This document shows, piece by piece, positions 1-64,000 of a stretch of DNA of 64,000 nt. Location of the stretch: positions 186,001 to 250,000 of the forward strand of contig NZ_LR130574.1 of the NCBI RefSeq assembly GCF_900625025.1, given 5' to 3'. Made by a program: the position numbers and the translations under genes. Under the pieces are notes generated by a model. The model saw only the letters and a program-made list of their open reading frames with translations. It did no database searches and had not been told where the DNA came from. Position 1 is the stretch's first letter. Every line of letters begins with the position of its first letter. The DNA comes from Lachnoclostridium sp. Marseille-P6806 (GTDB lineage: Bacteria; Bacillota; Clostridia; Lachnospirales; Lachnospiraceae).

Positions 1-580
1 TCTGATACCGGTTGCAGCCGTCGATCTGGGCCGATTCCTCCAGCTCTCTCGGAATGGTCATCATAAAAGCGGTCAGAATGAACACCGCCATGGGGAGCGC
101 AAAGGTGACGTATGGGCCGATCAGCGCTCCCAGCGTGTCGTAGAGTCCGACATCCGTAGTCATCTTGAAAATCGGAATCAGCGTCACATGCATCGGCACC
201 GACATCATCGCCACAATGCCGGCATAAATCAACGGCCGGAGCCGGAACTGCATCCGCGACAGCGGGTAGGCCGCCATCGAGGCGATCGCAAGCATCAGCA
301 GCAGAGATACCGCCACCACAATGACGCTTCGCAGAAAATATCCGAAGAAGCCATTCCGGATCACCTCGGTATAATTGGTAAAAATCCACGGCTCCGGCAG
401 ATGAAACACTCCCTGGGAGAGCATGTCAAACTGCTTCCGGAAAGAATTCAGCACCATGAATACGAACGGCGAAAGCGTCAGAATCACCTGCAGAAAGGCA
501 AAGAAAAACGCGATTCCCCAGCCGATCCGCAGCCTGCCCTTATGCCCTTTCTGCTCCTTGTCTCTTTCTCTGCCGGCCAT
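1..580 (-). CDS. Carbohydrate ABC transporter permease, MalG/AraQ type (partial, cut by window edge)
   Basis: Second membrane permease of a CUT1-type sugar importer. The ATG is at 580 and reading runs off the left edge after 193 codons, so the C-terminal third is missing. Hydrophobic segments lie near residues 20-44, 82-106, 115-138 and 150-173. The cytoplasmic EAA loop that contacts the ATPase begins at residue 181 (EESAQIDGC). The start overlaps the stop of the preceding permease (TGATG), so the two are translationally coupled. No substrate-binding or ATPase gene for this pair is visible. Family identity is firm; the sugar is unknown. Confidence 0.9.
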   Translation of the reverse strand, partial: MAGRERDKEQKGHKGRLRIGWGIAFFFAFLQVILTLSPFVFMVLNSFRKQFDMLSQGVFHLPEPWIFTNYTEVIRNGFFGYFLRSVIVVAVSLLLMLAIASMAAYPLSRMQFRLRPLIYAGIVAMMSVPMHVTLIPIFKMTTDVGLYDTLGALIGPYVTFALPMAVFILTAFMMTIPRELEESAQIDGCNRYQ

Positions 581-1497
581 CAGTAATCCCCTTTCCACGT
601 GAAAATTTTCTGGAACAGCAGCGCTATGGCTGTGATCAGAATGAACATTCCGGCCGCCGCGCACGAGCCGTAGCCCATGTTGAACTGCTGAAAGGAGAGC
701 TTATACATGTAGGTGGCCATAAGCTCCGTCCCATTGACCGGTCCTCCCTGCGTCATGTTCCAGATGAGGTCGAAGTATTTCAGTGAGCCGATCAGGGACA
801 TGGTGCAGGCCGTCCTGAAAATCGGTGCAAGCAGTGGTATGGCGACTCTCCGGACATACTGCCCTCTGGTCGCGCCGTCGATGACCGCCGCCTCATAGAG
901 ACTGACGTCAATATTCCCGTAACCCGCGATGAAGTACACCATATAGAATGGAGTGAACTGCCACGCCATGACCGCAATGATCGTCAGCAGAGCGTTGGGA
1001 TTCTGCCCGAGAAGATCGACATTCGTCCTCGTCCCCTTAAAGAGCGTCGCCAGCGACGAAATGATCCCGCCGTTTGTGGCAAGCGCGTAGGTGAACAGGA
1101 ATGCGATGGCCACCGAGCTCATGAGATTCGGAAGAAACCAGATGATCTTGAAGATGTTCAGCTTTCTCCCGCCCGCGTCCAGAAAGGTGGCCAGCAGCAT
1201 GCCGATCGGAATCTGAATCAGAATCGAGAATGCCATCACGATGAGGTTGTGCAGAAACGACTTCCAGAACAGTGCATCCCGGATGAGGCTCTTCCAGTTC
1301 TGCAGCCCGATGAAAATCCTGTCAGAGGAAATGCCATTCCATTTATACAGGCTGATGTCAAAGGTCTCGATCACCGGATAAATGATGAATATGGCAATCA
1401 GCAGAAGCGCCGGCGCCAGGAAAAACGCCGCCGCGCCCGCCGTGCTCCTTGCCCTTTCCCTTGCAAGGCCTCCTGTTCCCGTTCTCTCTCCCGACAC
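580..1497 (-). CDS. Carbohydrate ABC transporter permease, MalF/UgpA type
   Basis: First membrane permease of a CUT1-type sugar importer, 305 residues. It starts with GTG at 1497, chosen because a GGAGG ribosome binding site lies 5-6 bases upstream. The first membrane helix is at about residues 21-42, and the EAA loop reads EAAVIDGATRGQYVRR from residue 202. It is the first gene after a good promoter at 1603-1631, so the binding protein is not upstream. That gene may lie beyond the left edge. The ATPase is probably shared and encoded elsewhere, as is usual for CUT1 systems in Bacillota (inference). Confidence 0.92.
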   Translation of the reverse strand: MSGERTGTGGLARERARSTAGAAAFFLAPALLLIAIFIIYPVIETFDISLYKWNGISSDRIFIGLQNWKSLIRDALFWKSFLHNLIVMAFSILIQIPIGMLLATFLDAGGRKLNIFKIIWFLPNLMSSVAIAFLFTYALATNGGIISSLATLFKGTRTNVDLLGQNPNALLTIIAVMAWQFTPFYMVYFIAGYGNIDVSLYEAAVIDGATRGQYVRRVAIPLLAPIFRTACTMSLIGSLKYFDLIWNMTQGGPVNGTELMATYMYKLSFQQFNMGYGSCAAAGMFILITAIALLFQKIFTWKGDY

Positions 1498-1590
1498 ACA
1501 GACCTCCTCTCCCGACTCCCCGTCTGCGCCGCGTTTCCTGTACTCTTCGACTTTTTCTGTTTTCCATCAATATGCTGAGCAGAAAGGGTA

Positions 1591-1612
1591 TGCATATAAA
1601 TCATATTATGCA
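1591..1612. promoter_or_regulatory. Inverted repeat over the -10 region, possible operator
   Basis: The arms TGCATA and TATGCA are separated by 10 bases and cover the -10 element of the permease promoter. The position suits a repressor site. No regulator for this operon is visible in the window. Confidence 0.35.
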
Positions 1613-1631
1613 AATTTTTATTCTGTGTCAA
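1603..1631 (-). promoter_or_regulatory. Sigma-A-type promoter for the permease operon
   Basis: On the minus strand a perfect TTGACA (1626-1631) is followed by a 17-base spacer and TAATAT (1603-1608). It lies about 100 bases upstream of the GTG at 1497. The rest of the 312-base gap between 1498 and 1809 holds only this promoter, the inverted repeat and the oxidoreductase terminator. Confidence 0.7.
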
Positions 1632-1751
1632 TTCAAAGCCATAAACACTTCACAATTCATCTGTTTCATTTCAACCTGTTTTAATCATTTTTCACAAAAT
1701 CCGCCGCTTCGGCCCCTCGGCAGCGCGCCTCCCAGCCCCCTTGCGGCACGC

Positions 1752-1781
1752 AAAAAACCGGCAGAGACACATCTCTGCCGG
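1752..1781 (-). terminator. Rho-independent terminator of the oxidoreductase gene
   Basis: Perfect 10-bp arms (CCGGCAGAGA / TCTCTGCCGG) with a four-base loop are followed on the minus strand by six T. It lies 28 bases past the stop codon at 1810. Confidence 0.88.
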
Positions 1782-1809
1782 CCCCGGTTCTCCATCCGCC
1801 TGCCGCGGC

Positions 1810-2502
1810 TCAATATCCCATGAAGTTGTCCGTGAGAAGATTTTCCTTTTCTATCCCCAGCTCTCCGAGAAGCTTTGTAAAAAAGCTGTTCATTCCGGGA
1901 GACCCGGCGATCAGATACTCCGCCGCATTTCCATGCTCCGCGGCATACGTTTTCACACGGTTCGTAAATTCATCCTGATCCGAGAACAGGCGGATTTCCA
2001 GTCCCGGCATTTTCCGCTCCGTCTCTTTCCAGAAATCTCCGTAGACATATTCGCCCCGGTTATCGGAATAAAAAACGGAAACCAGATGCTCCCCTGCCCC
2101 CTGCTCCGAATAATGACGGAGCAGCGAGCGCGCCGGCGTGATTCCGATGCCTCCCGCCACGATCAGCGAGCGCTCTTTCTCAAAATGCAGGTCAAAATCG
2201 CCGAGCGCCGGAGCCACAAGCAGAACATCCCCGGGCGCAAGACCGCGGAGGAGCTGCTCCTTGTAGCTCGAATGCGGCTCCGCAATCCTCGTCGTGAACA
2301 TGAGACAGCCGTCCTCCGGCGCAGACGCGATCGTGAATACCCTGCTGTCCCGGTCGCCCTCCGCCACCTCGCGGTCCGTCAGGCGAAACAGCGCATGCTG
2401 CCCGGCTTTCCATGAAAACCCGTCCGGGATCTCCATGACAAAGCTGTAGGAGTCACTGTTCTCCTGAATCTTCCGCGTGAACCTTGCTTCAAAAAAATTC
2501 AT
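1810..2502 (-). CDS. FAD/NAD(P)-binding oxidoreductase, ferredoxin-reductase fold
   Basis: A 230-residue soluble flavoprotein of the ferredoxin-NADP+ reductase superfamily. The flavin-binding strand reads RVFTIASAP (residues 54-62), the pyridine-nucleotide loop GGIGITPARSLL (117-128), and a second nucleotide-contact motif AGSPGM is near 199. There is no iron-sulfur or globin domain, so the electron partner must be separate and is unknown. The ATG at 2502 is preferred because GGGAGGAGA precedes it; a longer frame would run into the upstream kinase gene. It lies 19 bases after that kinase and is closed by a strong terminator, so the two are probably co-transcribed. Confidence 0.85.
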   Translation of the reverse strand: MNFFEARFTRKIQENSDSYSFVMEIPDGFSWKAGQHALFRLTDREVAEGDRDSRVFTIASAPEDGCLMFTTRIAEPHSSYKEQLLRGLAPGDVLLVAPALGDFDLHFEKERSLIVAGGIGITPARSLLRHYSEQGAGEHLVSVFYSDNRGEYVYGDFWKETERKMPGLEIRLFSDQDEFTNRVKTYAAEHGNAAEYLIAGSPGMNSFFTKLLGELGIEKENLLTDNFMGY

Positions 2503-2521
2503 ATCTCCTCCCTGTCCCACG

Positions 2522-3400
2522 TTACCGCGCTTTCCGCACCGCCAGTTCCCCAAGGCGGAGCGCCCCCATGATTCCCTGATTGTCACAGAGCGAGGCGGGG
2601 ACGATATAGCTGTCCATATCCTCCAGCTCCGGTGTCTGAAGATAGCCGTTTATCAGACGATGCACCTTCTTGCGGATCATGGGGAAAAGCTGCTCCTGAT
2701 GCATGACGCCGCCGCCCAGAATGATGCGCTGCGGAGAAAGAAGCATGATGACGCTCACCAGAGCCTGCGCGATATAATCGCTCTCCAGCTCCCATACCTC
2801 CGGACGGTCCTTCAGTTCCACCGCCTTTTTACCCCAGCGCTTCTCAATCGACGGCCCTGAGCAGAGTCCCTCGAAGCAGTTCGGATGGAAAGGGCACACG
2901 CTCCCGCTCGGATCCTTTTTTGAGACACGGAGCAGAATATGCCCGGCCTCCGGATGCAGCATCCCGTGCAGAAGCTTTCCTCCTGCAAAAATCCCCGCGC
3001 CGACGCCGGTGCCGATGGTGTAATACACCACGCAGTCCAGTCCCTTGGCCGCGCCGTAGGTGACCTCTCCGAGACACGAGCCGTTGACGTCCGTATCAAG
3101 TCCGATCGGAACCCGAAGCGCATCGCGGAACGCCCTCAGCACATCGCAGCCCTGCCATGCCAGCTTGGGCGTATTGAGAATCTTCCCGTAATTCGCCGAC
3201 CCCTCGACCACATCAACCGGGCCGAACATGGCGATCCCCAGCGCCTCGATATTCCTTGCGCGGAAATATTCCATCATCGGAGGAATCGTCTCATCCGGAG
3301 TCGTCGTGGGAATCGAAATCTGTTCCTCAATACGTCCTGTCTCATCGCCAACGGCGCAGACCATCTTTGTCCCGCCGCCCTCCAATGCACCGATTCTCAT
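2522..3400 (-). CDS. ROK-family sugar kinase, GmuE/fructokinase type
   Basis: ATP-dependent hexokinase of the ROK family, 292 residues, closest in layout to bacterial fructokinase. The phosphate-binding start is GALEGGGTK (residues 4-12), the catalytic region contains DTDVNG (about 102-107), and GTGVGAG follows near 131. A zinc site typical of the subgroup is present: EAGH (H154) and CPFHPNC (C169, H172, C175). The start at 3400 follows GGAGGAG. It has its own promoter at 3462-3490. Fructose or mannose as substrate is inferred from family resemblance only. Confidence 0.85.
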   Translation of the reverse strand: MRIGALEGGGTKMVCAVGDETGRIEEQISIPTTTPDETIPPMMEYFRARNIEALGIAMFGPVDVVEGSANYGKILNTPKLAWQGCDVLRAFRDALRVPIGLDTDVNGSCLGEVTYGAAKGLDCVVYYTIGTGVGAGIFAGGKLLHGMLHPEAGHILLRVSKKDPSGSVCPFHPNCFEGLCSGPSIEKRWGKKAVELKDRPEVWELESDYIAQALVSVIMLLSPQRIILGGGVMHQEQLFPMIRKKVHRLINGYLQTPELEDMDSYIVPASLCDNQGIMGALRLGELAVRKAR

Positions 3401-3461
3401 AGCGCCTCTCCTCCTTCTTGCATCACAGCAAACACAGGACGCCCCTGGCGTTCCCGTATCC

Positions 3462-3490
3462 ATCATAAAATATACCCCCTGTTTTCGCAA
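3462..3490 (-). promoter_or_regulatory. Promoter for the ROK kinase-oxidoreductase pair
   Basis: Minus-strand TTGCGA (3485-3490), a 17-base spacer and TATGAT (3462-3467), about 60 bases upstream of the kinase ATG and overlapping the intergenic side of the lactonase stop. Confidence 0.5.
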
Positions 3491-3495
3491 TCCTG

Positions 3496-4680
3496 TCATG
3501 CAAAGGCAAAGCAGACAACCGCGCCGGCCGCCGTCTCGTGATTCATCGTGAGCATGCCGCTCTCCTCATCTCTGCGGAAGATCACAATGTTATCGCTGTC
3601 CTGATTCGCGGCAAGAAGCCACTGCCCCGAGGGAGAAAGAGCAAAGCCCCGGGGATTTTTTCCGCCGCTCAAAATCCACTGTACCGGCCGCAGCACCGCT
3701 CCGCCGCCCTCCTCGTTCACACAGAAGACCCCGATGGTATTGTCGCCCCGGTTCCCGACATACAGAAAGCGGCCGTCCTCCGAGAGCTCGATCCCGCCGA
3801 GCCCGCCCCGCGAGGGCGACTTCGGCGCCACCGACGGCAGCTCATCGACATAGCGCAGACCATATTCCGCATAGCGCTTGTCGATCCTCTCGATTTCAAG
3901 AACCGCGATACGGTTCGAAAGCTCTTCGGTCACATACAGATAGCGCCTGCCAAACGCAATGCTGCGGGGACCGGATCCGCGCTCAAACCACGCGTCTGAG
4001 CAAAGTCCCTCAGCCCGACGCGTCTTGAGGAACTGTCCCCGGTCGATATTCCCGTCCGCCCTGAGGCGCAGCACCTCCGTCCGGTCCTTTCCGAGATCGT
4101 TGACAAAAAGCCAGTCCCGGTAAACGGCGGCGCAGTGAATGTGCGGCTTCTCCTGACGCAGCTCGTCCCGTCCCGCCCCGCGCCGGTCAGCCTCCGTAAA
4201 GCGCCGGCGCAGCGTATGGACGCTCTCCGGATCCAGACGTCCGTCCGCATCATAGGAGAGTACGGACAGACTGCCGCCCTGATCATCCCCGTTGTAATTG
4301 GCGATATAGACATGACCGCTTCCGTCCCGCCCGGAACGTACGCTCAGATGACAAGGGGCTGCGCCCCCGGTCGGCGCCCCGCCGATGCGCCAGAGACTCC
4401 CGTCCGCGCCATCAATGTGCCAGCTCCACACCGCTCCTCCATCCCGCTCTCTGCCGTCGAAGCGCACACGGTCCAGCTCCGCAGCGGCAAACAGCGTGCG
4501 GCCGTCCTCACTGAGCGCGAGCCATGACGCATTCTGCGCCTCCGGATAGCTCCGCCTTTTTGCAAGAATCCCGGTCTCCTCATGAAAGTCCCAGAGAACG
4601 ATGCCGTCTCCCCGCCCGATCTGAACCGTCCCGTCTCCCATCAGGACAGGAGCGTTGTAGCTTCCTGTATACAAACGCAT
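3496..4680 (-). CDS. Lactonase-family seven-bladed beta-propeller (6-phosphogluconolactonase-like)
   Basis: A 394-residue protein with repeated propeller blades, each carrying patterns such as LALSEDGRTLFAAAE and IELSEDGRFLYVGNRGDN. The last blade holds GFALSPSGQWLLAANQDSDN, characteristic of the lactonase family to which YbhE/Pgl belongs. It has no signal peptide and is predicted cytoplasmic. Known members hydrolyse 6-phosphogluconolactone, but many family members are untested, so the substrate is uncertain. It precedes a ROK kinase, which fits a role in sugar-lactone metabolism. GAGGT lies upstream of the ATG at 4680. Confidence 0.82.
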   Translation of the reverse strand: MRLYTGSYNAPVLMGDGTVQIGRGDGIVLWDFHEETGILAKRRSYPEAQNASWLALSEDGRTLFAAAELDRVRFDGRERDGGAVWSWHIDGADGSLWRIGGAPTGGAAPCHLSVRSGRDGSGHVYIANYNGDDQGGSLSVLSYDADGRLDPESVHTLRRRFTEADRRGAGRDELRQEKPHIHCAAVYRDWLFVNDLGKDRTEVLRLRADGNIDRGQFLKTRRAEGLCSDAWFERGSGPRSIAFGRRYLYVTEELSNRIAVLEIERIDKRYAEYGLRYVDELPSVAPKSPSRGGLGGIELSEDGRFLYVGNRGDNTIGVFCVNEEGGGAVLRPVQWILSGGKNPRGFALSPSGQWLLAANQDSDNIVIFRRDEESGMLTMNHETAAGAVVCFAFA

Positions 4681-4802
4681 ATTTTTACCTCAGTACCAAA
4701 AGCCCGGACTACCGGAAATGCTCCGGCATGATGACATTCATGAAAATCCCGCTCCGGCTGCGAAATCTCCGCCGCGGTCTTCCTGCAAAATACGACCGCC
4801 CC

Positions 4803-5357
4803 TCACTTCCCGGCGAGGTCCACAACAAGCATCCTATGTCCCGCCGCGGCAAGAATCGGGCCGAAAACATCCCGGGTCCTGATTTTCAGACTGGAGGTGT
4901 TGACACAGGGATGGCAGCCGATGAACTCCTCCCCAAGAAGCTCCCGGTCCACTAGAAGCTGCACCTGCCCTTCTGCATCATTCATCAGGCCGAGTACACT
5001 CGCCGAGCCCGGGGCGCAGCCCGTCATCTCCTCCATCTCCTCCGGCGTTCCAAAAGAAAGGCGCGACGAACCGATCTGAGCGGACAGCTCCCTTGTCCTG
5101 AACGGCTTCTCACCCGGAAGCATCAGCAGATAAAAACTTGTGTGCTGCCGGTTGGCAAGAAACAGATTCTTGCAGACCGCCGCCTGCAGCACCGCGTCGA
5201 TCCGGGCGCAATCCTCCATCGTATGGGCCTCGGCATCCGGGTGATCCGTCCGCCAGTAAGAAATTCCGAGAGCGTCCAGAAAATCATAGACACGAAGCTC
5301 CTTTTCCGCACGGCCCTCATTCGAAGCCGGTCTCCCGGCCATCAGCTCATAATCCAT
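4803..5357 (-). CDS. proX: Prolyl-tRNA editing protein ProX (YbaK/EbsC fold)
   Basis: A 184-residue trans-editing deacylase expected to hydrolyse alanyl-tRNA(Pro) made in error by prolyl-tRNA synthetase. YbaK-fold motifs are AVCKNLFLANR (substrate lysine in KNLFL), SSRLSFGTPEEM and the C-terminal FIGCHPCVNTSSL. The length fits the stand-alone ProX/PrdX form. An alternative start at 5342 lacks a better binding site. It follows the Dabb gene by 48 bases, probably in one transcript. Confidence 0.85.
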   Translation of the reverse strand: MDYELMAGRPASNEGRAEKELRVYDFLDALGISYWRTDHPDAEAHTMEDCARIDAVLQAAVCKNLFLANRQHTSFYLLMLPGEKPFRTRELSAQIGSSRLSFGTPEEMEEMTGCAPGSASVLGLMNDAEGQVQLLVDRELLGEEFIGCHPCVNTSSLKIRTRDVFGPILAAAGHRMLVVDLAGK

Positions 5358-5405
5358 TTCTGTCAGAATCCCCTTTGCTTCGTGGTTTCCTCCGGAAGCT
5401 TCCGC

Positions 5406-5708
5406 TCAGCACTCATAATCCATGCACAGACGCGTCCGTGTGTACGGCCGCACCCGGCCGTCCGCGACCGCCACATGCTCCGGATGAACAGCGTAGGCCG
5501 CGAGTGCCGCCTCATTCTCCAATGTACTGTCCAGCAGGATATCCGCGTTGGATGAGGCAAGCCCCTCTGTCTGCACATGAACCGCAATGAGCCCCGGAAC
5601 CTTGCCGATAAGACTCTCCAGCCCCTCCCGGATCCCTCTCTTTACGCTTTCCCGCTCGGCATCAGAAAGTTCCTCCTTAAGCTGCCACAAAATCATATGC
5701 TTTACCAT
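5406..5708 (-). CDS. Stress-response alpha/beta-barrel (Dabb) domain protein
   Basis: A 100-residue single-domain dimeric alpha-beta-barrel protein. It begins MVKHMILWQLKEELSD, and HPEHVAV lies near the end; both are typical of the Dabb family. The biochemical role is not known for most members. AGGAGG lies 7 bases before the ATG, which is 14 bases after the upstream GGDEF gene, so the two are probably co-expressed. Confidence 0.85.
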   Translation of the reverse strand: MVKHMILWQLKEELSDAERESVKRGIREGLESLIGKVPGLIAVHVQTEGLASSNADILLDSTLENEAALAAYAVHPEHVAVADGRVRPYTRTRLCMDYEC

Positions 5709-5722
5709 ATTCCGCCTCCTGA

Positions 5723-7585
5723 TCAGCTCTTGCGCTGCTTTTTCACCTCATACATATCTCTGTCCGCCAGTACGATATAGTCTTCGAGAGGGCACTCCTC
5801 CTCAGGCTGCGTCACCGCAAGGCCTATACTGATCGGAATTCCTTTCGCCTCCAGCCGCTCCGTAACCTGTTCCCGGAAGCACTCCGCCCGCGCGCGGCTC
5901 TCGCAGGGAAAGACCGCGACAAATTCATCTCCCCCATAGCGGCAGACAAAGCCCCCCTCCGGGACCGCAGACTGGAACGTCTCCGCAATACTCTGCAGCA
6001 GACAATCCCCGTAGCCGTGTCCCCTCACATCATTAGCCTGCTTGAAATCATCTGCATCCGCAAAACAGATGGCGCACGAAATCCCCTCGCTCTGGAGCTT
6101 TGCAAAGGCAGGCAGAAGCTTTTCCGTAAAAGCGACCCGGTTGTACAGCCCCGTGAGCTGATCTCTGTCATAGGTTTCCTGCAGCTGCCGAATCACGCTG
6201 CGAAGCCTCGCGTCCCGGTAGCGATGCTCCGCAACCCGCGCAAAAAGCATCTGTACGCTGTAATAGAACGAACCGTCCGACAGAAAGCGTGGATTCAGCA
6301 CGGCAAAAAAGCCGATCATGCGCGCGCCGATATGGAACGGCGAAAACATCCACGCATTGCCCGGCGCTTTCTCCCTTACAAGGCGGAAAAAATCCGCCGG
6401 CTCCATGGGTCCTGCCGGGCGGCCCGCCAGCAGACCGCCCGCCACAGTAATCTTCCGGCAGTCCCACTCCTCTCCGGCAAGCGCATCTTCCATTCCCGTG
6501 AGATACAGCCTCCTGTCGACCAGCGTAAAAATCGCGTCGCATGCAAAGCAGGAGAGCTGTCCGCTTCCCCAGCAAAGCGCCTCCTTGAGTGTCTTCTGCT
6601 GCTCCATGCCGTGTTCCAGAACCGCCAGATACTCATCGTTGTTCCGCCTGCCGATACCTCCCAGAATCTGATCCCGGATATGGCTGCGGTAATTGACCCG
6701 TCCCTCGTTCGGACAGCCACAGCTCTCCGAATACAGGACCTTTGAGAGTACAAAGGTCTTGTCCGGAATCTGCCCCCCGTCAAGGAGAGTGTTCAGAAGC
6801 CGGGCGGCGCGGCGGCCTATCCGCTCCCGCCCGAGCTGCACCGTTGTGATCTGCGGCTCGAAATACGCGGCCTTGTCCAGATCGTCAAAGCCTGTGACCC
6901 GAATATCCCGCGGCGTTTCGACTCCCGCGCGGGCCGCTGCCGTGATCACGCCGCAGGCCAGATTGTCATTGGTGCAGACGATGGCGTCCGGAAGCTCTTC
7001 GCCGTTTTTCTCGCTTCGTTCCAGCAGTGCTTTCATGGCATTTTCGCCGCTCCGGTAATCGAAATCTCCGTAAAGGATCGGGTTGCTCTCTGCGGAAAGC
7101 CCAAAAGCCCGCAGCGCATCGACGTATGCACGGACGCGCTCGGCATTTTCGAAATTGTCTTTTGCGCCTGCCGCACAGGCAAAGGTCCGGCAGCCGTGGA
7201 CGCCGTGCAGATGCTTCATGAGCTCCCGCGTGGGTGTGTAGCCGTCGATTCCGACATAATAAAAGCCGTCGATCACAAGCCCGATGCTGATGACCGGAAC
7301 GGAGAAGCTCCTTAGGTACGCGACGACCCTTTCCCTGCGCTCCGGATCAATGATGTTCGTCGCATCAAGAATAATCCCGTCCGGAGGCCATCTGCCCGCA
7401 AGCCGGAAAATGCCGTACTCTCCGTCGTTCCATTTCTGATCTGGGTACCAGTTGCCGTTGCAGCTGTAATGATACAGTTCCCAGTCCCGGCGCTCCTTCC
7501 GGATCCAGTCCAGCGCGCCATCAACCCACGCATATGTTGTATACTGATTCCATCCGTCCGCAATAAACGCTATCTTCTTGCCCAT
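5723..7585 (-). CDS. Cytoplasmic LacI-type sugar-sensor domain fused to a GGDEF diguanylate cyclase
   Basis: A 620-residue protein. Residues 1 to about 290 form a periplasmic-binding-protein fold like the effector domain of LacI repressors (starts MGKKIAFIADGWNQ; later GFDDLDKAAYFEPQITTVQ), but without a DNA-binding helix or signal peptide. A middle region of about 300-470 is unassigned. The C-terminal cyclase starts at YDRDQLTGLYNR and carries intact RYGGDEF (551-555), predicting c-di-GMP synthesis from GTP. The RxxD inhibitory site normally just before GGDEF is absent, so product feedback may be missing. It probably couples a cytoplasmic sugar-like ligand to c-di-GMP. Confidence 0.85.
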   Translation of the reverse strand: MGKKIAFIADGWNQYTTYAWVDGALDWIRKERRDWELYHYSCNGNWYPDQKWNDGEYGIFRLAGRWPPDGIILDATNIIDPERRERVVAYLRSFSVPVISIGLVIDGFYYVGIDGYTPTRELMKHLHGVHGCRTFACAAGAKDNFENAERVRAYVDALRAFGLSAESNPILYGDFDYRSGENAMKALLERSEKNGEELPDAIVCTNDNLACGVITAAARAGVETPRDIRVTGFDDLDKAAYFEPQITTVQLGRERIGRRAARLLNTLLDGGQIPDKTFVLSKVLYSESCGCPNEGRVNYRSHIRDQILGGIGRRNNDEYLAVLEHGMEQQKTLKEALCWGSGQLSCFACDAIFTLVDRRLYLTGMEDALAGEEWDCRKITVAGGLLAGRPAGPMEPADFFRLVREKAPGNAWMFSPFHIGARMIGFFAVLNPRFLSDGSFYYSVQMLFARVAEHRYRDARLRSVIRQLQETYDRDQLTGLYNRVAFTEKLLPAFAKLQSEGISCAICFADADDFKQANDVRGHGYGDCLLQSIAETFQSAVPEGGFVCRYGGDEFVAVFPCESRARAECFREQVTERLEAKGIPISIGLAVTQPEEECPLEDYIVLADRDMYEVKKQRKS

Positions 7586-7638
7586 GGCCCGTTCTCCGCC
7601 GTCCCGTCTTGACCGGTAATCCCCCGAATTCTCCCCTC

Positions 7639-7654
7639 TTTTGCATATGCAAAA
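7639..7654. promoter_or_regulatory. Perfect 16-bp palindrome in the GGDEF gene leader
   Basis: TTTTGCATATGCAAAA is fully self-complementary and sits between the predicted transcription start and the ATG at 7585. The position suits an operator, but no matching regulator is known. Confidence 0.4.
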
Positions 7655-7692
7655 CGGGAAGCCGCCTGACGCGCCTCCCTCGCTGTTTTTTC

Positions 7693-7721
7693 AGTGTAGC
7701 GTCTCTGACATTAAATTTCAA
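7693..7721 (-). promoter_or_regulatory. Promoter for the GGDEF-Dabb-proX transcript
   Basis: Minus-strand TTGAAA (7716-7721), a 17-base spacer and TACACT (7693-7698), about 110 bases before the ATG. Confidence 0.5.
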
Positions 7722-7919
7722 CGCAGGATTTTCGCGTTTTAGCCCGACCGGTATGGCACCGTCACGCTCCGCAGCTCGATCCGCCGGTCGCTCCTGCCCC
7801 CGTCGTGAGGAATCTCAGCCGCGCTCTCACGGAGGGAACGGGTATCTTGAACCTTCGGAACACCGCATTTTAGCTCTGCGCGCCGGGAGAATATCGTCTC
7901 GTGGCAGAGACCGGTCCGG
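7722..7919 (-). other. Unassigned stretch, possible decayed coding remnant
   Basis: About 200 bases with no complete gene, between the split-barrel gene and the GGDEF promoter. One minus-strand frame stays open to a TAA near 7740. Its product contains PHDGGRSDRRIELRSV, which is protein-like, but it has no start codon or binding site of its own. It could be the tail of a lost gene or chance reading in GC-rich DNA. Confidence 0.25.
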
Positions 7920-8312
7920 TCAGAACTGATGCCGCTCCGGCTCTTCCGTGAAGCTGCGGATCTCCGCTTTCGCGTTTTTCAGGAAAAATACGGCCGTGTT
8001 TCCATCGCCCGCCGCATACATGCGCTTCAGGGACGGGTTTGCCTCCAGCACGGCCTCCTGCGCTTCCATCCTTTCATCGGGCACCGCCTCTGCCGTAAGG
8101 CGGATCCAGCGCCCACCGGCCATTCCGGAAATCTCCACCTTGGGATTCGCCAGCATCTGCTTCGCCACAGGCTTTTTCAGGCCGGTATGGATGTACAGCC
8201 GGTCCTCGAAGATACAGACTGCACCGAACGGGCGCACACGGGGCTGATCTCCCTCCGCCGTGGCCAAATACCATACGCCTGCCTGCTTCAGAAATTCATA
8301 CACTTTTTTCAT
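7920..8312 (-). CDS. Pyridoxamine 5'-phosphate oxidase-family FMN split-barrel protein
   Basis: A 130-residue flavoprotein-like protein, starting at the ATG at 8312 after GGAGG. The motifs GVWYLATAEGDQPRVRPFG and KPVAKQMLANPKVEIS match the short PNPOx-like split-barrel family that includes NimA-type and general FMN-binding reductases. The length matches that subfamily and is too short for true PdxH. Its substrate cannot be read from sequence. It lies 28 bases after the EAL gene and may share its transcript. Confidence 0.85.
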   Translation of the reverse strand: MKKVYEFLKQAGVWYLATAEGDQPRVRPFGAVCIFEDRLYIHTGLKKPVAKQMLANPKVEISGMAGGRWIRLTAEAVPDERMEAQEAVLEANPSLKRMYAAGDGNTAVFFLKNAKAEIRSFTEEPERHQF

Positions 8313-8340
8313 CACAATCCTCCATGCGGAAGCACTTTTC

Positions 8341-10080
8341 TTACATAGCACTCCCCGGCATTTCACAGGGAAGCATCGGCTCCCCGCTCTTGATCTGAAA
8401 CAACAGCTCGTCAAAATCCTTCGGCTCCGCATGAAGATAGCCCTGTACCCTGCCGCAGCCGATCTCCTCGAGAAAGCGCTGCTGCTCCTCCGTCTCCACG
8501 CCCTCCGCCAGCGTCTCGACACCAAGCTGATCCGCCGCCTTCACCACCGATTTCAGAATAACGCGGTTCGCGCCTCCATGCTCGTCCAGCTCCCGCATAA
8601 AGCGGATATCCAGCTTGATCAGATCGAATGTATATTGATGCAGAACATTCAGGGCGGAATAGCCGCTGCCGAAGTCGTCCACCCAGATCCGTATGCCGTG
8701 CTCCTGCAGCTCCCGAATCTGTTTCCGAAAACACTCTGTCGCCGCTGCCACATCCCGTTCCGTAATCTCCAGAATGAGGCACTCATGCTCGACGCCGTAG
8801 CGATCCAGTATTCCGAGAATCCGCTCCACCGCATTCTCCGTATCGAAATCCTGCGCAGACAAATTGACCGAAACCGGTATGAGGGCAAGCCCCGCCTCGC
8901 GGCGCACGGCAACCTGCCTTGCCACCTCCTCGAGCATGTACATATCAAGCCGGTGCACCAGATGGTATTTTTCCAGAATGGGGACAAATTCAGCGGGCGA
9001 AATAATTCCGCTCTCCGGATCAATCCAGCGGGCCAGCGCCTCAAAATTGCAGACCTTAGGCGCTTTTGTGCGGACGATGGCCTGATAAAACACCCTGATC
9101 CAACGATTTGCCAGCGCTTCCTCGAAGCGGTCCCGGATATAGCGCTGTCTCCAGTATGCATCCTCCAGTTTCGCAGAGTACAGGGCACAGCGCTTCTGCA
9201 TATCGCTCCCGATACTCTTCATGGCGAAGCGGGCACGGTCGAGAGCGCGGATGCAGCCCGTCTCGTCCGCCTCGACCGGCGCGGCACCGGCCCGCAGCCT
9301 TGCCCCGTTTCCCAGGGCACGGCAGCGCACCTGCTGACAGGCGGCGGCAATCCTGCTTTCCACCTCTCCGATCCGGGTCGTCAGCACAGCAAAATGATCG
9401 TCGGCAATCCGGAACACTGCGCCGTCCGAAAACACGAGCTGCAGAATCTCCCCCACAAGAAAGAGAAGTTTGTCTCCCTCGGCAAAGCCGTACTGCTCAT
9501 TGTAGCCCCGCATCCCGTCAATATCGAGATAGACGCAGACCGGCGGCCCGCCTTCCGCCCGGAGCCTTACGACCTCTTCCGCGGCGAATTTATGAAAAAA
9601 ATTCAGATTCGGAAGCTCCGTGACCGGATCCCTATAATACGGATCCCTGCGGAACACGCTGCCGCTTTCCCTGAGAAAGCTCATCTGCTCCCGGATGCTC
9701 AGATTGATGAAAAGGAGCACCGTAAGACGGACCCCCTCTTCGGGAAAAAGACTCCGCCCAACGACATGCGTAAGACAGCAGGGACCGTCGCAGGAGCTGC
9801 GGCTCCGGTATACGACATCGCACTCACACTCGCCCGCCGTCAGAGCCTCTCCCACTCTGAGAACAAGGTTCAGGTCCTCCGGCTCAACATAGCGGAATAC
9901 CCGGGTGAGGTTCTCCATTTCAATTTCTTCCCGGCGACATTTTTTCTCTCTGCAGTAGCCGTCCGATACCAGCAGCGTAACAGCCTCGCCGTCCACGCTC
10001 TGACAGATCACCAGAGGAATATGAAGACATTCATACGCTCTTCGGAATTCCGGTGAAAATTTGTAGATCTCATTGCTCAT
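8341..10080 (-). CDS. EAL phosphodiesterase with degenerate GGDEF domain
   Basis: 579 residues, starting at the ATG at 10080 with GAGG six bases upstream; an in-frame ATG at 10092 has no good site. Residues 1-150 are an uncharacterised sensor-like region. The GGDEF domain (about 150-310) has lost its signature, reading IADDHF, so it should not make c-di-GMP but may bind GTP. The EAL domain appears intact: FEALARW (346-352), VNLSAQDF, ILEITER, VDDFGSGYS (467-475), IKLD and EGVET (526-530) supply the expected metal ligands and general base. It therefore probably degrades c-di-GMP and may counter the nearby cyclase. Confidence 0.9.
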   Translation of the reverse strand: MSNEIYKFSPEFRRAYECLHIPLVICQSVDGEAVTLLVSDGYCREKKCRREEIEMENLTRVFRYVEPEDLNLVLRVGEALTAGECECDVVYRSRSSCDGPCCLTHVVGRSLFPEEGVRLTVLLFINLSIREQMSFLRESGSVFRRDPYYRDPVTELPNLNFFHKFAAEEVVRLRAEGGPPVCVYLDIDGMRGYNEQYGFAEGDKLLFLVGEILQLVFSDGAVFRIADDHFAVLTTRIGEVESRIAAACQQVRCRALGNGARLRAGAAPVEADETGCIRALDRARFAMKSIGSDMQKRCALYSAKLEDAYWRQRYIRDRFEEALANRWIRVFYQAIVRTKAPKVCNFEALARWIDPESGIISPAEFVPILEKYHLVHRLDMYMLEEVARQVAVRREAGLALIPVSVNLSAQDFDTENAVERILGILDRYGVEHECLILEITERDVAAATECFRKQIRELQEHGIRIWVDDFGSGYSALNVLHQYTFDLIKLDIRFMRELDEHGGANRVILKSVVKAADQLGVETLAEGVETEEQQRFLEEIGCGRVQGYLHAEPKDFDELLFQIKSGEPMLPCEMPGSAM

Positions 10081-10163
10081 CCCTGACCTCATAACAGCAG
10101 CTCATCGCCTGTAAATATGAATATAAATATAAATGCTTCTGCCGGCCGGATAACTCGCCGGCA

Positions 10164-10213
10164 ACAAAAATAAAACAGCACAATGATTCTGTATTGTCCC
10201 CCTCATTGTGCTG
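10164..10213 (-). terminator. Rho-independent terminator after the serine hydrolase
   Basis: Perfect 11-bp arms (10176-10186 and 10203-10213) with a 16-base loop are followed on the minus strand by TTTTATTTTT. It separates the serine hydrolase from the EAL gene. Confidence 0.85.
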
Positions 10214-10300
10214 CCCTGTATATTTATACACTACTTCTTCCCTGATGCTCAACCCTCAATATGCAGAATGTGTGAGCCTGCGGCGGCATGTGCTTGTTTT

Positions 10301-11479
10301 TCATCCGCCGAATACAATATTCCGCAGTTTTCTTGTCAGCCCTCCGGTACCATAATCGACGCGCTGTATCATCATGAGCAGAACCGTGCGACTCTCCGGC
10401 GCGATCGTGAGATAAGCGCCAAGCCAGCCGTCCCAGCCGAATTCTCCTTTCTCTCCAAGCGTTCCGGCAAGAGACGGATCCCGGAGCACGCGGACAAAAT
10501 TCCCGTAGGAATGTCCCTCGAGCCCCTGCCATTCGGAAAACGCCGCCTGCCGCGGCCCGTCGAGACCGGCGCTGCGGAAGAAGCGCACCGTGCCGGGACG
10601 CAGGATCTCGCAGGAAGCGCCCCTGCCCTCCGCGGCCAGCATCCGCGCAAAGGAGGCCATATCCTCTATGGTCGAAAACAGCCCGGCGCCGCCCGACTGA
10701 AACGGATTTTCCCCGCCGTCTCCCCGAATTGCGAGATTCTGTCCGGTATACAGCTCCGGCGCGGAGCCGTCCCCGAAGCAGGTATAGGCCGAGGCAAGGC
10801 GCGCTCTCTTTTCCTCCGGCACCGAAAACGCCGTATCTCTCATGCCCAGCGGATCAAACAGGCGCTTTTTCAAAAAATCCCCGTAGGGCATGTCCGCAAC
10901 TTTTTCAATCACCGCGCCGAGAACATCGGTCGACGTTCCGTACTGCCAGCGGCTCCCCGGCTGAAAGGCGAGCGGAAGCTTCCCCATGCGGGCGGCAAAT
11001 TCCTGTGTAGTCAATGCTCCCGGCGTCCCCAGCTTTCCGCACATCTCGTCAAAGAGTGCGGCGGAGCCCCACTCCGCCCGGTTCGCCTCGCCCGGATAGC
11101 AGAGCCCGGAGGTCATGCTCAGACAGTCCCTGAGATTCACCGGACGGTCCGCCTCTGTCAGGCGATCTCCCGCCTGTACTTTCTGTCCTCGGAACGCCGG
11201 GATGAATTTTTCGACCGGATCGTAGAGATCCACCCGCCCGTCCTGCGCCAGCAGCATCATCGCGGCGCCTGTCACAACCTTGCTCATGGAATACAGGCGG
11301 ACAATCGTATCACGGGAAAACGGGATGTTCTTCTCGATGGAAGCCTTTCCCGCCTCCGCATAACAGAGCTCTTTGCCCTCCTGCAGGAGCAGAACGTTTC
11401 CGCCCGCAATCTCCGCCCGTCCGACAGCCGCCTCCAATGCGCCTTTCAGAAGCGCTTCCTGATCCTCATTCCAGTTCAT
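10301..11479 (-). CDS. Serine hydrolase, beta-lactamase class C / esterase-like family
   Basis: A 392-residue serine hydrolase starting at the ATG at 11479 after GAGG. The catalytic SxxK motif is S64-M-S-K67 in RLYSMSKVV. The second motif reads QYGTSTDVLG in place of the classical YxN. No signal peptide is seen, so it is predicted cytoplasmic and more likely an esterase or peptidase-like enzyme than a resistance beta-lactamase. It follows the GH29 gene by 41 bases, suggesting co-transcription and perhaps a role in processing imported glycans or esters (inference). Confidence 0.87.
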   Translation of the reverse strand: MNWNEDQEALLKGALEAAVGRAEIAGGNVLLLQEGKELCYAEAGKASIEKNIPFSRDTIVRLYSMSKVVTGAAMMLLAQDGRVDLYDPVEKFIPAFRGQKVQAGDRLTEADRPVNLRDCLSMTSGLCYPGEANRAEWGSAALFDEMCGKLGTPGALTTQEFAARMGKLPLAFQPGSRWQYGTSTDVLGAVIEKVADMPYGDFLKKRLFDPLGMRDTAFSVPEEKRARLASAYTCFGDGSAPELYTGQNLAIRGDGGENPFQSGGAGLFSTIEDMASFARMLAAEGRGASCEILRPGTVRFFRSAGLDGPRQAAFSEWQGLEGHSYGNFVRVLRDPSLAGTLGEKGEFGWDGWLGAYLTIAPESRTVLLMMIQRVDYGTGGLTRKLRNIVFGG

Positions 11480-11520
11480 ACTCTTACCTCTCGTCTGTTC
11501 CCCTCTGCAATCAAAAAATA

Positions 11521-13026
11521 TTATTTCAGCGTCACCCGGAACACCACCGGGCTGTCCGACGAAACGCCGTCCGCCCGGATCGAAAGTCCCTCCTCGTTCC
11601 TCTCCCAGCAGACCTTCCTCGGGCTCCCGTCCGGATTCGCAAAGCCGAGAAGCTCGACATTCCCGATCAGGGCGTTGAAATCCGTCTGCGTCGGGTGCGG
11701 CACGCGCGCGAGAGAGCGGACATTCACTCTGCCGTTCTCCGGCCAGTGCATCGCAAATACATAAATCCGGCCGTGATTCACCGTAAAGCGGAAGTCCTCG
11801 GACGTAAATTCCGTGTCGACGCGGTCTGCAAAGGCGCCGCCTTTCGGCCCGGTCGGCCCCTCCTCCGCAATACGGAACGGGCGGCTCCCGTAAATCGCCT
11901 CGCCGTTCACCCGGAGCCACGCCCCGATTTCCCGGAGGATGGCCGCGTCCTCGTCCGAGATCGTCCCGTCCTCTTTCGGGCCCACATTCAGAAGCATGGA
12001 GCCGTTCTTCGCCACTGCGTCCACGAGATCATTCAGAATCACGCCGGGCCGCTTATACTCGTTCTCCGGCGTATAGCACCACGAATTCTTCGCAATGGCG
12101 GTATCGGTCTGCCACGGCTCCACCTGCGCCCGGTCGTACGAACCGCGTTCCGTGTCCGCGACCGCCGTCCCGAAAGGAAACGCATCGTTCTTGTTCGCGA
12201 TCATGACCTCCTCGCCCCGCGCGGCCGCGCTGTTATAATAATAGGCCGCTATCTTTTTCAGGTACGGGCGCGCCGCCTCGTGCATGATCCACCAGTCAAA
12301 GTACAGCTCGCGGGGATGGAAGCGGTCGATGATCTCAACGGTGCGGATCATCCAGTCGTTCAGAAATTCCTTTGACGGCGCCGGAGCAATCTGATTGTCA
12401 TCAATAATCCCCTCCTCATCCATCCTGACGGAGGGCCAGTAGAAATCCCCTCTTTTTTCGGCATTCGCCGGTACATCCGAGGGAAAGTCCCTGCCATGGT
12501 CAAAGAAGAACCAGTGCTCGATGCGGTGACTCGACGCGCCGGCAAGCAGGCCGCGCTTACCCGCTGCATCCATCAATTCCATGATCAGGTCGCGCTTCGG
12601 GCCTTTCTCCCACGCATTCCATTCCGAGAGCTCGCTCCGGTACATCTGGAAGCCATCGTGGTGCTCCGCGACCGGAACCACATAGCGCGCGCCCGCCTCG
12701 GCAAAGAGCTCCGCCCACGCCTCCGGATCAAAATGCTCGGCCCGGAACATCGGAATGAAGTCCCGGTAGCCGAACTGAGACTGCGGCCCGTAGGTTTTCA
12801 CATGATGTTCAAACTCCGGCGTCCCCTGAATGTACATGCTGCGGGGGTACCATTCATTCCGGAACGCCGGCACGCTGTACACGCCCCAGTGAATGAAGAT
12901 GCCGAACTTCGCGTCCCGGAACCAGCGCGGCGTCTCATGCTGCGAGAGCGAATCCCAGTCCGCGGCATACGGCCCCCGGGCGATCCCCTCCTCAATGTGT
13001 GCAAGCCACTTCTCCATATCGTACAT
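11521..13026 (-). CDS. Alpha-L-fucosidase, glycoside hydrolase family 29
   Basis: A 501-residue GH29 enzyme predicted to release alpha-linked L-fucose. Family signatures are WFRDAKFGIFIHWGVYSVP near the N terminus, VPVAEHHDGFQMY in the barrel, and LYFDWWIMHEAAR, whose Asp is the expected nucleophile. SMLLNVGPKEDGTI follows. There is no signal peptide, so it probably acts on imported oligosaccharides. The start at 13026 is favoured over upstream frames because AAAGGGAAG precedes it and the extension overlaps a likely promoter. Linkage preference is not readable. Confidence 0.92.
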   Translation of the reverse strand: MYDMEKWLAHIEEGIARGPYAADWDSLSQHETPRWFRDAKFGIFIHWGVYSVPAFRNEWYPRSMYIQGTPEFEHHVKTYGPQSQFGYRDFIPMFRAEHFDPEAWAELFAEAGARYVVPVAEHHDGFQMYRSELSEWNAWEKGPKRDLIMELMDAAGKRGLLAGASSHRIEHWFFFDHGRDFPSDVPANAEKRGDFYWPSVRMDEEGIIDDNQIAPAPSKEFLNDWMIRTVEIIDRFHPRELYFDWWIMHEAARPYLKKIAAYYYNSAAARGEEVMIANKNDAFPFGTAVADTERGSYDRAQVEPWQTDTAIAKNSWCYTPENEYKRPGVILNDLVDAVAKNGSMLLNVGPKEDGTISDEDAAILREIGAWLRVNGEAIYGSRPFRIAEEGPTGPKGGAFADRVDTEFTSEDFRFTVNHGRIYVFAMHWPENGRVNVRSLARVPHPTQTDFNALIGNVELLGFANPDGSPRKVCWERNEEGLSIRADGVSSDSPVVFRVTLK

Positions 13027-13100
13027 AATCTTCCCTTTCCGTGCTCCCGCGCACCGTCGTTTTCCTGTACTATGGTGACACACACCAGACTCTGCGCTCT

Positions 13101-13167
13101 ATTATAGCCTCTTTTCTTCGTTCCTCCTACCATGCGGGAGGCTGCTTTCAAACGAAATCATACGAAA
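13101..13167 (-). promoter_or_regulatory. Candidate promoter region of the fucosidase with direct repeats
   Basis: A perfect TATAAT (13101-13106) lies 75 bases before the fucosidase ATG, but no good -35 is present at 16-18 bases, which suggests an activator. Upstream, ACGAAA occurs twice in direct repeat 10 bp apart (13152-13157 and 13162-13167), as in AraC-type sites. No activator gene is adjacent. Confidence 0.35.
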
Positions 13168-13212
13168 CTTTCATGCAGCGCCGGCAGGGGTTCGCAGCTC
13201 CCTCCGGTGCGC

Positions 13213-13270
13213 AAAAAATCCCTCCGCATGTCCGCCGCGGGCGTAAGCCGCAGCAGGCATACCGAGGGAT
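13213..13270 (-). terminator. Terminator after the PHP phosphoesterase
   Basis: ATCCCTC/GAGGGAT arms close a long GC-rich stem-loop (13218-13270). A run of T follows on the minus strand (13213-13218). It separates the PHP gene from the fucosidase. Confidence 0.65.
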
Positions 13271-13296
13271 GCTTTATCCGCCTTATAATATTTTTT

Positions 13297-14334
13297 TCAG
13301 TCCGTCCGGCCGCTCCGCAGCGGAATCGGCGAGGTGTACGCCCGCCTCCCCTCTCTTGTCAGCAGCTCCGCGCGGAGATAAAACTCCCCGGGTTCCGCAT
13401 GGTAATCCACGCTCCCGCCCCTCACGCCGCGCACGCGCTGAGGCACCCAGATGGCGTTGCTGTAAAACACCGCCGTCATCACATCGGCCGAGCAGTCGAT
13501 ATGCAGGTCGCCTCTCTCCTCATCGAGCTGCACGTCGTAGATGAGGGGCCCGCGGCTCGCGTAGAACTGCCCGTCCCGAAGCCCGGCGAGGATGCTGCCG
13601 CTCGTGAGCTCCGCCGCCTTTACCATTGTGAAGCTACGGCACTGATCCCCGTTGTAGCTGTGCGCGTCATCCCCTGCCACCGCCGGCATCAGGATGCCGT
13701 GGTGGGTCGCCCAGATGTCAAACCACGCCGAAGCATCCGCCCTCTCGCCATTCCACGGGATATCCGAGACGGCGTTATAGATCTCCGCTGCCGCAAAGCC
13801 CTCCACCTCCCGGAGCCCCGCCGGATCCATGACGGACCATGCGGGATGGCAGAGAACAGCGATTCCGCCATTTCCCCGGATATGATCGACAATCTCCTGC
13901 GGCGCCGGATGCGGGCAGCGGAGGAATGCCTCGTCGCCTGTATCCTCCGTCATGCCGATGCCGAGAATGTGCCATGTCGCCACATCGCCGGGCATCCGCG
14001 TATTGGCGCCGCCGGTGTCCCACTCGACGCCGGACAGGAGCAGCATGTTCTCCGGCACAGAAAGTCTCTCCCCGAAACCGTTCTCTCCGGTGCTGTTCTC
14101 TTTCGTGCCGTTCTCTTTGGTGCTGTTCTCTCCGGAAAGCACCCCGCTCCGGCCGGGCTCCAGCGTAATGCCCGGACGCCGGTGATCGGTCAGCGCGGCA
14201 AAGTCGTAGCCCGCCCGGTGATAGATATCAAGAGCCTCCTGCGGGGGCAGCTTACCGTCCGACCGCGTACTGTGCATGTGGAGATTTCCTTTGTACCAGC
14301 TCCCGTCTGTCCGGAAGATCGAATGAAACGACAT
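13297..14334 (-). CDS. PHP-domain metal-dependent phosphoesterase
   Basis: A 345-residue PHP-superfamily hydrolase. Metal-binding motifs are HMHSTRSDG (H19, H21), ALTDHRRP near residue 50, AVLCHPAW, and GDDAHSY toward the C terminus. Such proteins usually hydrolyse phosphoesters or phosphorylated sugars with divalent metals; the substrate here is unknown. Residues around 66-85 are four degenerate repeats of a five-residue unit rich in ENST/ENGT, encoded by a 15-bp tandem repeat. They look like a surface-loop expansion after the TDH motif. The gene is preceded by the structured repeat element at 14346-14568. Confidence 0.85.
   Translation of the reverse strand: MSFHSIFRTDGSWYKGNLHMHSTRSDGKLPPQEALDIYHRAGYDFAALTDHRRPGITLEPGRSGVLSGENSTKENGTKENSTGENGFGERLSVPENMLLLSGVEWDTGGANTRMPGDVATWHILGIGMTEDTGDEAFLRCPHPAPQEIVDHIRGNGGIAVLCHPAWSVMDPAGLREVEGFAAAEIYNAVSDIPWNGERADASAWFDIWATHHGILMPAVAGDDAHSYNGDQCRSFTMVKAAELTSGSILAGLRDGQFYASRGPLIYDVQLDEERGDLHIDCSADVMTAVFYSNAIWVPQRVRGVRGGSVDYHAEPGEFYLRAELLTREGRRAYTSPIPLRSGRTD
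14078..14137. repeat. In-frame 15-bp minisatellite, four units, inside the PHP gene
   Basis: Four consecutive 15-bp units with core GTTCTCT (plus strand) begin at 14078, 14093, 14108 and 14123. Units differ at a few positions and keep the frame. Confidence 0.85.
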
Positions 14335-14345
14335 GGTAATCCTTT

Positions 14346-14568
14346 ATGCCGAAGCACTTTGTGCAAGGCACGCGCCGTAAAATCCGCGCAGGCGGTTTTA
14401 CGGCTGCGATCAGGGGCAATTTGGGCTTCGGCACAAATTGCCGTGTGAAGCATCTCTGCGCCGGCGCACAGAGATGCGAGCCGCTTCGCGTCTCATGCCA
14501 TCCCACTACGTGGCAGCACTTTTCGCTCACGGAGCAAATCAACGCATCAGCGTGATTTTTCACACTAT
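14346..14568 (-). repeat. Modular structured intergenic element, copy 1 (order A-B-C-D)
   Basis: A 223-bp non-coding element filling the gap between the LacI stop and the PHP start. Modules on the plus strand are A 14346-14382, B 14383-14449, C 14450-14536 and D 14537-14568. Hairpins include 14375-14382 with 14396-14403 (8 bp), 14415-14423 with 14434-14442 (9 bp), 14450-14458 with 14469-14477 (9 bp) and 14478-14494. A second copy with B and C exchanged lies at 33005-33228. Because both copies lie in minus-strand gene order, any RNA would probably be read as D'-C'-B'-A'. Confidence 0.85.
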
Positions 14569-14574
14569 CCTTTC

Positions 14575-15660
14575 TTATCCGTGCAAAAGCGGTGAAGCAA
14601 CGTCCCCGGCGGCCTGCTGCGAAGCATTTGATTTTGCCGGACCTGAGGACTCCCGCACAGCGAGCTCCGCCGGCATCAGGATGGTCTCAGGCTTTCCCTT
14701 TTTCCCGATCATATCAAAGAGCAGCCGGATTGTCTCCTCCGCCATCTCCTCTGCGGGCTGAACAATCGTCGTAATCCGGGGCGCATAGAAGTTCCCGATC
14801 GCAATCCCGTCATAACCCGTCACGGAAATATCCTCCGGAATCCGGAGCCCCGCATCCAGAATGGCGCGGCAGGCGCCGATGGCAAAAATATCGGCGATGC
14901 AGAAGACCGCCGTGAACGGCTCGTCCGAGGCGAGGAGCTTTCTGGCCTCCTCATAGCCGTTTTCTATCGTGTAGTGCTCATTCCCGTTGGGCACCACCTC
15001 GCGGACGAGCTTCGGATCCGCCGTGAGCCCGTGCCGCCGCAGCGCGTCCGAATAGCCCTGATAGCGGAGCTGACCGACCGACGGCACGCTGACCGCGTCG
15101 GTGATGATGGCGATCCGCCGATGCCCCTGCCCGATCAGATAGTCGATCAGTTTTTCGGATTCCAGCCGGTCGTCCACCGCGACATTCGCATACCATGTCT
15201 GCTCCCCCTGCGGCATGCCGACTGTACTGAACACAAACGGCACTTTGAGCTGGCGGAGCATCACCTCGTCGTGAGTGAAATTACCCCCGAGGAATACGAG
15301 GCCGCGCAGGCGCTTTTCCTTGACAAGCTGCAGCGCGACCTGCACTTCATCCTCCCGCGCCTCCACATGGCGGAGGATCGTCGTATAGCCCAGCTTCTGC
15401 GCGCGATCCTCCATAACCTGTATCATGCGGTTAAAAAACTGATTGGTGATGCCCTTGATCAGCAGAGCGATGCTCCGCGCATCGCTCTTTTTCAGATTGA
15501 TCGCGCTGTTGTTCGGCACAAAGCCGGTCTCGGCGATCACCTCCATGATCTTGCGGCGGGTCGTCGGATTGATGTCCGGATGGTTGTTGATCGCACGGGA
15601 CACCGTGCTCACGCCCACGCCGCACAGACGCGCAATGTCTCTGATCGTTGTCTCTCCCAT
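14575..15660 (-). CDS. LacI-family transcriptional regulator
   Basis: A 361-residue repressor with the LacI helix-turn-helix at residues 4-25 (TIRDIARLCGVGVSTVSRAI) and a hinge containing NNSAINLKKSDARS. It is followed by the sugar-binding core with GYDGIAIGNFYAPRITTI near residue 280. It begins 7 bases after malQ, whose 3' end supplies the TGAGG binding site, so it is the last gene of the maltodextrin-type operon. It probably binds the three CCGG-NAACGNTN-CCGG sites at the operon promoter and responds to a malto-oligosaccharide or related sugar (inference). Confidence 0.92.
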   Translation of the reverse strand: MGETTIRDIARLCGVGVSTVSRAINNHPDINPTTRRKIMEVIAETGFVPNNSAINLKKSDARSIALLIKGITNQFFNRMIQVMEDRAQKLGYTTILRHVEAREDEVQVALQLVKEKRLRGLVFLGGNFTHDEVMLRQLKVPFVFSTVGMPQGEQTWYANVAVDDRLESEKLIDYLIGQGHRRIAIITDAVSVPSVGQLRYQGYSDALRRHGLTADPKLVREVVPNGNEHYTIENGYEEARKLLASDEPFTAVFCIADIFAIGACRAILDAGLRIPEDISVTGYDGIAIGNFYAPRITTIVQPAEEMAEETIRLLFDMIGKKGKPETILMPAELAVRESSGPAKSNASQQAAGDVASPLLHG

Positions 15661-15667
15661 AGATGCC

Positions 15668-17203
15668 TCATATCCGCCCGTAGGCTGCCGCCAGCGCGCG
15701 CATCCGCTTTGCCAGATCGTCTGTCGCGGCGCCTGCGGTAAGACGCCACCGCCAGTTCTGCCCGCCGAGGGTCGACGGATGATTGATCCGCGCCTCGTTT
15801 CCGAGATTCAGATAATCCTGCATCGGGATGATCGCCGTATCCGCGACGCTCATGAATGCGCAGCGGATGCAGTCCCACGCGGCCGACTTTTCGCTCCGGA
15901 TCCCCACATAGCGCTTGGCAAACATTCTGTCATGGCGGTTCACGCCCACGTACCAGCCCCGCATGGTCTCATTGTCGTGCGTCCCGGTATAGACGACGCA
16001 GTTGTGCCTGTAATTGTGGGGCAGATAATCGCTCTCCTCCCGCGAATCAAAGGCAAACTGGAGCACCTTCATCCCGGGATACCCGGTTTTTCTCACAAGC
16101 CTGCGGACCGAGGGGGTCATATAGCCCAGATCCTCCGCGATGATGGGCCGGTTCCCCAGCGCGCTCCGGAGCGCGGCGAAGAGCTCGTAGCCCGGCCCCG
16201 CCGCCCACTGTCCATTCTCCGCGGTGCTGTCCCCGTAGGGGATCTCATAGTACTCGTCAAAGCCCCGGAAATGGTCGATCCGCACCACGTCATAGAGCGC
16301 GAAGCAGTGCCGGATGCGCTCTATCCACCACGCATAGCCGGTCTGCCGGTGATAATCCCAGCGGTAGATCGGATTTCCCCAGAGCTGTCCCGTCGCGGAA
16401 AAGCCGTCCGGCGGGCAGCCCGCCACAACGGTAGGATAGCCCTTTTCATCGAGCTTGAAAAGCTCCGGATGGCTCCATGTGTCCGCACTGTCAAACGCGA
16501 CGTAGATCGGAATATCCCCGATAATGGAAATTCCGTTCCGGCCCGCGTATTCTTTGAGCTCTCGCCACTCCCGGTCAAACAGGAACTGCTGGAACTCATA
16601 GAAGCGGATCGCATCGGCAAGCTCCCTGCGGCAGCGCTCCACGGCGGCCTGCCTGCGCAGACGGATCCCCTCATCCCACTCGATGAAGCACCGCCCCTGA
16701 TTCGCCTCCTTGACCGCGCTGAACAGCGCGTAGTCCGGGAGCCATGCGCTCTCGCGCTCCGCAAAGCTCCGGAACGAGGCGCGGGCCGCATCGTACTCCG
16801 CGCCGGCCCAGCGCTTTTTCACATGAAGGGCGAAAGGACTGTTCTGATACGCCTTTTTGAGCATCCGGAAACGGCTCCGGTACACGGCGTCATAATCCAC
16901 ATAGCCCGGATCACTCCCCCAGTCGCAGGCCGAGAGCTCCTCCGCGGCAAGCCAGCCCTCGCGGACCAGCTCATCGGGGTCGATGAAATAAGGGTTTCCC
17001 GCATAGGTCGAAAAGGACTGATAGGGAGAGTCCCCGTAGCCGGTCTGGCCGAGCGGAAGAATCTGCCAGTAGGTCTGTCCGGCCGCTTTCAGAAAATCAA
17101 CAAATTCCCGGGCTTCTGCGGAAAAACAGCCGATGCCGTACTTCGACGGCAGGCTCGATATCGGAAGAAGAACACCACATTTTCTTTTCATACTCTTTCT
17201 CAT
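15668..17203 (-). CDS. malQ: 4-alpha-glucanotransferase (amylomaltase), GH77
   Basis: A 511-residue GH77 enzyme that transfers maltosyl units between malto-oligosaccharides in the cytoplasm. Motifs include GVLLPISSLPSKYGIG, GDSPYQSFSTYAGNPYFI, DIPIYVAFDSADTW, VRIDHFRGF (Asp nucleophile), IIAEDLG (acid/base Glu) and TGTHDNETMRGW. The length is normal for bacterial MalQ. The ATG at 17203 follows GGGAG closely; an ATG at 17191 is a fair alternative. Its place between sugar ABC permeases and a LacI regulator supports maltodextrin or glycogen-derived substrates. Confidence 0.94.
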   Translation of the reverse strand: MRKSMKRKCGVLLPISSLPSKYGIGCFSAEAREFVDFLKAAGQTYWQILPLGQTGYGDSPYQSFSTYAGNPYFIDPDELVREGWLAAEELSACDWGSDPGYVDYDAVYRSRFRMLKKAYQNSPFALHVKKRWAGAEYDAARASFRSFAERESAWLPDYALFSAVKEANQGRCFIEWDEGIRLRRQAAVERCRRELADAIRFYEFQQFLFDREWRELKEYAGRNGISIIGDIPIYVAFDSADTWSHPELFKLDEKGYPTVVAGCPPDGFSATGQLWGNPIYRWDYHRQTGYAWWIERIRHCFALYDVVRIDHFRGFDEYYEIPYGDSTAENGQWAAGPGYELFAALRSALGNRPIIAEDLGYMTPSVRRLVRKTGYPGMKVLQFAFDSREESDYLPHNYRHNCVVYTGTHDNETMRGWYVGVNRHDRMFAKRYVGIRSEKSAAWDCIRCAFMSVADTAIIPMQDYLNLGNEARINHPSTLGGQNWRWRLTAGAATDDLAKRMRALAAAYGRI

Positions 17204-17239
17204 TTCTCCCGGAAAGGAAGCGATCTCTCCGGGCCAGAC

Positions 17240-18133
17240 TCAGCCCTTGACCGCTCCCGCCACGACGCCCTCGATGATATACTTCTGCGCAAAGAGATAC
17301 AGAAGAATGACCGGGACGATCGTAATGACGATGCAGGCCATCATCGGCCCCATCTGCACGCTGCCGTAGCTGCCGCGGAAATACTGAATGTCCATCGGAA
17401 TCGTGCGATACTTTTTGATGTCGAGAACCAGCGTCGGCAGAAGATAATCATTCCATACCCACATCGTCTCGAGAATCGCCGTGGAGATCGTCGTCGGCTT
17501 CGTGATGGGCATGACGACCCGGAAGAAAATCTGCAGCGGGCTGCAGCCGTCGATCATGGCCGCCTCCTCGATCTCGACCGGCATGGACTTCATAAAGCCC
17601 GTGAACATAAAGACCGCGAGCCCCGCGCCGAAGCCGAGATAGACGATGCAGATATTGTACGGCGTATTGAGCTTCAGCGTGTCCGCCGTCTTGGCGAGGG
17701 TGAACATGACCATCTGAAACGGCACGACCATGGAAAACACGCAGAGCAGATACATAATCCTGCCGAGAGCATTTCCCGAGCGCGAGATATACCACGCGCA
17801 CATGGAGCAGCACAGCAGAATCAGCGCGACCGATGTCACGGTGATAAACAGACTGTACCAGAACGCGCTGAGGAAGTCCATCTTTGTGACGCCGTAGACA
17901 TAGTTCGCCAGCCCCGCAAAGTCCTCTCCCAGAGGCAGTCGGAAGATCCGGTCCGTGGAAATCGCCGACTCGATCTTGAGCGAATTGGCGATGATCATGA
18001 ATACGGGATAAATCCAGAGCACAAGGACCACCGAGAGAATGCCCGTGATCACATTGTTCGTGCGCTCTTTTCGTTTCGCAAGGGCCTGCGCCCTGCTGTT
18101 TGGGCTCATGCTGTCGTTCGCTGCGGCCATCAT
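17240..18133 (-). CDS. Maltodextrin-type ABC transporter permease, MalG family
   Basis: A 297-residue CUT1 permease. The first helix lies near residues 25-45, and the EAA loop reads IEEAAMIDGCSPLQIFFRVV. The ATG at 18133 overlaps the TGA of the preceding permease (ATGATG), and GGGAGG sits 7 bases upstream, so this start is favoured over longer frames. It forms the translocation pore with the MalF-like partner. No dedicated ATPase gene is present; a shared MsmK-like ATPase is likely. Confidence 0.92.
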   Translation of the reverse strand: MMAAANDSMSPNSRAQALAKRKERTNNVITGILSVVLVLWIYPVFMIIANSLKIESAISTDRIFRLPLGEDFAGLANYVYGVTKMDFLSAFWYSLFITVTSVALILLCCSMCAWYISRSGNALGRIMYLLCVFSMVVPFQMVMFTLAKTADTLKLNTPYNICIVYLGFGAGLAVFMFTGFMKSMPVEIEEAAMIDGCSPLQIFFRVVMPITKPTTISTAILETMWVWNDYLLPTLVLDIKKYRTIPMDIQYFRGSYGSVQMGPMMACIVITIVPVILLYLFAQKYIIEGVVAGAVKG

Positions 18134-18981
18134 GCCTGCACCTCCCTCGACTTCGTAAAGCGAAGCTGAATCAGAGAAATCACAACCACCACGAGGAAGA
18201 AGATCACGGCCTTGGCCTGCCCGATCCCTTTCCACTGCGGCCCGCTCCGGCTGTAAAAGGTGTCGTAGATGTTCATGGCCAGCATCTGGGTATTCTTGGC
18301 CGGCTCGCCGTTTGTCAAAGAGAGGTTCTGATCAAAGAGCTTGAACGAATTGGTCAGCGTGAGGAAGCTGCAGATCGTAATGCTCGGCATGACCATCGGC
18401 ACCTTGATCCGCACCAGCGTCTGCGCCGCAGTCGCCCCGTCGATCTGCGCCGCCTCGATGAGCTCGGGCGAGACGTTCTGGAGCCCCGCGATATAAATGA
18501 TCATCATGTAGCCGATCTGCTGCCACGCCATCAGAATGATGAGTCCCCAGAAGCCCTCTTTTTCCGAAAGAGCGAGAAGCGGCCAGCCCCATTTGGAGAG
18601 CAGCCCGTTCAGAAGACTCTGCCAGATATAGCCGAGAACGATGCCGCCGATAAGATTGGGCATGAAAAACACCGTCCGGAACAGATTGGTCCCCTTGATC
18701 TTGCGGGTCAGGAGAAGCGCCACGCCAAAGGCCGCCAGATTGATGATCAGCGTGGAGGCCACCGTGAACAGCGCCGTGAACCAGAACGCGTGCACAAAGG
18801 TCGGATCGGCAAACACTTTCATATAGTTGGAAAAGCCGACGGGCTTCACCTTATTGACGGTCTGAAACTGACAGAACGAGAGATAGATCCCCCACAAAAA
18901 CGGCCAGAGAAAGCCGATGATAAACGCGGCCAGCGTAGGCAGTACAAAGACCGGCCAGTATCTGCGGATTGCTTTTTCCAT
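18130..18981 (-). CDS. Maltodextrin-type ABC transporter permease, MalF family
   Basis: A 283-residue CUT1 permease starting MEKAIRRYWPVFVLPTLAAF. The EAA loop is LIEAAQIDGATAAQTLVRIK near residue 190. The ATG at 18981 follows a GGGGG binding site. A 16-base inverted repeat (18997-19012) and the attenuator at 19015-19050 lie just upstream, so expression is probably lower than that of the binding protein. Its 3' end overlaps the MalG-type gene by 4 bases. Confidence 0.92.
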   Translation of the reverse strand: MEKAIRRYWPVFVLPTLAAFIIGFLWPFLWGIYLSFCQFQTVNKVKPVGFSNYMKVFADPTFVHAFWFTALFTVASTLIINLAAFGVALLLTRKIKGTNLFRTVFFMPNLIGGIVLGYIWQSLLNGLLSKWGWPLLALSEKEGFWGLIILMAWQQIGYMMIIYIAGLQNVSPELIEAAQIDGATAAQTLVRIKVPMVMPSITICSFLTLTNSFKLFDQNLSLTNGEPAKNTQMLAMNIYDTFYSRSGPQWKGIGQAKAVIFFLVVVVISLIQLRFTKSREVQA

Positions 18982-18996
18982 TGATAGCCCCCATTC

Positions 18997-19012
18997 AGGG
19001 AAACGCTTCCCT
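18997..19012. promoter_or_regulatory. Short inverted repeat upstream of the MalF-type gene
   Basis: AGGGAAACGCTTCCCT pairs six bases on each side of a four-base centre. It resembles a LacI-family half-symmetric operator with central CG but could equally be a small leader hairpin near the ribosome binding site. Confidence 0.35.
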
Positions 19013-19014
19013 TG

Positions 19015-19050
19015 AAAAAGGGCGGGCAATCATTACAATCGCTCGCCCCC
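19015..19050 (-). terminator. Imperfect intergenic terminator/attenuator after the binding-protein gene
   Basis: On the minus strand GGGGGCGAGC pairs imperfectly with the GC-rich TTGCCCGCCC, followed by TTTTT. The position between lipoprotein and permease genes is where partial termination commonly raises binding-protein output relative to permeases. Confidence 0.6.
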
Positions 19051-19109
19051 GTAACTCTTCTGACCCCGGCTCAGTCCGGCGCAGACCGGAACCGTACCGC
19101 ATCAGTTCA

Positions 19110-20477
19110 TCACTGCATCATTGCGTACTCGCTTGCCCAGCCGTCGACGAACGCCGCTTTCACGGCCTCCCAGTCGCCGGTGCCCGCCGCATAGGCGGTC
19201 AGCGCGGAGCCGACGCCGTTCTTCCAGTTCTCAGAGGGCATCGTGGTGAAATTCCATGACACCGGCGTCTTGCCCGCTGCGGTCATCTCCGCGTCCTGCT
19301 TGACGAACACATTGGGAGACTCCTGCGCCGTGGTAAAAGGAATCGTAAAGCCCATGTCCTCAGCCATCACCTTGGTTCCGGTCTCGGAGCTCACGCACCA
19401 GTTCATGAAGTCAAGCGTGGCCTGAATGTCCTCCGGAGCCGCCTCCGCATTCACGCACCAGTAGTTCTCCGTGCCGGTGCAGAGACCCTCTTTCGCATCG
19501 TTGACGCCGAAATAGATCGGGATCATCGCCAGCTCGTCGTCGCTGTACTTGTCGGACAGGCTGCCGTACTCCCATGAGCCGTTCTGATAGAAGACCGCCT
19601 CGCCGTTCAGGAACTCGTTTCTCGCATCGTCCGCCGTCTTGGCCGAGAGCTCGGCCGGATCGCAGGTGCTGTCGGTGATATACAGATCGAACACGTTCTT
19701 GTAGTTGTCAAGGTAACTGCCCTTGATGGCGTCCGCCCGGTCGATGCCGTCCTCCTGATACTCATAATAAATCGGAAGATTGGCAAGATGCGTCTTGAAT
19801 CTCCAGTCGGAGGAGGCATCCATGCCGGTAGAGGCAAACGCGCCCTTTACGCCGAGCTCGTCCGCTCTCGCCTGAATGTCGTCCGCAACCTTTTTCAGAT
19901 CGTCAAAGCTCTGGATATCGTCCACGGAATAGCCGGCTTTCTCCAGAAGCGCCTTATTGGTGATGATGCCGTAGGACTCGATGACGTAGGCCACGCCCGC
20001 GATCGCTCCCTCGTCGTTCTTCAGCGCGTAGGCATCGGATGTCAGATTGCCGACAATGTCGGAGCCGGTCAGATCGTAGCAGTAATCTTTCCAGTTCGCA
20101 AGGCCGACCGGGCCGTTCACCTGAAACAGGGTCGGCGCGTCGCTCTTTGCGATTTCGGACTGGAGCGTCGTCTCATACTCGCCGGACGCCGCGGTAACAA
20201 CCGTCACCGGAACGCCGGTCTCCTCCGTGTAGGCTGCCGCAAGGCTCTGCCAGTGCTCATCCGCCTCGGGCTTGAAGTTGAGATAGTAGACCTTGCCCGC
20301 CGCGCTCTCCGCGCCGGCCTCAGCGGTATCCGCCGTCTCTTCTCCCGCGGCTGTTTCTTCCTCCGCAGCCGTCTCTTCCGTCTGCGCCGCCGGTGCCGAC
20401 GCGGTGCTGCCGCAGCCGGCGAGCACCGTCGAAGCCATCGCCGCACCAAGAACCGCACTTACCAATTTCCTGTTCAT
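19110..20477 (-). CDS. Extracellular sugar-binding lipoprotein of the maltodextrin-type ABC importer
   Basis: A 455-residue substrate-binding protein. A lipoprotein signal peptide ends in LAGC with the lipid-anchored Cys at residue 22. A Glu/Ala/Thr-rich linker follows (about 25-60). The body shows the family-1 binding-protein pattern: TLQSEIAKSDAPTLFQVNG, GVAYVIESYGIITNK, and FLNGEAVFYQNGSWEYG. First gene after the operator-flanked promoter at 20636-20663 and followed by an attenuator. Operon context points to malto-oligosaccharides; direct sequence evidence for the sugar is lacking. Confidence 0.93.
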   Translation of the reverse strand: MNRKLVSAVLGAAMASTVLAGCGSTASAPAAQTEETAAEEETAAGEETADTAEAGAESAAGKVYYLNFKPEADEHWQSLAAAYTEETGVPVTVVTAASGEYETTLQSEIAKSDAPTLFQVNGPVGLANWKDYCYDLTGSDIVGNLTSDAYALKNDEGAIAGVAYVIESYGIITNKALLEKAGYSVDDIQSFDDLKKVADDIQARADELGVKGAFASTGMDASSDWRFKTHLANLPIYYEYQEDGIDRADAIKGSYLDNYKNVFDLYITDSTCDPAELSAKTADDARNEFLNGEAVFYQNGSWEYGSLSDKYSDDELAMIPIYFGVNDAKEGLCTGTENYWCVNAEAAPEDIQATLDFMNWCVSSETGTKVMAEDMGFTIPFTTAQESPNVFVKQDAEMTAAGKTPVSWNFTTMPSENWKNGVGSALTAYAAGTGDWEAVKAAFVDGWASEYAMMQ

Positions 20478-20597
20478 AATGTTTCTCCCTTTCTAAAGCG
20501 CACTGCGCGCTTTTTGAAAAATGATGGTTCTCTTACCGGAACCTGCTTGAAATCCCCGGAAGCAGCCGTCGCCGTCTCCGGGTTTTTGGAATCGCAA

Positions 20598-20625
20598 CCG
20601 GCAACGCTACCGGTAACGGTTCCGG
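20598..20625. promoter_or_regulatory. Two overlapping LacI-type operators (O1, O2)
   Basis: CCGGCAACGCTACCGG (20598-20613) and CCGGTAACGGTTCCGG (20610-20625) share their inner CCGG. Both are near-palindromes centred on CG with four perfect outer pairs. They sit just downstream of the predicted transcription start of the sugar-binding-protein operon. Confidence 0.75.
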
Positions 20626-20635
20626 AACTGTCTTT

Positions 20636-20663
20636 ATTATAGTATCTTCTGTCGCCTGCGCAA
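20636..20663 (-). promoter_or_regulatory. Promoter of the maltodextrin-type operon
   Basis: A perfect TATAAT (20636-20641, minus strand) with a 16-base spacer to a weak TTGCGC (20658-20663). Operators flank it on both sides. Confidence 0.7.
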
Positions 20664-20702
20664 GCCTTTTCTGACGGATCCGCTGCGATTTGTGAGAATT
20701 TA

Positions 20703-20718
20703 CCGGAAACGTTACCGG
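20703..20718. promoter_or_regulatory. Upstream LacI-type operator (O3)
   Basis: CCGGAAACGTTACCGG is a 14-of-16 palindrome centred on CG. Its centre is 93 bp from the centre of O2, close to the 92-bp O1-O3 spacing of the E. coli lac operon, which suggests looping. Confidence 0.7.
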
Positions 20719-20749
20719 AAATTTGTTCAAAATGACAGGCGGCGCATCC

Positions 20750-23047
20750 TCACATTTTCCCGTTCATGGAGAGGGCGATCCTCTTTCTGGCCGCATCCAC
20801 CGAGACGACCGTCACCGTCACCACATCGCCGACGTGCACGGCCTCCAGCGGATGCCGGATAAAGCGGTTTGATATGCGGGAAATATGAACCAATCCGTCC
20901 TGATGGACGCCGATATCCACGAACGCGCCGAAGTCGACGATGTTGCGCACCGTGCCCTTAAGCTCCATGCCGGGCCTTAAATCCTCCATGGACAGGACGT
21001 CCGAACGCAGCACCGGCGCCGGCATATCCTCGCGTGGGTCCCGCGCCGGCTTCTCCAGCTCTCCCAAAATGTCCGCCAGCGTAAGCTCTCCAATCCCGAG
21101 CCGCTCCGCCTCGCGCTTCCGGTCCTTTACAAGCAGCTTTGCCATCCGGAACGAGGAGGGTTCGTCCGAAAGTCCGAGCCCTTGGAGGAGCTTCTTCACC
21201 GCACTGTAATTTTCCGGATGGACGCTTGTCGCATCCAGCGGCTCCGTCCCCCCGCTGATCCGGAGAAAGCCGGCGCACTGCTCAAAGGCTTTCGGCCCGA
21301 GGCCGGAGACGTGCAGCAGCTCCCGGCGGCTCCGGAACGCCCCTTTCTCCTCCCGGCAGCTGACGATATTTTTGGCCAGCGTCCGGGAAATGCCTGAAAT
21401 ATAGGACAGCAGCGAAAAGGAGGCCGTGTTCAGATCGACGCCGACGCGGTTCACGCAGGCTTCGACCACGCCGCCGAGCGCCGTTCCGAGCTTCTTCTGA
21501 TCCATATCGTGCTGATACTGCCCGACGCCGACCGACCTCGGATCAATCTTCACGAGCTCCGCCAACGGGTCCTGAAGCCGCCGCGCCATGGACGCCGCGC
21601 TCCGCTGCCCCACATCAAAATGCGGAAATTCCTCTGTCGCGAGCCTGCTCGCGCTGTACACCGAGGCGCCGGCCTCGTTCACAATGACGTAGCGGAGCTG
21701 CGCATAGACGCGCTTCTCCTCCGCCGTCCCCGGCCCGCTTTGGAGCTCCCTGAGAAAAGCGGCGATGATCTGCTCGGACTCGCGGGAGGCCGTCCCGTTG
21801 CCGAGGCTGATCAGCGTGACGCGGTAGCGGTCGATCAGCTTTTTCAGGACCGCCTTTGCCTCGGTCACCCGGTTTTGCGGCTCCGTCGGATAAATCACCG
21901 TCGTGTCGAGAACCTTGCCGGTGGGGTCGACGACCGCCAGCTTGCAGCCCGTCCGGAACGCCGGATCCCAGCCCAGCACCACCTGCCCCGTGATCGGGGG
22001 CTGCATCAGAAGCTGCGACAAATTCTCGCGAAACACGGCGATCGCCCCATCCTCGGCCCGCTCCGTGAGGGCGCTCCGGATCTCCCGCTCAATCGCCGGC
22101 GCGATAAGGCGCGCATAGCCATCCTGCACCGCCGCGCACAGAAGCGGCTCCGTGTAGGGGTTCGGCCGCTCCGGATCCCGGATTAGCCGGAGCCTCAGAT
22201 AATCGAGAATCTCCTCCGCGGGCGCCAGGACGCGCACGGTGAGAAATTTTTCATTCTCGCCCCGGTTGACAGCAAGGATGCGGTGCCCCGGCAGCGTGCG
22301 GAGCGCCTCTTCAAAATGGAAATACATCTCATAGACGGCGCGGCGGTCTGCGAGCTTTTTATTCACGGCCGTCCCGCCTCCTGCCGTCTTTTCTGCCTTT
22401 CCCGTCTTCTCCGCCTTTGCTGCTTTTTCCGTCTTTTCTTCCGATGCGAGCGTTCCCTCCGCCCACGTTTTTTCCCGGATCCATGCGCGGTAATCCGCAT
22501 TGTCAGAAATCATTTCAGCAATGATATCCCGCGCCCCGGCCAGCGCCTCTTCGGCGGTAAGTGCCTCTGCCGCGCTCTCCTCCGCGTCCTCCGGGGGGAT
22601 CTCTTTCATGCGCAGAACAAATTCCGCCGCCGTCTTTTCGAGCGGCTCGGAGGCCGTCTGCTCCAGAATATAATCCGCCAGCGGCTGCAGGCCCCTCTCT
22701 CTGGCGATCCCCGCCCGGGTGCGGCGCTTCGGCCGGAACGGGCGGTAAATGTCCTCCACCGCAACGAGCGTCTCCGCCGCCTCGAGCTGCGCCCGGAGCT
22801 CTCCGGTCAGCTTTCCCTGCTCCTCAATCGAGGCGAGCACCGCCGCTCTCCTCTCCTCAACGCCGCGCAGATAGAGGAGCTTCTCATGGAGCGCCCGGAG
22901 CTGCTCGTCGTCCAGAGCCCCCGTCTGCTCCTTGCGGTAGCGGGCGATAAAGGGAATGGTATTTCCCTCGTCGATGAGCCGGACCGCCGCCTCCGCCTGT
23001 CCCTGTCTGATTCCGAGCTGCTCTGCGATTGTACGAATGATATTCAT
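20750..23047 (-). CDS. tex: Tex-family RNA-binding transcription accessory protein
   Basis: A 765-residue Tex protein. The N-terminal part opens IIRTIAEQLGIRQGQAEAAV and contains TIPFIARYRKEQTGALDDEQL. A YqgF-like domain starts near VVLGWDPAFRTGCKLAVVD, helix-hairpin-helix motifs follow (SGLGPKAFEQCAGFLRI), and an S1 RNA-binding domain ends the protein (GTVRNIVDFGAFVDIGVHQDG). Residues about 203-226 are a Lys/Ala/Glu-rich low-complexity insertion not typical of the family core. It follows degV by 30 bases. Confidence 0.95.
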   Translation of the reverse strand: MNIIRTIAEQLGIRQGQAEAAVRLIDEGNTIPFIARYRKEQTGALDDEQLRALHEKLLYLRGVEERRAAVLASIEEQGKLTGELRAQLEAAETLVAVEDIYRPFRPKRRTRAGIARERGLQPLADYILEQTASEPLEKTAAEFVLRMKEIPPEDAEESAAEALTAEEALAGARDIIAEMISDNADYRAWIREKTWAEGTLASEEKTEKAAKAEKTGKAEKTAGGGTAVNKKLADRRAVYEMYFHFEEALRTLPGHRILAVNRGENEKFLTVRVLAPAEEILDYLRLRLIRDPERPNPYTEPLLCAAVQDGYARLIAPAIEREIRSALTERAEDGAIAVFRENLSQLLMQPPITGQVVLGWDPAFRTGCKLAVVDPTGKVLDTTVIYPTEPQNRVTEAKAVLKKLIDRYRVTLISLGNGTASRESEQIIAAFLRELQSGPGTAEEKRVYAQLRYVIVNEAGASVYSASRLATEEFPHFDVGQRSAASMARRLQDPLAELVKIDPRSVGVGQYQHDMDQKKLGTALGGVVEACVNRVGVDLNTASFSLLSYISGISRTLAKNIVSCREEKGAFRSRRELLHVSGLGPKAFEQCAGFLRISGGTEPLDATSVHPENYSAVKKLLQGLGLSDEPSSFRMAKLLVKDRKREAERLGIGELTLADILGELEKPARDPREDMPAPVLRSDVLSMEDLRPGMELKGTVRNIVDFGAFVDIGVHQDGLVHISRISNRFIRHPLEAVHVGDVVTVTVVSVDAARKRIALSMNGKM

Positions 23048-23077
23048 CTGTCTTTTCCGTCCTTTGTATTCCGTCTG

Positions 23078-23926
23078 TCAGCGCTTCGGGAAAAACGCCA
23101 GCGCAACCGCGCCGGGCCCCGCATAGGTACCGATCGTCGAACCGACGCGCGTCGTCGAAATTTCTCCCTCAAAGCCATCGTAGAGACTCCGGCTGTCCTC
23201 GATGTATTTGCGGACAAGCTCGTCCGAATTTCCCGACCATGCGACGCATATCGGCAGGGCAAAGTCGATGCCGCCCTGTTTTTTCACATATTCCATGAGC
23301 ATATTGTTGCCGTTGCGGGAGCCGCGCGCCCTGCCGATGGCGACAATCCGGCCCTCCCGGATCGTGAGCACCGGCTTGAGCGACAAAAGGCCGCCCGCAA
23401 AGGCCGCCGCCCCGCCGATCCGTCCTCCCATTCGCAGATATTCCAGCGTATCAAAAAGCGCGATGACGGATACCTCATGCGCCTTTTCCCGGAGCACCGC
23501 GGCGATCTGCGCGGCGTTCATCCCCTGATCGCGGAGACGGACCGCCAGCTCCACCAGAATATAGAGGGCGCAGCAGACCACGTGACTGTCGACAACCTCA
23601 ATACCGCTGTCAAATTCCGCAGCGGCAGCGCAGGCGCTCTGATAGCTCCCCGAGAGTTCGGAGGAGAGGCAGACGGCGACGACCTCGTCGCCCTGTGCCC
23701 GCGCTCTGCGAAACGCCTCTCCGTAGCGAGACGGTGTGATCTGGCTTGTCTTCGGCAGCACATCTGTCTCGATGAGCTTCGTATAAAAGTCGGACGGCGT
23801 GATGGTAACGCCGTCCTCATATTCCTCCTCGCCGAAGCACACGGTCAGGGGCAGCACGGTAACGCCCCACTCCGCAGCGACAGACTGCGGAATATCACTT
23901 GCTGAATCGGTAATGATCTGCAGCAT
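23078..23926 (-). CDS. DegV-family fatty-acid-binding protein
   Basis: A 282-residue DegV protein. The lipid-headgroup site is marked by ITDSASDIP at residues 5-13, and TSQITPSRY and LSSELSGSYQSA follow. Members such as FakB present bound fatty acid to the FakA kinase for phospholipid synthesis; no fakA is in the window, so that role here is by family only. It starts 24 bases after the amino-acid-binding protein and continues into tex. Confidence 0.92.
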   Translation of the reverse strand: MLQIITDSASDIPQSVAAEWGVTVLPLTVCFGEEEYEDGVTITPSDFYTKLIETDVLPKTSQITPSRYGEAFRRARAQGDEVVAVCLSSELSGSYQSACAAAAEFDSGIEVVDSHVVCCALYILVELAVRLRDQGMNAAQIAAVLREKAHEVSVIALFDTLEYLRMGGRIGGAAAFAGGLLSLKPVLTIREGRIVAIGRARGSRNGNNMLMEYVKKQGGIDFALPICVAWSGNSDELVRKYIEDSRSLYDGFEGEISTTRVGSTIGTYAGPGAVALAFFPKR

Positions 23927-23950
23927 GGCTTCTCTGTCCTCCGTAATCCG

Positions 23951-24868
23951 TCAGTTATCCTGCGTGAGATCGGCTCCGAAATACTTCTCGGACAGGGAAG
24001 AGAGTGTCCCGTCCTCACGCATTTCGGAAAGAATGCGGTCAATTTCCACCCGCAGCGCCGCATTGTCCTCTCCCTTCGTCATCGGAATGGCATAGGCGGT
24101 CGCCGTCTCGCTGACCGCGGCGATCCGCAGCGGAGCGTCCGGAACGGCTTTCATATAATCGCCGAACGAGGTGGCGGCATTGATCGTCGCGTCCACCTGC
24201 CCGTTCATGACCATCTGCAGTGTCTCCACCAGCGTGTCCACACCGCTGACCTGCGCGCCGTACTGCTCTCCCAGCTCCTGATAGGTCGAGCCGATGGAAT
24301 TTGCGGTCGTCCGCCCTTTCAGATCCTCAAAGGAGGTGATGTCCGCATTGTCCTCCGCGACAATGAGAACCGGCCGGTCATAGGCGTAGGGCTCCGAGAA
24401 GTCATAGCTTTTCTGCCGCTCCTCCGTGACATCCACGCCGTTCACCACAATATCATAGCGTCCGGAATCCATTCCGGCAAAAAGGCCGTCCCACGGGCCC
24501 TCCACAAGGCGCACGGAAACGCCCATGCGCTCCGCGAGCTCTCCGGCGACCTCCACGTCGAAGCCGACCAGCTGATCCTCCTCGTCATGATAGGAAAACG
24601 GCTGCCAGTCTCCCTCGAGACCGACCACCAGCTCCCCCTGCTCCCGGATGCGCCCGAGATGATCGGCCGCCGCCCCGCCGGACGTCTCCGTTCCCGAAGC
24701 GCCTGCCGCAACGTTTCCCGATCTGCCGTTTTCCGCTTCGCTGTTCTCCTGCCCCGCGCTGCCGCAGCCGGACAGCGCAAGCGCCGCGGCCGCGGCAAAT
24801 GCCGCGAATATGACCGCTTTCCCGTTCATCACGATGGTATTCCTCACTGCTTTTGTATTCCGCATCAT
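23951..24868 (-). CDS. Amino-acid ABC transporter substrate-binding lipoprotein (PAAT family)
   Basis: A 305-residue polar-amino-acid binding protein. A signal peptide ends LSGC (Cys35), followed by a Gly/Ser/Glu-rich linker. The bilobed domain begins GELVVGLEGDWQPFSYHDEEDQLVGFDVEVA and carries YDIVVNGVDVTEERQKSYDFSEPY, typical of family 3 solute-binding proteins for cystine, glutamate or glutamine. It lies 20 bases after its permease gene. The ligand is not readable with confidence. Confidence 0.9.
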   Translation of the reverse strand: MMRNTKAVRNTIVMNGKAVIFAAFAAAAALALSGCGSAGQENSEAENGRSGNVAAGASGTETSGGAAADHLGRIREQGELVVGLEGDWQPFSYHDEEDQLVGFDVEVAGELAERMGVSVRLVEGPWDGLFAGMDSGRYDIVVNGVDVTEERQKSYDFSEPYAYDRPVLIVAEDNADITSFEDLKGRTTANSIGSTYQELGEQYGAQVSGVDTLVETLQMVMNGQVDATINAATSFGDYMKAVPDAPLRIAAVSETATAYAIPMTKGEDNAALRVEIDRILSEMREDGTLSSLSEKYFGADLTQDN

Positions 24869-24888
24869 TCTTTTTCCTCCCGTTCCGA

Positions 24889-25557
24889 CTACTGGATTCC
24901 GTACTTTCCGAGGCGCTTCTCGCCATAGCGCTGCACAAAGCTCAGAATTGTTGAAAACATCAGGTAGATAAACGCCGTCTCAAGATACAGCGCCATGGTC
25001 TCATAGGTGCGGCCCGCAATCCGCTGCGCCTGAAAAAACATTTCCGCCACCGTGATATTCGCCGCGAGAGAGGTATCCTTTACCATGGCGATCAGGGAAT
25101 TTCCCAGCGCGGGGAAGGCGGAACGGAACGCCTGCGGCAGCACGATGTAGCGCATGATCTTCAGCTCGCCGAGCCCGAGACACTGTCCCGCCTCGGCCTG
25201 TCCGGACGGCACCGCCTCCAGCGCGCCGCGGATCGTCTCCGCATCGTAGGCCCCTGCGTTGACCGCAAGCACAATAACCGCCGATAGAAAGGGGTCCGTC
25301 ATCACGCCGATCCCCGGAAGCCCGAAGAACACCACGTAGAGCTGCACGAGGAGCGGCGTCCCCCGGATCATCCAGATATAAAAGCGCGCCAGATGCCGGA
25401 GCACCGGAACGCGGGCATACTGAATCAGCGCGACCGCAACAGCGATCACCATCGCCAGTGAGAACGAAATCGCCGTGAGCGGTATCGTCACGTAAAGTCC
25501 CTTGATCAGAAGCTGTGGAAACGCCTCGGCCATCACCTCAATAACATGTGCATCCAT
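24889..25557 (-). CDS. Amino-acid ABC transporter permease, HisM/GlnP family
   Basis: A 222-residue permease with the PAAT signature YIWMIRGTPLLVQLYVVFFGLPG and an EAA loop ALEAVPSGQAEAGQCLGLGELK. The ATG at 25557 has GGGAG six bases upstream; a frame opening at 25596 lacks a binding site and would start almost at the promoter. It is coupled to the binding protein downstream. No ATP-binding gene is adjacent, which is unusual for this class and implies a distant or shared ATPase. Confidence 0.9.
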   Translation of the reverse strand: MDAHVIEVMAEAFPQLLIKGLYVTIPLTAISFSLAMVIAVAVALIQYARVPVLRHLARFYIWMIRGTPLLVQLYVVFFGLPGIGVMTDPFLSAVIVLAVNAGAYDAETIRGALEAVPSGQAEAGQCLGLGELKIMRYIVLPQAFRSAFPALGNSLIAMVKDTSLAANITVAEMFFQAQRIAGRTYETMALYLETAFIYLMFSTILSFVQRYGEKRLGKYGIQ

Positions 25558-25659
25558 GATCTGCTCCCAGCGGATAGAATTTTCGATTTGTTCCATATGC
25601 TATCAGAAAACGGGGCTGCTTTGCAAATGCTTCCGACGGACAAAGCGCAACAAACAAAA

Positions 25660-25705
25660 GGTAAACAAAAGCGCCCGCCCCGCCGGAAAATTCCGGCGGG
25701 GCGGG
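25660..25705 (-). terminator. Strong rho-independent terminator after pncB
   Basis: Perfect 15-bp arms (25674-25688 and 25691-25705) with a two-base centre are followed on the minus strand by CGCTTTTGTTT. It insulates the amino-acid transporter from pncB. Confidence 0.88.
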
Positions 25706-25768
25706 ACAGACGCATCCTCATACAGCAGCTTTTTCCGGCAGAGCTGCACTCCCGGACGGTGCGCGTTT

Positions 25769-27229
25769 TTACAGATTCTTTTCCGCCACCTCATCGAGGA
25801 GACGCAGCTTCGTATCATACAGCTTCTTCGAGAGGTCGACGTACATCTGGTGAGGATTCACGAGACGGCGCGATTCCTCCCAGAGGGTATTCTGCTCTTT
25901 CATGCAGTATTCCCGTATCTTCATGGTCGGCATGGAGCTGTAAACGCACTCGCCCGCCCGGAAAAGCTGCACCATCAGCTCGCGGAGCTCATACTCGCCC
26001 GCTCGGCACCGCGTCTTTTTCCACGGCTCCTGCGGGTCAAAGAGCACCAGATCCTCATCCTCAGAATAGGTCTCATCCGCAAAGCAGATGAGATCGGCCT
26101 GCACCTTGCCGTTCGCCTTATCGTAAATGCGGTATATCTTCTTGTCTCCCGGATTCGTCACCTTTTCGGAATTTTCAGAGACCTTGATTTTCGGAATGAA
26201 CGTCCCGTCGTCCCCCATGACGGCCGCGAGCTTATACACACCGCCGAACGCCGGATTGTCCTTCGCCGTGATGAGATTCGTGCCCACGCCCCACGAATCG
26301 ATGGCCGCTCCCTGCGTCCGCAGCGAGTCGATCAGATACTCGTCGAGATCGTTCGAGGCGCAGATCTTCGCCTCCGGATAGCCCGCCTCATCGAGCATTT
26401 TCCGCGCTTTCTTTGAAAGATAGGCGAGATCCCCCGAATCGAGGCGGATGCCGATATGATCCGTAGGAAGTCCCTTTTCCCTCATATAATCAAAGGTCCG
26501 GATGGCGTTGGGCACGCCGCTTTTCAGCGTGTCGTAGGTGTCGACCAGAAGCGTGCAGCCCGTCGGGTACAGATCCGCATAGGCCTTGAACGCCTCCATC
26601 TCCGAATCGAAGCTCATGATCCAGCTGTGCGCATGGGTTCCCATGACCGGCACGTCGAACAGCTCGCCGCACAGGACATTGGAGGTTCCGACGCAGCCCG
26701 CGATCACCGCCGCCCTCGCGCCGTAGGTCCCGGCATCCGGCCCCTGCGCGCGCCGGAGGCCGAACTCCATCACGCCGCCTCCCCGCGCCGCATAGCAGAT
26801 GCGGGCCGCCTTGGTGGCGATCAGGCTCTGATGGTTGATGATATTGAGGATTGCCGTCTCCACAAGCTGCGCCTCCATGATCGGCGCGACGACCTTAACG
26901 AGCGGCTCCCGGGGAAAAATCAGCGAGCCCTCGGGGATCGCATAGATGTCCCCGGTGAAGCGGAAGTGCGCAAGATATGTAAGAAAATCCTCGTCAAAGA
27001 GTCCGAGTCCCCGCAGATATGCGATATCCTGCTCCGAGAAGTGAAGCTCCTTGATGTACTTGATGAGCTGCTCCACGCCGCACATGACAGCGTACCCGCC
27101 GCCGCAGGGATTTGTGCGGTAAAACGCATCGAAGATGACGGTGCGGTTTTCTTCGTTGTGCTTGAAATATCCCTGCATCATGGTCAGCTCATAAAGATCC
27201 GTCAGCAGTGTCAGATTCTGTCTGTCCAT
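25769..27229 (-). CDS. pncB: Nicotinate phosphoribosyltransferase
   Basis: A 486-residue enzyme that converts nicotinate and PRPP to nicotinate mononucleotide in NAD salvage. The N terminus NLTLLTDLYELTMMQGYF, the central GTHAHSWIMSF, and LVDTYDTLKSGVPNAI plus IGIRLDSGDLAYLSKKAR are family signatures. The length is that of the long Gram-positive form. It starts 15 bases after the Na/Pi cotransporter gene and ends at a strong terminator. Confidence 0.95.
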   Translation of the reverse strand: MDRQNLTLLTDLYELTMMQGYFKHNEENRTVIFDAFYRTNPCGGGYAVMCGVEQLIKYIKELHFSEQDIAYLRGLGLFDEDFLTYLAHFRFTGDIYAIPEGSLIFPREPLVKVVAPIMEAQLVETAILNIINHQSLIATKAARICYAARGGGVMEFGLRRAQGPDAGTYGARAAVIAGCVGTSNVLCGELFDVPVMGTHAHSWIMSFDSEMEAFKAYADLYPTGCTLLVDTYDTLKSGVPNAIRTFDYMREKGLPTDHIGIRLDSGDLAYLSKKARKMLDEAGYPEAKICASNDLDEYLIDSLRTQGAAIDSWGVGTNLITAKDNPAFGGVYKLAAVMGDDGTFIPKIKVSENSEKVTNPGDKKIYRIYDKANGKVQADLICFADETYSEDEDLVLFDPQEPWKKTRCRAGEYELRELMVQLFRAGECVYSSMPTMKIREYCMKEQNTLWEESRRLVNPHQMYVDLSKKLYDTKLRLLDEVAEKNL

Positions 27230-27244
27230 AGCGATACCTCCGTG

Positions 27245-29149
27245 CTACACCCTGAGCGCCTTTTTGACGGCCTTGGCGCTCTTTTCCTTTTTGGCCGCCT
27301 TGCCGGATTTTGCTCCGGCCGCCGTCTTTTCGCGCTTTACATATTTATCCACTGCGTCCGCCGTCCCGTCCTCATCCTTTTTCAGTCCCGGAAGAGCATA
27401 GGTCTCCTCAAACTGGCGCACCAGTGCGCTGAACTCCGGGGTGGCCGCCTCCCGCTCGTGCATAAGATACTCATGCGTATCAAAACCGTCCTCGCCCACC
27501 TGCAGAAGATCCACCGCTATGTTTGAGCAGTGATCCGCGACGCGCTCGTAGCTGATCGCTATATCCTGAAGAATGAAGCCCGCCTCCACCGTACACTTGC
27601 CCTTGCGGAGCCGGCGCACATGGCGGCGCTTTTCTTCCATATTGATCCCGTCGATGACGCTCTCGAGCGGCTCCACCTGCCTCGCCAGCGCAAGATCATT
27701 GTCGATAAAGGCCCGAACCGCCATGTCCACAATGCTCGACACGGCTTTCCCGTAGACCTGCATCTCCTCTTTCGCCTTGGCGGAGAACGCCAGCTCTTTC
27801 TCGTGCAGCTCTCTCGCCGACTGCATGATGTTGAGCGCATGGTCGGTCATTCTTTCAAAATCGTTGACGCAGTGCAGAAGAATCGACAGCGTATGGCTCT
27901 CCCGCGCGGAGAGATTCCCCCGGCTCAGCTTCACAAGATAAGAATTGAGCTGATCCTCGTAGTCGTCAACCATTTCCTCAATGCGTCCGACCCGGGCCGC
28001 CTTTTCCTCGTCATAGACAAACACAAGCTCCATGGCGGCGTCCATGGCCTCGCGGGAATACTTTGCCATATTCCCCATCGCCGTCCCGGCCTGCTCGAGC
28101 GCAAAGCTCGGCGTATCAAGAAAGTGCTCGTCAAGAATAGCGATCCTATGCAGCGCCGTCTGTTCCCCGGGGAGCACCGGAATCATCCTCTCGACCATAC
28201 GGACCAGAAGCTCCGAGCCGGGCAGAAAGACCAGCAGCGCAGCGATATTAAAGCAAGTGTGGATGGTTGCGATCATCACCGGGCTTGTGATCACGCCCAT
28301 GAACGGAAAATGAACGATGGAATTGATCGCGTAGAAGGAAATCATGAATACGCCGGCCTTGATGATGCAGTAGATCATCTGGAGCCATGCCGCCCGTCTG
28401 GCCGTGCGGTTTGCACCGATTGCACCGATGAGTCCCGTGATCGCGGAGCCGATGTTCGCTCCCATGAGCGGAGGGAACATGGAGCCGACCGTCAGGGAGC
28501 CGCTCATGGAAATCGCCTGAAGAATACCGATGGAGGCCGAAGAGCTCTGCAACGCCACCGTGACGATCAGTCCCGCAAGAAGCCCCAGAAGAGGGCGGTT
28601 TGAAAACATGGTCAGAAGTCCCACAAAATCGGGATCGTCCGCGAGCGGGGACAGTGCACCGGACATCGTCGTCATGCCGATCATCAGCACGGCGAAGCCC
28701 ATGAGAATCTGCGCCGCCTTGCGGGTCCTGTCCTTTTTGGCCATCATGATGAGAATCACGCCGGCAAGCGCCAGAATCGGCGCGAAATGATCCGGCTTCA
28801 CAAGCGACAGAAATACGTTGCTTCCCGAAATGCCTGTCAGGGACAGGAGCCATGCCGTGATGGTCGTTCCGACGTTGGCGCCGATGGTGACGCCGACCGA
28901 CTGCTCGAGCGTCATGATCCCCGAATTGACAAGGCCGACGACCATGACCACCGTCGCGCCGGAGGACTGGATCACCGCCGTCACGCCGGTTCCCAGAAGA
29001 GCCCCTTTCCACTTATTGGAAGTGAGCCGTTCGAGCAGCCGCTCCAGCTTTCCGCTGGAGGCCGATTTCAGACCGGCCCCCATGACCTCCATCCCGTAGA
29101 GGAACAGAGCCAAGCCTCCGAGCATCTCTATGAACTGAAATATTGTCAT
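27245..29149 (-). CDS. Na+/Pi cotransporter family protein with C-terminal PhoU-like domain
   Basis: A 634-residue membrane transporter. The membrane half has duplicated signatures GTGVTAVIQSSGATVVMVVGL and TVALQSSSASIGILQAIS (QSS motifs of the NptA family), with helices up to about residue 310. The cytoplasmic half (about 340-560) is PhoU-like helical, with EMVDDYEDQLNSYLVKLSRG. The last 30 residues form a Lys/Ala-rich basic tail. Predicted to move phosphate with sodium. Its promoter is at 29302-29330, leaving a leader of about 145 bases in which nothing was recognised. Confidence 0.92.
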   Translation of the reverse strand: MTIFQFIEMLGGLALFLYGMEVMGAGLKSASSGKLERLLERLTSNKWKGALLGTGVTAVIQSSGATVVMVVGLVNSGIMTLEQSVGVTIGANVGTTITAWLLSLTGISGSNVFLSLVKPDHFAPILALAGVILIMMAKKDRTRKAAQILMGFAVLMIGMTTMSGALSPLADDPDFVGLLTMFSNRPLLGLLAGLIVTVALQSSSASIGILQAISMSGSLTVGSMFPPLMGANIGSAITGLIGAIGANRTARRAAWLQMIYCIIKAGVFMISFYAINSIVHFPFMGVITSPVMIATIHTCFNIAALLVFLPGSELLVRMVERMIPVLPGEQTALHRIAILDEHFLDTPSFALEQAGTAMGNMAKYSREAMDAAMELVFVYDEEKAARVGRIEEMVDDYEDQLNSYLVKLSRGNLSARESHTLSILLHCVNDFERMTDHALNIMQSARELHEKELAFSAKAKEEMQVYGKAVSSIVDMAVRAFIDNDLALARQVEPLESVIDGINMEEKRRHVRRLRKGKCTVEAGFILQDIAISYERVADHCSNIAVDLLQVGEDGFDTHEYLMHEREAATPEFSALVRQFEETYALPGLKKDEDGTADAVDKYVKREKTAAGAKSGKAAKKEKSAKAVKKALRV

Positions 29150-29301
29150 GGCAGACCTCGTGCTGCGGACGCTCTCTCAGGGCGCACCGCCCCGTTCCGC
29201 AGGATATCATGCGGCGCGAGGTTCTGCGCAGCACAGGCCTCGTGAGCAAGCATCGGTTATACCGGCGCTCCGCATGGAGCTTCCGGCGTCATACATTGTA
29301 A

Positions 29302-29330
29302 ATTTTATATGAATTTTTACTTAAAAACAA
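29302..29330 (-). promoter_or_regulatory. Promoter for the Na/Pi cotransporter-pncB operon
   Basis: Minus-strand TTGTTT (29325-29330), a 17-base spacer and TAAAAT (29302-29307) in an AT-rich patch directly after the mfd stop. Confidence 0.5.
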
Positions 29331-29340
29331 GTTAACAGCG

Positions 29341-32300
29341 TCACCGGAGCAGCTCGGACATGCGCACGAGCAGCTCCTCCGTCGTGACCAGCAGCATCTC
29401 CTCTTCCTTTTCCCTGAGGCCGGAGGGCTTCCACGAATACTCGAACTCCGGAGGCTGGGCGATAAAGCGCAGGCGCGGCCGGTATGCCGCAAGAAAGGCC
29501 GGGATATTCTCCACGCGCAGGCGGGCAAAGGGCGCAGGAACGAGCCGTATCATCCCCGAATAGCCCCGGATCTCGGCAATCTCGAGCTTTTTTGCAACCG
29601 AACGGATGAGCGCGATGCGCAGGAGATTTTCCGCCGGCCCGGGGATGCTGCCGAAGCGGTCCGTCAGCTCATCCCGCATATCCTCGCAGTCCTCCGTGGA
29701 GTCAACGGCCGCAATTTTACGGTAAATGTCCATCTTCTGCTCTTCATTGACGATATAGCTCTCCGGCAGAAAGGCATCCACGTCGAGCTTCACCTCGGTC
29801 TGCACCTCGGGCCGCTCGTCCCCGTCCGCAGGCGCGGAGCCGGGCGCTGCGGGGAGCGGGAGCCCCTCCCCGTCCGCAGAGACAGCACCCGGAAGCTCTG
29901 CGGGCGCCGCCTCCGCCCGGCTCTTCGCCTTTCGGATCGCCTCGTTCAGCATCTTGCAGTAGAGATCGTAGCCCACAGCCATCAGATGGCCGCTCTGCGT
30001 TTTTCCGAGCACGCTCCCCGCACCGCGGATCTCCAGATCCCGCATGGCGATGCGGTAGCCGCTGCCGAGCTCCGTGAACTCGCGGATCGCTGCGAGCCGC
30101 TTCTCCGCCTCCTCGGCCAGCATGCGGTCTTTCTTATACATCAGAAAAGCATAGGCCGTGCGGGCGGAGCGCCCGACGCGCCCCCGGAGCTGATAGAGCT
30201 GGGCAAGACCCATGCGGTCCGCATCGTTGATGATGATGGTGTTGCAGTTGGAAATATCCAGCCCCGTCTCGATGATCGTCGTCGAGACAAGCACATCAAT
30301 GCGATGACTGATGAAGTCATACATGATGCGCTCGAGCTCGTCCTCTTTCATCTGCCCGTGCGCAAAAGCGATCTGCGCCTCCGGGACCATCTCCCGGAGC
30401 CGTCCGGTGATGAGGTCGATGTCGTTGACCCGGTTGTGGACGAAATACACCTGCCCCTTGCGGGAGAGCTCGCGCACAATCGCCTCCCGTATCATCTCCT
30501 CGTTGTACTCCATGACATAGGTCTGAATCGGTCGGCGCTCGCCCGGCGCCGTCTCAAGAATACTCATGTCGCGGATCCCGACAAGGCTCATGTGGAGCGT
30601 CCGGGGAATCGGCGTCGCCGTCAGTGTAAGCACGTCGACACTCTCCCGCGCCTGCTTGATCTTCTCCTTGGCCGCCACGCCGAAGCGCTGCTCCTCGTCG
30701 ATCACAAGAAGACCAAGCTTTTTGAACTTCACATCTTTGCTGAGCAGACGGTGCGTCCCGATCACGATGTCCACCGTGCCGTTCGTGACGCCTTTCAGCG
30801 TCTTCTTCACCTCCGCCGCGCTCCGGAAACGGGACAGCACCTCAATCGTGACGGGATAGGTGTGCATTCTCTCAAAAAAGGTATTGTAGTGCTGCTGCGC
30901 GAGAATCGTCGTCGGCACGAGCACCGCCGTCTGATAGCCGTCCTGCACCGCTTTGAACGCCGCCCGGATCGCGATTTCCGTCTTGCCGTAGCCCACGTCC
31001 CCGCAGATCAGCCGGTCCATGATTTTCGGCGACTCCATGTCCGCCTTGGTCTCGGCAATTGCCATGAGCTGATCCTCGGTTTCCCTGTACGGAAACAGTT
31101 CCTCAAACTCCCGCTGCCATTCGCTGTCTCCGGAAAACGCATGGCCGCTCCGAAGACGCCGCTTTGCGTACAGCTCGACCAGATCGTCCGCAATGACGCT
31201 GACCGCTTTCTGCACTTTCCGTCGCGTGTTCGACCACTCCTGCGTTCCGAGACGGTTCAGGCGGGGGCCCTTTGCATCCTCGCCGTTCCCCGCGTATTTT
31301 TGCAGCACCTCGAGATCGTTGGGAGAAACATACAGAATGTCGCCCCCGCCGTACTCGATCCGGATATAGTCCTTTGCGACATGCTCCACCTCGATCTTCT
31401 CGATGCCCCGATAGATTCCTATGCCGTGATCGACATGCACGACATAGTCGCCCGGCCGCAGCTCCACGTAATCCGCAATCGCGCCGGCCCCCTTGTGACG
31501 GTGCCGCTTTTTCTTTTGCTGCTTCTCCTCTCCGAAAATATCCGCCTCGGTAATCACGGCGAATTTAAGATCGGAGTATTCAAAGCCGTGCAGAACATGT
31601 CCGTATGCCGTTTCAATCTCGCCCGGAGCAAGCACGCGATCCGGGTTCTCGCTGAAAAAGGCGGTGACATCCGCCCCGGTCAGCTCCTGCGCCAGACGCT
31701 TCGCCCGCGTACGGGAGGCGGAGAGAATCACCGTGCTTCCTCCCTGCGCCCGTCTCTTCATAAGATCATCCAGAAGAGCCTCAAATCGGCCGTTGTAGGG
31801 GAGCGTCCCTCTCGCCCTCAAATGGACGGTATTTTTTTCTCCCTCCGGAAAAAACAGGCTCTGTGAAGAGAGCGTGCAAAGTCCCGCCCTGCGGAAAGCG
31901 AGCGTCCCCGCGGCCGCCCTCTCCACGGACAGAAGCAGCTCCATCTGCCCGGGCAGGATGTAGCCCTTTTCGGCCCGGTGGCTCATGCTCTCGCGAAATT
32001 CCAGCTCCACCGCCTCGCCCTGCTCGCGCACGCGCTCCGGCTCGTCGAAAATGAGGAGGCTCTCCTCCTTTGAAAAGAGGTCGAGAAAGTTCACGGTATT
32101 CGGATAAAAATAGTGGATATAGCTTTCCAGTCCGCTGTAATCACGCAGCTCCTCCGCCTGCGCGATCACCACGCCCACCGTCTGCCCGAGGCGCCCCGCC
32201 TCCTCTGTCTTTCCCTGCGAGCGGAGCACCGCCTCCTGACGCTCTTTTTCCTCCCTTATGCGGCGCAGGCCGTCCACCGCGCGGCTCTCCGAGAGGATCA

Positions 32301-32994
32301 TTTCCATCGCCGGGTAGATGCGGACAAGCTCCAGCGCCTCGATCCGCCGCTGCGTCAGTACGTCAAAGCTGCGGATCGACTCGATATTATCGTCCCAGAA
32401 CTCGATGCGGACCGGGTTGTCCTCCGTGAGGTCAAAAATATCCACAATATCGCCGCGAACCGCAAACTGCCCCGGGCTGTCCACCTGCGCGTTTCTCTCG
32501 TAGCCCATGGCCGCCAGACGCTTGGTGACGGTCTCGAGACGGATCGTCTCATTTTTGGATATGCCAAGAACGCTCTCCCGCAAAAGGGCGAGCGGAAGCT
32601 GCGGCGTCATCAGCGCCGCAAAGGTCGCGACCACCGTGACCGGACGTCCCTCCAGTATCCGGCGCAGGCAGCGCAGGCGCTGTATTTCAATCTCGCGGCT
32701 GCGCAGATCCGCCTGATAAAAGATGAGGTCCTTGGCCGGAAACAGCATGGTATTGCGATCATAGAGCAGGCAGTCGTCATAGATTTCCCGCGCCCGAAGA
32801 TCGCTGTATGTCAGGAACAGTCTCGACTTTGCCCGGCTCTGCAGCGCTTCATCCGAGGCAAGCGCAAAGGCGAGATGAACTTTCTGGGAATCCACGCAGC
32901 CGTCCGCCGCGGCCTCACCTCTTTGGGGACGGAGGGAGGCAAGCATGGCTTCGTACTGGGGAAATCCTTTCAGCGGAGAAAATAGCGTTTTCAT
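29341..32994 (-). CDS. mfd: Transcription-repair coupling factor
   Basis: A 1217-residue Mfd that releases RNA polymerase stalled at DNA lesions and recruits UvrA. Domains in order are a UvrB-like N-terminal module, a CarD-type RNA-polymerase-interacting domain (about 508-575, [18 protein letters not shown]), a RecG-like helicase with GDVGYGKT (about 664-671), a Walker B DEEQRFG (about 765) and TATPIPRTL, and the C-terminal TRCF domain. The ATG at 32994 follows GGTGAT; an in-frame ATG at 33006 would use bases from the repeat element. An Ala/Pro/Glu-rich linker interrupts the region after the helicase. Confidence 0.96.
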
Positions 32995-33004
32995 GATAAT
33001 CACC

Positions 33005-33228
33005 ATGCCGAAGCACTTTGTGCGAGGCACGCGCCGTAAAAACACCCTGCGCCGGCGCGCAGGCTGCCGAGCCGCTCCGCGGCTCATGCCATCCCTCTAC
33101 CTAACAGCATTTTTCGCTCGCTGAAAGGTCCGCGCAGGCGGTTTTGCGGCTGCGATCAAAGGCTATTTGGGCTTCGACACAAATAGCCGTATAAAAAATC
33201 GGCGCATCAGCGTGATTTTTCACACTAT
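33005..33228 (-). repeat. Modular structured intergenic element, copy 2 (order A-C-B-D)
   Basis: A 224-bp relative of the element at 14346-14568. Modules on the plus strand are A 33005-33041, C 33043-33128, B 33129-33197 and D 33198-33228, so B and C are exchanged. Hairpins are kept: 33161-33169 with 33180-33188 (9 bp, one compensatory A-T to T-A change) and 33069-33085 (7-bp perfect stem where copy 1 has a mismatch). It occupies the whole gap between the pth stop and the mfd start, and D overlaps the last codons of pth. Confidence 0.85.
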
Positions 33229-33816
33229 GCTGATGTCTTTCTTATTCTTTCTGCTGTTGAAGCGGTTCATGGCGGCGTCGGCGCCCTCCTGCAGTATCAG
33301 GGCGGCCGCATCCGCGGCCTGCTCCTCTGCCTCGCGGATACGGCTCTCCGCCTCCCCGCGGGGACGTCCGAGGACATAATCCGCCAGATCATAGTCCGGA
33401 CCGGGCTTTGCCCCCACTCCGATCCGGATCCGCATAAACGCATCGCTGCCAAGCTGCTTCACAATATTCTTCAGTCCGTTGTGCCCCCCGGCGCTGCCCT
33501 TTTTCCGGATGCGGAGCTGTCCCTCCTCAAGATCGATGTCGTCACTGATGACAACCAGCTCCGAGGCCGGATCCGCCTTATAATAATCGACGATCTCCCG
33601 CACCGCCTCGCCGCTGAGATTCATATAGGTAAGCGGCTTGATCAGAAGAACCTTGTTCCCCTCGATGAAGCCTTTATACACCATGGATCTTCCGAAGCGG
33701 CTGCCCCCGTCCATGCGGTACCGCTCCCGGAGCACATCGATCACGGCAAAGCCGACGTTGTGCCTTGTTCCCTCGTATTCTCTCCCCGGATTGCCGAGTC
33801 CGCAGATCATAAACAT
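33220..33816 (-). CDS. pth: Peptidyl-tRNA hydrolase
   Basis: A 198-residue Pth that recycles peptidyl-tRNA. Catalytic and binding residues are visible in ICGLGNPGREYEGTRHNVGF (N9, H19), KPLTYMNLSG, VISDDIDLEEG and KGSAGGHNGLKNI. The length is normal. Its TGA lies inside module D of the repeat element, so the last residues (DISIV) were apparently set by the element's insertion or share its sequence. It probably heads a transcript with mfd. Confidence 0.95.
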   Translation of the reverse strand: MFMICGLGNPGREYEGTRHNVGFAVIDVLRERYRMDGGSRFGRSMVYKGFIEGNKVLLIKPLTYMNLSGEAVREIVDYYKADPASELVVISDDIDLEEGQLRIRKKGSAGGHNGLKNIVKQLGSDAFMRIRIGVGAKPGPDYDLADYVLGRPRGEAESRIREAEEQAADAAALILQEGADAAMNRFNSRKNKKDISIV

Positions 33817-33846
33817 AAGCGCCGAATCCCTCCGATATCGTGCACA

Positions 33847-33877
33847 ACAGAGGGAAGCCTTTACGGCTTCCCTCTGT
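33847..33877. promoter_or_regulatory. Perfect 13-bp stem-loop between glgD and pth
   Basis: Arms 33847-33859 and 33865-33877 enclose a five-base loop. No T run follows on the minus strand, so it may be a weak terminator or an RNA-stability element of glgCD. Confidence 0.55.
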
Positions 33878-33931
33878 CAGATTTCTGCTGTTTGCAGTAT
33901 ACACGATTGTAGCACATAAATGCGACAGCGC

Positions 33932-35050
33932 CTATATCGGATACCGGGCGCTCTTTTCAATGACGATCTTCACGTCGTTCTCACCCCGGTAATAGGCGTT
34001 CGCCTGCAGCGTCCCGCGGCTCTCCACGATGCAGTTCTCCAGATAGGTATTGTCGCCGATGTAGACGTCATTCAGGATGATGGAATTGCGGATCACGCAG
34101 TTATTGCCCACGTACACTTTCTGGAACAGGACGGAATTTTCCACCGTCCCGTTGATGATGCAGCCCGCCGCCGCGAGGCTGTTCTTCATCGTCACGCCGA
34201 CGTTGAACTTTGCGGGCGGCAGATCAAGAACCCTCGTATTGACCGGCGGGTACTGACGGAAGAAATAATCCCGGATCTCCGGGCGGAGGAAATCTATATT
34301 CGTCCGGTAATAATCCTCAACGGAGGCGATATTGCTCCAGTAGTCAGTCATGCGGTAGCCGTAGATGCGCTTCACATGGCGGTAGCGGATAAGGATGTCC
34401 TGCACCAGATCGTAGCGGCCCTCCTCCTGCGCTTTCTCCAGCAGCTCGATGAGCTGCCGCCTGCGGATCACGTAGATGCCGCAGGAAATGGTGTTGGAAC
34501 GGGCGACGATCGGCTTCTCCTCAAAATCGAGAATGCGCCCGTCCTCATCCATTCTGACCGTGCCGTAGCGCTCGACGCAGGCCTCCGCCGGCATCTCCCG
34601 CACCACGATCGTGATGTCCGCTTTTTTGTCGATGTGATACTTGAGGACCTCGTTGTAGTCCATTTTATAAACGCAGTCGCCCGACGCAATAACGACATAG
34701 GGCTCATGCGAGTGCCTGAGAAAACGGAGATTCTGCGCAATGGCGTCCGCCGTCCCGCGGTACCAGCCCCCGGACTCGCCGGTCAGCACTGGCGTCAGCA
34801 GATACATGCCGCCCTGCTTTCTGCCGAAGTCCCACCACTTGGACGAGCTCAGGTGCTCGTTGAGGCTGCCGGAATTGTACTGCGTGAGCACCGCCACTTT
34901 TTGAATGTGCGACCACTCCATGTTGCTCAGCGCAAAGTCGATGCTGCGGAAGCTCCCCGCGATCGGCATGGCGCACACCGCGCGCTTTGCCGAAAGCTCT
35001 TTCATTCTTCTGCTGTTTCCGCCTGCCAAGATGATCCCTATCGCTCTCAT
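33932..35050 (-). CDS. glgD: Glucose-1-phosphate adenylyltransferase subunit GlgD
   Basis: A 372-residue nucleotidyltransferase homologue that pairs with GlgC in ADP-glucose synthesis. It starts [16 protein letters not shown], has [30 protein letters not shown] and a left-handed beta-helix C terminus ([15 protein letters not shown]). The nucleotide loop lacks the full GxGxRL catalytic pattern of GlgC, consistent with a regulatory subunit. ATGA overlap with glgC indicates coupled translation. Confidence 0.93.
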
Positions 35051-36318
35051 ACGCCGTCCTCCCTGACAAGGCTCCGTCCGCTCTCAAGACGGCCGTCCGG
35101 ATAGTCCTCCGGGACGGTGCTGCCGGAGATAAGCACATTCTTGCCCGCCGAAACATGCGGCGGCACAATGCTCTTTTCCCCGACGACGACAAGACCCTCG
35201 CAGTATATCTCCGGATTGGTCTCGTTCGGCTGCTCGCAGCCCTCGCCAAGACGGACACCCTCCCCGATCCGGACGCCCTCGGCCGTAATGACCTTTTCGA
35301 GACGGCAGCCCTCGCCGATCACCGTGTCATTCATGATAATGGAGTCGCGCACAACCGTCCCCGCGCCGATCGAGACGCCGGTTCCGATCACCGAGTTATA
35401 GACGCACCCGCAGATATCGCTCCCCTCGCCGATGATGGAGCGCTCCACCGCGCTCTCCGGGCCGAAATACTGCGGCGGCAGCGTCTCGTTGCGCGTGTAG
35501 ATCTTCCAGTATTCCTCATAGAGATTGAACTCCGGAATGATGTCGATCAGCTCCATGTTGGCCTGCCAGTAGGAGGTCAGGGTCCCGACGTCTTTCCAGT
35601 AGCCGTTGAATTCATAGGCGTACAGCGCCTCTCCCTTTTCCCGGCAGTAGGGAATGACATGCTTGCCGAAATCCAGATTCGGACAGTTGGCGTTGGACAC
35701 GAGCGCATCTCTCAGCGCCTCCCATGAAAAGATATAAATTCCCATGGAGGCCAGATTGCTGCGCGGCTGCTCCGGTTTCTCCTCAAAATCCACAATGCGG
35801 CGGCGCTCGTCCGTGATCATGACGCCGAAGCGCTTCGCCTCCTCCATCGGCACCGGCATGACGGCAATCGTGACGTCCGCTCCGCTCTCCTTATGGAAAT
35901 CGAGCATATTCTCGTAATCCATTTTGTAAATGTGATCGCCGGAGAGAATCAGCACGTAATCCGGGTGGTAGCCCTCCATATAGTCAAGATTCTGGTAAAT
36001 CGCATTCGCCGTCCCGGTATACCATTCGGTATCATGCATCTTCTCATAGGGAGGAAGCACCGTGACGCCACCCACATTGCGGTCAAGATCCCACGGAATC
36101 CCGATCCCGATATGCGTGTTGAGCTTCAGGGGCCGGTACTGGGTCAGGACGCCGACCGTATCCACACCGGAATTGATGCAGTTGCTCAGCGGAAAATCAA
36201 TGATGCGGTACTTCCCCCCGAAGCAGACCGCCGGCTTGGCCATCCGCGATGTCAGTATTCCCAGCCGGCTTCCCTGCCCTCCGGCCAGCAGCATGGCAAT
36301 CATTTCTTTTTTCGTCAT
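35047..36318 (-). CDS. glgC: Glucose-1-phosphate adenylyltransferase, catalytic subunit
   Basis: A 423-residue ADP-glucose pyrophosphorylase, the committed enzyme of glycogen synthesis. The pyrophosphorylase loop reads [15 protein letters not shown], followed by [41 protein letters not shown] and FEEKP. The ATG at 36318 follows GAGGAG. No glycogen synthase or branching enzyme is in the window, though malQ is nearby. Confidence 0.95.
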
Positions 36319-36417
36319 TGCAGCTCCTCTGTAACTCTTTTTCAAAGCGGAGCATCTGCGCTGCCGGCGTTCAAAATGCTCTCCGTCCCCCGGCTTCCGC
36401 TCCGGTCTGTGTAATAA

Positions 36418-36446
36418 ATTATACCACAGGATTTGAGCAAAAGGAA
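36418..36446 (-). promoter_or_regulatory. Promoter for glgCD, extended -10
   Basis: Minus-strand TATAAT (36418-36423) preceded by TGG (extended -10), with a weak -35 (36441-36446) at 17 bases. It lies about 100 bases before glgC in the divergent glgC-murC gap, which otherwise holds only the murC promoter. Confidence 0.6.
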
Positions 36447-36569
36447 CATCCGGCGTTCTTTTTGAGTCGTTTTGCTGTGAAAATTGCACAAAACATTCCG
36501 TCCCGGCAGCCGTCAGCGCTGAGACATTCACAATTTTGCCCCGGAGCTCTCCCGCTCCGCCTTTTCATG

Positions 36570-36597
36570 TTGGTTTTCAGCGGATTTTTACTATAAT
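36570..36597 (+). promoter_or_regulatory. Promoter for murC
   Basis: TTGGTT (36570-36575), a 16-base spacer and a perfect TATAAT (36592-36597), 75 bases before the murC ATG. Confidence 0.6.
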
Positions 36598-36671
36598 AAA
36601 GAATATAGACGGGAATGCGCACAGCGCACAGCCGTGCCCCTCGTTTCTTTTCCAAGGAAAGGCAGACATCC

Positions 36672-38114
36672 ATGTATCAGATTGATTTTCAGAAACCGGT
36701 TCACGTTTATTTTGTCGGCATCGGCGGCATCTCGATGAGCGGGCTTGCGGAGATTCTTCACTCCCGCGGGTTTCGCGTCTCCGGCTCCGACCGTCAGGCA
36801 TCGCCCCTCACCCGCCGGCTCGAGGGCCTCGGCATGAGGATATTTTACGGACAGAGGGAGGAGAACATCACGCCGGATATCGATCTCGCCGTGTTCACCG
36901 CGGCCATTCATCCGGACAATCCCGAATTTGCGGCCGTCCGCCGCATGAACATCCCCTCCCTCACCCGCGCGGAGCTCCTCGGCGAGCTCATGAGAAATTA
37001 TGACTGCCCGGTCGCGGTCGCGGGGACGCACGGCAAGACCACGACGACCTCCATGCTCTCAGAGATCCTTGTCGTCGCGGATGCCGACCCCACGCTCTCC
37101 ATCGGAGGGATGCTCCGCAGCGTCGGAGGAAATGTGCGCGTCGGCCGCTCGGAGCTGTTCGTCGCGGAGGCCTGCGAATACACCAACAGCTTCCTGTCCC
37201 TCTTTCCGAAAATCGGCATCATTCTCAACATCGACGCCGATCATCTCGACTTTTTCCATGATCTGGACGACATCCGCCGCTCGTTCCGCCGCTTTGCGGA
37301 GCTCCTCCCCACGGACGGCTGTCTGATTGTAAACCGCGGCATCGAACGTCTCGAAGAGCTCACGGACAGGCTCACCTGCCGCGTTATCACCTGCGGTGAT
37401 TCGGAGGACTGCGATTACCGCGCCGTGGACATCGCCCCGGACGGGTCCGGACTTTTTTCCTATACGCTGCAAAGCCGCGATCCCCGCACCGGAGAGACTT
37501 TCGTTTCGCGCGTCCGCCTGCGGGTGCCCGGAGAGCACAATGTCCATAACTCCATGGCCGCTCTCGCCGCCGCCGATCTGTGCGGCGCTCCCCGCTCCGC
37601 CTCCCTCGCCGCTCTCGCCGCCTTTGAGGGAACCGAGCGGCGCTTTGAGCACAAGGGAAGCTTCGACGGCGTCACCGTCATCGACGACTACGCGCACCAT
37701 CCCACCGAGATCCGCGCCACCCTGCACGCCGCGCAGGCATATCCCCACCGGAAGCTCTGGTGTGTGTTCCAGCCCCACACCTACACGCGGACAAAGGCCC
37801 TGCTGCATGAATTTGCGGAGGCCCTCACCCTCGCCGACGAACTTGTGATCGCCGACATCTATGCCGCCCGCGAGACCGACACATTGGGGGTCAGCGCGCA
37901 GGTCCTCCGGGACGAGATCGCCGCGCTCGGCCGCCGCTGCCATTATGTCGGGGATTTTGACGCCATCGAAAAATTTCTTAGGGCAAATTGTCACAACGGC
38001 GATTTGTTGATAACCATGGGTGCGGGAAACGTCAATGAAATCGGGGAAAAGCTCCTTCAGCGGCCGGTTTTCACCATGTTATCCACCGTATCCACAGCAC
38101 CGGTCTGTGAATAA
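36672..38114 (+). CDS. murC: UDP-N-acetylmuramate--L-alanine ligase
   Basis: A 480-residue Mur ligase that adds L-Ala to UDP-MurNAc in peptidoglycan precursor synthesis. The N-terminal Rossmann signature is HVYFVGIGGISMSGLAEIL, the ATP loop GTHGKTTTT is at residues 118-126, and ILNIDADHLDFF and VIDDYAHHPTEI follow. The ATG at 36672 begins the conserved domain; AAAGG lies 9 bases upstream. The TAA stop is part of a DnaA-box-like sequence. Expression is driven by the promoter at 36570-36597. Confidence 0.96.
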   Translation: MYQIDFQKPVHVYFVGIGGISMSGLAEILHSRGFRVSGSDRQASPLTRRLEGLGMRIFYGQREENITPDIDLAVFTAAIHPDNPEFAAVRRMNIPSLTRAELLGELMRNYDCPVAVAGTHGKTTTTSMLSEILVVADADPTLSIGGMLRSVGGNVRVGRSELFVAEACEYTNSFLSLFPKIGIILNIDADHLDFFHDLDDIRRSFRRFAELLPTDGCLIVNRGIERLEELTDRLTCRVITCGDSEDCDYRAVDIAPDGSGLFSYTLQSRDPRTGETFVSRVRLRVPGEHNVHNSMAALAAADLCGAPRSASLAALAAFEGTERRFEHKGSFDGVTVIDDYAHHPTEIRATLHAAQAYPHRKLWCVFQPHTYTRTKALLHEFAEALTLADELVIADIYAARETDTLGVSAQVLRDEIAALGRRCHYVGDFDAIEKFLRANCHNGDLLITMGAGNVNEIGEKLLQRPVFTMLSTVSTAPVCE

Positions 38115-38183
38115 GGATGTAGACAACCCGCTCTCTGTCTGCGGCGCTTCGCGCAGGTTTTCCACCATATCCACAGTTTCCAC
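38079..38183. promoter_or_regulatory. Cluster of DnaA-box-like sites between murC and the dnaD-like gene
   Basis: TTATCCACC (38079), GTATCCACA (38088), TTATTCACA on the minus strand (38106-38114, full match to TTWTNCACA), TTTTCCACC (38158), ATATCCACA (38167) and GTTTCCACG nearby. Most differ from TTATCCACA by one or two bases. All lie within about 105 bp, starting inside the murC 3' end. Confidence 0.55.
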
Positions 38184-38244
38184 GCCCGGACAGCGACTCC
38201 GGACGTCCCTGCGGGAAGCCCGCTTTTTCCGGCACATTTGACAA

Positions 38245-38273
38245 TTTCAGAAAGAATCTCCCCATGCTATACT
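38245..38273 (+). promoter_or_regulatory. Promoter for the dnaD-dnaC pair, extended -10
   Basis: TTTCAG (38245-38250), a 17-base spacer and TATACT (38268-38273) preceded by TGC, immediately downstream of the DnaA-box cluster. Confidence 0.55.
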
Positions 38274-38327
38274 TGCTTCTGTTCAAAAGAAAAAACAGAA
38301 GCAGAACGGCCGGGGGGAAAAGGGGAG

Positions 38328-39233
38328 TTGCTCACGATTTACAGCAAAAACAGGATGGATTCCACGCTGGTGTCGAATCTGTTCATCGACGAATATATGA
38401 CGGATGCCAACGATGCACAGCTCAAGGTGTATCTCTATTTGCTGCGCTGCATGGCATCCGGCAAAGCGACAAGCATCTCCGATATGGCGGATCGCTTCAA
38501 CCATACGGAAAAAGATATTCTGCGCGCTCTGCGCTACTGGGAATCCAAGGGGCTTCTCTCGCTCGCGTTCGATTCCGCGCGCAATCTGACCGGCATCTGC
38601 ATGAACACGCCCGGCGAAAGCACGGAGGACGGAGCTGCCCGGACGGGGATGCCCGGCCGCTGCGTCATCTCCATGGCGCCAGTTCTCGCCGGCGTTCTCG
38701 GGGGAGAACGCAGCGCCCGCGGGCCTGCGGACAGAAGCGTGAGTCCGGCCGCGCCGTCGACCCCGGAAAGCGCCTCCTCTGCCTCGAGGGACATTGCCGG
38801 AGACACGGGGCTCCCGCTCCCGGATGCCTCCGCTGCCGTCCCTGCACGGACCGCACGCACCCGCTCCGCCGCAGCGCTTGAGGCGTTCCGCGCGGATCAG
38901 AAGCGCCGGGAGCTCCTGTTCGTCATTGAACAGTATGTCGGCAAGCCGCTCGCGGTAAATGAGATCCGCACCGTCGCCTATATCGCGGAAGAGCTTCATT
39001 TTTCAAATGATCTGATCGATTTTCTCTTCCAGTACTGTGTTGACCGGGGCAAAAAGGATTTCCGCTACGTCGAAAAGGTCGCCGTGAACTGGGCGGAAAA
39101 GGGGATCACCACGCCCGGACAGGCCCTCGAGGAATCGGCCGGGAAGAATCGCCGCTCCGGAAAAACCTCTTTTGCGCAGTTCCGGCAGAACCAGTATGAT
39201 TTCAACGAGCTGAGCAATATTCTCGACAACTGA
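38328..39233 (+). CDS. DnaD-domain primosome protein
   Basis: A 301-residue protein of the DnaD/DnaB replication-initiation family. The N-terminal winged-helix region includes LVSNLFIDEYMTDANDAQLKVYLYLLR and DMADRFNHTEKDILRALRYWESKGLL. An Ala/Ser/Pro-rich linker is at about 105-190, and the C-terminal DnaB_2 domain holds IEQYVGKPLAVNEIRTVAYIAEELHFS. The proposed TTG start at 38328 has a GGGGGGA site upstream and begins the conserved part; an ATG at 38355 is possible. It is coupled to a helicase loader 32 bases downstream. Confidence 0.87.
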   Translation: MLTIYSKNRMDSTLVSNLFIDEYMTDANDAQLKVYLYLLRCMASGKATSISDMADRFNHTEKDILRALRYWESKGLLSLAFDSARNLTGICMNTPGESTEDGAARTGMPGRCVISMAPVLAGVLGGERSARGPADRSVSPAAPSTPESASSASRDIAGDTGLPLPDASAAVPARTARTRSAAALEAFRADQKRRELLFVIEQYVGKPLAVNEIRTVAYIAEELHFSNDLIDFLFQYCVDRGKKDFRYVEKVAVNWAEKGITTPGQALEESAGKNRRSGKTSFAQFRQNQYDFNELSNILDN

Positions 39234-39265
39234 AACCGCAGCATCACATCACACAAAGGATCACC

Positions 39266-40294
39266 ATGTCCCTGAGCAAGGATCAGTACGACAGCATCCT
39301 GCTTGGCTATTCGCGCAGGCAGGACCGCAACCGTCACGAACTCGACAGACGGCGGGCGGAAATTTACGCCCGCATTCCCGAATACCGTTCTCTGGAGGAA
39401 AGCGTCCCCGTCATGGGGATGCAGGCGCTGCGCCGTATCCTTTCCGCAGCCTCTGCAGCGGAAGAGGCACCACAGCCGCTCCGCTCCGCTCCCTCCGCGG
39501 CGCCCGCTTCTGATTTTGCCGCGCGCATGGCGGATATCGCCGCCGCAAAACGGCGTCTCCTCGTTTCAAACGGGTACGCCGCCGATTATCTCGATCCGAT
39601 TTACGACTGTCCCGACTGCCGCGATACCGGGTATCTGGGCGACAGAAAATGTCACTGCTTCCGACGTCAGGAAATTTCCATTCTGTATGATCAATCCCAT
39701 CTGAGCGAGCTGGCCGCCGCGCAGAATTTCGATACGCTCCGGGAGAGCTGGTACTCCGGCGAGGATCTGATCCGCTTCCGAAAGGCGGCGGCCGCCGCCC
39801 GGGCCTTTACGGAGGAATTTGGCCGGGTTCACCGCAATCTTCTCTTTCACGGCACCGTGGGAACAGGAAAATCATTTCTTTCCGTGTGTATTGCACAAAA
39901 GCTGCTCGAAACCCGTCATTCTGTGATATACTTTTCGGCTGTGGGGCTTTTTGACCATATTTCCGCTCTGTCCTTTGACTACCGGAACCGCGAGCAGTTC
40001 ACGGACTTTCTGTCCGATCTATACGGTTGCGATCTTCTGATCATCGATGATTTGGGCACCGAGATGACGAACGCTTTCATTTCCACCCAGTTCTTCTCTC
40101 TGATCAACGAACGGCTCCTGCGGGAAAAGGCAACGGTGATCTCCACCAATCTCTCTCACCGCGAGCTCCGGGACCGCTACACCGACCGGGTATTCTCGCG
40201 GATCGCCAGCCGCTACGAGTCCTACGAATTTTCCGGGACGGACATCCGGCTGCAGAAAAAAATTCTGGAAAAGCGGGGACTTTCCCCGGTATAG
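39266..40294 (+). CDS. DnaC/DnaI-type helicase-loader ATPase
   Basis: A 342-residue AAA+ loader that places the replicative helicase on DNA. A zinc-binding region CPDC-(x10)-CHC uses C115, C118, C129 and C131. The Walker A motif GTVGTGKS is at 196-203, Walker B reads LLIIDDLGTE, and sensor 1 is VISTNLSHREL. An Ala/Pro-rich stretch (61-82) separates the N-terminal segment. AAAGGA precedes the ATG. With the dnaD-like gene it forms a replication-restart or initiation pair typical of Clostridia. Confidence 0.92.
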   Translation: MSLSKDQYDSILLGYSRRQDRNRHELDRRRAEIYARIPEYRSLEESVPVMGMQALRRILSAASAAEEAPQPLRSAPSAAPASDFAARMADIAAAKRRLLVSNGYAADYLDPIYDCPDCRDTGYLGDRKCHCFRRQEISILYDQSHLSELAAAQNFDTLRESWYSGEDLIRFRKAAAAARAFTEEFGRVHRNLLFHGTVGTGKSFLSVCIAQKLLETRHSVIYFSAVGLFDHISALSFDYRNREQFTDFLSDLYGCDLLIIDDLGTEMTNAFISTQFFSLINERLLREKATVISTNLSHRELRDRYTDRVFSRIASRYESYEFSGTDIRLQKKILEKRGLSPV

Positions 40295-40354
40295 TGCCGG
40301 AAGCAGCTTTCCGGCCTCAGAAATTTTCCGAACTCAGAAAGGGACAGTATTGAT

Positions 40355-41563
40355 ATGGAAACCAGCAGAAGAGAAGAAAAGCGCAATCTGGAAAGCATTC
40401 CGGCGGGCTCCCTCGGACTGATTCCTCTCGCGGGCTGCAAGTCCATGGGTGAGGAGGTGGACTACTACCTCACCAAATGGCGCGCCGAGCGTGAGAGCGA
40501 GCACAAAAACAGTCTCGCTTTCGCAGGCTATCAGCGTCCGACCTACATCGTAAAAGGCGAAGTTCCGCGCTTCGGAACCGGTGAGGCCAAGGGCATCCTC
40601 AAGGAATCGGTCCGCGGCATGGATCTCTACATCATGGTGGACGTCTGCAATTACAGCATGACCTACTCTCTGTTCGGCGAGGAAAATCACATGTCTCCCG
40701 ACGACCATTATCAGAACCTCAAGCGCATCATCGCGGCGGTCGGCGGCAAGGCAAGACGCATCACCGTCATCATGCCGTTCCTCTACGAGAGCCGCCAGCA
40801 CAAGCGCTCCGCGCGGGAATCGCTCGACTGCGCCATCGCGCTGCAGGAGCTTGTCCGCATGGGCGTGGACAACATCATTACCTTTGACGCCCATGACCCC
40901 CGCGTGCAGAACGCCATCCCGCTGAGCGGCTTCGAGACGGTGCAGGCCTCCTACCAGTTCATCAAGGGGCTGCTCCGGAACGAGCGCGACCTCACGATCG
41001 ACGCCGACCACATGATGGTCATCAGCCCGGACGAGGGCGGCATGAAGCGCGCCGTCTACATCGCCAACGTTCTGGGCCTCGATATGGGAATGTTTTACAA
41101 GAGACGCGATTACACCCGCATCGTGGACGGGCGCAACCCGATCATTGCGCACGAATTCCTCGGCTCCAACGTGGAGGGCAAGGACATGATCGTGGTCGAC
41201 GACATGATCTCATCCGGCGAGAGCGTCATCGAGGTGGCCCGCGGTCTCAAGGAAAGAAAGGCGGGGCGCGTCTTCGTCTTCGCTACGTTCGGTCTGTTCA
41301 CCTCCGGGCTTTCCGAATTTGACAGGGCCTATGAGGAAGGCGTAATCAGCCGCGTGCTGACGACAAACCTCATTTATCAGACGCCGGACCTGCTGGAACG
41401 CCCTTGGTACGCGAGCTGCAGCATGAGCAAGTATGTCGCCTATATCATCGACACCCTGAACCATGACAGTTCCATCAGCGACCTGCTGAACCCCAGCGAC
41501 CGGATCCAGAATGCCGTTTCCCGCTACCGCATCTCGCAGAAAACCGGCGAATGGAAAGACTGA
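40355..41563 (+). CDS. prs: Ribose-phosphate pyrophosphokinase
   Basis: A 402-residue PRPP synthetase, making PRPP from ribose 5-phosphate and ATP. Motifs include MDLYIMVDVCNYSMTY, a KRSARESLDCAIALQELVR segment near the ATP site, FDAHDPRVQNAIP and the PRPP loop MIVVDDMISSGES. It is longer than the usual 310-320 residues because of an N-terminal extension and internal insertions, a form known in Clostridia. AAAGGGA precedes the ATG. A 20-base stem-loop (40296-40315) lies between it and the loader gene. PRPP also feeds upp and pncB in this window. Confidence 0.92.
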   Translation: METSRREEKRNLESIPAGSLGLIPLAGCKSMGEEVDYYLTKWRAERESEHKNSLAFAGYQRPTYIVKGEVPRFGTGEAKGILKESVRGMDLYIMVDVCNYSMTYSLFGEENHMSPDDHYQNLKRIIAAVGGKARRITVIMPFLYESRQHKRSARESLDCAIALQELVRMGVDNIITFDAHDPRVQNAIPLSGFETVQASYQFIKGLLRNERDLTIDADHMMVISPDEGGMKRAVYIANVLGLDMGMFYKRRDYTRIVDGRNPIIAHEFLGSNVEGKDMIVVDDMISSGESVIEVARGLKERKAGRVFVFATFGLFTSGLSEFDRAYEEGVISRVLTTNLIYQTPDLLERPWYASCSMSKYVAYIIDTLNHDSSISDLLNPSDRIQNAVSRYRISQKTGEWKD

Positions 41564-41625
41564 TATCACGACCGGCACAAAAATCCGATATAGGATCCGG
41601 CGCGCCGGGATAGGCGGCCGGTTTC

Positions 41626-41707
41626 AAAAGCCGCCCGAAATTGGCAGATGCCCTCCTGACCGGATATCCGGCCATGCGGACACACATCAATGGTTCGGGC
41701 GGCTTTT
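41626..41707. terminator. Long bidirectional terminator after prs
   Basis: Perfect 14-bp arms AAAAGCCGCCCGAA (41626-41639) and TTCGGGCGGCTTTT (41694-41707) enclose a 54-base interior that itself contains the 12-bp palindrome CCGGATATCCGG (41660-41671). The T/A ends allow termination from both sides. Confidence 0.75.
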
Positions 41708-41710
41708 ATG

Positions 41711-41726
41711 ATGCAAAATTTTGCAT
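41711..41726. promoter_or_regulatory. Perfect 16-bp palindrome
   Basis: ATGCAAAATTTTGCAT uses the same half-sites as the palindrome at 7639-7654 but in the opposite arrangement. Function unknown. Confidence 0.35.
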
Positions 41727-41761
41727 TTTGTTTTGATTTTTCTGTGTTAGTAAGAAAAATA

Positions 41762-41790
41762 TTGCATTTTATTTTCTTTCGTCACATAAT
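41762..41790 (+). promoter_or_regulatory. Candidate promoter upstream of the hipBA region
   Basis: TTGCAT (41762-41767), a 17-base spacer and CATAAT (41785-41790) in AT-rich DNA. It would give a 500-base leader before hipB or a separate transcript. Confidence 0.4.
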
Positions 41791-41817
41791 ATTCATTGCA
41801 CAATATAAAATACACAG

Positions 41818-41841
41818 TCAAATACCCCGCAGCAAGCTGCG
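41818..41841. repeat. Short dispersed hairpin repeat, copy 1
   Basis: Shares a 24-base core (TCAAATAyCCCGCAGC followed by GCTGCG after two variable bases) with 55454-55477. The central GCAGC/GCTGC can pair. Confidence 0.5.
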
Positions 41842-42312
41842 ATGGGGGATAAGGGCAATTTTGGCTTCCACTATGGAAAGCCTACTAATAAAAAGTCAAG
41901 CATAGATTTGAAAAAAGCAGGCAGAAATGGAGGCGCCACAAAAAGACCGCCAGTAATGCCGGTCTGAGAAAAAGAAGAAACACATTTGCTATTCAGTGGT
42001 AGATGGAGAAGCCAAACACTCCTTTACCCTGCCGTAGTAGATTCTGAGAAATTTATTCGCTCCAGCCGTCATATAGACCTGATACGGCTTCCCCTCTGAT
42101 TTGAACGCACAAGACGCGGTTCAACCTACGTAAACCGAACAGCTGCGAATGAGTGGCTGGCAGACAGGCTTTCCAACGGACGCGGGGTCCAAGGAGGAAT
42201 CCGTCCGAACCAATGCCACTACATTCTAACAGCTTAAGCAACGAGCGGATCATATCCCAACTGGCTGTTGGGGGTATGACCACTACATCTTTTATATTAG
42301 GAGGAGGCTGCC
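41842..42312. other. AT-richer stretch with decayed coding character upstream of hipB
   Basis: No intact gene is seen in this 471-base stretch. A 41-residue frame (41842-41967, containing GNFGFHYGKPTNKKSS) has no ribosome binding site. Further fragments in other plus frames read HICYSVVDGEAKHSFTLP and, near 42145, ANEWLADRLSNGRGVQG, each broken by stops. Base composition is lower in GC than in neighbours. The pattern suggests remnants of a degraded mobile or accessory gene; its identity is not recognised. Confidence 0.4.
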
Positions 42313-42666
42313 TTGAAAATCAGTTTTTACTCATCGACGGAGGAGGTTCTCTCCGAGCTCGGAAGCCGGATCCGGGCCGCGCGGATCAGTCTGCCCGCCA
42401 CGCAGAAAGAAATGGCGGAGCTCACAAACCTTTCGCAGCGGACCATCAGCAATCTCGAAACGGGAAAGGACGTATCGTTCTCCACCGTCATCGACGTGCT
42501 CCGGGCTCTGGGAAAGCTGCAGAGCCTCGAGCTCATGATTCCCGAGCAGGGACCGCGGCCGAGTCAGCTCGCCGCTCTGGGAAAGCCGAGGGAACGGGCC
42601 AGCCGCAGAAAAAGCGCGGAGGCGGAAACACCGTCCGCATGGAAATGGGGGGATGATCTGCCATGA
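42313..42666 (+). CDS. hipB: HipB-like XRE-family antitoxin
   Basis: A 117-residue DNA-binding protein starting with TTG at 42313, five bases after GGAGGAGG. The helix-turn-helix spans about residues 28-52 (ATQKEMAELTNLSQRTISNL), with LSSVIDVLRALG-like helix SFSTVIDVLRALGKLQSLEL after it. A basic, disordered tail follows. The stop overlaps the hipA start (ATGA), the usual layout for hipBA. It is expected to neutralise HipA and repress the pair. Confidence 0.9.
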   Translation: MKISFYSSTEEVLSELGSRIRAARISLPATQKEMAELTNLSQRTISNLETGKDVSFSTVIDVLRALGKLQSLELMIPEQGPRPSQLAALGKPRERASRRKSAEAETPSAWKWGDDLP

Positions 42667-43949
42667 CCGCCGCAGAAGTCATGCTTTGGGGCACCCGGAT
42701 CGGAACGGTCGCCTTTGACGACAGTACGAGGCTCGGCTCCTTTGAATACGACCCGGCCTTTCTCTCCTCCGGCATAGAGGTCTCTCCCATCACCATGCCC
42801 CTCTCCCGCCGCGTCTACATCTTCCCCGAGCTGGCCGGCCCAAGCTTTCACGGGCTGCCCGGGCTCCTTGCCAACAGTCTTCCGGATAAATTCGGCAACG
42901 CCGTTATCGACGCGTGGCTCCGCTCGCAGGGACGGGATCCCGCGAGCTTCAACGCGGTGGAGCGCCTTTACTGCACCGGAAGCCGCGGAATGGGCGCTCT
43001 GGAATACGTGCCGGCCCGCGGGCCCGCTGCCGCCGGACCGGAGAGCATAGAAATCGAGCGTCTGGTCACTCTGGCCGCGGATATTCTGCATGCCCGCGAA
43101 GAGCTTCATGTCACCGCCGGAGAAAACGCCATGCAGGAGATCATCCGCGTCGGTTCCTCCGCCGGAGGGGCCAGAGCCAAGGCGGTCATCGCGTGGAATG
43201 AGGGGACCGGCGATATCCGCTCCGGTCAAATCGAGGCCGGCAGCGGCTACGGGTACTGGCTCATCAAATTCGACGGCGTAAGCGGAAACGGCGATAAGGA
43301 GGGCGAGGATCCGCCCTGCTATACCCGAATCGAATACGCTTACTTCCTGATGGCACAAGCCGCCGGAATACAGATGAGCGAATGCCGCCTGTATCAGGAA
43401 AAGAACAGAAGCCATTTCATGACGCGCCGCTTTGACCGCGATCCCCGGACCGGCAGAAAGCTCCACATGCAGTCGCTGGGCGGCATCGCGCATTTCGATT
43501 TCAATCAGCCCGGCGCATACAGCTACGAACAGGCGGCCCGCGTCATGCGTCAGCTCCGGATATCCGGCACGGAGATCAGCCAGTTTTACCGGCGAATGGT
43601 CTTCAATGTTCTCGCGCGGAATCAGGACGATCATGTAAAAAACATCTCGTTCCTGATGGACCGCCGCGGCCGATGGAGCCTCGCCCCCGCGTATGACGTG
43701 ACCTATGCCTGCAATCCGGGCGGCCGATGGACCGGCACGCATCAGATGTGCGTGAACGGAAAGAGAGAGCAGATCGCTCTGCCGGATCTGCTGGCCGCAG
43801 GAAAAAACATGGGCATAAAAAAAACAGAGGCCGGGCGGATCATCGACGCCGTCCGCCGCAGCCTCTCCCTCTGGTATGAATTTGCAGAAACGGCAGGGCT
43901 CCGCGAACCGGAGGCACAGAGCATCGCCCGGCAGTTTATCTCCCTCTGA
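42663..43949 (+). CDS. hipA: HipA-family serine/threonine kinase toxin
   Basis: A 428-residue HipA protein. An N-terminal HipA_N region (GTVAFDDSTRLGSFEYDPAF) is followed by PLSRRVYIFPELAG and GLLANSLPDKFGN. The kinase core has the Ser/Gly-rich loop IRVGSSAGGARAKA, HFMTRRFDR, the catalytic loop NVLARNQDDHVKNISFL and the metal motif LAPAYDVTY. All look intact. In E. coli HipA phosphorylates glutamyl-tRNA synthetase and causes persistence; the target here is unknown. Convergent with the large anchored protein 23 bases away. Confidence 0.93.
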   Translation: MTAAEVMLWGTRIGTVAFDDSTRLGSFEYDPAFLSSGIEVSPITMPLSRRVYIFPELAGPSFHGLPGLLANSLPDKFGNAVIDAWLRSQGRDPASFNAVERLYCTGSRGMGALEYVPARGPAAAGPESIEIERLVTLAADILHAREELHVTAGENAMQEIIRVGSSAGGARAKAVIAWNEGTGDIRSGQIEAGSGYGYWLIKFDGVSGNGDKEGEDPPCYTRIEYAYFLMAQAAGIQMSECRLYQEKNRSHFMTRRFDRDPRTGRKLHMQSLGGIAHFDFNQPGAYSYEQAARVMRQLRISGTEISQFYRRMVFNVLARNQDDHVKNISFLMDRRGRWSLAPAYDVTYACNPGGRWTGTHQMCVNGKREQIALPDLLAAGKNMGIKKTEAGRIIDAVRRSLSLWYEFAETAGLREPEAQSIARQFISL

Positions 43950-43972
43950 CCGGCGGTAATGACGTGCCCGCC

Positions 43973-46528
43973 TCATTCCGCCCGCATCCGATAGCAGACA
44001 TAACCGCCGCCCTTTGTGAATTTTTCCTCCGCGGCCTCCCGTGGCATGCGCTCCACCGAGCCGGCCGCCGGATCGACCACCACGACAATACTGCTGTTGT
44101 AGCCTGCAATGAGGGCCGCACGGTTCCCGCCGTCGCTGAGCGCGAGCACCGGCTTCTCCTCGCTGACGTAATACAGAACGGAATCGAGACTGCAGCCTGC
44201 CAGATTGTAGCTGTCCGTCCCCGGGATAGCCTCCTCGAGGATGCGAAGCAGATTATTGCTCCCGGCAAGCTCCTGCTCTGCGGAAACCGCCGTATTCTCA
44301 TAACGGAAAATCATATCGAGGCAGGCGGCCAGACTGTCCTCCGCGCCGCCCTCCGGCGCTTCCTCCGTGATCGCCATGATCTGATTCGAGGCTCTGCGGT
44401 TCCCGGATACCCATATATAACGGCCTGTGTCATCCAAAACGCAGCCCGACAGCTCCTCGGCTTTCTGCACTGCCTCCGATGGCGTCAGGTAAAAGCCGGC
44501 CAGCCCGTACATATCGTAGACAAAGCAGCGCTCCGGCCGGGTCCCCGAGAGCTCCGGCAGCGCCAGTGCGCGGCTCCCCTCATGAATCACGAACTTGGGC
44601 TCCAGAAACTTCACTGATGAGGCTCTGAAGCCGCGCATGGAAATTTTCTGCATCGTCTCATAGCGCTCCACCACAATTTCCGAAAGATGATTCGCCCCCT
44701 GCCTCCGGCTGTCCGACGTCAGAATCTGATCATCCTCCGCCGTGACGAGCTGCCCGTCCTCATCGCTCCGCCGCACCCGGTGCAGCGTGATGCGGTCGCC
44801 GTTCACCTCGCAGGAGCTCACGTAATATTCCCCGGCCTCATAGTGCTCAAGCTCCTCCATGCCGGAATCCACGATATATACCGCATACATGGAAAGAACC
44901 TCGTCCCCTGCCGCATTGGTCGTAATGTCCGCCTCTCTGGCCACTCCGTATATCAGATCCTCGTGAATAAAGCCGAGCGGAACGACGCGCTCCCCCGCCG
45001 GCGCGCGGATTACCTGCTGCCCCGAGGTGGAAAAGTCCATGACGGAAATGATATCCTCCGAGTCGCCGCGGCCCCGGTCCTGCGATTTCCATGCCACGAT
45101 CTGACCAGAGGCGGATGCCTGCAGCCCACCGCCGGAGAGACTGTCGGCCGCCGTTTTCACCGTATGCTCCGCTACGTTGACCTCATAGATCGTCTCGTCG
45201 ATCAGAAGAAACAGCGTGCTCTTCTTATTGTTATAGTAGGAAAGCTTCTCTACCTGCAAGCGCAGAAGATCATAGGAGCCGCTGTACGGAAGAAACGCCA
45301 GCTCCTCCACCGTATGATACTCTCCGTTATAGGTGTAAAAAGTAGTCCCCAGCTCGCCCTCATGCTCCCCGCGGTTCATATAGCCATAGACCAGAAAGTC
45401 GATGCTGCCGGTCTCGTCCACATCGAGGATGCGGATGCCGAAGCTGCGGTAGTTGTCGCGCTCGTCCAGACTGTCCGCCGCCCCGAACGCAAATACCTGC
45501 GCCACCTCGGCCGACGAGGGCGTAACGCCGTAGAGCCGTCCCGCATTAACAAAGGCGAGCGCCGAGCCTCCGTCACTCTCGACAAACTGCATCTCCTTTT
45601 CGGTAATGCCGAGCGAAATCATATCGGACACATAATTTTCCTCGAGCGAGGGATCAAAGACCTCCTCCATCGTCCGCCGGTAATCCATCAGATAGACACG
45701 GTCGGTTCCCCGTTTCAGACGATAATACTCCGTGCAGTCAAATTTCGCATTGTTCCCGTCCATGTCAATGGACAGGATATAATCCATACGGAGCACGCAG
45801 CTTTCCTCGTGAAGATCCTGTATCGCGACGACCGGCCGCATAAGCTCTACCGGCTGCAGATCGCCGTAGGTCACCTGATAAAAATTGCTGTGAATCGTGA
45901 CATCCGCGAAGCTCGAATTATCGCCCTCCGTGCTGGTCTCGATCACCTGACTGACCGTGCCGCCCTCCTGGCCGGACAGGGCGCCGTCGTGAAACTGCTG
46001 CGCAAATGCAAGCTCCGCGGAGATTGCCGTCTCATCGCACTCCATCACACGCGTATAATACCGCACCGCGCTCCCGTCAGCCCGGTCCAGCAGTATGACG
46101 AGCATATATTCCGTGTCGGCCGCAATCAGATCCTTGACGGTGAAGCCGGCTTCAATCCGGCCGTCCGCCAGCCTCTCCTCCCGCATCACCGCGCCGTCCT
46201 CGATCAGTCTGCCCCCGTCCACGGAGCGCAGCTCAAAAGACAGACCGGTCACTTCTTCTCCGTAGAGTTCTACGGTGAAAGTGATCGCCCTGTCCTCTCC
46301 CATTGGCGTCAGGACCGTGCGGTAATGGCTGATATCCCGCTCTGCGGTGAAGCCGTGCAGCTCATTGACTGTCCGGCCCACCGTCTCCATTCTGATCAAA
46401 GGAAGCGAGGCGGCGTCCATCTCCGCCGTGATCGCCGCGCTCCCCTGATGCATCAGAAGCTCCAGCAGAAATACCGTCGCCGCAAACAGCACGGCCGCGT
46501 AAATTAGTCTGATTACTGAATTCCGCAT
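43973..46528 (-). CDS. Membrane-anchored protein of unknown function, C-terminal papain-like fold, at the end of the V-ATPase operon
   Basis: 851 residues from the ATG at 46528. One N-terminal membrane segment (about 6-26, VIRLIYAAVLFAATVFLLELL) leaves the rest outside the membrane. The long middle carries repeated beta-rich segments (DYILSIDMDGNNAKFDCTEY, RSFGIRILDVDETGSIDFLV) resembling a propeller or sensor. The last 130 residues resemble a C39/papain-like fold (LAACLDMIF, then PVLALSDGGNRAALIAGY and VVDPAAG), but the nucleophile is not obvious. It lies 22 bases after atpD with only a weak binding site, so translation may be coupled. No function is assigned. Confidence 0.75.
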   Translation of the reverse strand: MRNSVIRLIYAAVLFAATVFLLELLMHQGSAAITAEMDAASLPLIRMETVGRTVNELHGFTAERDISHYRTVLTPMGEDRAITFTVELYGEEVTGLSFELRSVDGGRLIEDGAVMREERLADGRIEAGFTVKDLIAADTEYMLVILLDRADGSAVRYYTRVMECDETAISAELAFAQQFHDGALSGQEGGTVSQVIETSTEGDNSSFADVTIHSNFYQVTYGDLQPVELMRPVVAIQDLHEESCVLRMDYILSIDMDGNNAKFDCTEYYRLKRGTDRVYLMDYRRTMEEVFDPSLEENYVSDMISLGITEKEMQFVESDGGSALAFVNAGRLYGVTPSSAEVAQVFAFGAADSLDERDNYRSFGIRILDVDETGSIDFLVYGYMNRGEHEGELGTTFYTYNGEYHTVEELAFLPYSGSYDLLRLQVEKLSYYNNKKSTLFLLIDETIYEVNVAEHTVKTAADSLSGGGLQASASGQIVAWKSQDRGRGDSEDIISVMDFSTSGQQVIRAPAGERVVPLGFIHEDLIYGVAREADITTNAAGDEVLSMYAVYIVDSGMEELEHYEAGEYYVSSCEVNGDRITLHRVRRSDEDGQLVTAEDDQILTSDSRRQGANHLSEIVVERYETMQKISMRGFRASSVKFLEPKFVIHEGSRALALPELSGTRPERCFVYDMYGLAGFYLTPSEAVQKAEELSGCVLDDTGRYIWVSGNRRASNQIMAITEEAPEGGAEDSLAACLDMIFRYENTAVSAEQELAGSNNLLRILEEAIPGTDSYNLAGCSLDSVLYYVSEEKPVLALSDGGNRAALIAGYNSSIVVVVDPAAGSVERMPREAAEEKFTKGGGYVCYRMRAE

Positions 46529-46550
46529 ACTTATATCACAGAGAAAGAGA

Positions 46551-47237
46551 TTATGATACCTGTTCCCCGAAGCGCGCCTCCTCTTTCTCTTCGTAATGAT
46601 GCGCGTCCTCAAGCATCATATCCTTGACCTTCATCAGGCGCGTCTGTGAACTTCTCTCGGCCTCATCCAGCTTCATCGTAATGAACTTGATGTTCTGCTC
46701 CATCTGCGGAATCATGACGTGCTCCAGCGCATTGACGCGGCGGCGGGTCTTTTCGATCTCGGCGGCGAGAAGCTGACAGGTCTTCTCGCTCTCCGCAAGC
46801 CGCATCATATCGGGCAGAAGCTCCGCAAGCCCCGCGACCGCCATATCCAGATCGCTCGAGGTAAACGCGAAGCCATAGGAATAAATATCATTCGGGTCCG
46901 AGGTCCGCGTCGTGTAGGAATAGATCGGGACATCCACGCTCATGATATTTTTGGTCGCCGTGGTCATCTGAATCTCCTGCCTCGGCGTCATAAACGCAAC
47001 GCGAACCGCCTCCTGAGACATTCCGGAGGCTGCAAGCGCAAAGCTCTTGTTGGACTCGCCGATCCCTTTTTCCACTTTTTCCCGCAGATCCTTGTTCTGT
47101 CTGACGAGATCAAGAAACTGCCGCATCAGCTCATCGCGCTTATCTTTCAGCAGCTTATGGCCGCGCCGCGCCGTCGTCAGCTTCTTTTTCAGCCGGGTGA
47201 GTTCCATCCGGGTAGGATTCACTGTTTTCGTCGCCAT
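46551..47237 (-). CDS. atpD: V-type ATPase subunit D (central stalk)
   Basis: A 228-residue coiled-coil rotor-shaft subunit. It starts VNPTRMELTRLKKKLTTARRGHKLLKDKRDEL, the family signature, and ends in a long helix with RRVNALEHVMIPQMEQNI. It turns inside the A3B3 head. It is separated from atpB by a 204-base gap holding a tandem repeat and a long hairpin, unlike the tight spacing elsewhere in the operon. Confidence 0.95.
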   Translation of the reverse strand: MATKTVNPTRMELTRLKKKLTTARRGHKLLKDKRDELMRQFLDLVRQNKDLREKVEKGIGESNKSFALAASGMSQEAVRVAFMTPRQEIQMTTATKNIMSVDVPIYSYTTRTSDPNDIYSYGFAFTSSDLDMAVAGLAELLPDMMRLAESEKTCQLLAAEIEKTRRRVNALEHVMIPQMEQNIKFITMKLDEAERSSQTRLMKVKDMMLEDAHHYEEKEEARFGEQVS

Positions 47238-47253
47238 GAAAAACCTCTCAACT

Positions 47254-47368
47254 GCAATGCCTCAGCTCGGGCGCTCCGCTGCCTTCGCTGTTCGTGCTGC
47301 GCACTCGCGCCACTGCGCAATGCCTCAGCTCGGGCGCTCCGCTGCCCTCGCTGTTCGTGCTGCGCACT
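47254..47368. repeat. Tandem repeat of a 52-bp unit between atpB and atpD
   Basis: Units at 47254-47305 and 47317-47368 match at 51 of 52 bases, with period 63. The unit starts GCAATGCCTCAGCTCGGGCG. No other copy was seen in the window. Confidence 0.85.
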
Positions 47369-47377
47369 ATGAATCCC

Positions 47378-47427
47378 CGGTTTCCCGGATCAGCCTGCGG
47401 ATAAATCCGCGCTGATCCGGGAAACCG
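47378..47427. promoter_or_regulatory. Very stable stem-loop between atpB and atpD
   Basis: A perfect 17-bp outer stem (47378-47394 with 47411-47427) encloses CT plus a perfect 6-bp inner stem (47397-47402 with 47405-47410). No T run follows on the minus strand, so it looks like an RNA-processing or stability element rather than a simple terminator. Confidence 0.75.
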
Positions 47428-47441
47428 TGTCTTCGCATTGC

Positions 47442-48815
47442 TTAGTTTGCGTCATAGTATTGATCCAAATATTCGTCCTTGATTCGTTTGAGCTCTGTGC
47501 GGGGCAGGATGCGCAGAAGCTTCCAGCCGATCTCGAGCGTTTCCTCGATGCTGCGGTCGGTGCGATAGCCCTGTGATACGTACTGCGCCTCGAATTCATC
47601 CGCAAATTTTGCATACAGCTTATCGACATCCGTCAGCGCCGCTTCGCCGAGAATGACCATCAGCTCCTTGTTCTCCTTGCCGCGCGCATATGCCGCAAAG
47701 AGCTGATTCAGGACATCCGCATGATCGGCGCGGGTCTTGCCCTTGCCGATCCCCTTATCTTTCAGACGGGACAAAGACGGCAGCACGTCAATCGGCGGCT
47801 GGATACCTTTACGGTACAGATCACGGGACAGAATGATCTGACCCTCCGTGATATAGCCCGTAAGGTCCGGAATCGGGTGCGTCTTGTCGTCCTCCGGCAT
47901 AGTCAGGATCGGAATCATCGTGATGGAGCCCGCTCTCCCTTTCTGCCGGCCGGCGCGCTCATAGAGATTCGCCAGGTCGGTGTACATGTAGCCCGGATAT
48001 CCGCGGCGTCCCGGAACCTCCTTGCGGGCGGCGGAGACCTCACGCAGCGCATCCGCGTAGTTCGTGATATCCGTCATGATGACCAGAACGTGCATGCCCT
48101 TTTCAAAGGCAAGATACTCCGCCGCCGTCAGCGCCATGCGGGGTGTCGCAATACGCTCGACCGCCGGGTCGTTCGCCAGATTCATAAACAGGACGGCCCG
48201 ATCAATGGCCCCGGTCTCCCGGAAGCTCTCAATAAAGTAATTCGACTCCTCAAAGGTGATGCCCATCGCCGCAAAAACGACCGCAAACGGCTCATCGGTT
48301 CCGCGCACTTTCGCCTGCCGGGCGATCTGCGCCGCAAGCTGGGAATGCGGGAGACCGGAAGCCGAGAAAATCGGCAGCTTCTGGCCGCGCACCAACGTAT
48401 TCAGACCGTCGATCGCGGAAATTCCTGTCTGGATGAACTCCTGCGGGTACGCTCTCGCCGCCGGGTTCATCGGAAGACCGTTGATATCGCGGCGTTCATC
48501 CGGAAGAATCTCCGGACCGCCGTCGATGGGATGTCCCAGTCCGTCAAAGACGCGGGACAGCATATCCTCGGAGACGCCAAGTTCCATGCTCTTGCCAAGG
48601 AAGCGCACTTTGCTGCTCCCGAGGTTCAGCCCGGCCGCATTCTCATACAACTGCACCAGCGCATTGCCGCCGTCGATCTCAAGCACCTTGCAGCGGCGCT
48701 TCTCTCCGCTCGCCAGATCGATCTCGCCCAGCTCATCATAGGCGACGTTCTCGACGCCCCGCACAAGCATCAGCGGCCCGGCGATCTCCTGTATTGTCCT
48801 GTATTCCTTCGGCAT
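47442..48815 (-). CDS. atpB: V-type ATPase subunit B (non-catalytic head)
   Basis: A 457-residue regulatory head subunit. It contains [61 protein letters not shown] and [16 protein letters not shown]. There is no Walker A loop, as expected for B. Its start shares one base with the stop of atpA. Stoichiometry in the complex is three per enzyme. Confidence 0.96.
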
Positions 48816-50590
48816 CAGAACTCCTCCTTCTCGGAAATAACAGTATCTACCTCTGCATTGATCTCCGCCTTGATTCTGCCGTACTCTTCCTCCAGCTTCG
48901 TCTCTTCCACATATTTGTAGCGGCCGATCTGCTCACGCACGGGAAGCGCCACCAGCTTCGTCACCTCCGCACCTTTCTCGAGCGCCTTGCCGCAGGCGTC
49001 GTGGAAATCAAGAATCAGATCCATCATGCGGTACTGCTTCGGAAGAGAGGTAAACGTGTCGATCTCATGGAACGCGTTTTGATGGAGGTAATCTTCACGG
49101 ATGGAACGGGCCGTTTCCATTTTCAGGCGGTCGGGCGCGCTGAGCGCGTCCTCACCGACGAGCTGCACCATCTCTTTCAGCTCGGATTCCTCGCTGAGAA
49201 TGACCATGAGCTGCGTTCTCTTCTTCATCCAGTCCTTTTCCACGTTGGCATCAAACCAGTCTCCGATGGACTCAAGATAAAGAGAATACGAGCTGAGCCA
49301 GTTGATCGCCGGGAAATGTCTCTCGTAGGCAAGCTGCGCGTCGAGGCTCCAGAATACCTTGACGATGCGGAGCGTCGCCTGCGTGACCGGCTCGGACAGG
49401 TCGCCGCCCGCGGGGGAAACTGCGCCGATAACGGAAAGCGCCCCCTCGGCCTCGCCGGAGCCCAGCGTGCAGACGCGGCCGGCGCGCTCATAAAACTGCG
49501 CCAGACGGGATCCGAGGTAGGCAGGGTAGCCCTCTTCTCCGGGCATCTCCTCCAGACGTCCCGACATCTCGCGGAGCGCCTCCGCCCAGCGCGAGGTCGA
49601 ATCCGCCATCAGAGCGACCGAATAACCCATGTCGCGGAAGTATTCCGCAATCGTGATTCCTGTATAAATGGAAGCCTCGCGGGCTGCCACCGGCATATCC
49701 GAGGTGTTGGCGATAAGAACCGTCCGCTCCATGAGCGACTCGCCGGTCTTGGGGTCTTTCAGCTCCGGAAATTCGTTCAGAACGTCCGTCATCTCATTGC
49801 CGCGTTCGCCGCAGCCGATATAGACGACGATATCGGCATCGGCCCACTTGGCAAGCTGATGCTGCACGACGGTCTTGCCTGAGCCGAACGGCCCCGGAAC
49901 CGCAGCGACACCGCCCTTTGCAATCGGGAAGAGCGTATCAATGACGCGCTGTCCGGTGACAAGGGGCATCCTCGGGGAGAGCTTCTCCTTGTAGGGACGG
50001 CCCTTTCGGACCGGCCATTTCTGCATGAGCGTCAGCTCCTCCACGCTGCCGTTCGCCGTCTCGAGCTTTGCCACAATGTCCGTGACCTTATAATCGCCCT
50101 CGGCAATCTCGCGGACCACACCGGATATCTGCGGCGGGACAAGAATTTTATGCGATACGATCTTCGTCTCCTGCACCGTTCCCAGCACATCGCCGCCGGA
50201 CACCGAAGCGCCGGCCTCCACTGCAGGCACGAAGTGCCATACGGAATTTCTTTTCAGCGAGGGAACCTGCACGCCGCGCTGCAGAAGATTGCTGCCCGTC
50301 GCCTGCATGATATCATCCAGAGGACGCTGAATGCCGTCGTAAATGCTCCCGATAAGACCGGGGCCCAGCTCGACGCTCATCGGCATTCCGGTGCTGACGA
50401 CCGGCGCTCCCGGCGCAAGACCCGCTGTCTCCTCATAAACCTGAATCGAAGCCTCTCCGCCATGAATTTCGATGATCTCGCCGATAAGCTGCCTGTCGCC
50501 GACATGGACCACATCGGACATATTGGCGTCGCGCATCCCCTCCGCAACAACGAGAGGCCCGGCTACTTTCTTGATCGTACCTGTACTCAT
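48815..50590 (-). CDS. atpA: V-type ATPase subunit A (catalytic head)
   Basis: A 591-residue catalytic subunit. The Walker A loop GPFGSGKT lies at about residues 232-239; [33 protein letters not shown] and the V-type-specific non-homologous region ([20 protein letters not shown]) are present. The ATG at 50590 follows GGAGG. An upstream in-frame extension reaches the atpF stop and is rejected. Confidence 0.96.
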
Positions 50591-50594
50591 TCGC

Positions 50595-50921
50595 TTATTT
50601 CCCTCCAAAGATGATATCTGAGCCAACGGCCTGTTCGACCGATTTCTTCACCGCCGCGAGACCCTGCCCCGTATTCCCTGAAATGCCGGGGATCAGAATG
50701 ATCGCCGGAGAGGGAAGCGTTCTGTAATGCTCGATCTCATTCGGAACTCTGGCTGCCAGCGCCTCGGTAATATAGATCACCGCATAATCCTGCTCGGACA
50801 GTCTGCGCAAGAGCCGCCCGGCCTCCTCGATATTGCTCTCATCAAAACGGAACGTGTCGAGTCCCAGCGCGCCGAAGCCGTATATGCTGTCCCAGTCTCC
50901 CATTACCGCAATTTTAGACAT
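50595..50921 (-). CDS. atpF: V-type ATPase subunit F
   Basis: A 108-residue small stalk subunit with [24 protein letters not shown] and [12 protein letters not shown], typical of the Rossmann-like F/NtpG family that binds subunit D. The start overlaps the 3' end of atpC by 8 bases, so the two are coupled. Confidence 0.93.
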
Positions 50922-51876
50922 AGGTTTCCCTCACTCTTCCCCGGATCAGACTTTCCGCCATGTCATTGCGCTTGCCGGTCAGAATGATCCGCACGGACCG
51001 GATCTCCATCCGGCGCGCCAGAATATAGGCGGCCAGCGGATCGATGCCGAAAGAATTGGAAAGCTGCGGGCGGATCCTGCGGATCAGATAATTGTCGCAC
51101 CAGCACTCAAAGGCCGCCGGCGATTTCTCGAGCTCGGGAACCGCATCCGCATAGATGGTCGTATCGAGATACGCGACCAGCGCCTCCATGCTCTCCGCCG
51201 CCTCGCTAAGACGCGCCTCATCCAGCGTCGCGCAGGGAGCGAGCGATGTCCGCAGAAATTCAAGGCTCTTGCCGGTGCGGAGTGCACGGACCGCTGTCTT
51301 GATGTCTCCGATCGCCGCCGTCAGCTCACCGTACAGGGCAAGCAGCTCGCTGCCTGTCTCTGCGCCGGCCTTACGGATTGCGCACAGGGCCGCCCGGTCG
51401 ATAATGCAGTCGCAGAGCTGCCCGTCGCGGGTTGACAGAAGCGTATCCATCGCCCGCTCTGCCGGCTCGCGCATGTGCTCCGGGAGATCCCCAAAGCTGC
51501 GGGACTCCACCGCCTCCTCCAGCATACAGGCCGGGAAGACAGAGTTTTCCACATAAATACCGGGATGCCTCCCCCCTGTGCAGGCCTCCTTGATCGCAGC
51601 TTTCAGATTGTGATAGTCATTCTCATAGAGAAAGACATGAAATACCGAGAGATCACCGACCAGTTCCCGGATCAGCTCCCATGTCTTTTCCGTTTCTCCG
51701 TCGAGCATCTGCTCGGCGGACATGTCCGGGGTCCCCCAGCCGTGCTCTGAAAGCAGACGGAGACACCCCGCCTCGTCCGGAGCCGCGAGAAGCTGCTCCA
51801 TAAAGGCCGCGTTCAGAAGCTGCAGTTCATGAGAACGAATGCGGGCGACCGCATAAATATAACTGTCTTTTGCCAT
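50914..51876 (-). CDS. atpC: V-type ATPase subunit C (d-type rotor cap)
   Basis: A 320-residue helical subunit linking the proteolipid ring to the central shaft. It begins YIYAVARIRSHELQLLNAAFMEQLL and contains FLYENDYHNLKAAIKEA and CWCDNYLIRRIR, all family features. Followed closely by atpF. Confidence 0.93.
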   Translation of the reverse strand: MAKDSYIYAVARIRSHELQLLNAAFMEQLLAAPDEAGCLRLLSEHGWGTPDMSAEQMLDGETEKTWELIRELVGDLSVFHVFLYENDYHNLKAAIKEACTGGRHPGIYVENSVFPACMLEEAVESRSFGDLPEHMREPAERAMDTLLSTRDGQLCDCIIDRAALCAIRKAGAETGSELLALYGELTAAIGDIKTAVRALRTGKSLEFLRTSLAPCATLDEARLSEAAESMEALVAYLDTTIYADAVPELEKSPAAFECWCDNYLIRRIRPQLSNSFGIDPLAAYILARRMEIRSVRIILTGKRNDMAESLIRGRVRETYV

Positions 51877-51890
51877 GCTTTTGGTTCCTA

Positions 51891-52481
51891 TCAGGGAAAG
51901 AGAATCTGCCGGATCCTGTCCTGCAGCTCCTCTCTCTTTGCGGAGAGAACCGCCTCAAAGGTACAGTTCTGCTCAACACCGTCGTATTCCAGAACAAATC
52001 CGTCCGCGATATCCGCCGGCACATCGGAAACAGCCAGCGTCTTTCCCTCCGGGAGAGCTGCGTTCAGCTTAGTCATAAAATCCGCCGGAAGTCTCTTGAG
52101 ATCGTGCCCGCTGAAACGAATGATCCCGGAGCCGTTCTCCGCCTCGCGGACCGCCAGTCCCGAAAGCGCCGCAAAATATACATCCTCGGGAAGAGAATGC
52201 GCCTGCGCAAGGATCGTCTCCATCGTCTCTGCGATCAGCTCCTGCTTCTTCGCAAGAATGCTCTGTCTGCGGTGCAGCTCGCCGGCAGATTTCGCCCGGG
52301 CTGCGGCCTCCGTAATCCGATGCGCATAGTCGGCGCGGATCTTTTCCGCCGCCTCTGCCGCATCCTTTTCTCCGGCGGCGCGGATCGCATCCGCCTTGGC
52401 CCCTGCGACAGACAGAATCTCTTTCGCCTGCTGCCCGGCCTCTCCCCGGATATCTTCAATAATTTTATCTATTCCGCTCAT
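51891..52481 (-). CDS. atpE: V-type ATPase subunit E (peripheral stalk)
   Basis: A 196-residue peripheral-stalk subunit with an N-terminal Ala/Lys/Glu coiled coil (IDKIIEDIRGEAGQQAKEIL) and a globular C-terminal part. The ATG at 52481 follows GGAG by 6 bases; longer frames overlap the proteolipid gene and are rejected. It pairs with subunit H. Confidence 0.9.
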   Translation of the reverse strand: MSGIDKIIEDIRGEAGQQAKEILSVAGAKADAIRAAGEKDAAEAAEKIRADYAHRITEAAARAKSAGELHRRQSILAKKQELIAETMETILAQAHSLPEDVYFAALSGLAVREAENGSGIIRFSGHDLKRLPADFMTKLNAALPEGKTLAVSDVPADIADGFVLEYDGVEQNCTFEAVLSAKREELQDRIRQILFP

Positions 52482-52530
52482 GGTTTTCTCCATGCCGCGG
52501 CCCTGCACAGAGCCCCGGCATAAACACTCA

Positions 52531-55034
<2,504 letters not shown>

Positions 55035-55073
55035 ATATCACATCCCCCTTTCTTCCATGATATATGCGGAGCC

Positions 55074-55385
55074 CTACTGTACCAGCTCGCGGAGAATCGT
55101 CTGCGCCGCTTCCTCCATCTTCGCCCGCGCGCCGTTTTCCAGCGCGAGAAGCTCCTCCGCGGTATCGGCCGACATCCCGGAGGCAGCTTTCTTTCCGGCC
55201 TCCTCCGCCGCCTGCAGTCCGGAGACTCCCTCGCTCCTTGCGCGCTCAAGCTCCGTCTCCATGAGCTCCGCGGCGGCTTTTCTTGCCCCGTCGATCAGCT
55301 CCTGCGCTTTCTGCTTCGCCTCCTGCTCGATACCCGCGGCCGCTTTCTCCGCTTTCCGGATCCTGTCAATCGTTTCCTTTGCCAT
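55074..55385 (-). CDS. V-type ATPase subunit H (peripheral stalk partner of E)
   Basis: A 103-residue fully helical protein rich in Ala, Glu and Lys, starting METIDRIRKAEKAA-like sequence after MAK. It matches the AhaH/NtpF stalk subunits in size, composition and position as first gene of the operon. The promoter at 55425-55453 lies 40 bases upstream. Sequence conservation is weak, so the call leans on context. Confidence 0.82.
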   Translation of the reverse strand: MAKETIDRIRKAEKAAAGIEQEAKQKAQELIDGARKAAAELMETELERARSEGVSGLQAAEEAGKKAASGMSADTAEELLALENGARAKMEEAAQTILRELVQ

Positions 55386-55424
55386 ATCGTCCTCTTTTCG
55401 TCAATGATTTGACAAACTAGAAAT

Positions 55425-55453
55425 ATTCTACTTCAAGCCCTGTAAATATTCAA
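55425..55453 (-). promoter_or_regulatory. Promoter of the V-type ATPase operon
   Basis: Minus-strand TTGAAT (55448-55453), a 17-base spacer and TAGAAT (55425-55430), 40 bases before the first ATG. Confidence 0.65.
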
Positions 55454-55477
55454 TCAAATATCCCGCAGCCTGCTGCG
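55454..55477. repeat. Short dispersed hairpin repeat, copy 2
   Basis: Matches 41818-41841 at its core (TCAAATAyCCCGCAGC, then GCTGCG). It abuts the -35 of the V-ATPase promoter. Confidence 0.5.
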
Positions 55478-55486
55478 AACACGGAA

Positions 55487-55515
55487 TTGACTTTTCCCCG
55501 CAACTTGACTACCAT
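55487..55515 (+). promoter_or_regulatory. Promoter for the DUF402 gene
   Basis: TTGACT (55487-55492), a 17-base spacer and TACCAT (55510-55515), in the divergent gap with the V-ATPase operon. Confidence 0.5.
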
Positions 55516-55620
55516 TTTCTTAATAAATATCCGCCAAACAGAGAAAGCTCGGCGCGGCGTCCCATCCCGGTCAGCTCCGGGACGACGATTTTCCCGTCCG
55601 CGTCCGGAACGGAGAGACAA

Positions 55621-56133
55621 ATGAACCGGACTACCGCACTGTTTCGCAGGCGTCTGATCCCTGAGGAATGTATTCGTCTCGACAGCGACGTCATCGAGCG
55701 CTGCGACGAAGCCATGCTCGTCACCTCATGGCGCGCGATCCGTCCCAAGAGAGAGCTCTCTCACGGCTACTCCGTCTATTATCTGAAACGCGGGATCAAG
55801 GTCAGTCAGTTCATCGCGCACGACGGCAGTCTCATGTACTGGTACTGCGATATTGTGGATTACGACTACCGCCCCGAGGAAAACACGCTGATCGTCACCG
55901 ATCTTCTCGCCGACGTTCTGCTCTACCCGGACGGCCGTCTCAAGGTGGTTGATCTCGACGAGCTCGCGCAGGCCTTTGACGAGCAGAAGATCAGCGCCGA
56001 AACCATGGTACGCTGTCTCCGCCGTCTCAACAGTCTTCTGGAAATCATTTACAGCCGCCAGTTTGAAGCTCTGCAGCGTCCGATTCTGGAGCTTCAGAAG
56101 CAGAGCGCCGTCCCTCTCCCCCTGTCTCAGTAA
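55621..56133 (+). CDS. DUF402 family protein
   Basis: A 170-residue cytoplasmic protein with the DUF402 pattern: GYSVYYLKRGIKVSQF, then WYCDIVDYDYRPEENTLIVTDLLADVLLYPDG and VVDLDELAQA. Some family members hydrolyse nucleoside di- or triphosphates; the role here is unknown. GGAG lies 6-8 bases before the ATG. Its end overlaps the convergent cell-wall hydrolase gene by 7 bases. Confidence 0.85.
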   Translation: MNRTTALFRRRLIPEECIRLDSDVIERCDEAMLVTSWRAIRPKRELSHGYSVYYLKRGIKVSQFIAHDGSLMYWYCDIVDYDYRPEENTLIVTDLLADVLLYPDGRLKVVDLDELAQAFDEQKISAETMVRCLRRLNSLLEIIYSRQFEALQRPILELQKQSAVPLPLSQ

Positions 56134-57308
56134 AAAATATGGCCGCCGATGGTATAGCGCGGCGTGATCTGCGGAATCGGCGTGCGGAAAAAAATGCAGT
56201 CCGCCACCGTGGTCTGTCCCGCCATGGCCGCGTCGGCCGCCGCGTAGCAGGCATCGGTCGCATCGTCCCTCGCGAGCGCAAGCGCCAGCCGTCCGGTGGA
56301 AACCGGTTCAAACTGATTGCTCTGATAGATCACTCCGACGATGGTGGACGGGAACGCACCGCTCATCACCCGGTTCATCACGACCGCACCGACGGCAACC
56401 TGTCCGTCATAGGGCTGGTTCCCTGCCTCGCAGTAGATCAGATTCGCCAGAAGATAACGATCCCCCTCCGCAAACGAGATCTCGGAAATGTCCCGCCATG
56501 CGGACGCTCTCGAGAGCGCCTCCAGACGCCGCTCCTCGGCGAGCTGCTTCTCCAGCGCCGAAACCTGCGCGTTCTGCGTGTCAAGCTGGTCCTGCAGGGC
56601 GTCGGCATTCGCCTCGGCATCCGCAAGCTGTCCCGCCGTCGCACTGAGGCTTCCGGAGGTCTGCCGGATCAGCTCGCCGACCCGTCCTTGCTCCGCTTCC
56701 GCCTCCGCATGGAGACTTTCCAGCTCGGTTTTTTCGGATTCCAGCACATTCTTTTTTTCCTCCACTTCTTCCATCGTCTGCCGGTAGAGCACCAGCATTT
56801 TCCGGTCATAGGCAGAGAGCTCGCGAATGTAATTTGCCCGGTTCAGCATCTCTCCGAAGCTCCCGGCCTGCAGCAGCGTATCAAGCAGATAGACATTCCC
56901 CCTCTCGTACATGAACTGGATGCGCTTCTTCATGGACTCGTACTGCATCTGCGCACGCTGCGTCGCCTCATCCAGTTCCGCCTGCGCCGTGCTGATCTCC
57001 GCGTTTTTGTCGTCGATCCGCTTCCCGATGGCAGCAAGATGATCCGCCACCTCCGCAAGGCGCATATCCAGCCCGGTAAGCTGCTCCTGCAGCGAGGACT
57101 GCGTCCGGTTCAGACTGTCAATGCTGTCCTGATTCGCATCGATCGCATTTTCCGTCTGCTCCCTCTGCTGCTTTGCCTCATTGAGCTGCTTCTGCGTTTC
57201 CGAGGTGACGCCATAAACAGAAAGCGGCATTTCTGCCGCAAGCAGGAACGCCGCCGCAAGGGCATGCCAGCCGTATGCTTTTTTTCCTCTGCATTTCCGC
57301 AATTTCAT
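56127..57308 (-). CDS. SleB-type cell-wall hydrolase with N-terminal coiled coil
   Basis: A 393-residue secreted protein. A signal peptide (about 1-33, basic start then WHALAAAFLLAAEMPLSVYG) is followed by a long PcsB/CwlO-like coiled coil (about 35-265). The Hydrolase_2 domain follows at about 285-393: LLANLIYCEAGNQPYDGQVAVG, with the catalytic Glu in YCEAGN, then VMNRVMSGAFPSTI and YQSNQFEP. It likely cleaves peptidoglycan during growth, division or spore germination. Last gene of the run from the GH18 gene. Confidence 0.92.
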   Translation of the reverse strand: MKLRKCRGKKAYGWHALAAAFLLAAEMPLSVYGVTSETQKQLNEAKQQREQTENAIDANQDSIDSLNRTQSSLQEQLTGLDMRLAEVADHLAAIGKRIDDKNAEISTAQAELDEATQRAQMQYESMKKRIQFMYERGNVYLLDTLLQAGSFGEMLNRANYIRELSAYDRKMLVLYRQTMEEVEEKKNVLESEKTELESLHAEAEAEQGRVGELIRQTSGSLSATAGQLADAEANADALQDQLDTQNAQVSALEKQLAEERRLEALSRASAWRDISEISFAEGDRYLLANLIYCEAGNQPYDGQVAVGAVVMNRVMSGAFPSTIVGVIYQSNQFEPVSTGRLALALARDDATDACYAAADAAMAGQTTVADCIFFRTPIPQITPRYTIGGHIFY

Positions 57309-57323
57309 GCGCCCTTTGCTCTG

Positions 57324-57812
57324 TCAAAGATGAATTTCGATAATTCTCCCGGTGCTCTCATAGGGGATATACTCCACCCCCGCCGCGTCGAGCATTTTCT
57401 TGCTCGCGATGGTGCTCTCCGAGTCCGAATACTTGTCGCTTGCATAGATGATTCTCGCAATCCCCGCCTGTATGATCGCTTTCGCGCACTCGTTGCAGGG
57501 GAACAGAGATACATAGATCGTACTGCCCTCGAGAGAGCCTCCGCGGAAATTCAGAATGGCATTCAGCTCGCTGTGCGTAACAAAAGGATATTTTGTCCCC
57601 AGCTCTCCCTCCGACGCTCTTTCCCACGGGAAATCATCGTCCGAGCAGCCGCGTGGCAGACCGTTGTAGCCGATGGAAAGGATCTTATGGTTCCTGTCCA
57701 CAATGCACGAACCGACCTGCGTGTTGGGATCCTTGGAGCGCATCCCCGCAAGCTGCGCCACTCCCATGAAGTATTCATCCCATGAAATATAATCCGAACG
57801 TTTTCCCGACAT
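57324..57812 (-). CDS. Deoxycytidylate (dCMP) deaminase
   Basis: A 162-residue zinc deaminase (ComEB family) converting dCMP to dUMP for thymidylate synthesis. The zinc site is THSELNAIL (His and catalytic Glu) with FPCNECAKAI (two Cys). RSKDPNTQVGSCIVD and IGYNGLPRGCSDDDFPW are family motifs. The ATG at 57812 follows GGAGGTGA; a longer frame overlaps upp and is rejected. Confidence 0.94.
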   Translation of the reverse strand: MSGKRSDYISWDEYFMGVAQLAGMRSKDPNTQVGSCIVDRNHKILSIGYNGLPRGCSDDDFPWERASEGELGTKYPFVTHSELNAILNFRGGSLEGSTIYVSLFPCNECAKAIIQAGIARIIYASDKYSDSESTIASKKMLDAAGVEYIPYESTGRIIEIHL

Positions 57813-57885
57813 ATACGGTCTCACCTCCCGCCGCCCTGCGTGCGCGGCCTGTATCCGCCGCACTGTTCCGAATTCGGTTCTGAAA

Positions 57886-59000
<1,115 letters not shown>

Positions 59001-59060
59001 GATCGTTCCTTTCTGCCTGTCCCGCAGGCTCCGGAAAACTATGCGGTTTTTCTGCCGCCT

Positions 59061-60113
59061 CTATGTCAGATCAATCACCCGGTGCCCCGCCGCTTTCATC
59101 AGCCGGTTCATGACCGCCATGCCGATTCCGTCGTCCGCAAAGGCCTCGGAAAAAATAAGCTGAACTCCCTCGTCATCAAATTCCCGGAGGATCCGGAACA
59201 GCTCTCTCGCCACCATCCGCTCCTCGGTCCGGGTACCAGCGCTCTTCACCGAATCCGCCCGGTACCGGTCTCTCGTTTCATCCGTGCAGATCACCCCGGT
59301 GCGAAGCCCGTGCCCCGCCGCCTCCGCCGTTCTTTCATTGATATAGCGGATGACCTCCGCCGCGGCGCCCTCCACGATGCTGAGCTCCCCCCGCGGCGCG
59401 TAATGCCGGTATTTCATTCCCGGCGCCCTGGGCCTTTCCCCGGAGCTGCCGCCCAGTATCGTCCGGTCCAGCGCGACGCTCCCCAGCGCATCCTCCAGCA
59501 TCTCTTTCGTCACGAAGCCGGGGCGCAGTATCGTCGGCGTTTCTCCGGACAGATCAATGATGGAGGACTCTACGCCGATATCGACCTGTCCGCCGTCGAT
59601 GATCATATCCACAAGGCCGTCCAGATCCTCCCTGCAGTATCTCGCGAGTGTGGGACTGGGCCTCCCTGACCGGTTGGCGCTCGGCGCGGCGACGTAGCCT
59701 CCGCCGGCCTCGATCAGCGCAAGGGCGATCCGGTTGCGGGGAAAACGGATTGCCACCGTGTCCAGCCCGCCTGTCGTTTCCGGCGGGACAAGACGGCTTT
59801 TCGGCAGAATCATGGTCAGAGGTCCCGGCCAGAACCGCTCTGCCAGAATATGGTACGCCTCCGGAATGCGTTCGGCGATCCGCTCCGCCGCCTCCGGGCG
59901 GCAGATATGCACAATCAGGGGATTGTCGGAGGGGCGTCCCTTGGCGGCGTAGATCTTTCTTGCGGATTCCGGATTCAGGGCATCCCCTCCGAGACCGTAC
60001 ACCGTCTCTGTCGGAAACGCCACGAGTCCGCCTCTTTTCAGAATATCGCCCGCCCGGGCGATGGCCGCTCCGTCCGGCTCCTCTTCGGTCATGGAAACAT
60101 ACTCTGTGATCAT
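59061..60113 (-). CDS. Threonylcarbamoyl-AMP synthase, Sua5 type
   Basis: A 350-residue enzyme for the first step of the tRNA t6A37 modification, making threonylcarbamoyl-AMP from Thr, bicarbonate and ATP. The YrdC domain has GGLVAFPTETVYGLGGDA, KIYAAKGRPSDNPLIVHI and APSANRSGRPSPT. The Sua5 C-terminal domain (about 220-350) follows GMKYRHYAPRGELSIV. The ATG at 60113 is preferred over a TTG three bases upstream. Confidence 0.94.
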   Translation of the reverse strand: MITEYVSMTEEEPDGAAIARAGDILKRGGLVAFPTETVYGLGGDALNPESARKIYAAKGRPSDNPLIVHICRPEAAERIAERIPEAYHILAERFWPGPLTMILPKSRLVPPETTGGLDTVAIRFPRNRIALALIEAGGGYVAAPSANRSGRPSPTLARYCREDLDGLVDMIIDGGQVDIGVESSIIDLSGETPTILRPGFVTKEMLEDALGSVALDRTILGGSSGERPRAPGMKYRHYAPRGELSIVEGAAAEVIRYINERTAEAAGHGLRTGVICTDETRDRYRADSVKSAGTRTEERMVARELFRILREFDDEGVQLIFSEAFADDGIGMAVMNRLMKAAGHRVIDLT

Positions 60114-60149
60114 CAAAGCTCTTTTCTTTCGCGGGTTTCCGCCGCGGAC

Positions 60150-62327
60150 TCAGCCGTCCATGTACTGCGCAACCGCGTCCCACACGTCGGCCGTCTCATA
60201 GCCCAGCCGCCACGCCGCCACGCCGGCAATTCCATCCGCCGTCATGATCTCGAGCTTGGACGCAATGGAGCGCGCGTCCTCGACCCACATCTGATAGCGG
60301 GCGCCATTTTCCGTAAAATCCACATAATTCTGTCCGGATGCGTCGTCCCATACCTGCTCCGCGCCGTGAGCCGCGATGAACTCCTGCGCCTGCCGCATTC
60401 CGAGCGCCTTGCTGGTCAGGCCCTCCGCATCCGTCTGCCACAGCCTTGTATAGAAAGGAACCGCGTTGATCAGCTTGGACGCCGGAACCTCCTGCAGCGC
60501 CCTCTGGATTCCGTAGCGAACATAATCGATCGAGGCGACGCTTCCCGCCTCGCTGCTCCCCGCGTAGTGCTCGTCGTAGCCCATGACGATGACGTAATCC
60601 ACAAACGCGGCCTGCTCGTCCATGCTGTAATAATCATTGAAATCATAGGTGACGTAGTTGTCCACCGACAGCGTGAGCCCCCGGCTCCGGCACGCAATGG
60701 ACAGCTCCCGGACGAACTCAATGAAATCATCTCCGTTCTCCGGGTTGATCAGCTCGAAGTCCACATTCAGCCCATCAAAGCCGTAAACCTCCGCCTCGCG
60801 CATCAGCTGGGAGATCATATTCTGGCGGGACGCCAGCGTCGTGAGAAAGCGATTGTGATCGACGCCCTCGGTATTGAAATTATCGACAACCGGCCAGACT
60901 TTAAGCCCCATGGCATGGGCCTGCTCCACGTAGCTCTGCGTCGCGTAGCTTGCAATATTCCCGCTGTCGTCAAGAAGCGGATACCATGTGGGCGCAATTA
61001 CCCGCAGTCCGCGGGCTGCCGCCGTGACGTCCGGCAGCGTGGCATTCCCGTCCGCCGAGATCACGCTGTGCCAGCCCATGCTGACTTTTCCGTCAAGTCC
61101 GGCTCCCGGCGCGGGCTCTTCCGCCGCCTCCGCTCCAGTGGGAACGGCTGCCGTCATCTGCCTCTCATCTTCCAGAAAACGGTTCTCCACATAGCCGATA
61201 TAGCCGTCTTCGGTCAGAATCTTTGTCCACTCCTGCATTTTTTCAAGAATGAACACCGTCTCCCCGGCCTCTGCCGGAGTGAGAATCTCGCTCTTGACTC
61301 CGCCCGCGATGCGGATGTTCGTGTCGCGGGCGATCGTCGCGGCTGTTTTTTCCTCATCCTCTGTGCGAAGCACCATGCGGTTCGGCTCCGTAAACGTCTC
61401 GGCGGTAAAATCCGTAAACTTTTTGATATAGTCAAGCGCCAGATACAGCGTTCCGTCCTCTATGCGCGCCGGCTGATAGCTCTCCGTCACGGTTCCGTCC
61501 GAGACAGACGACCACTCAGAGCTCCCCACTGCCGTCTGCACCAGCTCCGTGGGACGAGCGTACAGCAGCAGGCCGTCGCTCTCACCGTAATAAAAGCGTT
61601 TGTTCAGAAGCTCCCTGACCATATCGCAGGACAGATAGAATGTGCCGTCCAGAAGACGCGCATGGGTCTCATAGAGCGCATCCTGATAGATCACGGCGAC
61701 ATCCGTTTCCCCCGAGAGGGAAAAATACCCAGCAAGATCCGCTGTTTCATCGGAATACCCGTAGCGCTCCTCGTAGAGACGAAAGCCGAACACTCCAGCC
61801 AGAATCACCAGCAAAAGCACCGGAAGCAGCCACTGCCAGCGGAAATGCCGGCCGCCGCGGCCCTGTCTTCTCCCTTTCCGTCCCTCTCCGGAATAGCGGT
61901 TATTTCCAAACGAGGGGGCCTCGCGGTATGTGCGGCTCACGCCGCCCCGGGCTTTTGCCGCTCCGGATGCGCGCGCTCCCGTTACGCGGCTCCGGCCCCC
62001 GCCGACGCTCCGGCTTCTGCCCGCCGCATACCGGCTATCGGAAACACCCGACGTATAGCGCCGCCGGTCATAGCGGACCTCCTGCCCGTCATCCCCGTCG
62101 TCAACGCTTTCCCCGTAGCGGTAATTCCCGCTGTCGCGGCGGACGCTCCCTTTTCCGAAGCTGCGCCGGACATAGCTCACATTTTCAAATTCTCTGTCTT
62201 CAAATTCCCTGTCCCCATGGCTCTCCTCTTCCGCGTCCTCCGCCGGTCTCCCGGAGGCTCCGTATCGTATCCCGGCATCCGTATAATACCGCTCCCCGCT
62301 GTCTCGTCTATGGTCCGTATTGCCCAT
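60150..62327 (-). CDS. Membrane-anchored GH18-family protein with SH3-like domain and long basic cytoplasmic tail
   Basis: 725 residues from the ATG at 62327 (GAGG upstream). Residues 1-163 are a low-complexity, Arg/Gly/Ser/Tyr-rich cytoplasmic tail; one membrane helix spans about 165-183. Outside, a copper-amine-oxidase-N-like region (DGTFYLSCDMVRELLNKRFY) and an SH3-like segment (EAGETVFILEKMQEWTKILT) precede the GH18 barrel with GFDGLNVDFELIN (DxxDxDxE type catalytic motif). It resembles spore- or wall-associated GH18 proteins. The unusual tail may mediate cytoplasmic localisation. Confidence 0.88.
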   Translation of the reverse strand: MGNTDHRRDSGERYYTDAGIRYGASGRPAEDAEEESHGDREFEDREFENVSYVRRSFGKGSVRRDSGNYRYGESVDDGDDGQEVRYDRRRYTSGVSDSRYAAGRSRSVGGGRSRVTGARASGAAKARGGVSRTYREAPSFGNNRYSGEGRKGRRQGRGGRHFRWQWLLPVLLLVILAGVFGFRLYEERYGYSDETADLAGYFSLSGETDVAVIYQDALYETHARLLDGTFYLSCDMVRELLNKRFYYGESDGLLLYARPTELVQTAVGSSEWSSVSDGTVTESYQPARIEDGTLYLALDYIKKFTDFTAETFTEPNRMVLRTEDEEKTAATIARDTNIRIAGGVKSEILTPAEAGETVFILEKMQEWTKILTEDGYIGYVENRFLEDERQMTAAVPTGAEAAEEPAPGAGLDGKVSMGWHSVISADGNATLPDVTAAARGLRVIAPTWYPLLDDSGNIASYATQSYVEQAHAMGLKVWPVVDNFNTEGVDHNRFLTTLASRQNMISQLMREAEVYGFDGLNVDFELINPENGDDFIEFVRELSIACRSRGLTLSVDNYVTYDFNDYYSMDEQAAFVDYVIVMGYDEHYAGSSEAGSVASIDYVRYGIQRALQEVPASKLINAVPFYTRLWQTDAEGLTSKALGMRQAQEFIAAHGAEQVWDDASGQNYVDFTENGARYQMWVEDARSIASKLEIMTADGIAGVAAWRLGYETADVWDAVAQYMDG

Positions 62328-62391
62328 GAAAACCTCTGAAAATCTGGGCCTTGCAGTCATACTCTGTCTGCATCTGCCCGTAACCTTTGAT

Positions 62392-62421
62392 ATTATAGCA
62401 CAGCTCCCCCGCAACAGACAA
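62392..62421 (-). promoter_or_regulatory. Promoter for the GH18-sua5-rpiB-upp run, extended -10
   Basis: Minus-strand TATAAT (62392-62397) preceded by TGC, with TTGTCT (62416-62421) at 18 bases. It is 65 bases before the ATG. Confidence 0.6.
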
Positions 62422-63236
62422 AGACCGGGCGCATGTATCGCAGTCCGGTGCACGGCAGTGCCCTCCGTCCCTATTCTGCCACAGATACACACGCCCGAAA
62501 GACAGGCTGTTCAGATATGCTTTTCGATTTGATAAAAGACCGGCATCCCCATTCAATAAGGAAAAGGCACGCCGCAAAGACAGACGGCAGGCTCTTCAGT
62601 GCGGCCATCTCGGAGGTCTGCGTCTTGCATTTCCGTGGGACGCCTCCGCGGTCAGAGCCCGCCGCGGCATGGGACAGTAGCCTCTGCACATTGCAGAAAT
62701 ACACTTCACGGCAGACGCCGATCCGCGGACAGAACATCATCGTATTGTGAATTCGCGTGAAAAAATTTCAGTGAAGCCTGAAAGAATGCGGAGAGAATAT
62801 CCGCCGCACAGCAGATCCGCAGACCGCGGGCACTCTGCAGACAGAGGCCCGTGCGCAGCTTCCGTCCGGACGCTGCACCGTACTGCGAAAAAAGATAAGT
62901 AGTACTCCGCAGAATGCGCGGAGAGACAGGTTCACCTGTCGGAAAAACGGTTCGCCTCCTTTCCGGATACATGGATTTGTCCCGCATCAGCCGTCATGAG
63001 TATAACCGGGCGCCCAGCCGCTGCTCAAGGCCGCCGCGCCACTTAATTACGCAAAACAGTTTTCTTGTCCGTTTCGATCTCTTCATCTAAAAAATGCACA
63101 ACATCTGAAAAGTACACAGCCTGACAGGGAGAGGCGCACCGCACCTCTCCCTGTGGGCGGCCAGAGGCGATGCTCGCCTTGGCCGCCCTGAACCATTACA
63201 AAGTATAAAACTTTAGTGAAACCGCGTCCCATCCTA
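62422..63236. other. Long gene-free stretch with hairpins upstream of mecA
   Basis: About 815 bases without a convincing gene; short frames here lack binding sites and protein-like features. It contains GACAGG/CCTGTC near 62930. At its right end are two adjoining hairpins: 63124-63134 with 63144-63154 (11 bp), and 63155-63163 with 63180-63188 (9 bp plus an inner 6 bp). No T run follows either. It was searched by eye for RNase P, tmRNA, SRP and 6S RNA signatures without success. Confidence 0.5.
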
Positions 63237-63265
63237 TTGACGCTGTATTTTCAAAAGTGTATAAG
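63237..63265 (+). promoter_or_regulatory. Promoter for mecA
   Basis: TTGACG (63237-63242), a 17-base spacer and TATAAG (63260-63265), 35 bases before the ATG. Confidence 0.75.
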
Positions 63266-63299
63266 TGGGGAAAAGAACTGGCAATATGGGGTTATTTCC

Positions 63300-64000
63300 A
63301 TGAAAATAGAACGATTGAACGATAATCAGATCCGCTGCACGCTCACGGGCGAGGATCTGGCAAAACGAAATATAAGGCTCTCCGAGCTGGCCTACGGCTC
63401 CGACAAGGCCCGCCGTCTGTTCAGCGACATGATGCAGCAGGCCGCGGTTCAGTTCGGCTTTTCCGCGGACAATATTCCGCTGATGATCGAGGCCATTCCG
63501 CTCAATTCCGAGAGCATTGTGCTGGTCGTGACAAAGGTTGAGGATCCCGAGGAGCTCGATACCCGCTTTTCCAATTTCGCTCCCTCTGTCGAGAAAGAGG
63601 CAGGCGGGGACGACGCGGGTTCCCCCTCGACGTTTGAGCGTCTGATGGACGCCATCCGGCAGGGCCCCGCCGAAGCAGAGCCGGAAGCCCGCGGCGGAGC
63701 GGGCGGAAACGATGAGGCCGCAGGAAAAGGACTGGCCGATCTGCGGCGCTATATCTTCACGCACCGCCTCTTTTCCTTTGAAAATATGAACGACGTCATC
63801 GCCGCGGCCCGGCTCGCCTCTCCCGATCTTGGCCCGGATACGCACTGCGCTCTCTATTTCAGCGAGACGGCGGGACGCTACCATCTGGTTCTGGCTTTCC
63901 CGGATCCCGACGCGGTCAAAAAGCACCAGAACGTGCTGGCCTGCCTGTCCGAATACGGCGCTCCCGAGGTGATGTCCTTTGCCCGCGAGCTCCATCTGCA
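63300..64000 (+). CDS. mecA: Adaptor protein MecA (partial, cut by window edge)
   Basis: 233 codons are visible from the ATG at 63300 before the right edge; the stop is outside. The N-terminal substrate-recognition domain begins MKIERLNDNQIRCTLTGEDL and contains RLFSDMMQQAAVQFGF. A Glu/Gly/Ala-rich linker (about 110-150) leads to the C-terminal ClpC-binding domain with YIFTHRLFSFENMNDVIAAA. In Bacillota MecA delivers substrates to ClpCP. TGGGG lies about 8 bases before the start. Confidence 0.92.
   Translation, partial: MKIERLNDNQIRCTLTGEDLAKRNIRLSELAYGSDKARRLFSDMMQQAAVQFGFSADNIPLMIEAIPLNSESIVLVVTKVEDPEELDTRFSNFAPSVEKEAGGDDAGSPSTFERLMDAIRQGPAEAEPEARGGAGGNDEAAGKGLADLRRYIFTHRLFSFENMNDVIAAARLASPDLGPDTHCALYFSETAGRYHLVLAFPDPDAVKKHQNVLACLSEYGAPEVMSFARELHL

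Follow-up and report, generated by a model that had tools for sequence, protein, structure and literature searches.

The BOX repeats of Streptococcus pneumoniae are described, in the parts of the source available to us, as composite small intergenic repeats with constant ends and a variable number of boxB modules; their predicted fold has a middle module largely independent of the ends, and they are thought to have spread as parasitic elements (PMC3049150). The ERIC (or IRU) and YPAL (or RU-2) repeats of enterobacteria are, in the available parts of their description, small structured intergenic repeats, of which ERIC is co-transcribed with its neighbours, while YPAL has no TA ends, contains internal inverted repeats and is accompanied by target duplications of 3-26 bp (PMC2229807). 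The TAACTGA repeats of Beggiatoaceae are reported, in the portion of the source at hand, to be abundant, forward-oriented and located immediately upstream of start codons, where they are suggested to be sites of post-transcriptional regulation; they are tandem repeats of a heptamer with few Shine-Dalgarno sequences nearby (PMC4679880).

The element analysed here, which was first noticed as two repeats in a window of 64,000 nucleotides (the whole stretch of DNA that was analysed), resembles BOX in architecture, as far as the latter is described, being a composite small repeat with constant ends and an optional or repeated middle module. In contrast to BOX, its block plugs into one of two stems, it ends in a Shine-Dalgarno sequence directly before start codons, and its fold, which includes a loop-tail pairing, covaries across genera. 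It is small, structured and intergenic, as ERIC and YPAL are by their description. The enterobacteria, which host ERIC and YPAL, belong to a different phylum from the source genome. Unlike the present element, those repeats have no Shine-Dalgarno targeting described for them in the available parts of PMC2229807. With the TAACTGA repeats it shares the forward orientation and the location just before start codons, but it is a folded element, about 140-300 nt long, with a Shine-Dalgarno sequence of its own. The element is probably best read as one of the same kind as the small modular repeats BOX, ERIC and YPAL, and its fold may also act in translation.

The original prediction recognised no known family, and this was borne out. 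No Rfam 15 model reached its gathering score in the window, nor on the elements of loci L161 and L266. When E-values up to 1 were allowed at six loci, the matches overlapping the element stayed far below threshold: AS-pc01 with 31.5 and 29.1 of 79 bits, and TD-1, at the edge of the element, with 28.1 of 64.5 bits. Models of group II intron RNA gave no match in the window, their one match being a separate intron at L205. Scans of two copies (L008, L266) revealed no terminal inverted repeats of the kind that characterises MITEs. Inverted repeats of at least 8 nt correspond there to the internal hairpins and to the pairing of loop and tail, apart from one 9-nt subterminal pair in L008 that is absent from L266. 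A literature search found no description of the element, a search of an open-access library for three of its sequence strings returned 0 papers, and the available parts of PMC10085705 and PMC8632094 do not describe it.

Two copies in the window

The two repeats, at 14346-14568 and 33005-33228 on the minus (gene) strand, are real: blastn of one copy against the other returns four shared blocks with 36/37 (97%), 68/82 (83%), 63/78 (81%) and 33/36 (92%) identical positions and E-values from 5e-22 to 1e-10, the inner two in exchanged order. By part, the copies are 92% identical in the head, 81% in the optional block, 83% in the H2-H3 part and 97% in the tail. In gene-strand order, copy 1 comprises the head, the block, the H2-H3 part and the tail, which the original prediction had lettered D, C, B and A, respectively (a second lettering, used in the analysis scripts, calls the block B and the H2-H3 part C). 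Copy 2 comprises the head, the H2-H3 part, the block and the tail. The repeats had also been said to fill exactly the gap from stop codon to start codon, which is wrong for both. Copy 1 ends 6 nt from the upstream stop codon (14575-14577) and 11 nt from the start codon (14334), and copy 2 overlaps the stop codon of pth (33220-33222) and falls 10 nt short of the start codon of mfd (32994). The remaining 11 and 10 nt before the start codon hold a Shine-Dalgarno-like stretch in the two copies. Copy 1 lies downstream of a gene for a LacI-type regulator and upstream of one for a CehA/McbA-type metallohydrolase (NCBIfam; no match in Pfam), and copy 2 is flanked by pth and mfd. Neither a promoter nor a terminator was found around copy 1 in the region searched (14300-14620).

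In gene sense, the element reads H1-H2-H3-H4-Shine-Dalgarno-start codon, and its shortest common form is about 142 nt long. H1 consists of GTGTGAAAAATCA paired with TGATTTTTCACAC, H2 is a stem around the loop TGCCGAAGC, H3 is a long stem with a bulged A, and H4, TGCC..GCAC-AAA-GTGC..GGCA, is followed by the Shine-Dalgarno-like stretch and the start codon. Copy 1 has the form H1[block]-H2-H3-H4 and extends on the minus strand from H1 to the Shine-Dalgarno-like tail over 14338-14566 (covariance model R2, 125.3 bits, E 4.1e-29; blast blocks). The H1 5' arm, the loop and the start of the 3' arm, part D of the original prediction, occupy 14536-14566 (from the sequence and a head match at 14543-14566). 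They are followed by the optional block of subfamily 1, part C, within the H1 3' arm (14456-14535, from block comparison). Hairpin H2 lies at 14415-14442, and its loop TGCCGAAGC (14425-14433) is complementary to the tail GCTTCGGCA, as seen in the sequence, in the long-range pairing of the minimum-energy fold and in covariation. Hairpin H3 with its bulged A (14371-14408) is seen in the sequence and in covariation, and H4 with the tail, part A (14347-14370), matches its pattern with 0 mismatches. The Shine-Dalgarno-like AAAGGATTACC (14335-14345) stands ahead of the start codon at 14334, and AAAGGAT is found again immediately upstream of H1 (14567-14573).

Copy 2, on the same strand at 32997-33226, has the form H1-H2-H3[block]-H4 (R2, 124.1 bits, E 8.1e-29; E-values of the covariance models are rough throughout). 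From sequence and fold, its H1 is uninterrupted (33189-33226) and its H2 (33161-33188) carries the loop TGTCGAAGC. The H3 5' arm and tip (33129-33154, from sequence and block comparison) are followed by the optional block of subfamily 2 with its edges, again part C (33043-33128, from block comparison), which lies within the H3 3' arm, and by the remainder of that arm (33030-33042, from sequence). H4 and the tail, part A, match their pattern with 0 mismatches (33006-33029), and the sequence GGTGATTATC (32995-33004) is the Shine-Dalgarno-like stretch ahead of the start codon of mfd at 32994 (assigned by NCBIfam TIGR00580).

The optional block

The original prediction interpreted the two orders as a swap of modules. 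Two orders are indeed seen, but the swap itself is not what happened: parts A, B and D keep a constant order, and part C is an optional block of about 80 nt located within the 3' arm of H1, as in copy 1, of H3, as in copy 2, or of both, so that elements carry zero, one or two blocks. We collected 41 block matches and read their neighbours; 32 of the blocks were at least 74 nt long and 27 of these could be assigned to one site. The nearest neighbour of a block was at the same site in 26 of the 27 cases, with block identities of 0.88 and 0.87 within the sites and 0.77 between them. The block therefore comprises two position-specific subfamilies, an H1-site and an H3-site one, and a literal module swap was rejected. 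Among four complete head-block-tail copies, L025 is clearly and L019 partly chimeric, with a first half of the H1-site and a second half of the H3-site subfamily, and the other two are not. Recombination that removed the stretch between two blocks would leave such chimeras. Together with the position-specific subfamilies, they fit insertion and deletion between repeated parts, not free exchange. The module variants would stem from an optional block in H1 or H3 and from deletions arising where repeated parts recombined. None of 106 loci from other genomes yielded the block, a limited sample whose loci had been selected through the element or ylxR.

The idea, put forward with the original prediction, of RNA modules that fold independently and can be permuted has the two orders in the window in its favour. 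It is hardly credible, and is refuted in its literal form, since the block subfamilies are position-specific and lie inside stems, and since the head comes first and the tail last in complete copies. The listed exceptions to this order, L030 (A-D-C-A) and L084 (A-C), are read as having an extra tail upstream. Tandem copies, or an additional tail just upstream of the head, were also observed in L094, L104, L041, L132, L112 and L160, suggesting repeated insertion at one site.

The conserved fold

Both copies fold much better than their shuffled sequences (z -6.44 for copy 1 and -4.28 for copy 2), with 0 of 200 shuffles as good. As the opposite strand of copy 1 folds equally well (z -6.86), the strand cannot be chosen from fold strength alone. 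The compensatory changes originally noticed between the hairpins of the two copies were confirmed in a far larger set of 50 aligned copies from the source genome and its relatives, in which 42 of the 49 named pairs had changed on both sides. In this alignment, 94.3% of the cells are paired, compared with 77.5% after shuffling and 32-51% with partners slid, counts that lean towards structure because the alignment was fitted to H1-H4. Covariation is strong in H1-H3. The helix between the H2 loop and the tail, which lies outside the fitted model, has 86% of its cells paired, and six of its nine pairs changed on both sides. The mean longest complement between loop and tail is 6.40 within elements and 4.38 with permuted tails, the highest of 2000 permutations being 5.14, although the permutation does not preserve relatedness among rows. 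This test used 58 rows from relatives, reduced to 46 (42 distinct) by dropping seven partial or antisense rows and five with a short loop or tail. In minimum-energy folds, copy 1 forms the long-range loop-tail helix unaided, whereas copy 2 does not. The tail also pairs with the H4 5' arm, where covariation is looser (84-87% of cells paired), so that the two pairings of the tail compete. Compensatory changes preserve this fold, H1-H4 together with the pairing of the H2 loop with the tail, in different genera and families.

With regard to the strand, G-U exceeds A-C in H1-H3 by 56 to 21 (12 to 4 for copies of the named set), the bias of a sense-strand structure. The bias is uneven across alignments: the structure-free alignment A1 gives 23 to 21, or 17 to 8 if H4 is left out, the fitted alignments give 179 to 134 and 63 to 44, and the counts of the loop-tail helix are equal at 18 to 18. 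A role of the sense strand is thus favoured. In several copies, a part of a hairpin appears to be inverted in place with its stem kept. This concerns the H3 tip in L062 and L211 (exactly) and in L214 and L045 (similarly), with TCCGCGCAGGCGG instead of CCGCCTGCGCGGA, and the H2 loop tip in L119:2939-3079.

Copy number and distribution

The source genome (3.13 Mb in 38 contigs, an incomplete assembly at 96.7%) contains the head in 72 places and the tail in 48 by pattern search with at most 3 mismatches, and reversed-pattern controls gave 0. A DNA search with copy 1 gave at least 63 matches (40 of 169 candidates scored). The covariance model R1, built from 21 copies without the block, gave at least 120 with E-values no higher than 0.01 when 150 of 2525 candidates were scored, the weakest being near that limit. 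When neighbours within 60 nt were merged, some copies having been matched twice, 113 places remained. The possibility, raised in the original prediction, that the modules occur in just two places and without covariation does not hold, as there are about 100 copies and the covariation is strong. The copies are strongly one-stranded per contig, with, for example, 23 of 24 places on the minus strand of C1 and 12 of 13 on the plus strand of C2, which gene orientation along replication may explain.

Searches of the source genome and its relatives revealed a large family that is patchy among relatives of the same order. The DNA search detected the element in 15 of 61 genomes; with stricter filters, R1 detected it in 9 of 245 genomes of the order, three of them from another family, and R2 in 3 of 393 genomes of the class at E up to 1e-5 (source genome counted in each case). 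By title, 25 named stretches comprise 16 from Lachnospiraceae, 5 from Roseburia, Lachnospira or Lachnoclostridium, 3 from Eubacteriales and 1 from a Bacillus sp. Copy 1 had no match in plasmids, and viral contigs searched with one exact pattern gave 0 stretches. Three faecal scaffolds labelled as phage align with 37-39% of a short copy. One of them, MT836788.1 from human faeces, contains a full-length element (L247:601-742, 94.1 bits) and may be phage or bacterial DNA.

Position at ribosome-binding sites

The source genome carries the element at about 100 dispersed sites, in most cases in sense and directly ahead of a start codon. In 80 of 99 distinct copies of the source genome and in 44 of 51 copies of relatives, an ORF of at least 50 codons begins within -4 to +13 of the tail end, most often at +2 or +3. 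For ATG alone in the same interval, the counts are 73 of 99 and 42 of 51, compared with 261 of 1920 random sense positions. On the other side, GGAG, GAGG or AGGA occurs in the 14 nt before H1 in 30 of 51 copies of relatives (control 5) and in 42 of 99 own copies (control 22), the latter figure being diluted because many own matches are incomplete at the head. A further set of 25 loci, collected by an exact 22-nt head pattern alone and scanned with a second model, gave 29 matches. Among the 22 best of these, a start codon follows in 19 and a Shine-Dalgarno-like 5' flank is present in 17, the set containing at least one orthologous pair (L163, L169).

A conserved cis-regulatory RNA, that is, a riboswitch-like leader inherited with its genes, would account for the deep covariation, the pseudoknot-like loop-tail pairing and the position directly before start codons. 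Nevertheless, the downstream genes show no association with one pathway: out of 73 distinct downstream proteins with an ATG start, the 27 that were chosen and searched are unrelated to each other, and the genes include pyrB, pyrI, pyrE, purC, guaB, trpS, lepA, clpB, mfd, glmM and ribF. The toleration of the optional block and of loop insertions among copies also argues against such a leader, which is very unlikely, and which the empty sites described below largely refute. The element precedes both pyrB and pyrI in L008 (362-503 and 1508-1733), and a copy in a Lachnospira MAG (L252) precedes a gene that reads like pyrI. Downstream genes common to distant genomes (pyrI, and larC by its N-terminus) are at about chance level by our own estimate. 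In another genome, a T-box-like leader (L123:1241-1461; 83.4 bits, gathering score 93) lies directly upstream of an element at 1501-1638.

A regulatory effect of the fold on translation is possible. Sequestration of the Shine-Dalgarno sequence was rejected, the accessibility predicted with a pseudoknot-free method being 0.38 for 46 element leaders and 0.42 for 48 ordinary genes of the window (p 0.31). A mini-ORF in the head (GTG TGA after the upstream Shine-Dalgarno sequence) was rejected as well, as heads elsewhere read AGAGTGA, AGATTGA and similar.

Empty sites and mobility

At the nusA-ylxR locus, R2 has a match in the source genome and in 0 of 29 loci of relatives (ylxR in 51 of 61 genomes; 30 loci fetched), a comparison that is weak alone because the 29 loci come from distant relatives. 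In L178 and L179, the nusA-ylxR gap of other relatives holds what seem to be unrelated short tandem repeats. Of two named MAGs that share about 95% identity in the compared parts (91-98% over matched loci), the first contains 51 R2 matches and the second 48. Five of the 15 best copies of the first MAG have a matching filled site in the second (G656), and the other ten were queried by their joined flanks. Seven of these ten sites are contiguous and empty in the second MAG and three are without match, which speaks against inheritance of a leader with its genes. At all seven polymorphic sites, the element lies in sense, preceded by a Shine-Dalgarno-like stretch and followed by the start of the downstream gene; this start would be TTG or GTG in L248, and TTG in the empty counterpart of L272. 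Compared with the empty sites of this near relative, the element separates a native Shine-Dalgarno-like stretch from the start codon, and a filled site has one such stretch on each side of the element. An empty site could reflect either a precise excision or a target not yet occupied.

At five of the seven sites, the element is flanked by repeated segments of about 6 to 14 nt, clear in L266 (14 nt) and L272 (12 nt) and shorter in L248, L274 and L264, although the shorter ones may belong to the tail of the element itself. They are partial in L250, and one side has decayed in L268. General tests of target duplication were not significant (p 0.136; 0.204 for own copies and 0.108 for those of relatives), and the named set, which mixes genomes, gave p 0.002. 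In L266 and L268, the 3' tail matches the empty target and not the element's own subfamily. The seven empty sites are more similar to the tail of the element than other Shine-Dalgarno sequences are (0.673 vs 0.549), in a post hoc and small test with windows of unequal length and a control set that includes at least one target site.

A search for a mobilising enzyme in two families, Y1 transposases and reverse transcriptases, identified none. The Y1 transposase family PF01797 has 0 matches in the source genome, in its incomplete (96.7%) assembly, and the control matched in 5 of 14 genomes. A hairpin element acting at the DNA level, of the REP or IS200-IS605 (PATE) sort, in which the hairpins serve a single-strand transposase and the RNA is inert, would be in line with hairpins near both ends, a fixed orientation to the target motif and the strong folding of both strands. 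This reading is improbable in view of the lack of a Y1 match in the source genome, the conservation of internal hairpins and of the loop-tail pairing, and the copies with target sequence repeated on both sides, which single-strand (Y1-type) transposases are, to our knowledge, not known to make.

The one reverse transcriptase match in the source genome (PF00078, 465 aa) lies within the group II intron at L205 (G000:C4:295370-295996). It leaves room for an RNA-mobilised, SINE-like element, whose Shine-Dalgarno-like 3' tail would pair with the Shine-Dalgarno sequence of the target and prime reverse transcription, perhaps by the intron enzyme in trans. Sense insertion into ribosome-binding sites, the repeated segments at five polymorphic sites and the tail-like empty sites are consistent with this route. 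It is improbable all the same, as there is no direct sign of reverse transcription, the segments are partial or decayed at the other two sites, and the likeness of the tail comes from the small post hoc test.

Discussion

The original prediction left the choice between a structured RNA and a mobile element assembled by module exchange. The element is structured, with compensatory pairing, is present elsewhere and is mobile, whereas its assembly by module exchange did not stand. In all likelihood, it is a small, non-coding and non-autonomous mobile element that targets Shine-Dalgarno sites and has a conserved fold, with block variants in H1 or H3. Targets would be chosen through the likeness of the element's 3' tail to the Shine-Dalgarno site. 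The downstream gene would retain a ribosome-binding site at normal spacing, and insertion would be tolerated because the tail of the element restores that site. More tentatively, a tail that pairs either with the H4 5' arm or with the H2 loop could let the transcript switch between forms and modulate translation. There is a small chance that the element goes further and acts as a portable translational switch. It would then be an RNA that spreads by itself to Shine-Dalgarno sites and brings dozens of unrelated genes of one genome under a single two-state leader (tail-H4 vs tail-H2 loop), and its transposition would build a post-transcriptional regulon.

Small bacterial repeats are usually regarded as passive intergenic passengers. 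The present family joins insertion mostly at ribosome-binding sites, a self-supplied Shine-Dalgarno sequence that keeps the gene readable, and an RNA fold whose long-range interaction is conserved across genera and families. Its many natural replicate insertions before unrelated genes, together with the empty sites of near relatives, make effects on translation and mRNA stability, and the mechanism of target choice, directly testable.
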